From Tetmemena sp. SeJ-2015 (Eukaryota > Ciliophora > Spirotrichea > Sporadotrichida > Oxytrichidae): 64,000 bases of DNA. The notes beneath the pieces are model-generated. The model searched no databases. It was given only the letters and a program-made list of their open reading frames with translations, and was not told the origin of the DNA. The position numbers and the translations under genes were made by a program. Of the stretch, positions 1 to 64,000 are shown in pieces. The first letter of the stretch is position 1. Each line of letters begins with the position of its first letter. The DNA lies in assembly GCA_027382625.1 (NCBI GenBank), contig JAJKFJ010021446.1:62001-126000 (forward strand), written 5' to 3'.

Positions 1-664
1 GGTCAATAAATGGAGTGCCCATTTTTAACAGCAACTCAGCTGAATAAATGGATCCATTCTATCCAGCTGAGTGGACTACTCTGGCAAGCTTGAGACTGAG
101 AGGGTTGACTCTTGCACTGGCCATCCTCAAATCAACGGGCTTATCACTATCATATACTCAAAAAGGATTAAAGTATTATGACTTTATAGGATAACTCCCC
201 CCTTGCCTTGTTGCTAAAGATCATATCACTGGAACTGATCCTTCAATTAACGATAATTTATTATCCTTGTGCTAAGACCGCTGCCTGCTCAAAAGACATC
301 GCAACTTATACTAAGAGTTTCTACACTACATATGCAAAGACATATACAGTGTTGGGAATTGCAAAAGATGGCCACAAGATCATTGGTCCTTATGACTCGA
401 CAGGCAACGAAATTGATACCTCTACTCTCGATCAATTTAATACAGTAAATTAAAATAAAAATGCGGTGGAATTGATATTGATGGTTCTTATACCTATGTT
501 TACACCAGTAAGTTCCCATACGCTGTGGGTTGCTTTGGACCTGGGAAACTTAGAAGTACTACGCCAGCTGCTCAACCAATACTATATCTCCACTAAATTT
601 TTCAGGAACTATTCTAACCGCAATTACTCTAACATTCCTAGCTTTAATCAATCTTCTTATTTGA
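1..664 (+). pseudogene. YHYH-domain protein, copy 1, 5'-truncated by the window and frame-broken
   Basis: This is the first of three tandem copies of a secreted YHYH-domain protein; the start lies left of the window. Three IESs can be removed: 156-193 (pointer ACTC), 238-262 (ATCCTT) and 434-459 (AAT). The result matches copy 2 through the YHYH-LPPC core, the GPYDSTG stretch and the FPYAVGCFGPG motif, ending at TGA 662-664. Compared with copy 2 it still lacks single bases at three places: near 72, near 140 (just before the YHYH codons) and near 543. These break the frame. They could be decay of a germline-only copy or sequencing errors. All three IES positions are shared with copy 2 although the IES bodies differ. 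The molecular function of YHYH proteins is not established. Confidence 0.6.
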
Positions 665-1802
665 TACCATAAAAATATTTAGTGCAAATTCAACATTACT
701 TATTCTTCAAATTTTAAGGATTTGAAATATATTGAAAAATATTTAAAAATAATTCAAGTTTAAGAAATAAATAAATTATTAATTATCCTTTATAAAAAAT
801 AATTACATTTGGCTATCCTAAATTTAAAATTTTATTACACATATAACATGATAACCCCCACTTTTGAAACTTAAGCCCTTTAGTAATATTAAGATAAATC
901 TTCCATTCATTTTAAAAATGAAAAATGGACTGACTGTGACAAACCCCAAAAACCCTTTTTAATTCATTCAACCCGAATTGACAAAAATTTTAACGGATGA
1001 AAAAACAAAAAAAACAAAACTTTTTCAAAGAGAACTAGATGAGAAAAATCAGTTCTGGGCTTGGAAATTTTTTCCAAACCTCTTTCTAGAGCCCCAAATT
1101 AGGAGTAAAAAGCTTAAATTTAAACCCCCAAAAATAAAACATTAAATGCAAATTACTTTTTGCCTTAATTAAAATAGGCGCTGCTTTTTTACTGTCTGCT
1201 TCTCTTAGATGGCTGGTAGCACAATATTCCCGACCCCCTTTTTAATATTTAAAGACAAACGATGGATTTAAAAATTTGGTTCCAAAGGGTGACCATTTCG
1301 AACAAAAAAATTAGTAATCCCTTATTTATTGAAAACTTTGGGGGCTTTTATATTTTAAAAAAACTTTTAATTCCATTTTTAAAATTTTAAAAATATTTAC
1401 CTTTAAAAATTTAAAAATCTATTTTAATTTCCCTTATATTTTTTTTACCTTCTCTATAATTTGATTAGCATTTCCATAAATAAACCCCCAAAGCTAAATA
1501 AAATAATTTCTATTCTTAAGTTGTCCGAAATCGCTCAAATAAATAGTTATATTTCATTAACTTTAATTTTAAGAATTTATTGAATAAGCAATAAAGATTT
1601 AGTACTAACATTATCGATTGTAAGGATAATTATATAAATTATGGTAAATAAAATAGGGCTAGTTTGAGATTCATGATGAATTTAAAAATTTTAGAAAGAT
1701 AGCTTAAAAAATATTAAGGTCTTTAGATCCAGAGTTCTAAAAATTATATAATAATAAAGTCTATTAATAGCTAACGCAGACATATTAAACACACTTTAAG
1801 AT
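665..1802. other. intergenic AT-rich DNA between YHYH copies 1 and 2
   Basis: I see no coding segment here. The stretch 940-1500 has several short C-rich runs followed by A runs (for example near 944, 1123 and 1483). They are too short and irregular to call telomeric repeats. Confidence 0.5.
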
Positions 1803-3838
1803 ATGAGGATAAATTTGGCACTATCTGCTCTGGCCGTAGTTGGCATTTATATTTTTAGACATTTTAGGTTAAGGGAATATAATGCATAGCTTCTTATGGA
1901 GTGAAAGCTGCTTCAACCATAGCAGACTGTTAAGCATTTGCTGCATAGTTTGATAATACCTGCTCTGAAACTCCTAACAGTGCAGCTTCTTGGGATAACT
2001 TTAGAATTTAAAGATAAATGATTTATATTCTTCGCTTCAGAGACCATTTCATGTTCTGGAATGGCAACCTGCCCTGATAGCAGCAGTGGAGGATCCTGCA
2101 CTTGGGGAAGAAAGGTTTGTGTCTCCTGCTCTACTTTAAAAATTCTTTAAACTATTTACTTATTAAATTCATTAAATTAAAGAATTCATTAAAATAATAT
2201 AATCACCTTTTAAAACCCATTTGCATTTTTAATAACTATTATTAAAATCTTTGAGTCGACGATAAAAATCTACTAGATTTAGTTAAATTAACGTATTAAA
2301 TGTTTGCTACTTAAAACGGCAAGGTGTATATTAGATACCAAAGCTATAATTTTGCTGATAGATATTTATTAGTGAAGCAATGGTCTTCCAAATCATTGTT
2401 ACAATACTCCACAGATGGTGAGGACTGTGAAGTACGACGTCCAGATAAATATTACTATTTTAGATGGTGTTTGATGTGGCAAGTTCAGATCTCAGTACCA
2501 AGACATTCTCAAGTCAGTCAACCTACGATTCCTTCATGTGTGCTACTGATAAGAGTGACGCTTCCTATCTCCAATCAGCTTCTATCGTTTTTTAATTAAA
2601 TCTCATAATTATATTAGGATTACAAGTGTAAAATGAAATTAAGTAGGTCTGGCTAATATAGAAGAGATCAGACTGGTATCAACAAATTTTTTTTGGCTAC
2701 TCGAATAATAGAATGCCAATAAAAAGTTATTTTATATTTTTTACAAATATACAGGCAGTTTTAGTTCTCGCATGTTTTCCTTCATTTTAAGTGTGTCTCT
2801 TTCAAAAGTTCAGCTGGTCTATATACTACTGTAAAAGATATTTATACTTTATCATTCTGAGTTAACGTCTAAAACTTAAGGCATATTAAATTAATAGAGA
2901 TATTGAAAGATTTTCTTTGAATGTAATGAGGCTCAGAATAGTGAAATGCTTGTGCTTATTACAATATTGGGTTCCGCGTAGCTCCTCTAACTTAAAAAAT
3001 TGCTGAATCTAACGGTTTATTTACTTAGTTAAGACTTGAAGGGTAACTTAATTCCTCTAACTATATTTGCACTAAATTAAATCTTCAATTTTTAATCTTC
3101 TGACTTCTCTATCATTGCCAGCGATACCTATTCTCAGAATCAAGGTAGTAAATATGATTAAATGCTCCTAAAATTAAGGTGGTCTCGCAGGTTGGTCCAT
3201 AAATGGAGTGCCCATTTTCAACAGTAACTCAGCCGAAAAAATGGATCCATTTTATCCCGAAGAATGGACTGACTCAGGCACCCTCACTACTGAAAAGGTT
3301 GATTCTTGCACAGGCCATCCTCAAGTCAACGGCCTATATCACTATCATATACTCACCAAAATAAATATTTATTCTTACTCCCTCCTTGTCTCGTTGCTAA
3401 AGATCATATCACAGGCACAACTCCTTTTAACCTGCAAAAATATATTATCCTTGTGCTAAAAACACTGACTGCTCAAGCGATATCGCAACTTATACTAAGA
3501 GTTTCTACACTACATATGCAAAGACATATACAGTGTTAGGAGTTGCAAAGACTGGCCACAAGATCATTGGTCCTTATGACTCGACAGGTAAAGAAATAGA
3601 CACCTCAACTCTCGATCAATTATAATATTATAAATGCGGCGGTATTGTCATAGATGGATCTTATACCTATGTGTACACAAGTAAGTTCCCATACGCTGTA
3701 GGCTGCTTTGGACCAGGTGAAACATAGAAGTACTACGCAAGCTGCTCAACTAATACTTATGTAGCTACAACCGCATAATCAGCTATTCTTATCGCTGCTT
3801 CAATAGCCTTTTTAGGTTTGATCAATTTCCTTCTTTGA
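1803..3838 (+). CDS. YHYH-domain secreted protein, copy 2, nine IESs
   Basis: This gene is intact. With IESs removed it encodes about 361 residues. The ATG at 1803 opens a hydrophobic signal peptide (MRINLALSALAVVGIAS). A Cys-rich N-terminal region follows, then GWSINGVPIFN, GHPQVNGLYHYHILPPC and FPYAVGCFGPG. The C-terminus is hydrophobic (SAILIAASIAFLGLINFLL) before TGA 3836-3838, suggesting a membrane or GPI anchor. IESs and pointers: 1843-1883 GCAT; 1999-2029 CTT; 2131-2306 CTACTT; 2341-2374 AAGC; 2443-2461 AGAT; 2592-3173 TTAA; 3350-3375 TACTC; 3422-3447 TCCTT; 3618-3632 AAT. The sum leaves exactly 362 codons including stop, which supports the set. In-frame TAA/TAG are read as Gln. The YHYH family assignment is firm; the function is unknown. 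Confidence 0.88.
2592..3173. other. long IES (582 bp) inside YHYH copy 2
   Basis: The flanking repeat is only TTAA (2592-2595 and 3174-3177). Excision joins SASIVF to QGGLAGW in frame, matching the order in copy 3. It is by far the longest IES in the three YHYH copies; copy 3 has a 29-bp IES (AGAGAT pointer) near the same protein position. I see no gene or transposon ORF inside it. Confidence 0.75.
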
Positions 3839-5174
3839 TATCAATTTTAAATGTTTTTCTCTTAATTTTCCATCATATTCTCTTCAAATTGTGAATCAAA
3901 TATAATCATATTTGAAAATTAAGCACTCAAAATTATATCTTAGAATTTATTGGAAGCTCGACTTAGCTTACAAATGATCATTTCATGGAATAAATTGGCG
4001 AAATTTTTAATATCTTAAATTTTAAAATTTCATCAATTCTTATACTTTATAATTTAATAATTTTTTTAAAAATTCATAAGAAATTCTCATTCAGAAATAA
4101 AAATAATACAAGTTAAGATGAATAAGATAATTTGAATTTTTTAATGAGCTATCTTATCTTTCCGCTTCGAGGCTCTCTTAGAATCTCTGAGAATACTTCA
4201 TTTAATTTTTTCCCTTAACAGAAGATTAAAACAACAAGATAAAAATTTGAATTTAAATCTTAAGTCTCTGTGTATTTAATATAATTTTCATAATAAATAT
4301 CTCTAATTTTTCTTTTAATAATTAAGAATTTGCAACCAATAATAAGCTTTAAAAAATGTGAAATTTTTGAATTACTAATATTTTATTTTCTTATTGGTCT
4401 ATAGTTCTAAAAATATGTGTGGAGAGTTGATTTAATCTATTTTTAGAGTAATTGGGAAGTTTTGCGATTGGCTATAAGATATTTAATTGGCTTAAGGTCT
4501 TATATTTGTCTTTGTGATGCTGGTAAAATAAATATCTTAATATTTTAGACTATGAGAAATATTTGGTAAGCTCCAAATCTTTTATTTTTCACTGCTAGTT
4601 GCTTCATACTCGCTAAAATTGGTTTTTTTAGGCCCTAAACAAATAAAATAAAAAATTTATTGAGACATTAATAGCTTTAAATATAAATTAAATAGTCTTT
4701 TATTTAATTTATTAATAAATTTGCATGTTAAAATTAATAAAAAAACAATATTGCACCCCTCTAATATGACTTATTGTAAATGATGATTATCAAATTTAGA
4801 TTGAACTTATAAACTGAATTAAATTGACATATTCAAATATCTCTAATTATTAACCATGCTATAATACATTAAAAATGAGACCTTTTCTGTCTAAAATAAA
4901 TTTAAAATTGCTTTATTGTACGCTAAAAATTGAAAATAGTGAAGAGAAATAATTACAAGTGAGATCAATGCTGGCTGTGGAAAGATATCGAAAAATATAA
5001 AAAATATGATACTTTTTCAAAATAGCTTTAAATGGGGGGTAATATGATTTTTAAATTTACTGATAATTCTTTCGCTTTTTAAATTCTTAATCTTAGTTTT
5101 CAATTATCATCAATTTTTTTAAACAAGATTAAAATTTACTTTTACCTATTATATTCATAAAAAGCTTTATTTTA
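3839..5174. other. intergenic AT-rich DNA between YHYH copies 2 and 3
   Basis: No coding segment is recognised. A missing 5' MDS of copy 3 carrying a signal peptide could lie here. The only GC-richer patch, around 4960-4995, does not clearly encode one. Confidence 0.45.
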
Positions 5175-6513
5175 ATGAACAGTATTGCTGTTTGTTACTT
5201 AAATTGCTCTGAGGGAAGTTTGGGGAGCTGGTACATTGGCTGAATGCCAGGCTTTTGCAAAACTATTCAGAAACACTTGTTCAACAGCTCCTACTGGTCC
5301 CGCCACTTGGACCTCATTTACTGGGACCACAGTTAGCTGCACTTAAGAGGCATGCCCTAGAACAGGAGGAACTGCTCCTAATTGTGCATGGTCCAGAATA
5401 CCATATTAATTTAAGCAAGAAGAATAATTTCTTATAAAGAAAAATGTGTGTTTCTTGTTCAAGTGAGACCAACGGAGTATTTATTAGAGTCTAAAGTAAC
5501 TTAGAGTTTAATATTTCATTATATGTAACGGCTTGCCTGATCATTGCTATGGAGGGAAACCCCAAGTTAATGATACTGTGTATGATGTGAAGATGATCTT
5601 CGATCCTACCCTTCCTTCTGTACCCACTACTGCTTTTTCCTCAAAACAATTTTTAAATTGAAAGCATATTTCTGTGAGATAATAATCCTCACAAACAGAT
5701 TTCGATACCTAGGTCTGCATGCCTGGTGGAGCTACTAACATGAGAATACCAAACTCCTCTTACTTTCAAATAGTCACAAATGATACCTCTGTTTGGAAAT
5801 CTAGAGATATTTTTATGCATTTAAATTTGGAAGAGATGGTATGGTAGGCTGGGCTTTGAATGGATTGCCCATTTTTTATGGTATGTCTGCTGACAGTGTA
5901 GACCCCTACTACCCCAAAGCTTGGTCTGGAAGCTCCAAAACCACAGCTGAGATAGTAGACGCCTGTGTTGGCCATCCTTAAGGAGATAACTTGTACCATA
6001 AAAAAAATTTTTCAACATATTTAGTGTACCACTATCATATGCTCCCTCCTTGCCTTGTTAATTCAGCAAAAATGGAGACCACAAAAGTTTGTTAGCAAGC
6101 TAAAGATTGCACTGATGATTTGAAGGCGTATTCATTAGCGGCCTATACATCAGCAGCAAAGAATCTAACTTATCTTGGAATTGCAAAGGATGGAAGACCT
6201 ATTGTAGGGCCTTACAACTCCGACGGAAATCTATTTGATTGCAAGGCTCTAGATCAGTGTAATGGAATCAAGCTCTCTAGTGGCTAGTAAATATATCAAT
6301 ATCATTATAAGGAGAAAAAGATTTTAGTATGTCTATGTTTTCACTAACACTCAGCCATATTCGTTTGGATGTTTTGGCCCAGGCGAAGCAATTAAATACT
6401 AAGCCAGCTGCTCATCCAATACCTGCTTATCTTTTGCAAGCTCAGTTCAAATGAATTTGTTGCTGTTGGCAATACTTGCCTTGGGATATATTTCTGTTGG
6501 ATAAATTTTCTGA
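5175..6513 (+). CDS. YHYH-domain secreted protein, copy 3, seven IESs
   Basis: The third tandem copy is more diverged from copies 1 and 2. After excision it encodes about 365 residues with the same order: Cys-rich N-terminal region, SNGLPDHCYGGKP, GWALNGLPIFYG, GDNLYHYHMLPPC, FGCFGPGEAIKYQASC, and a hydrophobic C-terminus before TGA 6511-6513. IESs: 5184-5202 ATTGCT (or 5190-5217 GTTTG); 5395-5437 AGAA; 5496-5524 GTAAC; 5638-5685 TCCTCA; 5803-5831 AGAGAT; 5992-6024 TGTACCA; 6285-6324 TAGTA. The ATG at 5175 gives no convincing signal peptide, unlike copy 2, so a first MDS may be missing or elsewhere. The IES in the YHYH motif sits about ten bases from its counterparts in copies 1 and 2. The stop is about 80 bp from the convergent RSM22-like stop. 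Confidence 0.85.
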
Positions 6514-6592
6514 AAGAAAATGAAACAAACGAATATGAGTTTTACTAAACTACCTAATAGAAAAAACTCAGAAAATTAGAGAGGAAATACTC

Positions 6593-8938
6593 TCAAGCTA
6601 TTTTTAGAGACAGATGCTTAAAAATGGATCTTTCTTTAATATTTTTTACTGTGAAATTTTTGTAATCGAGAATATAGTGAATTAGATTAATTAAGGATTA
6701 TGATTATGAGCATCTCTCACCAAAGAGCCTCTTACCGTATTTGCCCTCCTTTCTAAATTTATTGGGGACTCTTCTCTCAAAATACCACAAATCTCCCCAT
6801 TTGATCTATTTAGCTTTGCGATACCCTCCTTCCATTCCATGACTTTTAGCAATAGTTCGTCTTTCTAAATGCCCTTCTTAAAAACAAAGTTCGAGTGATT
6901 TAAATTTACTTATTCTGCATTACAAAAAGTCCATAATTGTGTGCTTGTGCTTTCTTATCACAGGTCTGATGGCTCGAGGCCAGAAGAAAGACTTCTCATG
7001 AGCTAACCTAAAATCTGATTCAAATATAAACCAAGCTTATCTTGTATTATATATTCCTCTGCATCTTCTTTAGAAGTACTTGCGACTGTACCTTTCTTAA
7101 CCATAAGATAAGTATATTTCTCATTTACCAGCTGCTACTCTGAAACCAACTTAGGAAAAATATCGCTAGGTATCCTTTGAACTAGCTAACTAAAGTGACA
7201 CCAATCGTCTGGCTTAGAAGACATTGGACACTTATTATGATAAAAATAAGCTTTAGTATGATGAGGGCATGGCGCAACAATAGAAGCTTCTGACCTTTCT
7301 TTTTGAAGTATCCAGTCTCTGAAAGACTAAACGAATCTATAGCCTTTGGGAGAGCCTGGCTCCACAAAAACAAACACTCCGTTATCCTTGAGTCTACTCC
7401 AAAGAGCTTCTACGACGAGCATTCTTTATTTAGCACTTGCTACTTCTTATAGTACAAATCCCACGATAATAAAGTTTTAAGAACAAAATTACAAATTATA
7501 ACTTTGATGATGATGTCGAACTTGCCTTTCTCACCTCCACTGCCAGGAATCATACTCAGAGAGTCCACCCAAAGAATTCCATTTTCAGCTTTTTCATTCA
7601 ATTCCTCTGATATGTATTTTCCAAGCTTTCTCATGTTAGTATTTGGCTCTTAAAACTTAAATAACTCAACTGCAGCAGTTCGTAGAATGGTTTAAGAAAA
7701 AAAAATTATCATAATAGTTCCATCCTTCTATACGGAATTTTAAGCTCCATAAACATGTTACAGAGCCCACACTCCACTTCCTAAACCAGCACCGTAGTCT
7801 AGAGCTGATTGAGGCTTGAAATTTGGTAGTCTTGTCTTAATCTCATTTAGAAGTCTTCTGTAGACCCAATAGTTGTAAGGCATCTTTCGATATAGATAAG
7901 CAATGCAGTGCTCTCTTTTGTACTCAATAGAGAAAAGTTAATTTTCAGACTCTTCAACTTGTTCGCTATATCGCTTCTTATTACAAGCAACATGTATTTA
8001 GATAAACAATAATTTTATTATCAGTATGCAATACGTTCTTATGTTTTGTACTCTTCAGCTTCATTCTATTCCATTTCGATTGTAGTAGGTGTTACTATAC
8101 CTGCTTTTTTCTGCAACTCCAGCTCCTTTTTCTTTTTCTCTTCCTCCTCTTTTCTCTTAGCTTCCTCGGGATGAATATTATAAACTACTTTCACTTCAAA
8201 ATATTTGGCGTCTTGTTTACAAAGTCACTAGTGTTTGCGAATGGTTTAACATATTCTAGCTTCATAGGTTTTTCAATTGCATGTAAGAGCTAATAATTCT
8301 TCATTAGCTTTTTACTCCAGTCTCTTACTTCTTCAACTAGATGCTTGCTGAAAACTTTCTTCATTCTTTTAAGCAAGTCCTCTGGTACTCTTTCCGCGCC
8401 AAATGTTATCACTAAATCATTAGCTTTAAAGATTTTCCATCAGTAAATAATAATTACATATGACAATAGTGATGACACATCTTTATACTCATGATGAAAC
8501 TTATCCTCTTCTCTCTCTTCATTTTGTCCATAGGCCGAGTCTTCATTGATGGAACTCATAATAGCCTCTTGATCTTAGTCATGAAGCATCTGCTCCTCTT
8601 ATTCTTGCTTGGCTTATGCGGCTTCCTCCACTCTTAAACAATAAATTATTACTTTTTGAAATGCTGGTCTGCTTAATTTTTACTGATGCTCTTGGGAAAT
8701 ACCTCTTTTGGCTTTATATGAGCTCTACTTGTTTATCTTTCTTCAGAGTTTCACTTTATAGCAAATTTCTTCGATCTAGGAAAAATCCTCTACTGAAACC
8801 AAAGGTAATCTGCAATATTGATTTAGTATCTTGCATTTATGGTTGCTTGCTAGCTTGCCCTATTTAAGCTGAAAGCCTATCCATGTTCGAAGCTCTCCCA
8901 TTTGAGGCTAAAAGCCTGATTCTGGCTAAATTTTTCAT
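6593..8938 (-). CDS. RSM22: RSM22/METTL17-type mitochondrial ribosome-associated methyltransferase-like protein
   Basis: Read from the CAT at 8936-8938, the protein opens with an Arg-rich presequence-like stretch (MKNLARIRLLASNGRASN), fitting mitochondrial import. A Glu/Lys-rich region follows, then LDYGAGLGSGVWAL (SAM-binding motif I), ILWVDSLSMIPGSGGEKGKF, RMLVVEALWSRLKDNGVFVF, EPGSPKGYRF, the Cys motif PCPHH...CPM...DWCHFSQ, WPRAIRPVIRKHKH, LERRTIAKSHG and YRKAKQIKWGDLWYF. These are the signatures of the RSM22 family, which acts in small mitoribosomal subunit assembly. IESs (plus coordinates): 8636-8693 AAGAG; 8220-8248 TAAAC; 7991-8031 TTGC; 7449-7477 AA; 6998-7059 GAG. A short insert with an in-frame TGA near 8434-8460 must also be lost. 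A 14-residue in-frame insertion before LELCFQEG may be another IES. Confidence 0.88.
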
Positions 8939-9795
8939 GTTTAAGAATTAAGTTTTTATTATATTGACGACTCTCAATATTTTTATAATTCCTACTTCTT
9001 CACTTTAGAGATAAAAAAGCATTTAATGGCTGTGAATTTAACGACTATTTGATGGTTAGTTAGAATTAATTGGGAGGGAAGACCTATATCAGAATTTTAC
9101 CCAAGTAGTAATTTAGCTACGTTATTTGGCCCGTTTAATTCTGCCGATTAATTTAGATTACTACAATTCGCGATTTAATTAAAATTTTACTTAAAACTTG
9201 ATCATTTTTATTTAAAACTAGACATCGCATTTCCCTTTCCTTAAATTTAAATCAGTTACGAGCCAATACTATCCCCAACAAAGTTATAAATAAAATTTCT
9301 CTAATTAACTTTACTATAAATCAGAATCAAGCAAATATAATTATAGGAGAAATTCAAATTTTAAAAGATAAATGAATAAGGAATTATAGTAAAATTAAAT
9401 GAAATTTGATTGTTGAAGTGTGTGCAATAAATATTGGATTATTTAAATAAAGTAAAGAATTCTGAGATAATTATAGAAGAAACACCAATTATTTTTTTTA
9501 TAAGCTATAGAATAAACTACAATTCAGGATGTTAATCATAAATTTCAATTCCTCAATAATTTTGCATATTTTAATTAACCTTTAGATTTTAGTTAATTTT
9601 TAAACCGTAATAGAAGATTTTAATAATTCAAGTGAGATAAATAAGGATTATTAAAGTTATTAAATTTATTTGAGTAAGTGAGCCTTAAGTCGGTAATAAG
9701 ACACTCTTATCAAATAGACATTGCTAGCTCAAGAACCAACCCAAGAGTAAACTAAACCAACACAAATTTTTCACTCCATAGAAATTTACAAGCAG
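8939..9795. other. intergenic AT-rich DNA
   Basis: This lies between the divergent RSM22-like gene and the zinc-finger gene. The last 110 bases are open in the zinc-finger frame downstream of a TGA near 9676, so they may be leader or extra N-terminal coding sequence. Otherwise I see nothing. Confidence 0.45.
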
Positions 9796-10635
9796 ATGCC
9801 AAAGACTACTATTCAAAAGAACGCGAAGAAGTACAAGTGCCACTTATATTAGTATAAATGCCATTATTACACTTTGAAGGCTGCAACAGCAAGTATACTA
9901 GAACTTTTAGACTTAACTTCTTTATTATATTTATTCCACATCAAGACCTACCACTTTGGAATCAAACAATCTTTTCAATGCAACCAATTTAATCGTTATG
10001 TAAGTTAGGCCTTAATGCTGATAATTTAATATAAATGTGACAAAAGCTTTTCTGAGAAAAGCAACTTAAGGATGCATCAGAGAATTCACTCAGGAGAAAA
10101 GCCTTTCTTCTGCAGATTCTGCAAGATGCGATTCTCGGCTATTGGTAACATGAAGGATCATCAAAGAAGACATCTTCATGACAAGTAAGTCTATTCTCAG
10201 AACCCTCACCCAACTTTATATTATTTTATTGAATATCTGCAAAGTGAGTTTAATGGAACACTAAAATTTTTATAAAGGACTAATTTGATTCTATTAGAAA
10301 TCGCTGTGAAATAATATTCCAAGAGAGTTTTTCAAATTTAAAATCCTCTATTCTAACTAGTTTCTAACGCTTTCATATAGACCTTACTAATAAAATATTG
10401 TATAAGTTTAAGTTGTGTTTTTTAATGTCATTTATGCGACAAGACTTTCTACAGACTTTACTTGCTTCAAGCCCACACTAGAAAGTATCATGAATTGGAA
10501 TATTTCTCTGCGAAGCATTAACTTGCTATAAACGCGACAAACGCGCCAACCTATATTGATAAATTGGCCGAACAGAGTACCGATTTCAATTTCAAATAAA
10601 ATTACACTCTCATTAATTCAATGAGACACTCATGA
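9796..10635 (+). CDS. C2H2 zinc-finger protein, four fingers, five IESs
   Basis: Removing five inserts gives a 171-residue protein with four C2H2 fingers: CHFEGCNSKYTRTF...HIKTYH; CNQCDKSFSEKSNLRMHQRIH followed by the linker SGEKPF; CRFCKMRFSAIGNMKDHQRRH; and CHLCDKTFYRLYLLQAH...H. It is probably a nuclear DNA-binding protein. IESs: 9841-9869 CACTT; 9918-9933 TTC; 9986-10033 AAT; 10183-10403 AAGT; 10416-10425 TGT. Each removal restores a Cys-Cys or Cys-His spacing, which makes this the clearest proof of MDS/IES structure in the window. The ATG at 9796 is the first after an in-frame TGA. The 10-bp insert is unusually small. The last 45 or so residues after the fourth finger are undistinguished. 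Confidence 0.88.
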
Positions 10636-13600
10636 TGAGCAGTAGGAACTAAGGGGTAGATAGAGATTGGTAACCCCCTCCCTTCCTTTGAAGCCATGGT
10701 AGCCCACCTTGAAGCCATGGCAATCTCCATCTTTTTTTCATCCTTAAAAGCAAGATAAAGGATAATTTTTAAGAAAAATAACCTTAAGATTATTTTTGCC
10801 TTTCATCTGACAAATTTTATAGTTTTCTTGTTGCTTCCGCCTAAAAATAATATTTTGCAATGCTTAATGGGGGGGCGATCCATAAGGTGACAATGGTTCC
10901 AGGGGTCAAACAGTTTTAGGATTTAAATTATTTCAAAAGGGTTGGCAAGTTTCCATTAGCCGGAACTAAGTACTCTCATTCTCATCTTCGGAGTCGAAAA
11001 TGATTTTTGGAGGGGCAACTCTTGCTCATATTCATAAGGAGTAGTAGCAAGTGCCTTCCGCTAGTTAGTAATACAAAAATAGTGCCACTCTCCCATCTAG
11101 CATCCCTCACTACGATTTTGGCTACTCTAACCAATTGATTTCAAATAAGTTGCATGTTTGAATAATTTTATTCAAATTTATAATTTATGCTGCTAAGAGA
11201 AATTCTATTGATTACCAACAAATGTTGTAATCTTAAATTTAGAGCATTATCTTTTTTTATGAATCTAACTCGACCTTGAATTAGAGCATTCTTCATTAAC
11301 TAGAAACAAAATTACCGTATTTTAATAATCCAGTTATTATTTAATTGCAAGAGGGTGTAGTTTCTCATATTACATTACCACTTCCTGAAAAATGGGAATC
11401 TGATATTTTTACTAGTTCTACACAAAAGCTGTCATTACCGTATTTAATTTTACAATTTAAAGTTGGGAGAGAATCTCTCCTCTTACGTACCTATATCAGA
11501 GCAGTTTTAACCATTTAAAAAGCAAAGTAATTTTTTTTCAATTGATTATACAATACATTTTATAATTTGATGACAGCAGTGACATCATCACATTAAAATC
11601 ATCCGTAAGCAATAGATCCTTTCCCAACGCAGTTCAGGTGCTCAGAACTAAACTCTAAAACCGATCTGCAGTATCGTTTATTTTTATTTAGGGGAAAAGA
11701 TGAGGCAAGAATTTTAATAGTCTAATACCAGGCCTTTTACAAATAGGGAAGAAATTATTAATCTTATTTATAATATCTTTATTTTTAATTATAAAGTTAC
11801 TAAAAGTTAATTTAAAAGATTTTAAAAAGATAAGATGAAAAATGGACCATAAATAATTGGGAAACAATAAAATTTTAAAAAATATTAAAATTTAAAAGCT
11901 TTAATTTCCACTATTTGAGCTAAAACAAAGCTATATATACAAAATTAATTGAACATTAAACAGATGTGACAATAATTTTGTCATAAAGATTTTAAATTCA
12001 GGATCTGAGTGAAAATAAATAATCTTAGGCTTCAAGATAGAAAATCTTTTTTTCAGATTATGATAATCGATAAAATTTAATTTATTCATCTCATTTTTCT
12101 ATTAAATTAATTTTATCCATTGAAAAATTTAGTCCGTAGTCGTTAGAGATTTTTCTGGTTTTAAGCTTAAGAATATTTGTTATCAAGAAGATCCGGAAAT
12201 TCTCACTCAACTGCTTTATTGAAAATTTTTTAATATGAAATAAAATTTTAATCTTCCTTTACTAAATTTATAATATTGGTATTTCGATAACTCTTTTTTT
12301 ACCAGATCGAAATATTTCCCTTAATTAATTATTTTAAAATTTATAAATTCTAGGAAATTTAATGCTAAACCAACTAACTTTATTATATACCTTTATTTTG
12401 AGCAAATTTTGGAGATTAAGCTCTTCCATAATTTAATTAAAAAATTTAATAAATTATGGAAATTATTAATCATAGCGCTAACTTTAATCAATTAGGTGCA
12501 TAAGGATGCCTATCACTAAAAAATATCGACCATTGCTTAGGCACCCACTTATTAGATGGCGACAACTAGAGCATTTAATTTAATTTTAACAGGATTCAAA
12601 TAACCTAAACTGTCTTGAAAATTGGCTAACCATTTGAATAATTCATATTTTACATACTGATTTAATTTATAAATAAAACTTAGATGAATGCGACTCTTGC
12701 ACATGCTCAGAGTCTAGTCCTATTCATTAATTTTTATTTTAATTAAAAATCATTATAGGCAATAAACAATTGCACAAGGTAACTTAAAATAAAGTTAAGG
12801 AATCGATCCCTAACTTACTCGATTCTCGCAACCGTTTATCATGTAAATATCTATTATACCATATAATTATAGAATAAGGGTTATTTATTCTATCAAAAGT
12901 AACAATATAATACAATTCTTAGTAGTATTTCTTAATTTTATTTATTAGCTAAACTTGAGATATTTTTGATATAATTCTAGATAACCTATTTTCTTATAAT
13001 GGTATTTTAATAGAAAGCAGAAATTTATGCTCCAAATTTTTTTATTTTATTAAAATTAAATTCAAATTATAATTATTAATTTTTAACACTGAGCAACTAA
13101 AATGACATAATTCTAGAAGTAAGATATATAAAATCTCATCAAAAAGAGTTATTTTCATAAATTAAAAAAATCATCATTTTCATTTGCGCTTTTATGAAAA
13201 AGAAAAATCTGGAAATTTAGTTTTTAAATTTGACAGTCATCATGGAATAAACCAATAGGGCTACCTCTCCCACAAAAAGTTTAGATTCCCAATTAAAGTA
13301 AATTATTTAAAAGGATTCTATGAGGACAAATAGTAGTATTCATCATTCCTCACAATTATTTTAAATGGCTTTTCTCAATTTTATTGTAATTTATAATTCA
13401 AAATATACTGCAATTTGTAAATTAAATAATCTCCCTTTGCCGATTTCCTATTAGATTATAATTTGTAATTGAATTAAATATAAGTTTATTTAATTATGTA
13501 AAATACATTCAGATCTCAGAACTAGGTTTTCTCTGCTTCTCATCAAATTTATAAATTATAGTTAATAAAATCTCAAGGGTAGCAATAATTTAAAATAATA

Positions 13601-16600
13601 CCAGCAGGGATTCCTACTTAAATTACTAATGCGAACTCTTTCAGAGCGCAATAAATTATTTTTGTCTTGCAATAAATTATGACAGATGCAAGAATTTAAT
13701 TATTTTAAGAGGTGGGGCCTACAAATCCCAAACTCCTTGCCTAATTATGAATACATCGAATGACTAAGTACAATTTATGATTATATTTTACAACTTTCTG
13801 GGCTTAAATAGGGCTCATAATTTCCACTTAACCAATAAATAATTAACTTTTAAAATATTAGTCGAACGTGACCTCATCAATGATTTGTCCTCCCCAGACT
13901 ACTCCCTTATACTTTCACTACTCTCCTTAGAAGTGAAAGACAGAAGGACCTTATAGTCAAATGTCTATTGCTATTTGGGTGTATTGGAGCAAGTTACAAT
14001 TATAAAGTAATTTTTTGTTAAGTATGTAATTCGGCTAAATTTATGAGTTTTAATACTCATTGATTATTATTTTAACATTATCAAGATAATAAATTAAATT
14101 GGGTTGTTTAATCTCATTTGCTTAAATGTTAAAAAAAAATTATGTATTTTAAATTTAGAAATAATTTAAGGTGTCTATAAAAAAAATAAGCAATTTAAAT
14201 TTCTGCGACTCGTTTTTATTCTCTAGATAAACTACTATTTCTGTTCTTAATCTTTCTAAACAGCAAATTTTAGTTAGTTGCATAGATTACATTTTTTTAA
14301 TTTATAGGACTCACACAATTTTTATTTGCTAATCGCTATTAGAAAGTTAAAATCATCTAACCAATCATCAAATTATTTAACAATTCTTAAGAATATAATA
14401 AGGAATGCTAACTATAACAGCAAAACCTTTTATTACTATTCTTAATCAAATAAATTACCTTGTTTTATAAACACATATTTTTTGTATTCCAGGTTGGAGT
14501 AAACATTTGAAGTGAACAATAATTATAAATTTTTATGAATTAATAATATAAACTTACCACACCCACTAATCTCTAGACTCTGTCTCTATAAATTTTAATA
14601 TTGGGAGTTTAACCCGCTGATAATAATTTATATTATAAGTTGTGCTATAGATTAATTAGTCTCCTCTATTTTAGTGGTAAATGAAAAACAAAAAGAGAAA
14701 TTATGTAAATTGAAGAGGTATTATAAGAGTTGGGCCTTCAAATTACCTAGTAATAGAATGAATTGTAGTTAGTGAATGTGCGCGAGTGAGAGAGTTATAC
14801 CTCTAATCCTTGGCCTTTCAGGTGAGCCTGATAATTAAATTCTAATATCAATCTCTTCAATGGCAATCCATATCAAGTTTGGTTTATTCAGATTATTCAA
14901 ATTGAATAGATAATTTTATCATGCCAAAATAATTTTAATTAAGAATAAAAGATTTAGTTCCCTCGACAAACTAAATTGAAAGTGGATAAAAAACTTTAAA
15001 AGAAAACATTGATAATTATCAAATAGAGCCAAAAATAAAAAAGGGAAATAATGTCAAGGCTTCAATTGAACAAATTTATAGTTTAAGTTTGCTTACCAAG
15101 GGTCTCGGTACCACTTGTTAAATACCCTACCCTAAAATTATTTTTGCTCATTTAAATATTCGAAGCTTTGAAATAAAAAAAATCAAATTCGATATGATGC
15201 TAATTTTTTTTTGCAAAAAAGTTATTTTACAAAGTTAAGCCAATTTTTTTTAATTTTACAATTGCTTTCCTGTAAAGTTTTCAATTTCTTTATTTATATT
15301 GTTATAGTTTTTTATGTTTATAATAACCATTAAAATGTTAAAATAGTTAAAGAGAAGGAGGCGAGAGTGATTTTTATTGATTTCAGTATTTATTTTCTTT
15401 AAGTGTATATATTGTATCAGAATCTAAAATATAATTGTGTGATTCCACTCTATTCTAGCAAGGAGACTTTTCAATTAAAAATTATCTAAAATAATTTTAG
15501 CAATGCTAAAATTTAAATATCAAAGTAGGAAATTTAAATTATATACTGAATGGCTAACAAAACATTTTATAGAGTTATTTTTTACAATGTCATTTACAGT
15601 AAATTGATCATCTAATCATTATTCTTATCTTAATAGAGTTAGGATTTGTTTATTTAAAAATAATTAAAGAGGCAAAGCAATTATGTATAATATCTAAGTC
15701 TATTTTCCTCTTTTTCAGCTTTATTAATCAAGATTTCTTTACATAAGAGCTTTTGTTCTAGAAAATATTATTCTTTGAGAATAATTTGGATATTAAAGAG
15801 TAACTATAATTATTTTCATATCAATTTATTATATTTGGCTAGAAAATATTTGTATCAATTGGAAAGATTGTACTTTAATGAAGCATGGATAAATTTGAAA
15901 GAGAATATTCTCAAACATTAACTCGCTAAGTTGTCAAACATAATTAACTATTTTATAAGTGAATTTGAATAATAGCTTACGCTTTCTTATAAATTTAACC
16001 TCATTTTTGCTTTACAACAGTGTAAATAATAGCATTCATAATGGGAATAATATTATCAGATCAGCTCAGAATTCACAAACGCATTAACCTTCCCTCTTGA
16101 AATCATGGATAAAAAAAAGAAAGAGATATGATAATTTTAGTTCTAAGGTGTTTAGTGTAGTGCTCTATGGAGGTCAATTATTGCTAAACAATTTTTAAAT
16201 AAAACAATTTTCTTAATAATTGCAATTGCATGGATCGTCCTCCATCATCACAAGCAGTTTTCAAATTATTTTTAAAAAAATCCGATATAAGCAATAGTGA
16301 TGTAATGATGAAAAATAAAAAGTTGCTTAGAGTTTACTTGAACTTCAAGAAATCGAAAATTGGTTCTGAGATTACTATACTTAGAGTTGTGCTAGTTTAA
16401 CACTATTTCATATTTATAAGAATAATTATTATTAAGTTTTACCACTCTTTTGAATCAAATTTAACCCTAATATCTTAAAAAAAGCAATAAAGCATAGTTT
16501 TGAGATTCATTAATCACTCGAATATTAATTTCATTGAATTAAACTGTCTTAATTAACACTTAATGTCAATCATAATAAATCGATTTATAATTATTATATT

Positions 16601-17158
16601 ATCTATCATATAGTAGCAAAATCACGCAGCATACAACACTAGTCTCAAATATCTTAAAAACAAAGAGAAAGCAAACATTGACTAGTAGAAGTTTGGAGCT
16701 TACTAAAGAAGGTTGTTTCAACTAACTTTAAAATTAATTTTGTTTTAGAGCTATATTCCGCGTCAAGATTAATTAAAATCATATAAGTAAATAAGGAATA
16801 GTAAATACATTAGATTAAAAAATTATTTAAATTTAAGCATATCATTTTTATGATACAAATGCATATAATTATCTAAAAGTATATATTTTAAAATAAGTGC
16901 CATATTATCCAAATACGAATAAATATAAATCATTGTTGAAGCATGAAATTTTTAGTAAGATTCTCTTACTAATAGAGCGTTGTCCGTTGAAAATCATAGA
17001 TTCCCTTTACTTATTTAAATAAAAATTGATATATAATTATTTTACAGAACTCTCTTCATGATGGACAAATCTCACTACTTTAATCGGATTTCATCTCAGT
17101 GAAGAACTCGGAATAATAGTACAACAACATCACTAATTCAGAATAAGCTAATTGGAAA
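10636..17158. other. 6.5-kb gene-poor AT-rich region
   Basis: Even allowing TAA/TAG as Gln I recognise no protein family here, on either strand. The base composition is strongly AT with scattered GC-richer islands (10670-10730, 10865-10930, 13720-13750). One patch at about 13860-13985 has a coding-like minus-strand reading rich in Ser, Glu and Lys and could be an isolated MDS. No terminal inverted repeats or transposase motifs were seen by eye. Confidence 0.5.
10688..10720. repeat. direct 12-mer repeat TTGAAGCCATGG
   Basis: The 12-mer occurs at 10688-10699 and 10709-10720, 21 bases apart, in a GC-richer island just downstream of the zinc-finger gene. It could be a local duplication or a pointer pair of a tiny IES in an unrecognised MDS. 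Confidence 0.6.
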
Positions 17159-19970
17159 ATGACTGAATCACATGAGGACTGGCATCATCATGACCTCAAA
17201 AGTTTATAAAACTAGGAACTTGGGTCTTAAAATAAGTTTGAGAATCTACTACTTAAAAATGATGATAATCCTTCACCATAAAATGGAGGAAATTATTTAT
17301 TCAATAAATTTAAAATTTTTCTTTTAAGGAGGGGACAAAGAGGGACAAATTAAAGATCATCTTCAAAATATCAACTCTCAAGACAAACTTTAAAATGGGA
17401 AACGAAAACTCATAAAAGAATCAAACTGGAAATATGTCATACTAGTGTTAACAGCTGGCGTAGTAGTAGGAACATTTTTTGCCTATGATAATCCGGGGGC
17501 AATAGAAAAGGCACTCGAACTAGATCTGCAAGTGACGTAGACATAGTACAGCTTTCTTTACGGAGTCTATTCATATCCTAACATGATCCTCCCAATCTTT
17601 GGTGGAATTATTTATCTAAATTAATTCATAAGTTTATTATAGTAGACAAGTTGGGATTGAGGTAAGTCTTAACACTAATGTTATATAGCTTTTTTCAATT
17701 CTTAGATTTAACATGCTTCTTCTAAGATGCTTAATAGATTCGGATTGATATTATTTGGATTAGTAACTACTCTGGGGCAAGGAATAACTTGCATAGGAGG
17801 GTACTCTAAAAATTATTGGGTCATTTTAGCAGGGAGATTCATATTTGGGTAAGTCAAATCGTGTCTATTTATTCAATCGTTTTTAGTCTGGGAGGAGAAT
17901 GTTTAGCTTGTGCACAGTCTACTCTTGTTTCAAAATGGTTTTAAGGACCTTTGCTCTCTTTTGCATTTGGCCTTATTTAAAACAAGCAGAATTATTTTTA
18001 AAAAATTGCAGTTATTGATTTGCTCCATTTTATTCTGAAAATTAAAAGTCCTCTCTGCATATTAAAAAATTAATCTTTATCTCTAAAGAAGATATTTTTC
18101 ATTACCTTTATTCTTATTTTTTATAAAAATTATGATCACCACCTTTATTCCTCTTAATTATTTCATAGTTGTGTTATCAATTTACTTTGAAAGATGATAC
18201 AATTTAAAACACAAATTTTATTTTTTAAATAGTTTAATTTGCTTTAAGCCTGAATATTTCTCTCGCTAACCTATTCTCCTTTTTGAATTATTTTTCTTAA
18301 ATAAATTGACATAATTATAAAGAATTATTTATAAACTTAAGATTTGGAAAATAAAACTTATCATTGGTTTTTATCTTACTATAGTATTTTATAGAATCTA
18401 AACATATCTTGTTAAGAAAGGAAAAAATAAATAGAAGAAAAAATTGAATTTATTGAGAGAAAGGAGTTTCTTTGACACTGTAAATATGATTATTGAAAAT
18501 TAAAATATTTGAATGGATAGATACTTCCCTATGTGTATAACGAAAATCATTTAATTTATTAATCACTTGGGAAATTTAGGCTTAGCATTTCTAATAGGAA
18601 CTATTATAATGTTTCTCAGCTTCGTAGCGGGGGCTGTCTTAGCAATAATAGATATTCAAGAAGATAAGAGAATCGCTCATAACTTAAAGCTTGAAAATGA
18701 AGAAATAAACAACCAGAAATCGCAATCATAAATAGAGCAAATTATCCCACCAGAAGAAGAGGTGTTCCAGTTTAGAGATAAAATATAAGATAGATCATTT
18801 AGAATCAAAATATGATAACAAAATTTATCAAGGACTTTAAATTGACTCTATGGATAGTGATATTATTGATCAGTTTATTCTATGCATCAATTCTACCGTT
18901 TTCTGAAGTGGCCGCTAAGATTTTATAGTTCAAATTTAAAGTTCCAGAGGAGATTGCAGTCTAGCTGTTCGCTATTCCAAATTTAGTTGCAGCTGCTACT
19001 TGTCCATTCATCGGCATATTAGCAGACAAGTTTAGCATCAGAGTGTAATTTAAAGATGATTTTATTTTAAGTATACCTTTGTAAGCCTGCTATTGTTCTA
19101 ACAATCTTTAGTAATTCTATCTGCAATCCTTTTCGTAATAACACACATTGCAAACATGCTTAAAATAAGATTGATCAATGAATAGATAATTATAATCTTT
19201 TGAGTCCATGTACTGAGGCGGCCTGTTACTCTGAACTAATTCCATTAATTTTGTCTGGAGTAGGATTTACTATCTTTGCTGGTATAATTTGGGCAGTGGT
19301 TCCAAATGTAGTAGATGAGAAATCTCTAGGGACAGCTTTTGGCTTTTGTTTAACTGCAATCAATATTGGAATAGCAACCATGCCAACTCTCGGAGGTTAT
19401 ATTCACGACTAAACTGGAGATAGAGACTCAGGATTTTTCTGGGTAAGACTTATTCTCACATTTAAATTCTTCCTTTAATTGTTGATATAGTAATCTGCTT
19501 TATGGGTTTTGATAAGTTGCTTAGCTTTGATATTTTGCCTGCTACTTTAAAGGCAAAATATAAAATACTACGGTGGAAAGCTGAACAGTAGTGAAGTGTA
19601 TAAAAAAGAGCAACCTACTCCAAATTAAATCGAGTAAGAAGGAGTGGAGCAGACTAATCCCACTTAAGAACCTACTATTTTTAGTATTTAAGCTCAATTT
19701 AATATTTCCCCCGAAGAAGTGAAAGATGATAAAGCGAATAGAAAAAACAAGTTCAATCATTTATTTTAATTTTAAGCCTTCAAAAAAATAGGTAACTCAC
19801 AAAAAGAGAGCAAATAAAAAAGGGAATCGCAAAAAAGAAACAAATAAAAAAGAAGAATTGACACTAATTTAAGAGAATACGCAAGATCAGAGCAACTCTA
19901 TGAGTTAGTAAACTTAGTTTTCTCCCATTGGTAAATAAATAAACTTGTCTTAAAGTGCAGAAATTAATGA
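17159..19970 (+). CDS. MFSD1-like major facilitator transporter, copy 1
   Basis: A 652-residue membrane transporter emerges after removing seven IESs and four introns. Family features: AYDNPGAIEKALELDL, YSYPNMILPIFGGI, GRFIFGLGGECLA, SKWFQGPLLSFAFGLNIS, PNVVDEKSLGTAFGF and PTLGGYIHD, with many hydrophobic segments and a long Lys/Glu/Gln-rich cytoplasmic tail. MFSD1 proteins are lysosomal or vesicular transporters; the substrate here is unknown. IESs: 17285-17327 GGAGG; 17607-17635 ATTAT; 17970-18247 GCCT; 18282-18507 TTTGAAT; 18545-18560 AATCA; 18780-18820 AAA; 19164-19180 AATA. Introns: 17662-17737, 17849-17886, 19071-19111, 19443-19490. The total is a whole number of codons. The next two genes are tandem relatives; copy 2 is closer. 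Confidence 0.86.
17970..18507. other. two long IESs flanking a 34-bp micro-MDS
   Basis: Copy 1 of the MFSD1-like genes is interrupted where copy 2 is continuous. IES 17970-18247 (GCCT) and IES 18282-18507 (TTTGAAT) leave only 18248-18281, plus the shared pointer, as coding DNA. It supplies the segment LNISLANLFSFLN. Its match to LNISLGNLSSYLN in copy 2 shows that this tiny MDS is real. Confidence 0.8.
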
Positions 19971-20312
19971 TTTAAGTCAATAAAAGATACTTATTTCAGA
20001 CAGTTGAATTTATTGATTTCAAAATTAGTTGTAGATAGATCGTAGTGAGGAAAACAAAAGATAGATAGAATGTATCAATAATTAGCATTTTATCTTAACA
20101 TCAAAATCATAATGTCAATTAAAATAAAATTACCTTTTCTTTTTATTCAATTATCTTATAGCAAAATGAAGCTGCATTTACTGCATCACTGATAGCAAAG
20201 AAAAATAAGAATATTAAACTTGGAAAATAAAAAGAAAACTCCAGAAGTGTATTAATTTATTTAAATTATCTTTATTAAAGGCTACACTTCAGCTTTGGAT
20301 AAAGTAATTTAA
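19971..20312. other. intergenic DNA between MFSD1-like copies 1 and 2
   Basis: I see no coding segment. The stretch is AT-rich, with short runs that resemble the leader of the next gene. Confidence 0.4.
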
Positions 20313-22832
20313 ATGAAAGGTATGCACAGAGAGCGTTTTCTCACAATCTATTTATTTATCAATTCAATTTTATTAAAATCATCCAGATCAGAACAGCTCG
20401 TTATTGCAGTCAGATATTTTTCACCAGAGAAGCTTAAAATTTATAATTTTATTTCACTTAAAAGCTCGTCAAAGCTACTGAACTCTCGAGTCATTAATCC
20501 TTTAGCGAACTCTCATTCGCAATTGCATAACAAAAACAGAAATCTTTCGCACTACTAAGAGTCTATGCATCCTCAATCCCCCAAAAAACATTCTCTTGTG
20601 CAAAGTGTAATGACTTTAGAAGAATAAAATTTCCCGTATAACTCTTTCAATCAAAATGAGAATCATCAGAAAAATCATCTTCATAGAAATTCATTTAACA
20701 AAAAGTAACCTAATATAAGTCCAGATTTAGAGAAGGAAGAGGAACTTAATTAAAGATTGTAGGCTCTCATAGAACAAAAGAAAGTAAAACTCATTAAGGA
20801 GACTGGGCTAAAGTATTCAATCATTTTCTTAACATCTGGGGTTGTTATTGGATCTTACTTCAGTTATGATAACCCAGGCTCTATAGAAAAATCTTTAGAG
20901 ATGGATCTAGATATCTCTCAAACTTAGTACAGTTTACTGTATGCTGTTTATTCTTATCCAAACATGATACTTCCTGTATTCGGTGGAATCATCATTGATA
21001 AAATTGGTCTAAGGTAAATATTCGAAAAGTCTCTTAACATTTGATAGATTTGGCATCATATTCTTTAGCTTTATGACAACTTTGGGTCAGGCGATAGCAT
21101 GCTTAGGAGGCTTCTTAAAATCTTTTTGGGTGATTCTAGCAGGAAGATTCATTTTTGGGTAAGGATAAACTTTCAGCTTCACTAATGAATAAAAGACGAT
21201 AATTAACGAACTATTTTAGGTTAGGAGGTGAATGCTTAGCTGTGGGGCAAACTACTATGGTTTCAAAATGGTTTTAAGGACCTCTGCTCTCATTTGCTTT
21301 TGGATTAAATATCTCTTTGGGAAATTTATCTTCTTATCTAAATGGATTCATTCTTCCCTATATCTACAACGAAAATCTAAGTATTATATAATTATGCTTT
21401 ATCACTTGGGAAACTTAGGCCTAGCTCTGCTAGTGGGAACTATTCTTATGATACTGAGTTTCATTTCAGGAATAGTCCTCTCTATAATTGACAAAGAGGA
21501 AGATAAAAGAATACAATTCAATAAGTAAATCGAAGAGGAAGCTCGACAACAAATTCTTGCCTAAGAATTGCTAAATAGAGAAAATGATGAAACATAAATT
21601 ACATAAGATGCTTAAGAAAATGGAGAACATGCTTTTAAAGTAACAGATAAACTTTTAGTTGAATTAAAATTTCAAGTTTCGAAGTAATATAATTTATCAA
21701 GGACTTTAAGGTCACTCTATGGCTAATTATCTTCTTGATTATGGTTTTGTACTCTATAATCTTGCCTTTCCAAGAGGTGGCAGGAAAAATTATGCAGTAT
21801 AAATTCTAGGTCCCCGAAGATATCGCTGTTAAACTTTATGCAATTCCAAATTTAGTAGCTGCTGCTACTTGCCCTTTTGTAGGTATAATAGCAGATAGAT
21901 ATAGCATCAGGTTATATTTAGGTATGAATTAATTCTTTATTAACTGTTTAGTTATTTTCTCGAGCACTCTATTTTTGGCTACTCATCTTACTAACATGCT
22001 AAAAATAGACAAAAATCTGAGGGGATTACATTTATCTGGCTTGGTTTACTTCCACCATGTGATGAGGCCTGCTATTACGAAGTAATTCCGCTTGTTATGT
22101 CTGGCCTTGCCTATTCAATTTTTGCTGGGGTGGTGTGGGCTTTAGTTCCAAACGTTGCTGATGAGAAATCTTTGGGAACTGCTTTTGGATTCTGCGCTAC
22201 TTCTTTAAATATAGGCTTGTCAACCGTGCCAACTCTTGGTGGCTATATTCACGATTAGACAATTTAAAAAGATTTTGGGTTTTTCTGGGTAAGATTTAAG
22301 GAATTATTTTATTTTACTATAGCAATCTGGACTGTGGGTTTTACTAAGTTCTCTGGCTTTTCTAATGTCTCTGATGCTATAAAGATAGAATGTCAAATAC
22401 TACAAAGGAGGCCTAAATAGCTGCGAGCTACCCTCTCAAAATGAACCTAATGACGAGGACGACAGAACTGAAGTATTAGAATAAGATAATTAGCCAAATC
22501 AGGAACAGTAATTCAAAGTTGTTGAAGAGAGTAATCAGCATCACCTACCATAGACTTCAAATCCTTTTTAAAATTTTACTTTAATTCCTGCAAATAAAAA
22601 GGACTTGACTATGATTCAAGAAAATTCAAACGATCATAGTTAGAGTATTGGCCTCTCTTTGACATCTCCACATCTACTTAATCACAGCAAAGTAAATTAA
22701 CTACCTCTAAATATGAGCAGCAGTATAGATAACTCCCTCTTATAACAAAACTAGCTTAATAAGATTAACTTCACTTAGAGTGTAGAGGAGCAACCTATCA
22801 TTTTTAAATCTCATTCTAATAACAGTCCTTGA
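20313..22832 (+). CDS. MFSD1-like major facilitator transporter, copy 2
   Basis: The closest relative of copy 1, about 757 residues if the first ATG (20313) is used. A shorter start near 20565 is possible because the first 85 residues are not conserved. Motifs: SYDNPGSIEKSLEMDL, YSYPNMILPVFGG, GRFIFGLGGECLA, SKWFQGPLLSFAFGLNIS, PNVADEKSLGTAFGF, PTLGGYIHD; the tail is rich in Asn, Gln and Ser. Only three IESs are needed: 21375-21400 ATC, 21650-21690 AA, 22026-22045 TTAC. Four introns: 21014-21047, 21159-21219, 21922-21951, 22289-22322. The codon sum is whole. The ATC and AA IESs lie at the same protein positions as the AATCA and AAA IESs of copy 1, but copy 1's four other IESs in the shared membrane part are absent. 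Confidence 0.86.
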
Positions 22833-23123
22833 TTAGGTCAGTGAAATTTAATTCATAAAGCTTTCAATATTAATTCTTGAGCAGAAGATAGATTTGCAGA
22901 TTTCACTTAATCGAATTAATTATATAAAAGTGACTATATTAAGGCAGGGTAAGAATATTATTTTTCAAGCAAATATGTATAATCCCTCTACAGACGCAGG
23001 ATCTGAAATTAAAATCAACATGAGCACCAACCTCAAAAGTTTATAGTTTTTAATTTATTTTCTAAATTAATTAAAAGTGACAAAGACAACGATTCATAAA
23101 TCGGAGTATACAAAACAGGAGAC
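22833..23123. other. intergenic DNA between MFSD1-like copies 2 and 3
   Basis: This is a short AT-rich spacer with no coding segment that I can see. Confidence 0.4.
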
Positions 23124-25623
23124 ATGGCAGATCAGCATGAAGACAGACACGACAGCTATGCATCTCCACCATAGTCGCCAGGGCCAAAAAGAAAGTCTTT
23201 TAAAGAAGGCCCAGTTAGATGGCTAGCACTCTTTTTCGCCTGCTCATTCCTTCTTGGAAGTTTTGTATTTCAATTAAGACTTTAACTTCATTTAAGATTG
23301 AAGTTACTTCTGTTATGATAATTTAACAAATTCAATTTATAATCTAATTAGAATAGATAACCCAGGACCTATTGAAAAGACGATGGAAAAATAATTAGAC
23401 ATTAGTCAAACTCAATGGGGTCTACTCTACACAGTCTATTCTTATCCTATTAAATCATTTTATATATTTGCATTTATTTTCGCAAGATATATATATCTGC
23501 ATATCAGTTTTTAATAAACTCTCTATTTAAAGAGATGAAAGGGTTTATGAAAAATATGACTTTGATTTCAGTTTGAAAAGATCTATTAATCTATTTTCTT
23601 AGAAGGAAAATTTAAATAATTTCTAACTAGATAAGTTTCTCATTTTATTGATAAGATATTTATCCTAATATTGTGCTACCTGTTTTCGGAGGAATCTTTT
23701 TAGATATGATAGGTCTCAGGTAAGCTCAAAATGACGCAGTACTCAATTACAAATTTACTATAAATCATAGTATATAATCTTAATTAAATAACAGCAACTG
23801 AAAAATAAATATTTTGATTATTTTTATAATGGAAATGTAAGTATATTAAATTTAAGAATGGAGAAATAAAAATATTTAAATGCAATTTAATGGCAATTAA
23901 GCCAGTTTATTATCCTCCCAATCTGCAGTTTTATATTTAATAAATAAAAATTAAAATGCTTTATTAGCTTAATTAACCCCAAAGAAACTCTTTAGTTGAT
24001 ATTTTAGTCTCTTTCTATTTTTAAAATCAGCTAACTTAATTATGTGTAATTAACCTTAAGTTAAGCGCTTTTATCTAAAACGTAAAATGCTTTTATTCTA
24101 CAATTTGAATATAATCTTGATATTGTTGTTATTGCAAATGCTTGTAATGTGGATAATTTATATTTGATTATAGGATCGGAATTCTAATATTTAGTATTAT
24201 TTTGACTGTCGGATAAGCAGTGTTTGCAGTAGGAGGTTTCTAAAACTCCCTAGGAATTATGATTGCCGGCAGAGTTATCTTTGGGTAATGATATATCTTT
24301 GAGCTTATCATTTTTATAGCCTTGGAGGAGAATCTCTTAGTGTAGGTTAATCTTCAATTGTTTTATATATCAATAGATTTCTTTGATTATAAGTAAGTTG
24401 CATCTTGGTTTAAGTCCAAGGAACTTGCGATGGCGATGGGCCTTAACTTGAGTGTCTCGCGTTTAGGAAGTGTCATTAACGGACTGGTCGTGCCAGTTGT
24501 TTATAATGATTCACATCCCGAAAATTTGGGAATAGCTCTACTAATTGGGTTCTTCATTTGCTTATTTTCATTGGTGTGCGCCATCTTGTTGATCTTCCTC
24601 GATAAAAGAGCTGATGCAGTTGATGGAAAGACTGGAAATGTAAAAGTCGTAAGTGATGACGAGAAATTCAAGTTCAGTGATATCAAAACCTTCAACTTAT
24701 CATTCTGGCTCCTATGTTTCTCATGCGTCATCGTATATATGGCCATCTTCCCTTACATTCAAGTAGCCTCACTACTCAAATTATCATATATTTTTATTGC
24801 CTCAGGATTACTGTAAGATCGCTTTGGCTTTTCAGAGGCCACTGCTGGACAGCTTTTCGGTATTCCATACACTATTTCAGCTTGTACATCTCCTTTCCTT
24901 GGATTCATGATTGATAAAATTGGAAAACGCGTATTGCTAGTTATTCTTGCCAACTTTATCTTAATGATCGCACACATCTCAAACATGCTCTTTAAGAGAT
25001 ATCATAATACTATCAATGAATTAAATGAAGAGTTGTGATCAGTGTTATGTTGAATTATTCCCCTTGATCATGGTAGGAATTGGCTACAGTATCTATGGAG
25101 CCGCTCTCTGGGGATCAATTCCTTATGTTGTGGAGGCAAAGACAGTTGGAACTGCATTTGGCTTTGTGACTGCTATTCAGAACGGAGGCATGGCTTTCGC
25201 CCCTACTATTAAATTTGCGTATAATTATGACTATTGGAAGTTTGATCCATGATAACTCGCTTGGATCTCTGTCTTTAAAATTCATAATGTTTGATTAAAT
25301 ATTGTCCGGCTACTTCTATGAGTCGCTGTTTTGGGTAGGAGTTTGCATACTTGGCATGATTCTAAATGTGTGGCTCTACTACGAAGATGTAAGAAATAAT
25401 GGCAGAATACTCGACAAAGTCCACAAAAACGCAGCTACTAACGAAGTTCAAGACTTGCTCTAAAGTCCCACAAGAGAGCAGAGAAGGGAAATCAGGAGTT
25501 AAGTTGACATTTTAATCTTCTCTTTAATACTTTAATTTCATCAGCCAAAATGAGAAGGAGTACTTGCTCAATCCTAAAACTCGCAGTGCCCTCAAGAGAT
25601 CTATGGCTAAGGTCAAGAAATGA
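23124..25623 (+). CDS. MFSD1: MFSD1-like major facilitator transporter, copy 3
   Basis: This copy, 499 residues, is closest to the MFSD1 consensus: FCYDNPGPIEKTMEKQL, YSYPNIVLPVFGGIF, GRVIFGLGGESLSVGQSSI, SWFKSKELAMAMGLNLS, VSRLGSVINGLVVPVVY, GTAFGFVTAIQNGGMAFAPT. IESs: 23257-23299 GAAGTT; 23317-23355 GATAA; 23443-23660 TATCCTA; 24360-24396 GTT; 24766-24798 GCCTCA; 24994-25027 AAGAG; 25205-25229 ACTATT; 25270-25302 TGTC; 25491-25539 ATCAG. Introns: 23720-24173 and 24285-24319. Everything sums to exactly 500 codons, strong support for the whole model. It has lost the long tails of copies 1 and 2 and shares almost none of their IES positions, so it split off earlier or was re-invaded independently. 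The first intron is abnormally long. Confidence 0.88.
23720..24173 (+). other. 454-bp intron, probably containing an IES
   Basis: The intron runs from GTAAGC to TATAG and joins GLR to IGIL in frame. Other introns in these genes are 30-76 bp, and the equivalent introns of copies 1 and 2 are 76 and 34 bp. The excess of about 400 bp is best explained by one or more IESs inside the intron. Frame gives no check there, so I cannot place the pointers. Confidence 0.6.
24766..24798. other. stop-free 33-bp IES (length a multiple of three)
   Basis: The pointer GCCTCA flanks an insert that keeps the frame open and would add eleven residues. Removing it joins FPYIQVAS to GLLQDRFGF, which fits the family better. 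Inserts of this sort cannot be found by frame alone. Confidence 0.7.
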
Positions 25624-25865
25624 GCTAGCCTTAAATCAAGTTTACCAATACAATCTATCCCAATACGCTTAAATATTTATTAAGCCGCTCTTAAATATGA
25701 TAATCGATGGATTAGTCAATCATTACAATTAAATTACAAATTTTTAAGATAGATAACCATAGTGTTAAGATTTCGAAGATTTTGTTGATAATATATTTTG
25801 AGAGTTTGAGAAACTTCGATTTCTAAAGCAAGTCTTTACTTCTTTCAACTACTATAGACAGAGAA
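25624..25865. other. short intergenic spacer
   Basis: The last 70 bases are open in the frame of the following gene, so its start could lie slightly upstream of 25866. Nothing else is seen. Confidence 0.4.
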
Positions 25866-26879
25866 ATGCGTCAAGATCAGTCGCTCAATAGATCAGAGAA
25901 TTCAATTCAGTCATATTTGAGAAAGAACCACGCTGAAGAAGAGAAAGTTCAATAAATTGAGTTGCGCTGGAAAGGTTCAGCTTATCAATAGCATTTTGCG
26001 CATTAAATCAAGGATTCCATCTCCCCAAACTCTTCACTTTTGATAGATTCTTATGAATTTATAATTGAATTATATATTGACGAGAGTTTTACCTTTTCTG
26101 AGGAAGAGAGTTGATGCTTTTGAAGATCATCAATTGTTGCATGAACCTATAATAGTACCACATGCCTTTTATTTTCCTCGCTCTATTGACTACTCTATGA
26201 TGTCAACCATCATTAAGAAATATGGAGGTTAGGTAGCTGCCTTCCATGATCCAAGCTGCCCCACTTATCAACTTATGACTCCCTCTGCTTAATCTTTCGA
26301 CCCTTCCAAGTTTTACAGAGTTTTAAATATTAATTTGTTCATTTAAATTTAAGAGGAAAAGTGTACAGTTTTGCTTGGATTACTCAGTCAATACTTTGGA
26401 ATGAACTTTTGCCAGAAAAAGATTTCCTCTTCGCTGATCTAACCAAACCTAAAACTTTTGCTCAGATAAGTAAGCATTTGAGCGCCAATTCTGTTTCACT
26501 TCAAGAGAGTTAGAACATTCAACTTGCTCAAAATCAGTTTGATTTTGATAATTAAGACCAGGAGGATTTTGAAGACGAGGAGGATAGGAGTTTCGAAGTT
26601 GAAGAGTTGGAAAACAAATTTAATCTTAAGAGGTTTATCAATCCAAGGAGGTTTTTAACTGTTACTGAGTGCTTGAAGGTGTGGGAGTATATTGTCAATC
26701 CTCTAAACAAACCTTTCAAAGATCATAGATAAATATAAATACTCCTATAAGAATTAAAAATATACCTTAATCTATAATTATTGATGTTATTTCCAGGTTA
26801 AACTCAAGTAGTTAATAAAGCATTCTAAAATTAAAAATAATTTATTTAAGAGTTTTTATTCCTAATTGATAAAATATGA
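25866..26879 (+). CDS. BRCT-like domain protein
   Basis: Two IESs (26060-26072 TATA, only 13 bp; 26314-26363 TACAG) are removed to give 316 residues. The middle part, HAFYFPRSIDYSMMSTIIKK then YGGQVAAFHD, followed by SFAWITQSILWNEL with its Trp, has the layout of a single BRCT domain: a GG after the first helix and a Trp in the last. BRCT domains bind phosphopeptides or partners in DNA-repair and telomere proteins. After the domain come an acidic stretch (DFDNQDQEDFEDEEDRS) and RFINPRRFLTVTECLKVWEY. The last 50 residues before TGA 26877-26879 look like read-through of AT-rich DNA, so another junction or a different stop is possible. A RAP1-type or microcephalin-type protein would be alternatives; I cannot decide. 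Confidence 0.55.
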
Positions 26880-28745
26880 AATATAAAATTAAATTTGATA
26901 CTTGAAATATCTCTAAATTTTAAATTTACGAAGGTATTTTCTCGAGGTCAAATACCTTAATTAATTTATTTACTATGATTTTAAGCTCTATGTTGGTAGT
27001 AGAGAACTAATTATATTAGAACAATAGAGAACTATTTAAAATTAAGTATCTATTTATTACATTTTTTAAAAAAATTAAAAAAAGGATAAAAAAGTTTTTG
27101 TATACTCGCATCTAAAATCTTTGTCTGATTAATTTAAATTCTTAATGATGCTTCATGATAGAAACTAATTTTCTTTTGCATCCATTTGAGGAAAGAGCCA
27201 TAAGTTCTATTTATATTTTTTTGGTTTTTATGCTCTATTCAAGAGTATTTCTTTTTTAATGCAATCGATTATTTGTTATAATATTAAGTAGAGTTAGAAT
27301 CATGGTGGCAGTTAAATCACAGATTCACCCCATAATCTGCAGCTTGTTTTATAGTGAATCAAAAGCTAATAAGAGCTTCTTCTTTAATCATTCTTTGATT
27401 TTAATCAAATTCTCAGCTATTAGAAGATTATCTTAGTTATAATTAATTTAAAACCCTATGTAAATTATTTAGAATTTACCATGCATTTATTAAATATTTC
27501 TAATTTTTTAGAGCACTTACTTTCTTTAATTACTATTTTTGAATAATAAAAATGAAAATATCCTTTTTTTGGAACTCTCCAAATTTTCAAATAATTATGA
27601 TCAAAGCTGAATTGTAACAATTAATTTAAAAAGCAATTTAATATTTGATTTGAATTGAATTAATGGCTATAAATATAAAATAACTTTTATAGAGTTTTCA
27701 GGTTCCATTTTCTCATATTAAAAGCAAGAAATACTGGAAAGGAGTCTTAAGAGATGGAGTAATTTAATTAAAATAAAAGATTAATTTATTTTTCTTTACT
27801 TAAAAGAAATTATTATTTTAAAGAAGTCATTGTGAAAAGATCCTTTGAAACCTTGTACTCATTTTCAAATCGAATTATTCAGTGCAGTTTATAATAAAAT
27901 CAAAATTATTTGAAGAATATGGCAAATTTTAATTTTTAATAAAACTTAATAAAATTTTCATCCAATAAAATCATCATAAACTCTATTTCATAAATATTAA
28001 ATGTATTAAATCCAGTTTTGAGAGGCTGCTGAGTTACATTTAAAACTTTTCAAATCGCTTTTCTCATTAGTTTGTCATACTTAAAAGCGATGAAGAACTT
28101 TGTGGTCTCTCACTGACTGAGAGAGAAATAAATTTTGTACTACACACACGATTTCAGACATTGTAGGAATTCTAGAACAGGAATTCGAGTTTTTAAAGTA
28201 AAGCTTTAGACTTGCTTGTCCCTCCCTATCATTATCTCTTTTATTATGATCAGAGCTTAATTGAGTTTTCGAAAATACTAATTTAGATTTTTAAATTAGA
28301 AATTATTTATGCCATAGTAGAAAATTACTTAATTATTACTTCGAGTGATTAATTGCTTTTCAAAATAATTTTATGAACTCTAAAGAACTTGCATTTAGCT
28401 ATTTTTACTTTATTTTTTATAAGAAGGAGACTGAAAAGTTTTTGAAAAATCGGGGCTGAACGGATAATAACTACTTTAGAAAGGTGAGTTTTTTATTTTA
28501 TGCAATTTTTTTTTAGGATAAGCCAAAGTTTAACCTCATATTACTTAAACTTAAATGAACCCCATTTTCATCATTAGTACAGCTAATTAATTTTTTTTAA
28601 TTTTTCTAAAATGATTTTAAGAAAGTTAATTTATCATAACATTATCTAAAGCCTCCCCCTCTAACTTTCAAATATTTATAGGGATGATTAAAATTTGACA
28701 AGAATTTAATTTACCATCATAAGGAGATAGATCTCTATTATATTT
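26880..28745. other. AT-rich intergenic region
   Basis: No coding segment is recognised in about 1.9 kb. It is AT-rich on both strands with no repeats that I could see. Confidence 0.5.
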
Positions 28746-30255
28746 ATGGCTTTAATTTTTATAAGAGAAAGAGTATACTCCAGACCATCTCAAAAATATT
28801 TGGCACTTGCCTAAAAGGGCATAACTTCCTTTGAAGCACAGAGTGATTTGTCTGACATTTACTCAGATGTGAACTCTAGCATGATCTCTGAGGATTTGAA
28901 TTGTATTTTTACAAACATGTTTATTTGTAAAATTGTGATTTTGAAAAGACCAAAGTTTTACTGACAGATACTTTGCCTAGAATCAGACTGCTCATTTGCA
29001 AACTTAAAGAAAGGAAGTGCTCCCCTCCTTTTCGAATCATGATCCTTAAGTTTAAACTCTCGAAGAGCTTGGAAGGTAAACTCAATGGGCGGTTTACCCT
29101 TCTAGCTTTTGGTTCTTAACTAAACCTCAAGTATATTTATTGGATTAACAATAATTTATTTAAAGAGGTAGTAGTTCAGGATAAAGTTTGGAATGCGAGA
29201 AAGCCTTAGATTGAGCCTCCTTTTTGTTAAAAATATGAAACCACCTAGAAGATCAATACTGTCTTCAAAGAAAAAGAGAAGTAATAGAATGCCTCTCACC
29301 CAAAACCAAATCAAAGTCTAAAAACATTTTATAAGCGAAATAAATTAAATTGTAAAAGCTATTCAGATGATTAAGGAAAAGAGCAGCAAAGATTGAGTAA
29401 GAAGAATGACCTAACTTTTGGCAGAAGATTAACAAAATAATCCTAGGATCAAAGTTTATTCAAGTACCCACAACTGCCCTCAAGACTTTTACGAGTTAAT
29501 CAAACTGAAAAGCCAAATGAACTTGATGTCAGTATGCAAAATGAGTCATCTTTTTCTTCAGAGAGAACTATCACTATCACTGATGACAGCCCAGACCTCT
29601 CAGACTCCAATACCTCAGAAAAATGTAAATTATATAGATAATTATAAATTTCAAAATTAAATAGAAGTTTAATATGTTCAGAATTTTTATCTTAAATAAA
29701 ATTTTATCTGAGGTAAAATTTATAATTTAGATATTCTATTCAGTATAAATGAAAATAAACTACTAAATATAGTTTGTTCATAAAAAATCAATACTTCAAA
29801 GAAATTATTTTAATTAAAGAATTTTAAAATTTGGATTATGTTTAATAAAGTCATTAAATTAAATGATTTTTTTATAATTGCATATATATAATTTTCTAAA
29901 AGATTTGTTCTTATCGAAATTAAAATAAAGTATCCGCAATCTTAAACAAATTTTTATTTGAAAATAAATTAGCTAAATTATATAAAATACAGAAGAAGAT
30001 TTGAGGAATTAATAAGTCGAGACAAGACCTGATCTCTAAATAACTTCCTTTGGGATTTTCTCTATCCAACCTTAGCATCAATAATCTGAGAGTGAACTTA
30101 GCGAAAGTTAGGAAGAAGAATGCAGCGAAGCTTCTAACAATTATGAGACTTCAAGTGATGACTTTCAAGTTGTTAGCTACAAATTTGATATGAGACTGAT
30201 TCAGAATACTTCAACCCGCAGCTGTATTGGATCTTCACTACTTTTCAATAAATGA
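28746..30255 (+). CDS. unrecognised protein, two IESs
   Basis: The ATG at 28746 opens a reading that becomes 363 residues after removing 28893-28936 (GATTT) and 29616-29989 (CAGAA, 374 bp); the codon sum is whole. The N-terminal half is basic and hydrophobic (LPRIRLLICKLKERKCSPP, KFKLSKSLEGKLNGRFTLL). The C-terminal half is rich in Ser, Asn, Gln, Glu and Asp with repeated acidic patches (ITDDSPDLSDSNTSE, QSESELSESQEEECSE), as in disordered regulatory tails. I do not recognise a domain. It ends about 170 bp before the casein kinase gene, same strand. Confidence 0.6.
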
Positions 30256-30425
30256 AGTCTTCCTCTCAATATTACATATATTTCAAGTTCAAGTTTTGTT
30301 TTTCAACTGAAACTTCATTAGCTTATTTCAAGATTGTTCTATCATTTTTTAATTTATCATTTTTGGAAATTATTTGCATTTAATGCTGAGAGTTAAAGTT
30401 TATTTTAAAGTGAATTACCTTTGAA

Positions 30426-32731
30426 ATGGCTAATAATTCTTAACAAAATCTATTAGCCATTAAACAACCAAAAATGCTGCTAGACCTAAAGATTGCAGGA
30501 AAATATTAATTAGCCAAAAAGTTAGGCAGTGGAGCTTTTGGTGAAGTATACCTAGGTAAAAATTATCCAATGAGCTTTTTCGCAACATTATAAACAAAAA
30601 TTTCCATATTTTTAAAGGAATAACCTCTTCTTTTCATATTTTCAAAAGGGATTTTTGCAAAGTAACTAGGCGAATTTCTTTTATAAGAGCGATTCATTTA
30701 CAATTACTTTCTATAAATATATTAGACTTGTTATTACCTTCATTATAGCCTTGGATTCGTCCCTCGTAAATGAAGGCATAGACTTTTAGCTTTAAATTTT
30801 TATTTACTCTGAATAGAACGACAGAAGTACTGCTGCTGGCAGCATTAGTCAAAACAGCAAATCTCCAAATCTCAAAGGCGGAAAATCTGCACCTGAAGAG
30901 TACGCAGTCAAAATTGAGAAAGCAGCTTCTCCAGCATCCTCAGCTGTTGTATGAAACTAAACTTTACAAGATTCCTTCACGATGGTGTTGGAATACCAAA
31001 AGTACATTTATCTAAAATTCTCTTATAATTAAAAATTCCATTGAAAATATGAATTGGTTTGGGGTAGAGGGAGAATACAATGTAATGGTGATGGATTTGC
31101 TAGGTCCCTCCCTATGAAGATTTATTTGGATACTGCAACAGAAGTTTTTCTCTCAAAACTGTGCTTATGCTTGCTGACTAGATTTTAATATTGATAGATG
31201 ATCTAGCGCATAGAGTACATTCACTCGCGCTTGTTTTTGCACAGAGACATTAAACCTGACAATTTTTTGATCGGCGTAGGGAAAAGGCAGCATTATGTTT
31301 ATGTTATCGACTTTGGCTTGGCAAAGCGCTATAGAGATCCCAAAAGTAACGAGCATATACCTTATAAGGATAAGAAGGCTTTAACTGGAACTGCAAGGTA
31401 TGCCTCTCTCTTCACCCACGAAGGAATAGAATAGGCACGAAGAGACGACTTAGAGTGTTTAGGATTTACATTATTCTAATTCAATGGATTTGTGATGATA
31501 TACTTCCTTCTCGGAAGTTTACCTTGGCAAGGTATTAGGGCAAAGAGTAAGAAAGAGAAATACGATAAGATTCACGAGAAAAAGAAGGAGATATCTATCA
31601 AAGACTTATGTACCGGTCTGCCAGAGGAGTTTACGGTTTATATGAACTACTGTAGAGCTCTTTAATTCGATGAAAGGCCTGATTACGGCTATCTAAGAAA
31701 ACTTTTTAAAGACCTGTTTTACAAGAATGGCTATGAGTATGACTTCATTTTTGACTGGATGCTCTAGAAGAAACGCAACATGGAAATTAATGAGCAAATA
31801 AAGCTTTCTACCTCTTAAAATATGCCTATCCCTCCTCATAATTAGCACCTGCAGAGTCTTAGTCTTTTGAACTAGTAAAATTCTTGCATTCAGCCTTCTC
31901 CTCAAAATGCTTTGAAGCAAAGCATACAGAATTAGAGCCTGCTTCAATCCTATCATCTGCAGCACCCGCAACAATTAAACCAGATAAACTAATCAAGGCA
32001 GCAACCGTTCATTTAGTAAACAATCTCTCACTAAATTATTAACTCAACACATACCACTTAATCTCCTGGAGCACTTTTCAGTGGAGCTCAGTTCAAGCGT
32101 CCATATGCCACCTAATACTAGGGTAACAATTACCAAAATTAAGGAAACAGTAGCTATGAAATCATTCAGAGTAGAAACGGAAAGTTTCTAGTAAGTGGAT
32201 CAGGGCAGGCAGTTGCAGAGAGAGAAAGAAGCAAAAATAGTGCGAGACAAGAAGCACCGTTTCATAATAAGTAGAATAGCAACAACTATAACTCTAGTTA
32301 TCAAATGATGGCTGAGAAATCTAAACAATTAGGAGGTCTCCAGGTTGAATATGAAGAGGATTTATTTAGATTAGTTATATAAAGTGAGGATGATGATTAT
32401 AACTTAGGATAAGAGGAAATATTTCTTTAAATAATATCTTATGAATTTATTAGAAAACCAATAACTCTTGGAAGAAAGAAGTATGTTTAATATAGCAGCC
32501 GCACAGAATTCAGCTAGAAATAATCAAAGCTTTAACAAGAACTCTTCAGTTAGCAGAGATATGTGGCAAAGTAGTAATTTCAATAATGGAACTACTGCTG
32601 GAATAAAATCTTCATACGCTTATGGAAATCCTTCCTTTATCAATTAAGGGGAAAGTGATGCAATCTAGAGGTAGATTTAATAACAATATGAATAGCAAAA
32701 CTAGAGCAACATAGCCTTGCATAATATTTGA
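30426..32731 (+). CDS. casein kinase 1 family protein kinase
   Basis: The catalytic domain is complete: Gly loop [21 protein letters not shown] with the catalytic Lys, [53 protein letters not shown] with the HRD and Asn, [13 protein letters not shown] (DFG), [17 protein letters not shown] and [20 protein letters not shown]. These are CK1 signatures. A long Q/N/S-rich tail follows. Removed elements: 30558-30816 AA (may include an intron); 30930-30936 TCC (7 bp); 31006-31052 ATT; 31194-31209 ATAG; 31462-31485 GGATTT; 32428-32461 TAA. Two places still carry one extra base against the consensus: near 30971-30978 (TTC-C-TTC) and 31109-31118 (CCCTCCCT). With those two corrected the gene is a whole number of codons. 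It also has an insertion after the Gly loop (NDRSTAAGS...). Confidence 0.9.
30930..30936. other. 7-bp IES candidate with TCC pointer
   Basis: Removing seven bases between two TCC copies changes an early stop into [12 protein letters not shown], the CK1 consensus following the catalytic Lys region. The insert proper is only four bases between pointers. Confidence 0.65.
31462..31485. other. stop-free 24-bp IES in the kinase domain
   Basis: The pointer GGATTT is six bases. The insert keeps the frame open, but its eight residues interrupt a conserved stretch. Excision gives [20 protein letters not shown], which aligns with CK1 without a gap. Confidence 0.8.
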
Positions 32732-32959
32732 AGAACGTGTTTATTAAGCAATTCTAATATATTAAGGCACTTCTTTTTTTAAAAATAAGTTAATTAATGT
32801 TTTTTTCAAATTTATTTTTTATAATTATAAAAGCTATCAAATTTTAAAACTAGCTTAATCCTTTTAATCTAAAGATTAATCTTAAAATAGTTTGATAGAT
32901 AACATTCTATTTGAAAATATTAGAGAAATCAATTATTCATGATAATTTGAAGTATCTGA

Positions 32960-33737
32960 TCTATATTATCGCAAATAATGCTCGATTGAACTAGTTGAAT
33001 TCTTTGAATTAAAACTTAGTAAGTTCAAGTCAAGCAAAGCTAACTCAGCTGAATAAAGTGAACTCTCTGAGTCAGATTAACCCTCCAACTTTCGGCCATA
33101 GTCCTATTCAAACCAATAAGAACGTGCTTTTTTTAATTGCCAGAAGCTTAGGAACGTAAAGGAAGTGGCAAGAAGAACTCAGGAATAAGTCCCAGAACTT
33201 ACCAAAATCAGGCCTTCTAATAAGATCAGTCCTCCGCATTCCTCCAAAGTAAAAGCAAAGTTTAAATGCTAAGAACCAATAATTCTTATATTTAAAGGTA
33301 TTTCGAATAACTCTCCAAGGATTCACAATTTAAACTCAGCTACAAAGCAATAAATAAATAAGAAGGCAGGCATCACAGGATTCTTCCAATCTCAACCTAC
33401 TCAGCACCAGCCTAGTCAAGTTTCAAGGCAGCAGGTGTTCATGAATAAACACTATATGTCTCAAACTAAAAGGCCAAACTAGATTGAATAAGTGAAAGAG
33501 GTAAATTACCATTCTAATCAGTAGAGTAATACTTTTTAGAAAAACTAAGTATCTGCTCTTTAAAATGAGAGAGCCACTTAATAGTGGCAAGAGGAGTATA
33601 CAGACTGTGCTCATAATAATCATCTTAGTTTTGGAATCGATCCTGTTGCATCGAATATGATTAGACCCGGAAATAACCAAGGGAGCTCAGCTGTGCAATC
33701 TAGACTAAACACAAACTATCATTAAAAGTAGAACTGA
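32960..33737 (+). CDS. Gln/Asn/Ser-rich low-complexity protein, start uncertain
   Basis: The frame is open with Gln codons supplied largely by TAA/TAG, ending at TGA 33735-33737. Two IESs restore one continuous reading: 33121-33152 (AACGT) and 33261-33290 (TTTAAA). After them the protein reads SPIQTNKNVKEVARRTQE, then SSKVKAKFKGISNNSPRIHN and a long Q/N/S-rich C-terminal region. No domain is recognised. The start is not visible because the frame stays open upstream towards the kinase stop. It could be a separate small gene, or a segment of a neighbouring gene. Confidence 0.4.
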
Positions 33738-33880
33738 CAGAATATTTGAATAAAAATATTGGACTCTAACTTTATATTAATACAATCATCGATATTTAAA
33801 AGCAATGTTGAGCTCTTCTAAAGGAGATAATTAGTTTTTCATGAAATAAAGATTATATCTCTTTGAATTCATAAATAAAA

Positions 33881-36072
33881 ATGTCACTTTCTAGAGCTAA
33901 TATGCCTGAGAGGCACGATCACGGCATGTACATGAGGAACATACTATTCGCTTATCACTCAATTTTATAATATATTATAGCTCAAATCAATTTTCTCTTT
34001 CATTAAATCTTATTTTATTTGTAATAAAATTTCTCAAAACCTGCGAAAGATCAAGGCTTTTGTGGATCATACTCATAAGATTTTGAAGGATAGAAGTTCA
34101 ATCGGAGTGGTTAAGAAATAAAAAAGTATATATTTATATCTCTAAGAAAAGCGAGAGCTATATTCGACAATTAGAAAGAAGAACACATGAAGGTGAGGAA
34201 GATTACAAGCCACTAACAGCCAGGTAACAGTTTTCAGCTATGGCAACTCTTAGCATCAATGATTTCGAGATAGAACAGCAAAATTAAAAGATTAAGTTGG
34301 GGAAACAAGTTCGCATGCTTTCCAGGAGAAACAACAGTAGCAAGAGCAACACTCAAAATGGAATCAGCTAAGCTTTCAAAAGCGACTAAGATGAAGAGAA
34401 GATTGAAAACTTCGATAGAAGCTTAATATGTATAAAGCTATTTTCATAGACTAGATTTGATAAAGTATCAGTCTTAGAAACTTGTCCTGCCCTCGTAAAA
34501 TTAGATGAGAAAGTCGATGAGCCTTCTAAAAATAGACTCAGTTTAAAAGTACAAATAAAGGCTTTCTCATATATAGTCATCTGCAGATCTTCAAACTAAT
34601 ATAGATAATTATGATATAGCTCTTTCTATTTATAAACTAGTTAGAAATAATTTTCAGGAGAGCAATAGATATAGAATCAGTCGCACCAAAAATAATTGAA
34701 GATTAGAGAAAATATAGAACTCTTCTAAGCGGATAATGGTGTATACTTAATTATAGTTTTTGATTTCTTAGTTGTGTAAAAGCTTCGAGAATGCTATCTG
34801 GTCAGATAGCAAATTAAAATTCGAAGCTTAGAGCTACTTACTCACCCAATTTGCAGCACAATAAATTCATGTCCACTATAGATGAGGCCTCAAACTGCTC
34901 AAGCATTCAATATAAATAAGCCACATAAGAGAATGGAAAAATAAAAACTTAAAATGCTGGATACTGGTCAGCCACCAACGCAGTTTTGATTACTTATTAT
35001 CTTATTTTCGCAAACAAAGATTTGAACTTGTTATAGTAAAAGTAACTGAACGGTGTACAAAGCTCTTCAGAATAGAACTCTAACTCAGGCACGAATAAAT
35101 ACGATCCCTAGGTATAAAGTATCAGCGGTGGAGGTCATATGGGAACTGGAAATACTAACTCTCCTAAGATTCAAGGTATTAATCAGTCGAATGGGAACAT
35201 CAACCCTCAATAGAACCAGTTCATTAATATTTCACAACAAGAAATCAACATAAATTAAAAAGCTAATCAGTTAAATCTCAAAGGTGTCTATGATATAAAG
35301 ATTAACCATAAGATAGCAGGACCGACACCTTCAACTAAGTTTGCTCAAAACAATATCCAAATGCGCAAGAAGTCCACTACAACTTCATCCATGGGTAACT
35401 CAGCATATGGAGTGAATTCTACTACGGGCTAAAGTGGCCAACTCGGAGGTTTAGCATCTTAAAGATCCAGAATGAGATAGCGATAGACTCATACGCAGAA
35501 TGACAGGCTCAACCAAGAAATAATAAACAGATTTAAGCAACTTAAGGGAGTGAAGGTGTATCTATTTTTTGTGAATACCATAAAAGGGATTCTCCTCTTG
35601 GACAAAAAGCAGATAAAATAGTTCTTCAACAAAGCTATATCTCAGCAGTAACTTTAGCTTCATCTCTAAGCTTAAGAAAGACTCTCTTAGTAGAATGCAG
35701 CAGGAAGTGAAAACTTATCGCAAGCAGGCTAACCTCAAGTCTTGAGCGGTGGTGTCAATACTTCCATTGGAGGTGGAGCGATGAGCTAAAATGGAAATGC
35801 TTAAAATGGCCAAGGAGCTAATCTGTATATGAACAAAAGCAACTTGCAGGGCTTTTACAAAAATTGTCAAGGAGTTTAGGAGCTCCTAAATGCCTTTTTG
35901 GACCACATGTTTAGAGAGAGGCCTAGGATGGACCTAGATCAATACTATATTATTTAAGTGCTATTTTTAAACATTTCTTGAATACAAGCAGTACTTTTTT
36001 GAAGAGCTGGCTACAGAGAATTAACAAGTCATGATGGAGACAGCTTTGAATTACTTAGATAAAATGAACTGA
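33881..36072 (+). CDS. large Q/N-rich protein with helical TPR-like stretches
   Basis: The protein starts MSLSRANMPERHDHGMYMRN and, after removal of 33938-34037 (AAC), continues LRKIKAFVDHTHKILKDRSS. Other IESs are 34112-34142 (TAAGAAA) and 35941-35980 (AATAC). Helical segments such as NIDNYDIALSIYKLVRNNFQ and YWSATNAVLITYYLIFANKD suggest TPR-like repeats. Long Q/N/G/S-rich linkers separate them. The C-terminus reads ELLNAFLDHMFRERPRMDLD, then EELATENQQVMMETALNYLD before TGA 36070-36072. Several further frame changes between 34560 and 34900 and near 35650-35720 indicate IESs I did not resolve. It ends 150 bp before the next, similarly built gene; the two could be related or even one transcription unit. 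Confidence 0.5.
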
Positions 36073-36222
36073 AGAGAATTGAGTGTAGAGAGAGTAAAAA
36101 GATTTAAATCGAAAATTATAACCTTAATATAAATGATATAAGAATTTTAAAGCACTAATAGTTTATCATCGAAATAGAACACAACAGCTAATTTAATTTG
36201 TACTTTAAAAAGTTATTTTTAA

Positions 36223-39200
36223 ATGGATAATTCAAAAGATAAACAAAGTTTAATGCAGTCTCAAAATGCTTAAGCGTAAAGCAAATCTGCCAATCAAGGC
36301 TAACAACTTCAATTTAATTTTTTCAAGAATCTCAGGGATAAAATCTAGGAAATGTTCCCACATCCTATATTAGAGAATTTCAAAGTTAGAAGTATAAATA
36401 GACCATAAATTCTTAACTTTCTAATCCAAACCCTCAATAAACACTAGCCATCAATAACTAGAGATCTTCTTAAATGCAGAAGATTGACAGCCAGCAAACC
36501 TAACCGTTTCAAGATGGTTCTAAACTGAAAAATCTAGAGTCTATGGCTGATAAAATTGCTTAAGCTTAGGACAAAAATTAGGAATTTTAAAATTCTCATA
36601 AGGAAATTAAAAAAGATGGAAAGAGCTTAAATCCAGGAGTGTCAAAGGTATTGTCCCCACAGAATAGCTAGAGTCAACTTTCTCAATCCCAAAACACTTA
36701 AATTAATCTTCTCTAAGCTACAACTGCAACCAGTACAAATCCACTGGGTGGAGGATTGTCCTCTCAAGGTTAATCTTTAAATTCAGCCACAACTGGTGGA
36801 GGCTAACCTACATTTGAAGATAGGAATGACTTTTCGCAGTCTAAGAACTAAAATATTTCGCGTCTATTTTTATAATAGAAGCATCAAGATTCACAGTAAA
36901 GCAGCAGTCCAAACGATAATGATAAATTCTTAAAGGTATTTTCTGAGCTAAACGAGAAAGCAATCGAAAGTATGAACAAGGATGAGCCTGAAACTTCACT
37001 CGAATTTAATATTCACGATATCATTAAAGAGATTTTTTATAATTTCTGAAAAAGGCAGAAGAGTATTTGAAAAAGCTTTAAAAGCAACACCAAAATCAAT
37101 TGAATAAGGAAGGTAAGCCAATTTAAAATTCTTATAAGTTTATATTGAAATGAAAGGTGGGAGAAATACAAGAGATGATTCATCTGCGACAAGATAATCC
37201 TAAAAGCAAGCGCTCTCAAGTCATTCAATTGATCGATCGACAAAGTCTAAGTCTAAGTAAGGCGGGAGCCACTCTAATAACAACACAAGCAATGTATTTA
37301 TTTGAATATTAATGGAAGTTAAGACTCATAGTCAGTCAATTAACTGGGCGAGGCGGATCTTTTCATTGATCCAAACTATATAGCAAGTCTTTACTATAAT
37401 TTAGCTTGCTGCTATCAGCGTTTAGGAATGCTCGAAGAGTGCGTTGACTATTTAGAGCTTGCAACAAAATCCCTAAATAAGAAGATCATACTTCTTGAGG
37501 ATGAAGGAAAATACACTTTTATTCAACAATACCGACCCTAATTCTGTTCATCAGCATTTCCTTATTTATTATCTGTAGATGTAGACTTGAACTTCAATAA
37601 CGATTTATAAAATAAGAGACTGACATAGCAGCAGCAAAACAGAAGACAGTTATCAAATAACTACGGTGGCTATGATTAAAACGCTAACAGCTCTTTTTCA
37701 CAGTAATTTGGAGGCACTGGTTTAAGATAACTTTATCCAGGTAAATCTCCTTCGCTCTCAGCTAAAAAACGATTGTCATCTAATGCCTCCTCAAAAACGA
37801 GAAAGGTAGATTCCAGAGGAGGTAAATCCAGTTCAATCCCAGGCGTTGGTAAGAAAGCTTAAAAAGAAAACAGAGAGAAACTTCTCGCTTCTAAGCTTCA
37901 TAAACTTAGATATCAATGCAAATTTAATCTTCAACTCTGTGCAATTCAAAAACCATCGAACACATTTTACTCCATTTTAATTCTCTCTTAGATAAATCAG
38001 CATAGGGATGCTTTGATTTACGGGCATAAATCAGCAAACCTTTGCCAAAAATTAGTTAAGGAGTCTTAGCTATTATGCAAGCGTTTCATGCACTAAATTC
38101 AGAGGTCTATTAAAAAAGAGTAAGAAAGGCAGACATAACTTGCCAATCACGTCTCTCAATATCATCAGCAAAATTACTAAGACACAAATAGCGGCTATAA
38201 CACTATGGCTCCCTAGACTTAGATTAATTCCCACAGATCAAATTAAAACAATCACACGATGATGACTTAATTGGGAGGGCAAGGAGGAATAACTTTGAAT
38301 GATTCTTCAATTATCAATTTGCTAATGAACTAACAGGACTCAATAAATAGCTAAGAGCTAGTAACGCTCAAACTTTAAATAACAGCAACTACTCAATAAA
38401 AAACGCAAAAAATAGTCTCAGAGCTCATACATCTTTTGGATAAGGTATTTCTATCAATTACATCAAAAGGAGCAATAATAAGCAGTCATCAAGAAGCTCT
38501 TTCAATAGTATGGAGAGAAATAATCAAGCAAATGGGGCAAAAGATGATTAGCTATCTATAGTTGAATAATCGAAAAGATCTCATTCGTCTTAATCAGAGA
38601 AACTTATGAGTAGATAAATAAGAAGCGGTGGAGATAAAATGCATCGGGACAATAATTTCTCCGAAAGATCCGAAGTAGATTCAGTAAGCTCACACTCTAG
38701 CGTTACTAAGCTTCGTATATATAAGAATCCCTTAATTTTGAGATATCTTCTTTAATTTAAACCCTTTGTAAGAGACAGTATGAATGAAAGTTAGTTGAGT
38801 AGATTTAGAGACAACAGTAACGAATCTTTGGAGAGAATACATACTTTTTCATTGAAGAATACTTTCACAAAATTGAAAGGTAGTACAGAAAACCCCTCGT
38901 CATAATCTAAAGGAAATACTATTATATCTGAAATTTATTATGCCATCGATTTAATTTTTAAATGGTTTAAATCAGTAAAAGCTGAAATTTTCCAAGTTTT
39001 TTCCCCTATTCGATATATTACCTATCCCAGTACCTTTTATTATTGATACAATTTTTGCGTGTTTTCAGCTCAGTCTTATCTTTAACATTATTTTAATTGA
39101 GTTTTGTATTAAAAATAGCAACTTTTCGCTTCTATCTATTAAGCTCACGTTATTTTTGAATGTTATAAAAATGATCGTTTTTTACATAATTTGCTTATTC

Positions 39201-42200
39201 TTTAAAGATCATTTTATTTTAAATTGATTTACTTTTATAATGACTTGCCTGACTCAAAGAAGTAGTTATTTGACAGAGAAGAGCTAAAACCAAAAGCTGA
39301 TAAAACAAATTTAAATGAAGATCTTAAGGGCAAGAAGAAGTTATCTTCATCCAGAAAGTCACTCGATTCCTCCCTTAAGAAAGAGAGCACTGATGGATTG
39401 CCTGCAAATGGAGCTAATAAAACTTACTATGTTGAAGAAAGTGTTAAAATTCTCGAGAACATCATAATGCAAGCTGATCTTATATAGTTATTTTTTATTT
39501 ATCCTGTCCTTTCAGAACTAGCATCTAAGGTCAAATTTGCAAAAAATTATTTAAGCTGATTCTTTAATTTAAATAGTTTGAGAAAATTCAAAATATGACA
39601 GCAGCTGAAAGAGATCAAGATCTGCTTGATAAATATGGAGAAGATGAATATGAGGAGCAGAGAAATAAACTAAACATTTCTTTCCATGCAGAGCAAGAAA
39701 TATTATCAATTAATAAATTAATGACATGTAATAAATTAACGAGTTTAAATTCAACACAGATTTTAAGATGTCTGTTCGTAACGTATTGGGACTCAGGCAT
39801 TCAGATGACTGGATATTTAACTTGAATATAGGAAATGTCATGCATTTAAGCTTGATGGGGGCAGAGGAATTAAATGCCAAGCTAGAAAATACGCATGAGC
39901 TTGGTAAAGATACGTCAAAAGTACTAAAATTAATTTAAGATAGCATGCTTGAAAAAATTGTGCTAGTCTGTGTGGCTTATTTTTGCATTGGGACCGAGAT
40001 GAGATTCTTCATAATTTAATATAAGATTTAATATTCTTAATGTCAAAATAGAATAGTCAAATAAGTAAGAAAGACAGTGAAGCTTACCATGCCAAAGCTT
40101 TGCATATCTCAACAATATTTCTTCCTCCTGATTGCCCTCTCGTGACACATATTGTTAACAGCTACATCAAGAACTAAACTTATTAGCTTTTTTTGAATAA
40201 TCTTTACCTCCTTTAGTTATGGTTTATTTGAAAGAGAAGAAGCCAACTGCTTCTAAAAAGACTAAGTCAACTGCAGATCATTCTCACACTTCAACACAAG
40301 CTTAAACTTAGTTACAATAACTTTTGAGACCTAAATCAAGACAATAATAGCTCTTAAATGCTCAATAAAAGACATTCTCTCCCAATACTTCCTCTAAATA
40401 GCAGGCAAGTAGTAAACAGGCTTAAAGACAGCCACAACATGGTTTATATACAGTTCAATAAATCGCAAATCAAGTTCCAAATGACATGCAATCTTTTTAG
40501 GCTATTTAAAGATAGCAACACCAGCAGTAACAGTAAAACACATAAAATTAACAAAGGCAAGATCAATAAGTTTATCAGAACTTAGGCAACTACTAAAACC
40601 CTCACTCTGTCACTACGGAAACTACTATCTTAGCCAACGCAAATATGTAAAGAGTTAATAAATACTATATGATACACTGATTAATTGTTAGCAGAGGAAA
40701 ACAGCATCAGCCATCTTAAATCTTGCAATCAAACCTTATTCATCTACAGTAGCAGTAACAGATATAGCAGAACCATTCACGAACCTCAGGTAGTTTGGGT
40801 ACGATGGGTGGAGCCACTGATTCCTTAGAAGACCCATCTTCAAATCCACATAGTACTGATGCTCGAGCAAATAGAGTCCTAGCCACTCAACTAAATCAAA
40901 ACTAAGCTGTTCCAAGACCTCACACTCAGCAAAATTTCCATGCCATGAATGATAAGCTTAATAGTTTCATTTTAAAAAAAATAGAATGAAGGAAACTTCA
41001 AAGAAATCATGATACAAAAGCAGAACAAGTTTTAGAATTAACCTATCTAAGGCTAGGGAGGACAACCTATTTAGCCTTAAAAGTTGCAGCTGGATAAAGT
41101 CTTCGATTTTTCTGCAAACTAGCACACTCGAGAATTCTCTGGGAACATGACTTCTACAAATGCTTAGTAGAAAAATTTGAAGCTGAACTTATAGCAAACT
41201 TAGCAACTTCAGAATCAAGAATAGATAATGAACTAAAACTTGCTGCTGATGGAGTAATAGTAACTGATAAGGAAGATTGCTAATCCGCCTCATTCTACAA
41301 AGAACTCTAATCAAAGTTAAATTAATCAACAAACTTACTTGAATTAAATACAAAATCATGCCCAATAAACCAAAAACCTTAGAAATAACTAAGATCAGAA
41401 CGCTAACATGTAGAACTTGAGCTATTAGAGATTTATAAATTGCAGGCCTTCACTTGATTAAAATGAAGAGGATGTGATGCTTTAGAACTTTGTGGATATA
41501 GATTTATCAGGAGATATCTCAACACTTTCAGCATTTTATAATAACTTTCATTTTAGCAAATGCAATGACCAGGCTGCAACAATTAAATGAACAGTAACTT
41601 CTTTAGCAGCATCAGTAGCTGAATAATCAAATGTTATAACAACAAATGAAACAGCTTCAAACTTAAAACCAAATGCCTTTAAATAACTATCAAACTTCTC
41701 ATCAACATTCAGCTAATCCGTAGAAGGTCACCAGGCATTAAGTGAAATAACTTTTTAATTTTAGATTCATTGAAATCATAGCTTAACTAGATCTCTAGCA
41801 TTTAAATGACTAACATTGCTCCAAACAATCCTTAGCAAATGTAGGTTCCTGCAAACTATAATCAACTACAAGCATAGGCAGAGTTTTCATAGTTCTCTAA
41901 TTAGCTAAGTCTAAGGCATAATGCAAATGCAAAAACTCCGAGTTCGATGATGACCTAGTAGTTCTAAAATTAGTTTAATCTCAGCAGTGGAGGAAGTGGA
42001 GGTGGCTTGAGTTCAGGGCCTTCTAAAAACTTATTTGTTTTAACTAGGCTGGTTTAGGATAGAATATACAAATAAATGCGTTTAATACAGTTGATGGAAG
42101 CTCAAACGGTGCCTAATACTAGCCAAGAAATGGAAATCAAATACACCTGAGTAATTTACTGAACACAGGCTAGTACGAAATGTTGTCGGGAGGGAATCCG

Positions 42201-42518
42201 TAATTTTCTACCTAAGATGGTTCGAGTGCTTCTCAGTAGTAGTATAATTTAAAAGGCTTGAGAGTTGGATAAGCCAATAGTCAAATGGTGCCACTCTAAT
42301 AGTAGATTCAACCTACCACTTTGCTTAACCCGAAGAATATAAAGTACAATTTCATTTTTATGAGATAAGAAAAAGCTCATAAGTGCAACATTGAATTCAG
42401 GAAGTGCGGCTAGAGCTATCAAGCCAAAGTTGAATATAAGTGGGGGAGCAAATATTACATCTACGCAGAGATTAGCTAAAAGATGAATATTTTGAATGAA
42501 TAAATCTAGTGCTTATGA
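36223..42518 (+). CDS. very large Q/N-rich TPR-like protein
   Basis: The ATG at 36223 (MDNSKDKQSLMQSQNAQAQS) opens a reading that can be followed through many IESs to TGA 42516-42518, more than 1,700 residues. TPR-like helices appear three times: DPNYIASLYYNLACCYQRLG followed by MLEECVDYLELATKSL; INQHRDALIYGHKSANLCQK; and EAYHAKALHISTIFLPPDCP. A conserved-looking stretch reads FKMSVRNVLGLRHSDDWIFN. The rest is extremely rich in Gln and Asn. IESs found: 36376-36407 AATT; 38321-38349 GCTAA; 38934-39233 TTTAT; 40169-40236 AAGAA; 42028-42041 AACT. There are probable ones near 37030, 39480-39517 (CTT), 39553-39592 (AAAAT) and 39706-39739 (AATTAA). More remain unresolved near 37150-37350, 40660-40690, 40970 and 41580-41800. 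I treat it as one gene because each junction continues the same style and frame; a split into two genes is possible. Confidence 0.5.
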
Positions 42519-43041
42519 AATTCTTTTTTAAATCGAAGTGTTATCTTTAATTCTCAATACATTTTAATCTAAAGAGTATCAATTAAAGTGTATTCAAGTT
42601 AATTACCTTTCAAAGATCAAAATCGTCCAAAATATTTAAGTAAGAAGTTAAATTTCTTTTTAAAAATGAGGAATAATTTATTAAATATTATTGTAAATTA
42701 TATTAAAACTTTAATAAAAATTGTAAGTTGTAAAAATAGTTTCTTTAAATCAAAATAGTAATTATCAAAATAATATAGCAACGTGAATAAGTTTAAAAAT
42801 TAGCCTCTCTGGGATTATTTTGTTAAATTAAATTTATTATATAAAATTATTATAGATGGTAGCAACTACTTATAAATTTTCTATTTCAAATTTGAGCTTC
42901 TGTAAAAAAATTATCAATATTATTGAATTGATGAATCTTTGAAATAGATTTGTTTAAAATATTAAATCTAATAAATCTTAAAATATTGCAACTATTAATC
43001 TTGAAAACCATTTATTGATTTAGCTTTTTAATTAGCGTATA
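42519..43041. other. AT-rich intergenic region
   Basis: No coding segment is seen between the large Q-rich gene and the FAHD1 start. Confidence 0.5.
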
Positions 43042-46000
43042 ATGTCACAGTAAGCAGCCTACCTCTTCAATGAGGTTCTATCTAACAAAACCCTCCAGCG
43101 AAAGTGCCTCGGAATTGCTAAGAACTACTTCACTCAAGCAATGAAGAATGATCCCAAGCAAGTCGTACTTCCCAGTACCCTTACATCTTCAGCAAGACTC
43201 TCTCATCGTAAGTTCTAATTCCTCCTCCTTATCATCTTAATAGCTTTTCAAATTTAATAGAGCTAAAGTTTTTGAAGCTTACTGCCAAAGGGATAGAGTT
43301 TTACGATTCCAGCTCACAGCCGCAACGGTGGTGTATTTCATGAAGTTGAATTAGGAGTGATGATGAAGAAGGGAGGAAGACATCACCATAAGCTCTCAGA
43401 GTGGCAGCAGGACATTTATTTATGAAAGTTGAATACCCTTTTTAAATCTTACTGATTTAAATTGCTGGTTACTTCTTGCTGATTGACTACACTGACTTTG
43501 ATGTGACTAAGCAGTCAGTTTAGAATGGACTTCCTTGGTACCTCTCAAAGGCTCAAGATGGATTCTTGTGCCTGAGCGATTTCATTCCTGCTGAAGCAAT
43601 AGATGATCCTCATTAAGTAAATACTTACTATAATTATTCTATTGAGTCCTCTTTTATCTTTTATAAATATTTGTGAGACAGCTTTCAGCTTATATGAGAA
43701 CCTTGCAAACAAAAAAGGAGGAAACCTGCTAGCAAACTTTGGCGACTTAGGCTCTTAATTTGCCCGTGCTCAAACATCCCAAGGAGTGAAACAGAAGGTT
43801 ATTTTTAATTTGAGATTCCTCAATCGCCATTTCCTACAAATTCGGCTACCTAGGTTCAAGCTGGGTAACTTGGGAGCTAAACTTCTTCGTAAAACTCACT
43901 GAGATAGCTAAGTGACATAGACCTGTATAAATTCATAGAGCTACCTTGCTTCAGTTTGCTGAGTGAGGATGTTAGCGCAATAGTAAGAGGTATCAATCTA
44001 GTCAAGCAGGCCAATCATACCTAGATATATAGATGATGAATAATCATTTATAATTCTTGTTAAATGTCTTGTCACAAATTTCTTAGACTCAAAGCAGAGG
44101 CAACTAGAATGCTATTCTTGAGTTGAACAATTTCCCCTCATCATAGTATGGAACTGCCTCACTAAGTCAATCTCCTAATAAGCCCAAGAAAAGTGTAGCT
44201 GCTAGTTTTTCAATGAGAAATACCATCAGATAATCAAATCCAGGTGGCGGCTTATTCACTCTCAACGAAGTTCAAAGCAATACCCAAGGTGGATTTAATA
44301 CAGCAAGGAACAGTCAATTAGAGAAAATAAGAGAGTTATTTTTTATAATATTGTCAGGTTCAAAATTTGGGCAGCTAGACTTTACAATTTGACAACAAGT
44401 AATTATAAGCACAGGCGTAGTAGACATAAGAAGGAAATGAGTTATACCATTCAGTTATCAAGCGCTTTTCTTTCATTATTTTTACTAGTATTTAAATATT
44501 TTCGAGAAATAGAAACCTAACGGGAGTAGCTTAAAATCATTTGACAACCACTCTAAACTATTTAATTTATATTTTTATGATCTAAGTTGCTTAAAAGAAG
44601 GGAGAGAGACATCTGTCGCAAGTTAGACTTTCAAAAATTTAGAAAGAAGAGCGCATACAGCTGCAGGGAAAGGCTAAAGGTAAAAACTAAAGATAGCAAA
44701 TTTCATTCAGTTGGAAGAGCGAAAAGAGGATAAAGATTCTAGCAAGCTTTAAATTCCGCTCGATTATTAAAACACAAGAGATTTAATATATATGATATTA
44801 TTTTATGAGATGAGCAAGATAAAGTAAGGAGAGAGTTATTCTCAGCGCAAGCAAGCAGTCGAAACTAACTAAAACTGTCATCAATTCCTTTCTCTTAGTG
44901 TGCTAAGTCTACTTACACAAAGTATGACAGTCTCTTTGAACTAAAACAAGGCTTAGGAGATGAGTAATTTTCTTCTAACTCTAATGCATTCGCAAAAACT
45001 TTAAAGTATATTTAACTTCAGGATTTGAGACTGTGAGGGCTTTAAGAGAGCAAGCAACTTATTTTTGTAAATAGTTTATTCTATATTTAAGCAAAATTAG
45101 ATGTTGAAGATCATCCAGAAAACATATTTATAATTTAAATCTTTTATCCTAAGTATTGTGCGTGCGACTGGGATATTAAGAAGCCTCAGAAACCAAAGTC
45201 AAACTTAGTCAACAAAAATATTGAGCCAGCTGTTATATAGTAAATAGAGCAGTAGGACCCTTAAGTAGCTAAAAAAGATTTCTTAAAAGCTTTACTTATA
45301 ATTGTTTAAGAGTTCAAAGGAACCAATTACATTCTATCAAGACCCAAAAGCATCAGTTTATTGCAGAGATACAAAGGGGTGCTTCAGTCCTCAGCTTACT
45401 TGGTGTTTAAAACACATCAGATGAAAATTCAAATGACACAAAACCTGATAAGCCAATGTTTAGTTTATTTGCTTTCATATGACTACCAAATCTTAGAATA
45501 ACCAAACTAAACCAAAATCAGGCTAAGGCATAAGATCGCAAAACATCATAGGAGCATCTAATTCAAGAAATCACCAAATTTTAAATTTAATTATCGACAA
45601 ATGGTATAACTTATGCAAAAATTATAATATTACGAAATATATTTTTCATTAATTTTAATTTATCTCATATTAAAATGAAAAATCAGAATTGGTAGATGCC
45701 AGAGAGGGAATCTAAAATTTCTTTATAGGATTTTCAAAAGAAAGTTAAATTTCTGTTCAACTAAGGCACTCCAGATATAATTCTTTTAGCAATTTAACTA
45801 CTCTACGGAGAAGGGACGCTTGGTTGCTTCTTATAAACTATGATTGGGCAAGATTAAAGTTAAATATTTCCTACTATATCATTTTTAGATCCTTAGAGTT
45901 TTGTGATCGAGAAGTGGCCAATGTTTTAAAGGAAGACCTATGATAAACAAGCACAAATCCTTTAAGATATAGCCATTGAAAAGGCAGAAAAAACAGAGAT

Positions 46001-49000
46001 ATTAGTTATAAGGAGAGATTTCTAAAAACTTCAAGTTACAAAGATTTTTAGAATTGGAATACTAAACTCGCTTAAAGATTTCCACGAGACTATTCTATTT
46101 AAATTTTACTCCTCATGGAACTGTGAGCTACTACTTCATTCCTGATAACCTTGGAAATAAACTCACTGGCGAAATTGAATAGAGCTTCATAAATAAGGTT
46201 TAGATACTATTCACGCAATTATGTGACCCAAAGTCTTAAAATAAATATATTGATAAGTTGAATAATGGAGCTGGAATAACTCTCCCTATTTCGTTTCACA
46301 AAGTGTAAGTTTAGTAGATTCTTCTTATACCTATATTTAGCACTTGCTGTTTGGAAAGAACCAATCAATCTTGGCTGAGAGATTATTCCGCTATCTTGAG
46401 TTGAAGCAAAATTAATTTAACGAGGCGTACAGCAAGAACTATAATAATTCAAACCCCTACATTTCTCACTCTACTTCTCACATAGATTACCAGGCCTTCC
46501 TAGCCTTTTGCTTTGACTGCCAAAGAAATGTAAGATTCATCTCAATTTGTGAAATATTATAAAGACGAGAGTGCCATTTGATTGCTGGAATATATCATTC
46601 TGGCTATATGCATAGCAAGATCCCTCTCATTAAGTGATTGTGTGCAAGGACTTGCTCAAACTCACAGCATCTGAAAATTGGAATTTGGCTTGCCCTAACT
46701 TTGAAACTGAAATTAACACGCTCAAATACTAATTCCTATTTATGATTAGCTCTTGGGCTATATTTTAGCCAAAGGGAAGCTGAGCAAGAAAGATCTGGGT
46801 TCGGCTGTAACATCAGGCGAAGGAAGAATATTCAACATTGAAAACCACATGAAGATTAATCTCTTAATTTATCGTTTTTTTTACCTTTTTCTCTTCACTT
46901 ACAAGGAAATAATGAAGGAGAAGTTTGGAGACTGTTGCAAACCACCCTTGCTACAGATTATCTCCAAGCATTTTGATCAGGTCACTGAATCTATAATAAA
47001 GTATGACGAGCAAGTTTAGCAACCACAGCCTCCTCAGAATAATTTAGTAAATGTCTCTTCCCACAAATGTGTGAACTTTCATTCTATTTCTTACTACTTA
47101 AACGTCTAAATAGCTGCATATGAAGTGTTCTCATAGACAAAAATTTTTTAAGTTAAATCAAAGCTCAAACACCATGGCTTCATAAAAATCTTTGTAGGTG
47201 AATTTTCCATCCTTGTCTCCATCAAGCTCCATAAACATCTCTATAGCGACATCCCTATCTATAGTTACTAGATCTTCGCTCTGCCCTCCAGGCATAAATC
47301 TATCAAAATGTTCATAATAGTCCTTAATCGTTAGGTAACCTTTCTCTTTTCCACCTAATAACTCCCAAGCTGAATTAATCATGTCAGCTTGATTTGCATA
47401 TTAAGTAGAGTGAAATTGCATTACTCTAATAAGAAATAAGTAATTAAGATATTGCAAGCTATGCATAGTACTTGATGAAGTAGGGTAAGATTATGAGGCC
47501 TGCTTCTCATGAACCTATTATAGATAGAGTGTCATAAGCTAGGTAAATTTCTAGAGTGTGATTTTAAACTCAAGACTAGAAGAGTTTTACTCAAGGCCTA
47601 TGAATTACTTAGCCAAGGCAATATCTTGCTTTGAGGGTTTCATCCCAATCAAGAAAATAAAGGCGCATTTGAATTCAAGCTTTGAGAGGAACCTCTTACC
47701 TTCGAAATCATATTTCTCAAAAGCTTTTGCTAACTGCTTAAGCTGATTTTCATAAGCAAATTATTGCTATTTTGAGGATGAGGACTGCTAATTACTTCTA
47801 TTGAATTAGTTTGTAGCATTTATGGGATACTATGGCTATAAATTTCGATTATTAATTGAGCTTTGAGGAACCTAAGTTGATTTAGGTGGTAGCTATCTTC
47901 CAAAAGATTATTGGAATGGATTTTAGCTAATAGATGATTATATAGAGTGTGCAGCCATCATATTCTAATTATTCATGTATGAGTTTTGTTGTTAATAAAC
48001 TTATTGATGGATATACCTTTAATCCTAGTTCTGGCTTTGCAAGAAGTCCTTGTTTAGGATAATAGGAGGGAGTTTATTAAAGAAGTTAATTTTATAAGGC
48101 AGCATAATTATTTTGAGTATTGCTTAATAGTGGTGGTTAGTGGAGGGAACTTGCTTCTGATAAACATTCTGAGCTTGAGTTAATATTGATTCCTCTTGGC
48201 AAAACTGGCTTTTATAATAATTGGTCAAGCATTCTTTTAGTGTCACTATTATTGCTCATAATTATAGCTGTTTATATTTTTTAATGAATTAAATTAAATT
48301 AATTTAATCATCTTTGGTTCAAATTTTTAGTTTTAAATAATTCTTGTAAAAAATTTTATGAGCTTTTTATTTTTTTCAAAAATCTTGCAATTGTAATAAA
48401 TGAATGTTCTTTTTTTCAAAAATTTATATAGAGAATTGAAATGAAGCGATAATATCTTTAGTTTAAAATGAGAAAATTTAAATTTAATTGATTTACTTTA
48501 ATTAATTATGATTTAAAATCCTCTAACAATTTTAACCGCATTAGCAGTAAAAATTTACAATTAATTCTGTCATTTTATTAAAAGTTTCTACTTCTTCAGA
48601 AAGTTTGTTATGAGAAGAGTCAATTTATACAAATCTTTAACACAGGATAATTAAACAAATTAATTAAAAATAGAATTTTCTGACATTTCAATACCTTAAC
48701 AAATTAATTTTATTCTCCCTCCGCAAAAGAATACAATTAAAAAAATAGGAAAAAAATAGAAGCAGATCTAAACCTTATTTTAGATGCTGAAGCATTTATA
48801 CTTTATAATTCATAGAATTTTTGAATTAATCCTATTTATATTTGTGTCCATTTCATTAATTTTCCTTATTTGATCCCTCATTTGATCTACTGGCTATTGT
48901 TCATGAATCGAAGTGGGTAAGAATGAATTTATAAATAAATTTATTCACAATACTATTTTAATTTGAGTTATTGTTGTTCCCATATGAATTTTTTATGATG

Positions 49001-50543
49001 ATCTCCTACTAAAAATCCTATGAGTTTCTAATCTAGTTATCACTCTACATTTGTTAGCTTGTTTCTTCAAAATAGTTAGGTGGAGAAGAGAACTCCTCTT
49101 GCTGATATTAATTTTAAGCCATCATTAGATTATTTTAAATTTGAATTGAAAAGTTTTAAAAAGAGGGTCTAAGTTTTTTGAGAAAATAAATTTTTTGGGT
49201 TTAAAATGCCTATTTTTGAGGAGATGGGGGATTTTGACGACCTCAAGATGGAAGTAAGTTAACATCACCAAAATGTGCAACAGAGTGTGAATTTTTCTCT
49301 ACTTTCAAACTATTCAAAACTTATTGGGATTTGAATATGCTTAAGTTACAGCTAAACAATAAGCGAAGAAAACATTTCTTAAATATTCTGATGCTAAATA
49401 TAATGATAGTTCTTGATGAAGTTGTAGTCGCAGGACTATGTTGGAGCGCAGGCCATTCAGAAGTAACTGCTCAAATTGCAGCCCCAGAACAAGCTAATCT
49501 AAGAATTCAACTCACTCCTGCCAGATGAGGTTGCAGCTTAAAGGGAAGCAGCAACTGGAGCACAGGAAGAAGAGGAATACTACGATGAAGAGGAGGGAGA
49601 GGAAGAGGGAGCCGAACCAGAAGAAGCAGAGGAAGAAGAGGAGGAATAAAAAGCTACTTAACAATAAGAGGAAGAAAAATCGGCTCCAGCAAGAGTAAGA
49701 GCGGAGGGAGAAGAAAGTGAAGAGTCAGATGAGGATGCATATGGAGAAGAGGACTATGATGAGGAGGGAAGGTACATTTGGGGGAAGGAGGGAACTGAGT
49801 GGGACTATTACTACCGAGAAGACAAGGAAGCTCATGAGAGAGGAGACCCAATCCACCCTTCAGTCATCAACACCAAGCCAATCAGAAATACTGAACTCTA
49901 AGCTACGCTCGACGATGGAGAAGCAGCAAGCACTGCTTCAACTTCTGCCAGCACAACTAATGGAGGAGTTTATAAGACTACTAACAAAATTAAATAAAAT
50001 TCAATATAATATGGATATAAATTTGGATAATTTATTTTAAATTTTACCGAAAAAACAAAAGAAGTTTGCAGGAAATATCGAATTACTCTCGTATAAATTT
50101 ATAAATTCATGTAACCATAAAATTCCTGTAAGTATACATTTTTATTTAAGACTAAGAAGAAGGCACCAAATGGAAATTCTTGGAAACCAAAATGAAGAAA
50201 GAAGATAAAATCTAAAACTTTGTTTTAATGCAATTACTATCAGAATTGATGTATCTAGATTTGCATTCTTTATGAATATGTGAGTCATTAAGTAGAGTTG
50301 GAATTGAAGATTAATGGACAGACCAAGCAGAAAGATATCACTGGCAACATGCACTTTAAAATCCATGAGCAGCTGGAGTATATCACTCGCTACTCAACTC
50401 TAGAAGCGGGAGATATCCTCATGACTGGAACTCCAGAAGGACTGGGGCCAGTTCATGAGGGAGACAAATTAGAAGCCACTCTCACTTACAAGGGAAAGCA
50501 ACTAGCAGCCATCACAGATCTTATTTAAAAAGCAAAGCATTGA
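43042..50543 (+). CDS. FAHD1: FAHD1-like fumarylacetoacetate hydrolase-domain protein, split into two distant germline blocks
   Basis: The N-terminal block (43042-43619) encodes CLGIAKNYFTQAM, YIFSKTLSSLLPKGQSFTIP, FHEVELGVMMKKGG with the metal-binding Glu pair, GYFLLIDYTDFDVTKQS, NGLPWYLSKAQDGF and FIPAEAIDDPHQV. The C-terminal block (50285-50543) continues ELELKINGQTKQK, DITGNMHF, YITRYSTLEAGDILMTG, TPEGLGPVHEGDKLEATL and ends at TGA 50541-50543. The two join in frame at the 10-bp pointer TCATTAAGTA (43610-43619 and 50285-50294). Together they give an almost complete FAHD1 (acylpyruvase/oxaloacetate decarboxylase family, mitochondrial or cytosolic) of about the usual length. Also removed: intron 43208-43277 and IES 43414-43460 (ATT). 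A frame change of two bases near 43145-43175 is not uniquely solved. The coordinates span the nested foreign genes, which are not part of this protein. Confidence 0.87.
43670..45600 (+). CDS. unrecognised low-complexity protein nested in the FAHD1 interval, 5' end not found
   Basis: Coding starts abruptly at AFSLYENLANKKGGNLLANF without an ATG, so a first MDS is missing or lies elsewhere. It continues QFARAQTSQGVKQKV, then after an ATT-pointer IES near 43803-43820 reads IPQSPFPTNSATQVQ and DLYKFIELPCFSLLSEDVS. Further segments (IRQSNPGGGLFTLNEVQSN near 44240; NFIQLEERKEDKDSSK near 44700; YILSRPKSISLLQRYKG near 45330) lie in different frames, so several more IESs are present. No domain is recognised. 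Both ends and the exact set of junctions are uncertain, and it may be more than one gene. Confidence 0.4.
45675..47395 (+). CDS. EF-hand protein, last MDS inverted
   Basis: The plus-strand part (45675-47052) starts MKNQNWQMPERESKISLQDF and includes GTVSYYFIPDNLGNKL, ILAERLFRYLELKQNQFNEA, HIDYQAFLAFCFDCQRVPFD and IENHMKEIMKEKFGDCCKPP. It stops making sense after QPPQNNLVN. The reverse strand from 47395 to 47158 then supplies QADMINSAWELLGGKEKGYL, a degenerate EF-hand, and ELDGDKDGKFTYKDF, a canonical EF-hand loop, with stop TGA. The inverted junction uses AAAT (47049-47052; reverse complement at 47392-47395) and stays in frame. IESs: 46089-46107 ACT; 46524-46567 AGA; 46852-46902 AAG; intron 46303-46340. 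A frame change near 46740-46755 is unresolved. Likely a calcium-binding regulatory protein. Alternatively the reverse-strand part is a small separate EF-hand gene starting at 47421. Confidence 0.6.
47158..47395 (-). other. inverted MDS encoding paired EF-hands
   Basis: The minus-strand coding segment ends with TGA at 47158-47160. It carries DGDKDGKFTYKD, a typical EF-hand calcium loop, and a preceding degenerate hand. Neighbouring coding DNA on both sides is on the plus strand. The upstream plus gene lacks a stop codon of its own and can be completed by this segment after inversion. Confidence 0.6.
47396..48287 (+). CDS. protein with C-terminal membrane anchor, 5' MDS not found
   Basis: Coding on the plus strand begins next to the inverted EF-hand MDS without an ATG. 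After IES removal it reads SEIASYAQYLMKQGKIMRPA, SHEPIIDRVSQARQILNSRL, NYLAKAISCFEGFIPIKKIK, FMGYYGYKFRLLIEEPKLIQ, CMSFVVNKLIDGYTFNPSSG and ends in a hydrophobic segment (ILLVSLLLLIIIAVYIF) just before TGA 48285-48287, as in tail-anchored or type I membrane proteins. IESs: 47415-47450 ATTGCA; 47547-47560 ATTT; 47735-47764 TGCT; 47856-47862 TTGAG (7 bp); 48109-48117 TATT (9 bp). The several Cys suggest an extracellular or lumenal region. I do not recognise the family. The missing start suggests scrambling or an unrecognised first MDS. Confidence 0.55.
47856..47862. other. 7-bp IES with TTGAG pointer
   Basis: TTGAG occurs twice with only two bases between. Excision removes an in-frame TGA and opens about 80 codons of protein-like sequence (EEPKLIQVVAIFQKIIGMD). 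Confidence 0.7.
48288..49205. other. AT-rich intergenic DNA inside the FAHD1 interval
   Basis: No coding segment is recognised between the nested membrane-tailed gene and the nested acidic gene. Confidence 0.45.
49206..50195 (+). CDS. small acidic protein nested in the FAHD1 interval
   Basis: ATG 49206 to TGA 50193-50195 gives 215 residues after removing 49247-49414 (GATG) and 49973-50146 (TAAGACTA); the codon sum is whole. The protein begins MPIFEEMGDFDDLKM, then has an amphipathic segment (AIQKQLLKLQPQNKLIQEFN), a long Glu-rich run with Tyr/Asp (EEEEYYDEEEGEEEG) and GRYIWGKEGTEWDYYYRED. A threonine/serine-rich piece and a basic end (YKTKKKAPNGNSWKPK) follow. Strongly acidic proteins of this sort are often nuclear chaperones or cytoskeletal linkers, but I cannot assign one. 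It ends 89 bp before the distal FAHD1 segment. Both pointers are clear, so the gene model is better than its annotation. Confidence 0.72.
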
Positions 50544-50567
50544 ACTCTATCGATTTATTTACAAAAA

Positions 50568-53500
50568 ATGTTAATTTTCTTTAGATTTCTATATCTTCCA
50601 GGAGTTAACATAAATTACACTTTTCAATCAGGTTATTAGGACATTATATAACAATACCTCTTTTAAAAGAATTAAGCGTACCTCATTTATAAAAATTGTG
50701 ATAACATAAAGGAAATTTATCGTAAATTCACTGAGGACTGTGTAAAAGAACTATCTAGAATTAAGAACCCCCCTTAGATTTTGCTTGACGTCGCCTTGCC
50801 TTTTCTGCAGCTTGTGTTTTAATCTAAAATTGTTGAGAGGTCTTAGATTTCATGGCAAAGCTTTTAAGATAGCTGTAGAGTTTTCTCAAATTTCAAAGAT
50901 GCGCTTTACAATTTTGTATTACTTTATAGAAAGGTATTTTAATTTTGTGCCTGAAGATATGAATCCTGATCTGCTGCAAGTGCTGATGCCTCTATGGAAG
51001 AATCAAGGCTCTTTAGTTATGAAGGTGACTAAACTTACTAGCAAGGGTGGAGCTAAATTGCTTTTGGAATTCATTTGCGCTAGTGTGGAGTACAAACTAA
51101 AAAAAGACATTCTTAACTAGAGTCTTATATAAAGAATTTAACTGCTTATAATTTATGTGGAGTCAAGATTTCACACTCACGCAGCAATAAGGAAAGCAAG
51201 AACTGATAGAGAGTGAGAAGCTAGAGATTGAGTTCAAACTAGCTCAACTTAAAGAGCAGTTGCAAGAAATAGAGCAATACATTCAAAGCTTAGAACAAGA
51301 ATAAAAAATTGCTGAAGAGCAAACAAGATTGCCTAATAAAGGGTAAAGAGAAAGAATAGCTAAGAGTACAAGCAGAGAAAGGATTAGAGATCTTTCCAAG
51401 GAAATAGTTGCAAGACTCCACTTAGCTGAGAATTATGAAGTACTCATTGACTCTACAATTGAAAAAGATCAACCAAAGACAATTCTCAAGTAAAATATTT
51501 GTGTTCAAATCTCTTATATCAAGATAAATCTATTCACTTTACAAGAAAGATGTGCATCGAAGGAGTTTCAACCATTTACAAAGCTTCCAATAAAATACGT
51601 AAAACACTCTCAACCCTTCTATCATGGGCTTTCAAAAAAAAGTATCAAAGTTTTGTCCAGCCATCTCAAAGCAATCAGATTAATTTAGGGAAAGCTTCTA
51701 GAGCTTGAACTCTCTTTAACAGAGACAGTTTTAATCCAATCAGAAAAAGAATTATCCCCTAGCTAATTCTTAACAAAAATAAGATTTAGATGGTTCTACT
51801 GATCAGCTACTTAATCAAAATGGCAACAGGTAAAACAATTCTCAATTGAACTTACCTTAAAGTTTCTAAAGAGAGAGAAACGAAGCTATTTAACAACCTA
51901 AATGGTAATATGACTAAAATTTTGGAGAAGTGGGTGGGACTTTTGATTAGTATAGTTTGAGTAATCATCAAATGAATTTCAATCCTATGTAAACTTCAAT
52001 TTCGCCATCAAGTTAGCCTGGCTAAATTGGCAACCTTAATTTGAGTTAGAGCTTTGGAAACCTTAGAATTCCATTTTCTTAGAACAGAAATGATTAGAGC
52101 AGCAATAGCTAAAATCACATTTACTCATCGATTAGTATAGCAAATAACAGATAGAGCTTGATCTCATAGCAAAGTGCCTCACTAATTTAACCTAATCTAA
52201 CTTCTTTAAATCAGAGATAAACGAATAAAGAAGAAGAGGGCACTATCTAATTCACAAGACCTGCCAATAATGGAACTATTTTAGTCGAACCAAAGTAAAA
52301 GCTAATTTAATCAGCAGGGAAAGTAAATACCGCTCTTACCAGATGCACAACTTAGTGGGTTCATTTAGCGCAGCTGGTAACATTTCTTAAGAAGGAGTGA
52401 ATTTACTAAATATTGATAAGATGAGTTAGGGAACGACAGGAAGTCTCATCTAAATAAGTACCAGGGAAGTTTTAAGTCCAGGATAGCCCTAATTATCCAA
52501 ATTTAGCGGAAATAGAAGAGAAATCATAGCTATAGAGGAGACTCCAGGTTCTGTTATTCCTAAGAACACTTATAATAAACTTGATTAGGATCTCGTAAAC
52601 TCAAAGAGCTTTGCGAACTATCAAAGTGAATTATAAAACCAATCTTTAGCTTTCGAAGGAAATTTCAGTAGAACTTTCCAAAATAACCCTAATAAGGAGA
52701 AAAGTGTTTCATCTTAAAAGCCTACGCCTTATATTGCGATAAGCGACATGTTTAATTCATTTACTCAAAGATAAAATGCAAAGACGCCTGATATCTCTAA
52801 ATAGTCATATGTTTCAGCTCTTATTCAGCCAACTAATAGATACAAAAAAGTGTTTGAACTTAATGAAAATGAGGAACAAGCTCATCAAAGCTTGAAGAAT
52901 AAAAAGTAGAGCGTCTAAATTATTCCTAATGCACCACCTCCTCTTTATGTAAGTTTCTTTACAAGTTTAATTAGTGATTTAGAGTCTGATACCAATGAGG
53001 AAAGACAATTAAAATACAAATAACCACATCTTAATAAGTGAGGCAAGTTCATCACCTAAAATCTTACAAAGTTCGAAAGCCAATCATGATAATTTATATA
53101 ATGGGCTGCTATAATCAATTTAGTCAAAGAATAGTTTAGGTCACTCTGCCTCAAAACCTTAACCCTCCTCAAGTTCTAGTTAACCTAAAATGCCACAATC
53201 AAGTTAGAAAGACAAGTTAAGAAACACATTTGTAAATGAATTCAATATTGGGAATGCGAAATCTCCTTAAGTTAATCTCGACTCTAAAGCTATCTTAATA
53301 CAGTCAAGTTCAAAGGAAAACTTAGTCTATCAACCACTTCAAAAGAGCAAAGTACAAAGTTTTAATAAGCAGACATAAAATCTGTTGTATCAAGATTCGA
53401 AAGGTACCAAGTCCTATCAGCAAGTTAAAGGAGTAATTATGGAATAGAGTAAGAAATATAGACTTTAATTATAATCCTTAGGTGAGGACGAGATACTGAA

Positions 53501-53615
53501 CAATGACTAAATGCAATCGAGAGAGTAAGCATTATAGTTTTAAATGTTAACTATAGAATTGATGAAATGCAAGATGCATTCACACAGGAAAGAGCACACT
53601 CTGCTTTTGATATGA
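50568..53615 (+). CDS. coiled-coil protein with Q/N/S-rich tail
   Basis: The reading opens at ATG 50568 soon after the FAHD1 stop. The N-terminal part includes IKNPPQILLDVALPFLQLVF, SNFKDALYNFVLLYRK and, after a 13-bp IES (50934-50946, GT), VPEDMNPDLLQVLMPLWKNQ and KLTSKGGAKLLLEFICASVE. Around 51190-51300 it has a heptad-rich coiled coil (EIEFKLAQLKEQLQEIEQYI). The layout loosely recalls the region before a dynein-heavy-chain stalk, but no motor motifs are present, so this is only a resemblance. From 51720 the protein is Ser/Asn/Gln-rich with many TAA/TAG Gln codons. Additional unresolved frame changes (about 51800, 52340, 53040) point to further IESs. The end at TGA 53613-53615 is tentative. 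Confidence 0.5.
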
Positions 53616-53911
53616 TGAGTACTTGTAAAACTCGCTTCAAAAAGTTCTTTTGCTGATTAAAGGTTATAATTTTCCCTTATCTTATATCAATTCTAAAGTT
53701 AATATATTTTTCATTTAATTATGGATTAAAAATTCGATTCTTAATCTACAATTTAAAAATTATCAAAATTAGGCCTCTTGTTTAAATGAGATATTTATTC
53801 ATTTTGATAAAGGAAGACTTAGCTCAGTTTAATTGAATTCAAATTGCTTTTAAATATAATCAACAACTACTAGAAATATATCTGATTCTTGATATTTATT
53901 TATCATTGTAA
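53616..53911. other. short intergenic spacer
   Basis: The stretch is AT-rich and I see no coding segment. Confidence 0.4.
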
Positions 53912-56705
53912 ATGAAGGAAGCAATCAAACAACAACTCTCAAACTTAAACTAAAATATTCTTACTCATTTCACCTCAAATTCCTCCAAACCCTTGCCTTC
54001 CTAGAACAGAGAAAAGTAACAACTCTAACCCATTTAAAACAAATAAAAGGAATAATTGAATTCCAGTAAAAACTAATTAAAAAACCAATCTTATACCTAA
54101 ATCCTTTAGCCATAGAATGCATAAAAATTTAACATTAATCCATAAGCTATTTTAGTTCATATCTAGATATATATTTTAATTTGCTAAGCTAGCAATACTG
54201 AAAATGGCAATTTAAAATAGTAGCAATAGTTTGTAAACATAAAATCTCCCTAACATATTAAGAAAATGCCTAAATTTGTAGCAGATTAGGACAGTGAAGA
54301 AGATAAAGAGCAACAATAAAATATACAAAGGTATTAAAACTTTAAAACGAGTAAGCACCATATAGAGGGGGGAATTTACATGAAATACAACTAAGAATAG
54401 TAAAGTAGCTACTCAGATAAATCTGATCGAATGAGTAGCTATGGAGAAGAAAATGATGAGAGTAGAGTTCAAAGAATTTAAAGTAGCACTAGGATATCTA
54501 ACTTTCATGCAAGCCAAGCTTAAAGACAAGCAATCAACAATCCTGACACCCATATTCAGAAAAGCTCCTCATAGAATAGACTATTAGTGAATAGTTTCGC
54601 CAGTAGATAAAATTAGAACTAGAATTCTGCAGCCAAGCCTAGTCCTTAGTCAGACAATTAAGGTTAATAGAAAAGTTTCATTGCAATTGGAAACCAAAAC
54701 ATTCAACAGAAGATCAACTAAAAACAAATGCAACAAAGCAAGTCATCCAATTTCTTGCTAGGGTAAAATCTAAATAGAAATCTTGTGTCTCAGCAATAAT
54801 CAAGATTACCTTTAGCTGAGGATATAAGGAAAAATATCCTTCAAAAAGAAGAAGCTGATATAGTTAGGGCTAGCACACAATAGAGATTCTACGAGTCTCA
54901 AAAAAGTCGAGAAAGAGAAGGAATTTCCTTTCCAAATGCTCACTAAGCCTATTTATTGGGGAGCTTTAACTCAATTTAAGGAGGTGGAGATGCATAAACA
55001 AGCAATCTTCATAACTTCCATTTGAATCATTCACTTACCCAGGCAACATCTGCAACTGCGAATCCAAGATTAATGATGTCTAGTTCAGCTGCCAAAAGCA
55101 ATCCAATGGCAGCTACTTTTGCAAGTGCCCAAAGTAGGAAAAGTCAAGAGAGACTTTTAACTATTCTTGAGGAAAATGCCTCAATTATTCTTCAGAAGGA
55201 AAAAGCTAGGGTAAGAATTACTTTTCGATGAATAGTTTTTAGGTTGAAAGATTGATCAAGAAGAAAGAAGAGGTATTAGTAAAAGCTCAATTAACTCTTT
55301 CTACAATAAATAATGAAGTCAAAATGACGCTTTAATAAATTGGTAAATAGGCTTTTAAATTAACCTATTTTAGAGTTCTTTCAAACTGAATGCGACAGAG
55401 CTATGGATAACATAAAGCATATAGAGAATTCTTGTAGAAATTTGATTGCATTTTCTAGAAAATAATAGATTTAAAAATGAAAAGGCATCTAAAATTAACC
55501 CTCTTATTGTCTATATTTCTTTCAAAATGGTCTCTTGGAATGACTATTACAGATTCATTAGAATTGATTCAGACTTTTGGGTCTAAGTAAACAGTAAGTA
55601 AATGAAAGAGTTATAAGAGGATTATAAATAGTTGGACAAAGGTTTGATGCAAAGCAAGAGAAGAGGTTGCTCAATTGAAGATGGACCTTAATGCTTTGGA
55701 CTGAATAAGCATACTTATAATCCTGATTCTCTGCAACTCTCTTCAACTTTGAATACTCAAGATATAAACCTTGCTCTCACCTATCATGAAATGTATGTTC
55801 ACGAGCAAGGAGATATGGCAGGTATGAATTATAGATGGCCTAATAATTTTATTTCAGCTTTGACTGCAGAGCTAAAGAAAAAGTCTTCAGACCTATCCCA
55901 TATGGTCGGGATTTTACTTGGTGAGGAATCCTACACATTCGCTCTCACTTTTAAAGCGTATAATGAAATATCTGGAGGGAAAAGTTTCGGGAAGCAGATT
56001 CTCATTGATAGAGTACTTGAGGCTGGATTCGGTTAAAACAAAATTATTTTCCTAGAGTTCCTAACTCCTGTATTTTATAATGTCAATTTAAGTTAAAGAG
56101 TTGAGTATTTCTTTCGCAAAATCATGAGTAAGGCTTATTGAATTATCTAATTTCATTTATTACTTCAACACGTGTTGATTGGTTAATGTTTTATGTATTA
56201 TTTTAGCGAGGAGCTTGTAAATGAAACTGCAATAATAGACAGGAAAGATGCAGATGAGAATTTCTATCCTAATGGAACATTCGGCTACAACTAGCTCTCT
56301 CCGGTTATCATCAAATTCAAAAGACCGGTTCAGCTAAAGTACTTATATCTTAAGTAACATAGAGCACCTTCTTACTATCTCAAGAAAAGTTTAATAACAT
56401 ACATTAATTAATCTCTAATATGTTTTGGGTAGTTCGAAATTAGTGCATCTCTAGATAATTAGAAAGTGTTGTACACCTAAACCGTTCTCTATAATTATGT
56501 GTGGAAGAGACTTCAACCTGCAGAGCCAATAGTTATAGATACTTTGGTAATTCCACATGGAGCTGATTTTGACAGTGTTGTGGTTCATGTTGATAACCTA
56601 CACTAGTTCTACTTCAACTTTAAAACCCCATTCCTTAAATTGTTATATATTTATCTATTATAATAAATAATCACTTTTTCACTGCAAAAGCTTCTGTAAA
56701 ACTGA
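53912..56705 (+). CDS. long unrecognised protein with coiled coil and conserved-looking C-terminal half
   Basis: With intron 55211-55242 and IESs 55360-55369 (TTA, 10 bp), 55460-55523 (AAA) and 56031-56180 (GGTTAA) removed, the gene is exactly 846 codons. The first half is Ser/Asn/Gln-rich, with an acidic patch (ADQDSEEDKEQQ). A coiled-coil stretch follows (VERLIKKKEEVLVKAQLTLS). The second half looks globular: TECDRAMDNIKHIENSCRNL, MVSWNDYYRFIRIDSDFWVQ, HEMYVHEQGDMAGMNYRWPN, GTFGYNQLSPVIIKFKRPVQ and DTLVIPHGADFDSVVVHVDN. I do not recognise the family. The last 30 residues run into AT-rich DNA, and the stop overlaps the convergent next gene's stop by about 35 bases, so the true end may be slightly earlier. 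Confidence 0.62.
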
Positions 56706-59386
56706 TTTCTACAGACTTCAATGGTTCAAAGCGATCAGGTTTCCAAATGTTGTCTTTCCAAAATTAGTTGAGGAATTTTGAGGTTTTAATATTGTCTTCT
56801 TTGAACTACTTGAGTACTTTTTCTGTAAAGAAATTCTCAGTATTGCATTCCTTTTCATAGTTTCTATGCTTAATTAACTAAGCAACGCTACAATATATGT
56901 CAAGTTTTCAAATTTATATTACTTTAAAGAGGCATCAAATTCCTAGTTGGCGTCAAGTATTTTGTTATAGAATAATCTATCCTCTTCGATATCTTCTAAG
57001 AACTTGAGCGCATGAATCATTGTCTCGTTTGACTTTGTGATTTTCCTCATTCTAAAACAATCAAATTCATATTGATCATAAATAAAAGTGAAGAGGATTT
57101 GTATTATAAGTTTAGAGTATTTATATGGGTGAGAAGAGCACAACTTATTTTAACTCTTTCATTCGATGAATGCGAGAATTTAAAATTGCAGCTCAAAGTT
57201 GAAAGGTTACAAATTTAAAAGACTAAAATATGACTTCTTATTCAAGATAACTAGAAATTTAATTTTAATTTCTAATTAATTAATATAAATACTATGCTTA
57301 CTTCTTTATTTGTTGTAGTTTTCTCTCAGTTTCTTTAGGATCACCCTCCTTGTGACACTACTGGACTATCTGTAGCATAGCATTTCTATTGTTGTATAAT
57401 CTTCGCTTGTTCAACTCTTCTAACATTTTCCTATCCCTACTAAGCTTATCAAATGAGGCTCTGTTGTTTCTGAGTGTTGGAAGTCTGGATGTGAGAAAGA
57501 AATTCTCAATGTCATCATTACCCTATTCATCTTTTTGATTTTACTCATCCTAAAAAACTTAAGTTGAAGAGCTGAGTATAGAACGCTAGAATTTGTTAGA
57601 ATTGTAAGTCTAAGATCTTTGATGATTAGCGATTGCTCTATTTCTCGAAATTACAGACTTATTTGTAAAGATGGAAGCTTGGTGTTAAGAGTCTATTTAA
57701 GTAGAAGGTTAGTTGAGACTTATGCAATCCTGACGAGCTGATAATTTTGCCTTTAAAATACTCATCGAGAACTTCTGCTTAAAATCCTACTTAATCTCTT
57801 TCATTTAAGTGCTCTTAGTCTAAACTTTCTCTTTAGCATTCACTATTTATAAGTGTTAATCTTTCTTATCTTAGACTGTCTTCCTTGGGTCGTCTAGTAA
57901 TTCTCCAAGCATTAACTTTAAACAAAAAAATTAGGTACATCTTAAAACTTTAATTACACTCCTTCTTTTAATTCCTGCTCTTGAATGTTGCCTGCAATCT
58001 AAGATGAGCTATCCTCATTTAAATTCCTTATTCCTCCAATTTCATTAGAATACTTATCGGTCTAACTTCCATCTCCCAATTCAAAAGAAGTAGATCTCTA
58101 ATTGAACAAACTGCTTTCTTAATTATTTAACGTTTTTCTCTTTAATTTTTCTAACATTCGTTATCGCATGCTTATATCCTTAGCTTCTTCCTTTGAAAAT
58201 ATGCCAATAGAAACTACAATATACCATTAAAATATACCAGGCAATGATCTCTACAGCAGCTAATTTTTAATTCTGACTTGTCTTTACTCTGCTGGACTCA
58301 TTTCTGCCAAGGACTCAGTTAAAGGTTTAGATAGTTTCTTCTTTTTATTTTTAGAAGTTTGATTTTCCTTGCTGATAGACTATCGAAGAGCTTCTCTCTC
58401 CTCCTCTTCTCCTCTCATCTTGTGTCGATTGAGCTCTCTTTCTCCAATTTTAGTGAAGTCATTGATGAATCTATTGTAGAGAACATTTGCCTTTAACTCT
58501 CTCCTGTGTTTATCAAGTTCTTACTTTACTTGTCTCTACTTAACTTGAAAGTCATAGTCGAGGAGTGGAGTATTCTTAGCATTTAAATCGCCAGTATTTT
58601 GGTTCTTATTTGAGGATAGGGGGAGGGACGGAAGTGCACACCACCTAAATATAAATAAAATGTCAAGAAAAGTGCCCATGCAGTGTCAAAATCAACTAAA
58701 AATGCCAAAAATTAAGTGATTTGGCATGTAAAATTTCCAAGTGGATCATTATTACGAATTTCAGATTTTTATGATAAGTTCTAATTAATTATTTATTGAA
58801 TTTAATATTTATGAAGATAATTTTTGATTATATTTTATTCCCCTTATGAAATTTTGAAAGCTAAAATTTCGTTATTTTTTGGCATTTTTAGACCACCTAT
58901 ACTGACTTTTTTCATAAATTTTATTTAAAAAAAGTGGAAGTTTGCATTTCCGTATCTCCTCCCTCTACTCGGATAATTTTAACTTGGAGTTCCTGAGTTG
59001 AATGTCATCAATATCTTTCATAATCAGGTTCATGCTCTGGTGAAATTTTTAGTCTGCTATCCTAATTAGAGGAAGTGGAGTTGTAATTCCTAGCTGCAGA
59101 TTAAACTGGAGAAGCAGAGTTCTTAGGTGATTGCTAAACATTTTGAGCATAGAGTTCTCTGATTTGCTTTGTAAGCTTGAGCAGGTTTGGATCGAACTCT
59201 AGATGGTTGATATCTCTATACTTCAGTAAATTGCAAACGAATTCGGGATCCTGTTCTTCTCTTCAAGATGAAAGCCGCAGCTGCCGCCTCTGACTAAGTC
59301 CCAAATTTTGGAGTAGCTAAGAAGTATTTAAGCAATTTTCTCCATCCGCTTTCTTAATTATCTACTGCTTATTTATAATAAAACAT
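56671..59386 (-). CDS. unrecognised charged, partly coiled-coil protein
   Basis: On the minus strand from the CAT at 59384-59386 the protein reads MFYYKQAVDNQESGWRKLLK, FGTQSEAAAAAFILK, DPEFVCNLLKYRDINHLEFD and PNLLKLTKQIRELYAQN. It then has a Ser/Asn/Gln-rich linker and, across IES 58636-58941 (pointer ACTTCC on the coding strand, 306 bp), CKLPSLPLSSNKNQNTGD. It continues VKQELDKHRRELKANVLYNR, FINDFTKIGERELNRHKMRG and EEEEREALRQSISKENQTSK, a helical charged region, and finishes KDNIWKPDRFEPLKSVEISF before TGA at 56671-56673. Small IESs with pointers GAT (near 59000) and AG (near 59260) are also needed; another is likely near 58225-58260. No family is recognised. The gene is convergent with the preceding one. 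Confidence 0.6.
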
Positions 59387-59773
59387 ATTATAATTTTGTA
59401 ATATGCTTTCTCTCAAAATTAGTTTAAGCAGGACTTGGTTCTAATCATGAAGTTTGATATCTGCTGCGAGTATGACGGTGATATTAGCTTGCTTATTAAT
59501 TTAGACCAGATCCATTTATTTTAATTTAACAATTTATTTTTAGCTGTGCAAAGTATAAAGAGATAAATTAATTTACCAATTTAAAAAGATAATTTATTAT
59601 AAACAAACAGTGATTGAATTTGCTTGGTAAAACTTTTGCAGTTAAAGAAATCCATTAAATTTTGGTACAAAACTTATTAAATCACTAATCTTTCTTATGA
59701 TGAAAGAAACTGAAGAATGTAAAGAAATTAAAAATATTATCTTTATGAACATAAGGATAAAGTTATCTTCAAC
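59387..59773. other. AT-rich intergenic DNA
   Basis: The part adjoining the minus gene (59387-59500) is open upstream of its first Met and could be extra N-terminal coding. The remainder shows nothing. Confidence 0.4.
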
Positions 59774-62700
59774 TCAATTGATTCCCTTCTTTTGTAAATA
59801 CTACTCCCAGTATTCTAAGTCATCTTAAGTCAACTCCTCCTCTTCTTATCCAGTAGTATAGTCTCCTGTAAACTCTCTCTCTAGTTATTCAATAAGTTCA
59901 TCTGTTAATTCTCCTAAATCTTCATAGCCCATCAGCTTTCCTATCTTGTTCAGGCTATCTTTATTATCTTCTAGTACTTAATTATAATCACATCAATTTC
60001 TTAACTTTATAGACTTAAGACACTCCTTTTTCGAGTAACTGAAGTGTAAGTTCAGCCATGTCTTCCATTTATTCCACAACTCTTCGTTTTTCGGACTCTG
60101 AGAGATCATCAGTTGCCTCCATTCCCATCATCATTTCGATGTATGTCTGTTTAATATATTTTGAAATAATTTCATATAGATAGTTTATACTCATTCTTTT
60201 TTAACTATGCAAGTTATCTATCTCCTCCATCAATAGCATCAAGATACTCATCTCCTATTTATTATAGCTATATTATCTTGCTAGCATCAATCTAGTCCTC
60301 TAAGCCAAGTTGTTAGACTAGTTCTTTCAAAGTTTCAACATACTCTGCATCATCCGTGTTTCCTTGTTGATCAAAGTCTGCATGATAAGGCTGCTCGCCA
60401 CCATTTTTATATTAAGAATCTTGATTAGAGTTCTGACTGGGTCTTTCACTCTGAGTTTCCTTTTGTAGTTATGACTTCTCTTCCATTCTTTGCTGCATGA
60501 AAGTTTATTCTTTGTCAGTTTGATCTTTCTTGAGCTTTTCAAGTCTCTCTCGCTCAGCATGCTTGACCTGCCCCATAGAATTCTCATCTACTTAATCCTT
60601 CACTCTGTCCAAGTCTCCTCTAGCTTCCATTAGTAAAGTTGCATGCAGCTATTTGGCCGAGGGACTGTTTGAATAAAAACTTTATGGAGGGTCGAAATGA
60701 AGGGCCAGGTATCTGCTCAGATAAATGGTTTCCCAGTCTAGTGCTCTTTCAAAGTCAAATTGGCTGAGAGCGTCCGCATACCTTGATAGAAAAAATATAA
60801 GAATCTAACTTATTTCTTTCTAGTCTCTTTCACTCAGAACTCCTCTGCTAGCTTAAAATATTGATAATTTATCTTCGATATCTTGATCATCTTCTTCTTC
60901 ATCTGAATCTTCTAAGAATTGTTCTGGAGATACAGATACTTCCTACTATTCATCTCTATGCAGCCTCATTAGTGCTTCATATCTATCTTGAGTAGCACTA
61001 TCAACAATGTTCTGCCTCGATTCAGCTGGCTCACTTTTACTTTTCCCTTTCTGCGATTCTTTTCCTTTAGGCTGCTCATTTTTGGATTTATCTTATCCCT
61101 TAGACTTCTTTTCCTGCTTTTATTGATTATTGCTTTTCTTGGTCTGCTCATTTTACTTTTTCTAAGTAGATTACTACTTATTGATCTTGCTCTTTTGTTC
61201 CCTTCCTCCTCTTGTTCTTGTTGAATAATTTTAGCATGAGTTTAGCTCATAGATTCTACTACTTCTTCAGCCATAGCTCTTACTTCTTTCTGAGCTCGAG
61301 AGTTCAGCTTTTCTTCGTCAGATAGTCCCACTATTAAGATTTCTATTACGAGGTCCACAGCTTGCTTTCTCAATTCCTTATACTCTAGTTTGTCTTTTCT
61401 CCGGAGAGCCTCTATCATGTCTTGCTCCAACCTTACAAACTCCCTGAGGATGTTCTTATTTATTTCTATCCCCATAGATCCTAAGTATGTCGATAATACT
61501 TCAGTAATCTGATGAGTATAGGCAGGATTTTACCCACCTTACTGATTATTCTCCACACCTTAAGCTTACTAAGGTCTTGCTACTTGCTCTTAATGCTGAT
61601 TATTTGGTTGCTATGCTTATTAGTGGTTTAAAGTTTACCCCTTGTTTTAAAACATCTGCTCTTTCGCTTTAGCCTCGTGGCTCTTTTGATTGGATTGTTT
61701 GGAATCTTGTGCCTTCTGTTGCTTTGATTGTTGGTTCTTTTGCTTCTGCTACTACTTTTGTTGTTACTACTCCTTCTGCTGCTGTTAGTAGAACTACTTT
61801 AACTTTTCTTCCTCTTCCTTAATTCGTTGACGGTGGGCGGCTTCTGCCTCTTGCTACCGCTTAAGTGCATCCTCGTTTTCTTTCTGAATATCAGCAGTTA
61901 TGAACACTTTCTCAATCATCATCACAGGCCGTGCTCGCAAACTCTACTACGCCAAGTAGAACTAAGCAGTAAAAAGCTGTTGATACCAATGTGATTTCAA
62001 GAAGAATTTAAATTCATCAAAGATTAAAATTTATTACACTATCTCTTTTGCAGTTTCAGTTCCTGTTGCTTCTTTGAGCACTTGGCACGCCCTGATTTCC
62101 GTACGCTCCTCCTTAAATAAGTATGAAAAAATTGTACTTAGTAGTATTAGTACTGCGGTTGTTAGAAGCCCTGGTTTGAAGCCTTGCTCGATGCCTAAAT
62201 ATTTTAGCCTCTGGACTCTTAGTAAGAGGACTGGCTATAATCATCATCTTCGTCAGAACCTTAATCGTCTTGGTCAGTGCCTGAGCTCTAGGAATCTTCA
62301 TCTGAACCACTGATTAAATAAAAATCAAATTATAATTCACTGTAATCATCATCCCCTTGAGTCTTTGACTTCTTTTCCTCATCCTCTTCTTCTGAATACT
62401 GCGAATCAGAAATATCGTCGTGTCCTCTTGATTAAGAAGCATTTTCTCTTTGGTTTGGAGCCTCATTGTATCTTGGATTAACTGCTAGAGGGTAGTCGTA
62501 CTATCCTGGAGCATTGCTATTCTGATATGGCTGATATCCTCCTTGAGATTATAATAAGCAGAAAGAATTAATGAGGTGGCTAGAAGCGAGTTGCAGGAGG
62601 ATAGTTGTAGATGTTAGACTGGGAGGGCTGTTCTTGTCCACCGTAAGGCGATTAACCTTTAAGGTTCTGTAACTCAGTTGGAGGTGTGTAGTTACTGAGG

Positions 62701-64000
62701 TCGGAATCGTTTTCCTCTTCTATAGGGTAGTTTCTGTTTACAAAATTATATGATTCTGCCCTAGCCTCTATTAGAGTTCTTGAGTCTTTCTTATTGCTGA
62801 CTGGTGTCTACTTCCTTCTGATCTGAGCCAATAGGGTTCTAAAGAGTGTAAGTGTAGGAGTTAGATTCGGCCAGTCTTTTGAGGTCTCTATCTCTATGGC
62901 TGGTTGGCTTCTCAGTCATTTGATAAGTGCCTACCCAATTGCCAGCATCATCCTATCTTTATCCTCTGTTACTCGGTTGCTAATTGATTCTACTCTCTCT
63001 GTCATTTCTTCCATAAGGTTAGGCTGGATAGTTAGAGAGGTAACTCTAATTCGGCTACTGATTCACCATGAAGGGATTCGCTCAAATATAAGTAATAAAA
63101 ATCGCTCTCGTTCCTTGAGGATAGTAAGTGGACATATCTCCCATCCTTTGAGTAATGTTTTGAGGATTGAAGGCTCCTGTTCCGCTCATAGAAGATGAGT
63201 TTAGAACTTCTCCCGTTGAAGATTGAGGATACGCTTGAACGTTGTAAAAAGTTTACTTAAAATACTGCAATTAATGAGATTGTTCTGATAAGGAGGATAG
63301 CCTCCTTGATTCTAGTTCTATGGTCCTTAGTTTGCATTTAAAAATTAGCTACACATGATATATTGCAAAAGGATGTCTGGAATATCTGCTTTAGTCTGCA
63401 GGATTTTCACTTGGTCTGTGGTATCTTGACTAATCAAAGCCATCTGATCTGAATAGAACTTAGTCCTCAACCGCACTGCTGTCGTTCTAGCCAGGGTAAT
63501 AAGAGTTTCCATTTAAGAAAGACGGCAACATATATTTTTCAATGAAGATATTGAATTAATTGCCTCTCTCTCCATTTCCAAATCTAGTCTAGTTTTAGGT
63601 TTTGATCATAGATGGCTCGGTTGTGCCAATATTTTGCTAGCCCCCTGTGTTTCCAAATCCTAGAGTTTATCTATCAGGAGAAGAGTCAGTGTAATTAGAC
63701 TTGATAGGGCTACTTATCAATCCATGCGTTATCTCTCCCTTCTCAAAGCCACTGTTAGTCTACTCTAAGTTATTGTAATTGTTCCTTCCTGGAGCTCTAG
63801 CTTATTATGGACCACTCTTTAAATTATGCATAAGTAATCTTGGGGTAGTCATAATAAGTTGAGGGCCTTGATGGGTGAGGGGCTCCATAGAAATTCTAAC
63901 CTGTGCTTCTGTTGTTAGACATATTAAGATTTTCAATGCTTGATGGCCACTATCCTTAGGTGTTTCTCATTGAGAACTAGTCGGTCTGGTGCTCTGAAGG
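59774..64000 (-). CDS. giant Gln-rich, Lys/Glu-rich protein, 5' end outside the window
   Basis: Minus-strand coding fills the right end, ending at TGA 59774-59776 after KLMGYEDLGELTDELIEQLE and an acidic C-terminus (DDLEYWEQYLQKKGIN). The centre (about 61240-61560) looks like a folded helical domain: AYTHQITEVLSTYLGSMGIE, INKNILREFVRLEQDMIEAL, RRKDKLEYKELRKQAVDLVI and GLSDEEKLNSRAQKEVRAMA. Around it are long Gln-rich stretches coded by a mix of CAA, CAG, TAA and TAG (61570-61870) and basic Lys/Ser/Arg-rich stretches. The part right of 62000 is Asn/Gly/Tyr/Gln-rich with frame changes that imply several IESs I did not resolve. No family is recognised. It may comprise more than one gene. Confidence 0.45.

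Follow-up and report, generated by a model that had tools for sequence, protein, structure and literature searches.

A FAHD1 gene split by a gene-bearing gap in ciliate germline DNA, a probable nested locus

The FAHD1-A gene is broken into two parts by a gap that carries coding sequence of other genes, and the parts can be rejoined in frame at a direct repeat. The window, that is, the whole 64-kb stretch of DNA that was analysed (G000:C2525:62001-126000), is part of a 193.9 kb contig. Four features were observed directly: a broken frame, an exact repeat where each half ends, an ungapped family match over the join and coding signal in the gap. We consider it probable, with good confidence, that FAHD1-A is non-scrambled and that its large IES embeds other genes, which would make it a nested ("Russian doll") locus.

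The assembly consists of 146.2 Mb in 5,213 contigs. From the size of this contig and the structure of the locus we infer that the DNA is germline (micronuclear); its source would be a spirotrich ciliate. TAA and TAG were read as Gln and TGA as the sole stop (table 6, the ciliate code); the FAHD1-A frame is open only with TAA and TAG as sense codons, and matches to kinase genes elsewhere in the assembly also contain them in frame. Some of these kinase matches recur with the same score on two or three contigs (for example C3489/C4744 and C692/C3114/C4315), which are probably haplotype or duplicate contigs. The C4A4 repeats of the assembly fit a spirotrich; a 20-mer gave 67 matches, and the backward control was the same palindromic string and was uninformative. 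C4A4 telomere repeats were seen within contigs (for example C2828:3805-4156), and nine contigs start with them at base 1 (for example C298:1-20).

The left part of FAHD1-A (43042..43619, + strand) runs from the ATG to the pointer with three interruptions, and the right part (50285..50543, + strand) runs from the pointer to the TGA; both were defined by sequence reading and by Pfam and PDB matches. The full reading, 43042-43161 + 43176-43207 + 43278-43413 + 43455-43609 + 50285-50543, gives 233 codons from ATG to TGA in code 6 when the three short left-half interruptions are omitted. The joined protein matches the Pfam family FAA_hydrolase at 2.9e-36, and its closest PDB relatives are FAHD1 chains at 6e-36. 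When it was compared with the whole assembly, 10 matches were obtained at E<=10, four of them on this contig, where the only matches are at window positions 43042-43185, 43261-43431, 43455-43622 and 50283-50540. An already joined copy of FAHD1-A was not found in the assembly by DNA and protein searches. Codon bias is retained in both halves (left 35.1, right 28.3), and the codon-model scan scored the FAHD1-A pieces at 10.1, 17.7, 14.9 and 32.7.

The pointer TCATTAAGTA is an exact 10-bp repeat with its first copy at 43610..43619 and its second at 50285..50294, both on the + strand; these are the only two exact copies on both strands of the 64-kb window. Repetition of a 10-mer means little by itself, because 183 of the 9,002 distinct 10-mers in the AT-rich 9.2 kb region are repeated. 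The position of the repeat is more informative: once the alignment sets a single displacement, 1.1e-4 of random place pairs (about 1 in 9,000 trials) show a run of 10 or more in a 40-nt zone, and the chance is 5.1e-4 when five in-frame displacements are allowed. The resulting junction, AIDDPHQV+ELELKINGQ, is ungapped against the PDB FAHD1 chains and against paralogue B of the same genome. The sequence-only reading had placed the two halves of one FAHD1 protein at 43.04-43.62 and 50.28-50.54 kb, with a 10-bp direct repeat exactly at the broken ends and an in-frame join that continues the family sequence. All three points are borne out, by protein matches at both sites, by the lack of a third pointer copy in the window, and by the open, ungapped joined frame.

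One point absent from the earlier reading is that the left half is itself non-contiguous, and stretches of 14, 70 and 41 nt must be omitted. Sequence reading suggests that the 14-nt frame-breaking stretch (43162..43175, + strand) is either a tiny IES with a 2-bp CA repeat or a tiny GT-AG intron, that the 70-nt GT-AG stretch (43208..43277, + strand) is probably an intron, and that the 41-nt stretch between ATTTA copies at 43414 and 43455 (43414..43454, + strand) is probably a small IES. The short repeats at these interruptions are weak evidence alone, because the chance of a repeat run within a 40-nt zone is 0.05 for a run of 5 and 0.93 for a run of 2.

The gap (43620..50284, no strand assigned), proposed as an IES from the join and the codon scan, corresponds to 6,675 nt removed when one pointer copy is counted. 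The codon model for the scan of 42.4-51.6 kb was trained on kinase loci: out of 30, 19 were kept and 11 were dropped as duplicates or as loci without both kinase motifs in one frame. The region itself served as background and first-order Markov shuffles as control. An earlier codon model, before the kinase-trained replacement, had detected gene E only. Three gap segments scored at least 15, on both strands: 46786-47010 (+, 19.0), 47164-47355 (-, 23.3) and 49434-49985 (+, 72.4). The shuffles gave 0.065 such segments per run, and their highest score over 200 runs was 19.0, which the first segment equals but does not exceed. Nine further gap segments scored 8.0-14.7, some of which are shadows of the strong ones in other frames or on the other strand.

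Six-frame scoring of the 11 gene-model pieces found the model frame best in 10, the exception being the final piece of gene E, which is 49 nt long; for two of the 10, both from gene D, the frame had been selected as the highest-scoring of the three forward ones. This result is support rather than a blind test, because every frame was initially chosen by visual inspection of open translations. A six-frame Pfam scan of 42500-51500 with read-through put FAA_hydrolase and EF-hand_7 alone above the curated cut-offs and showed no transposase family within the gap. Searches of the window for Rfam families (gathering scores) and for tRNAs gave no hits.

These sequence data support three nested genes, at 45.7-47.06 kb (+), 47.16-47.8 kb (-) and 49.2-50.2 kb (+), and a fourth (43.66-44.0 kb, +) is possible. 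The claim that the gap contains parts of four or more unrelated genes is thus upheld for three, by the codon scores of 19.0, 23.3 and 72.4, but not for the fourth. That candidate, gene A (43660..44016, + strand), is weak, with codon scores of -1.1 and -13.2, each the best of six frames; it may extend rightward, and it has no family match in Pfam or NCBIfam.

Gene C (45675..47059, + strand), read from the codon model and the sequence, appears to be supported in its 3' part and weak in its 5' part, which has a codon score of -23.6. It is interrupted by a 29-nt gap, where GCTC is repeated at 46720/46749, and has two short GT-AG stretches. A one-base frame change in a T-rich run of this gene (window 46090-46125) could be a sequence error, a tiny interruption or decay. 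A 9/10 match to TCATTAAGTA also lies inside the gene, at window 46627-46636; it is probably due to chance, because 17 places in the window, the two exact copies included, match the pointer with at most one mismatch. Gene E (49206..50195, + strand), from the same two sources, is readable from ATG to TGA and would encode an acidic protein; an 8-bp repeat, TAAGACTA, at 49973 and 50147 flanks a 174-nt gap. Genes C and E belong to no known family, with nothing above cut-off in Pfam, NCBIfam and PDB sequence searches.

Gene D (47158..48259, - strand) is a predicted EF-hand protein from Pfam and the codon model, with a domain match at 7.7e-10. The part at 47158-47800 is supported and the N-terminal exon, which is not best in the chosen frame, is not; the whole model scores -59.3, still the best of six frames. 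Searches that included a local BLAST placed remote relatives on three further contigs, at 24-26% identity and E 0.003-0.005, and PDB gave no match at 0.001.

A second FAHD1 gene, paralogue B, is located at C2744:38864-39417 (-) and C4140:19103-19638 (+), on two contigs that are 99.5% identical over 3,186 nt. It has no large gap at the site where FAHD1-A is broken. The sequence-only reading had named a second complete FAHD1 gene as a finding that would speak against the split locus; the gene does exist, but as a paralogue with 38% identity to FAHD1-A (80/208) it is not the somatic version of that locus. By side of the break, the identity between A and B is 44/117 aligned residues on the left and 36/79 on the right. 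Near its start, B has a two-base frame discrepancy.

The HEVELG and LIDYTD segments of FAHD1-A align to FAHD1, and their residues are presumably the Glu/Glu/Asp metal ligands of the FAH superfamily. After NY, FAHD1-A reads NYFTQAMKN, FAHD1 reads NYADHVKEM and paralogue B reads NYVAHAKEL, so that F and A of FAHD1-A are aligned to a His and a Glu that B keeps; we take this pair to be the catalytic His30/Glu33 of FAHD1. The FAA_hydrolase domain and the aligned motifs place FAHD1-A in the FAH superfamily, while by this alignment it lacks the His-Glu signature of a FAHD1 acylpyruvase. Since B keeps the motif that is absent from FAHD1-A, it is the likelier acylpyruvase, and FAHD1-A may be repurposed or dispensable. 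The structures of FAHD1 acylpyruvase (PDB 6fog, 6sbi) share with FAHD1-A the FAA_hydrolase domain, HEVELG and TGTP, ungapped over the join; they have the His-Glu pair after NY, as does B, whereas FAHD1-A does not.

A pointer-joined gene with a gene-bearing IES does better than the three other readings that we weighed. FAHD1-A could be a dead duplicate, broken in the germline by an insertion or translocation and left unjoined, with B doing the work and the repeat being a relic or target-site-like. In favour of this, paralogue B lacks the large gap and keeps NYVAHAKEL where A has NYFTQAMKN; with its His-Glu motif absent, FAHD1-A may be a decaying or repurposed copy. However, the frame runs for 233 codons without a TGA or an unexplained frame change once the three small interruptions are omitted, codon bias and family identity persist to the left and right of the break, and the repeat is located exactly where joining preserves the frame. 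We therefore regard a dead duplicate as unlikely.

There is only a very slim chance that the halves are adjacent merely in the assembled contig through misassembly, given that they are in the correct order and on the correct strand with a pointer. In a DNA search of the assembly that covered 43042-43640, 43590-46600 and 49900-50700, each stretch was single-copy and present on this contig only, including the two that span the gap edges. A very long intron containing other genes, with GT at 43617 and AG at 50296-50297, is favoured by the GTAAAT that follows the left part and would also preserve the frame. Its protein, however, would be two residues shorter than FAHD1 where the pointer join is ungapped; such an intron would leave the 10-bp repeat unexplained and would far exceed the 35-70 nt introns read at the locus, so its probability is negligible.

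The preferred reading, a large gene-bearing IES within FAHD1-A, has some points counting against it: the frame stays open only if three interruptions are omitted, of which two have no more than short repeats, the genome has a second FAHD1 gene, FAHD1-A lacks the His-Glu motif, and gene A and the N-terminal part of gene D are without codon-score support. Under this reading, the FAHD1-A pieces, already in order, would be joined as the somatic nucleus develops. Recombination between the TCATTAAGTA copies would take the 6,675 nt out, leave one copy and make the frame continuous. The excised stretch would hold three or more further genes, distributed over the two strands and with E readable complete, that would go to their own somatic chromosomes. 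Because the removed stretch bears genes, the gap would have to be both cut from FAHD1-A and processed for its own genes. Excision, the somatic chromosomes and telomere addition are modelled here on descriptions of Oxytricha; somatic joining, separate chromosomes for the nested genes and the origin of the locus are likewise inferences.

The nested genes look embedded in the gap. Six-frame Pfam scans of the flanks at 33.5-42.5 and 51.5-60.5 kb gave sub-cut-off matches only; with no match at the curated cut-off, they identified no gene with parts to the left and right of FAHD1-A. Of the description as an interleaved Russian doll locus, the gene-bearing IES with a pointer join is retained, and interleaving, which calls for pieces of the nested genes outside the gap, stays hypothetical. 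A further idea, that the very excision of 6.7 kb that restores FAHD1-A also releases genes C, D and E to form chromosomes of their own, is in our view very improbable. If this coupling were true, one pointer event would decide the fate of several genes, and their host would be a dispensable copy of a duplicated enzyme gene.

Nesting is frequent in O. trifallax, the best-studied relative: out of 15,811 somatic contigs, 1,301 surround parts of other contigs, to a depth of up to 4, and 1,847 occur solely embedded in others (Braun et al. 2018, PMC5940158). Judged by those counts, the FAHD1-A locus is a known kind of arrangement. As in the O. trifallax loci described there, germline pieces of one gene flank others; pointers in that account are 2-20 bp and nested genes are sometimes non-scrambled (PMC5940158). 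The O. trifallax maps were built on a somatic genome, whereas FAHD1-A is known from germline DNA alone, and the depth-1 hosts listed are often scrambled (724/1,163), whereas FAHD1-A, judged by the pieces that were located, is non-scrambled and shows one nesting layer (PMC5940158). Feng et al. 2022 (PMC9797194) describe nested clusters that are conserved between Oxytricha and Tetmemena. In the clusters presented there, long pointers bridge several embedded loci, as at FAHD1-A, but those two clusters were defined via somatic genomes, one with PCR, whereas the FAHD1-A locus is read from germline sequence (PMC9797194).

Among the papers listed in a literature search on FAHD1 or fumarylacetoacetate with ciliates, none gave an account of the FAHD1-A locus. 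The locus is a clean further example of an arrangement known from Oxytricha and would not surprise a specialist; since nesting is already established as a phenomenon, what it adds is an additional case that can be put to the test. It offers a compact, readable germline gene that encloses others, together with a paralogue in the same genome that lacks the large gap, and the A/B pair provides a comparison for how a duplicate gene turns host to other genes.

Very short frame-breaking interruptions recur in the genes read here, with lengths of 14, 17 and 29 nt in the window (43162-43175, 43798-43814 and 46720-46748) and 17 nt in paralogue B. Some are GT-AG-like, and some have repeats of 2-4 bp. 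The stretch in B, which must be omitted between KVNGNYT and QRDNT, has a TCA repeat and is not GT-AG, a hint of very small IESs in this species.
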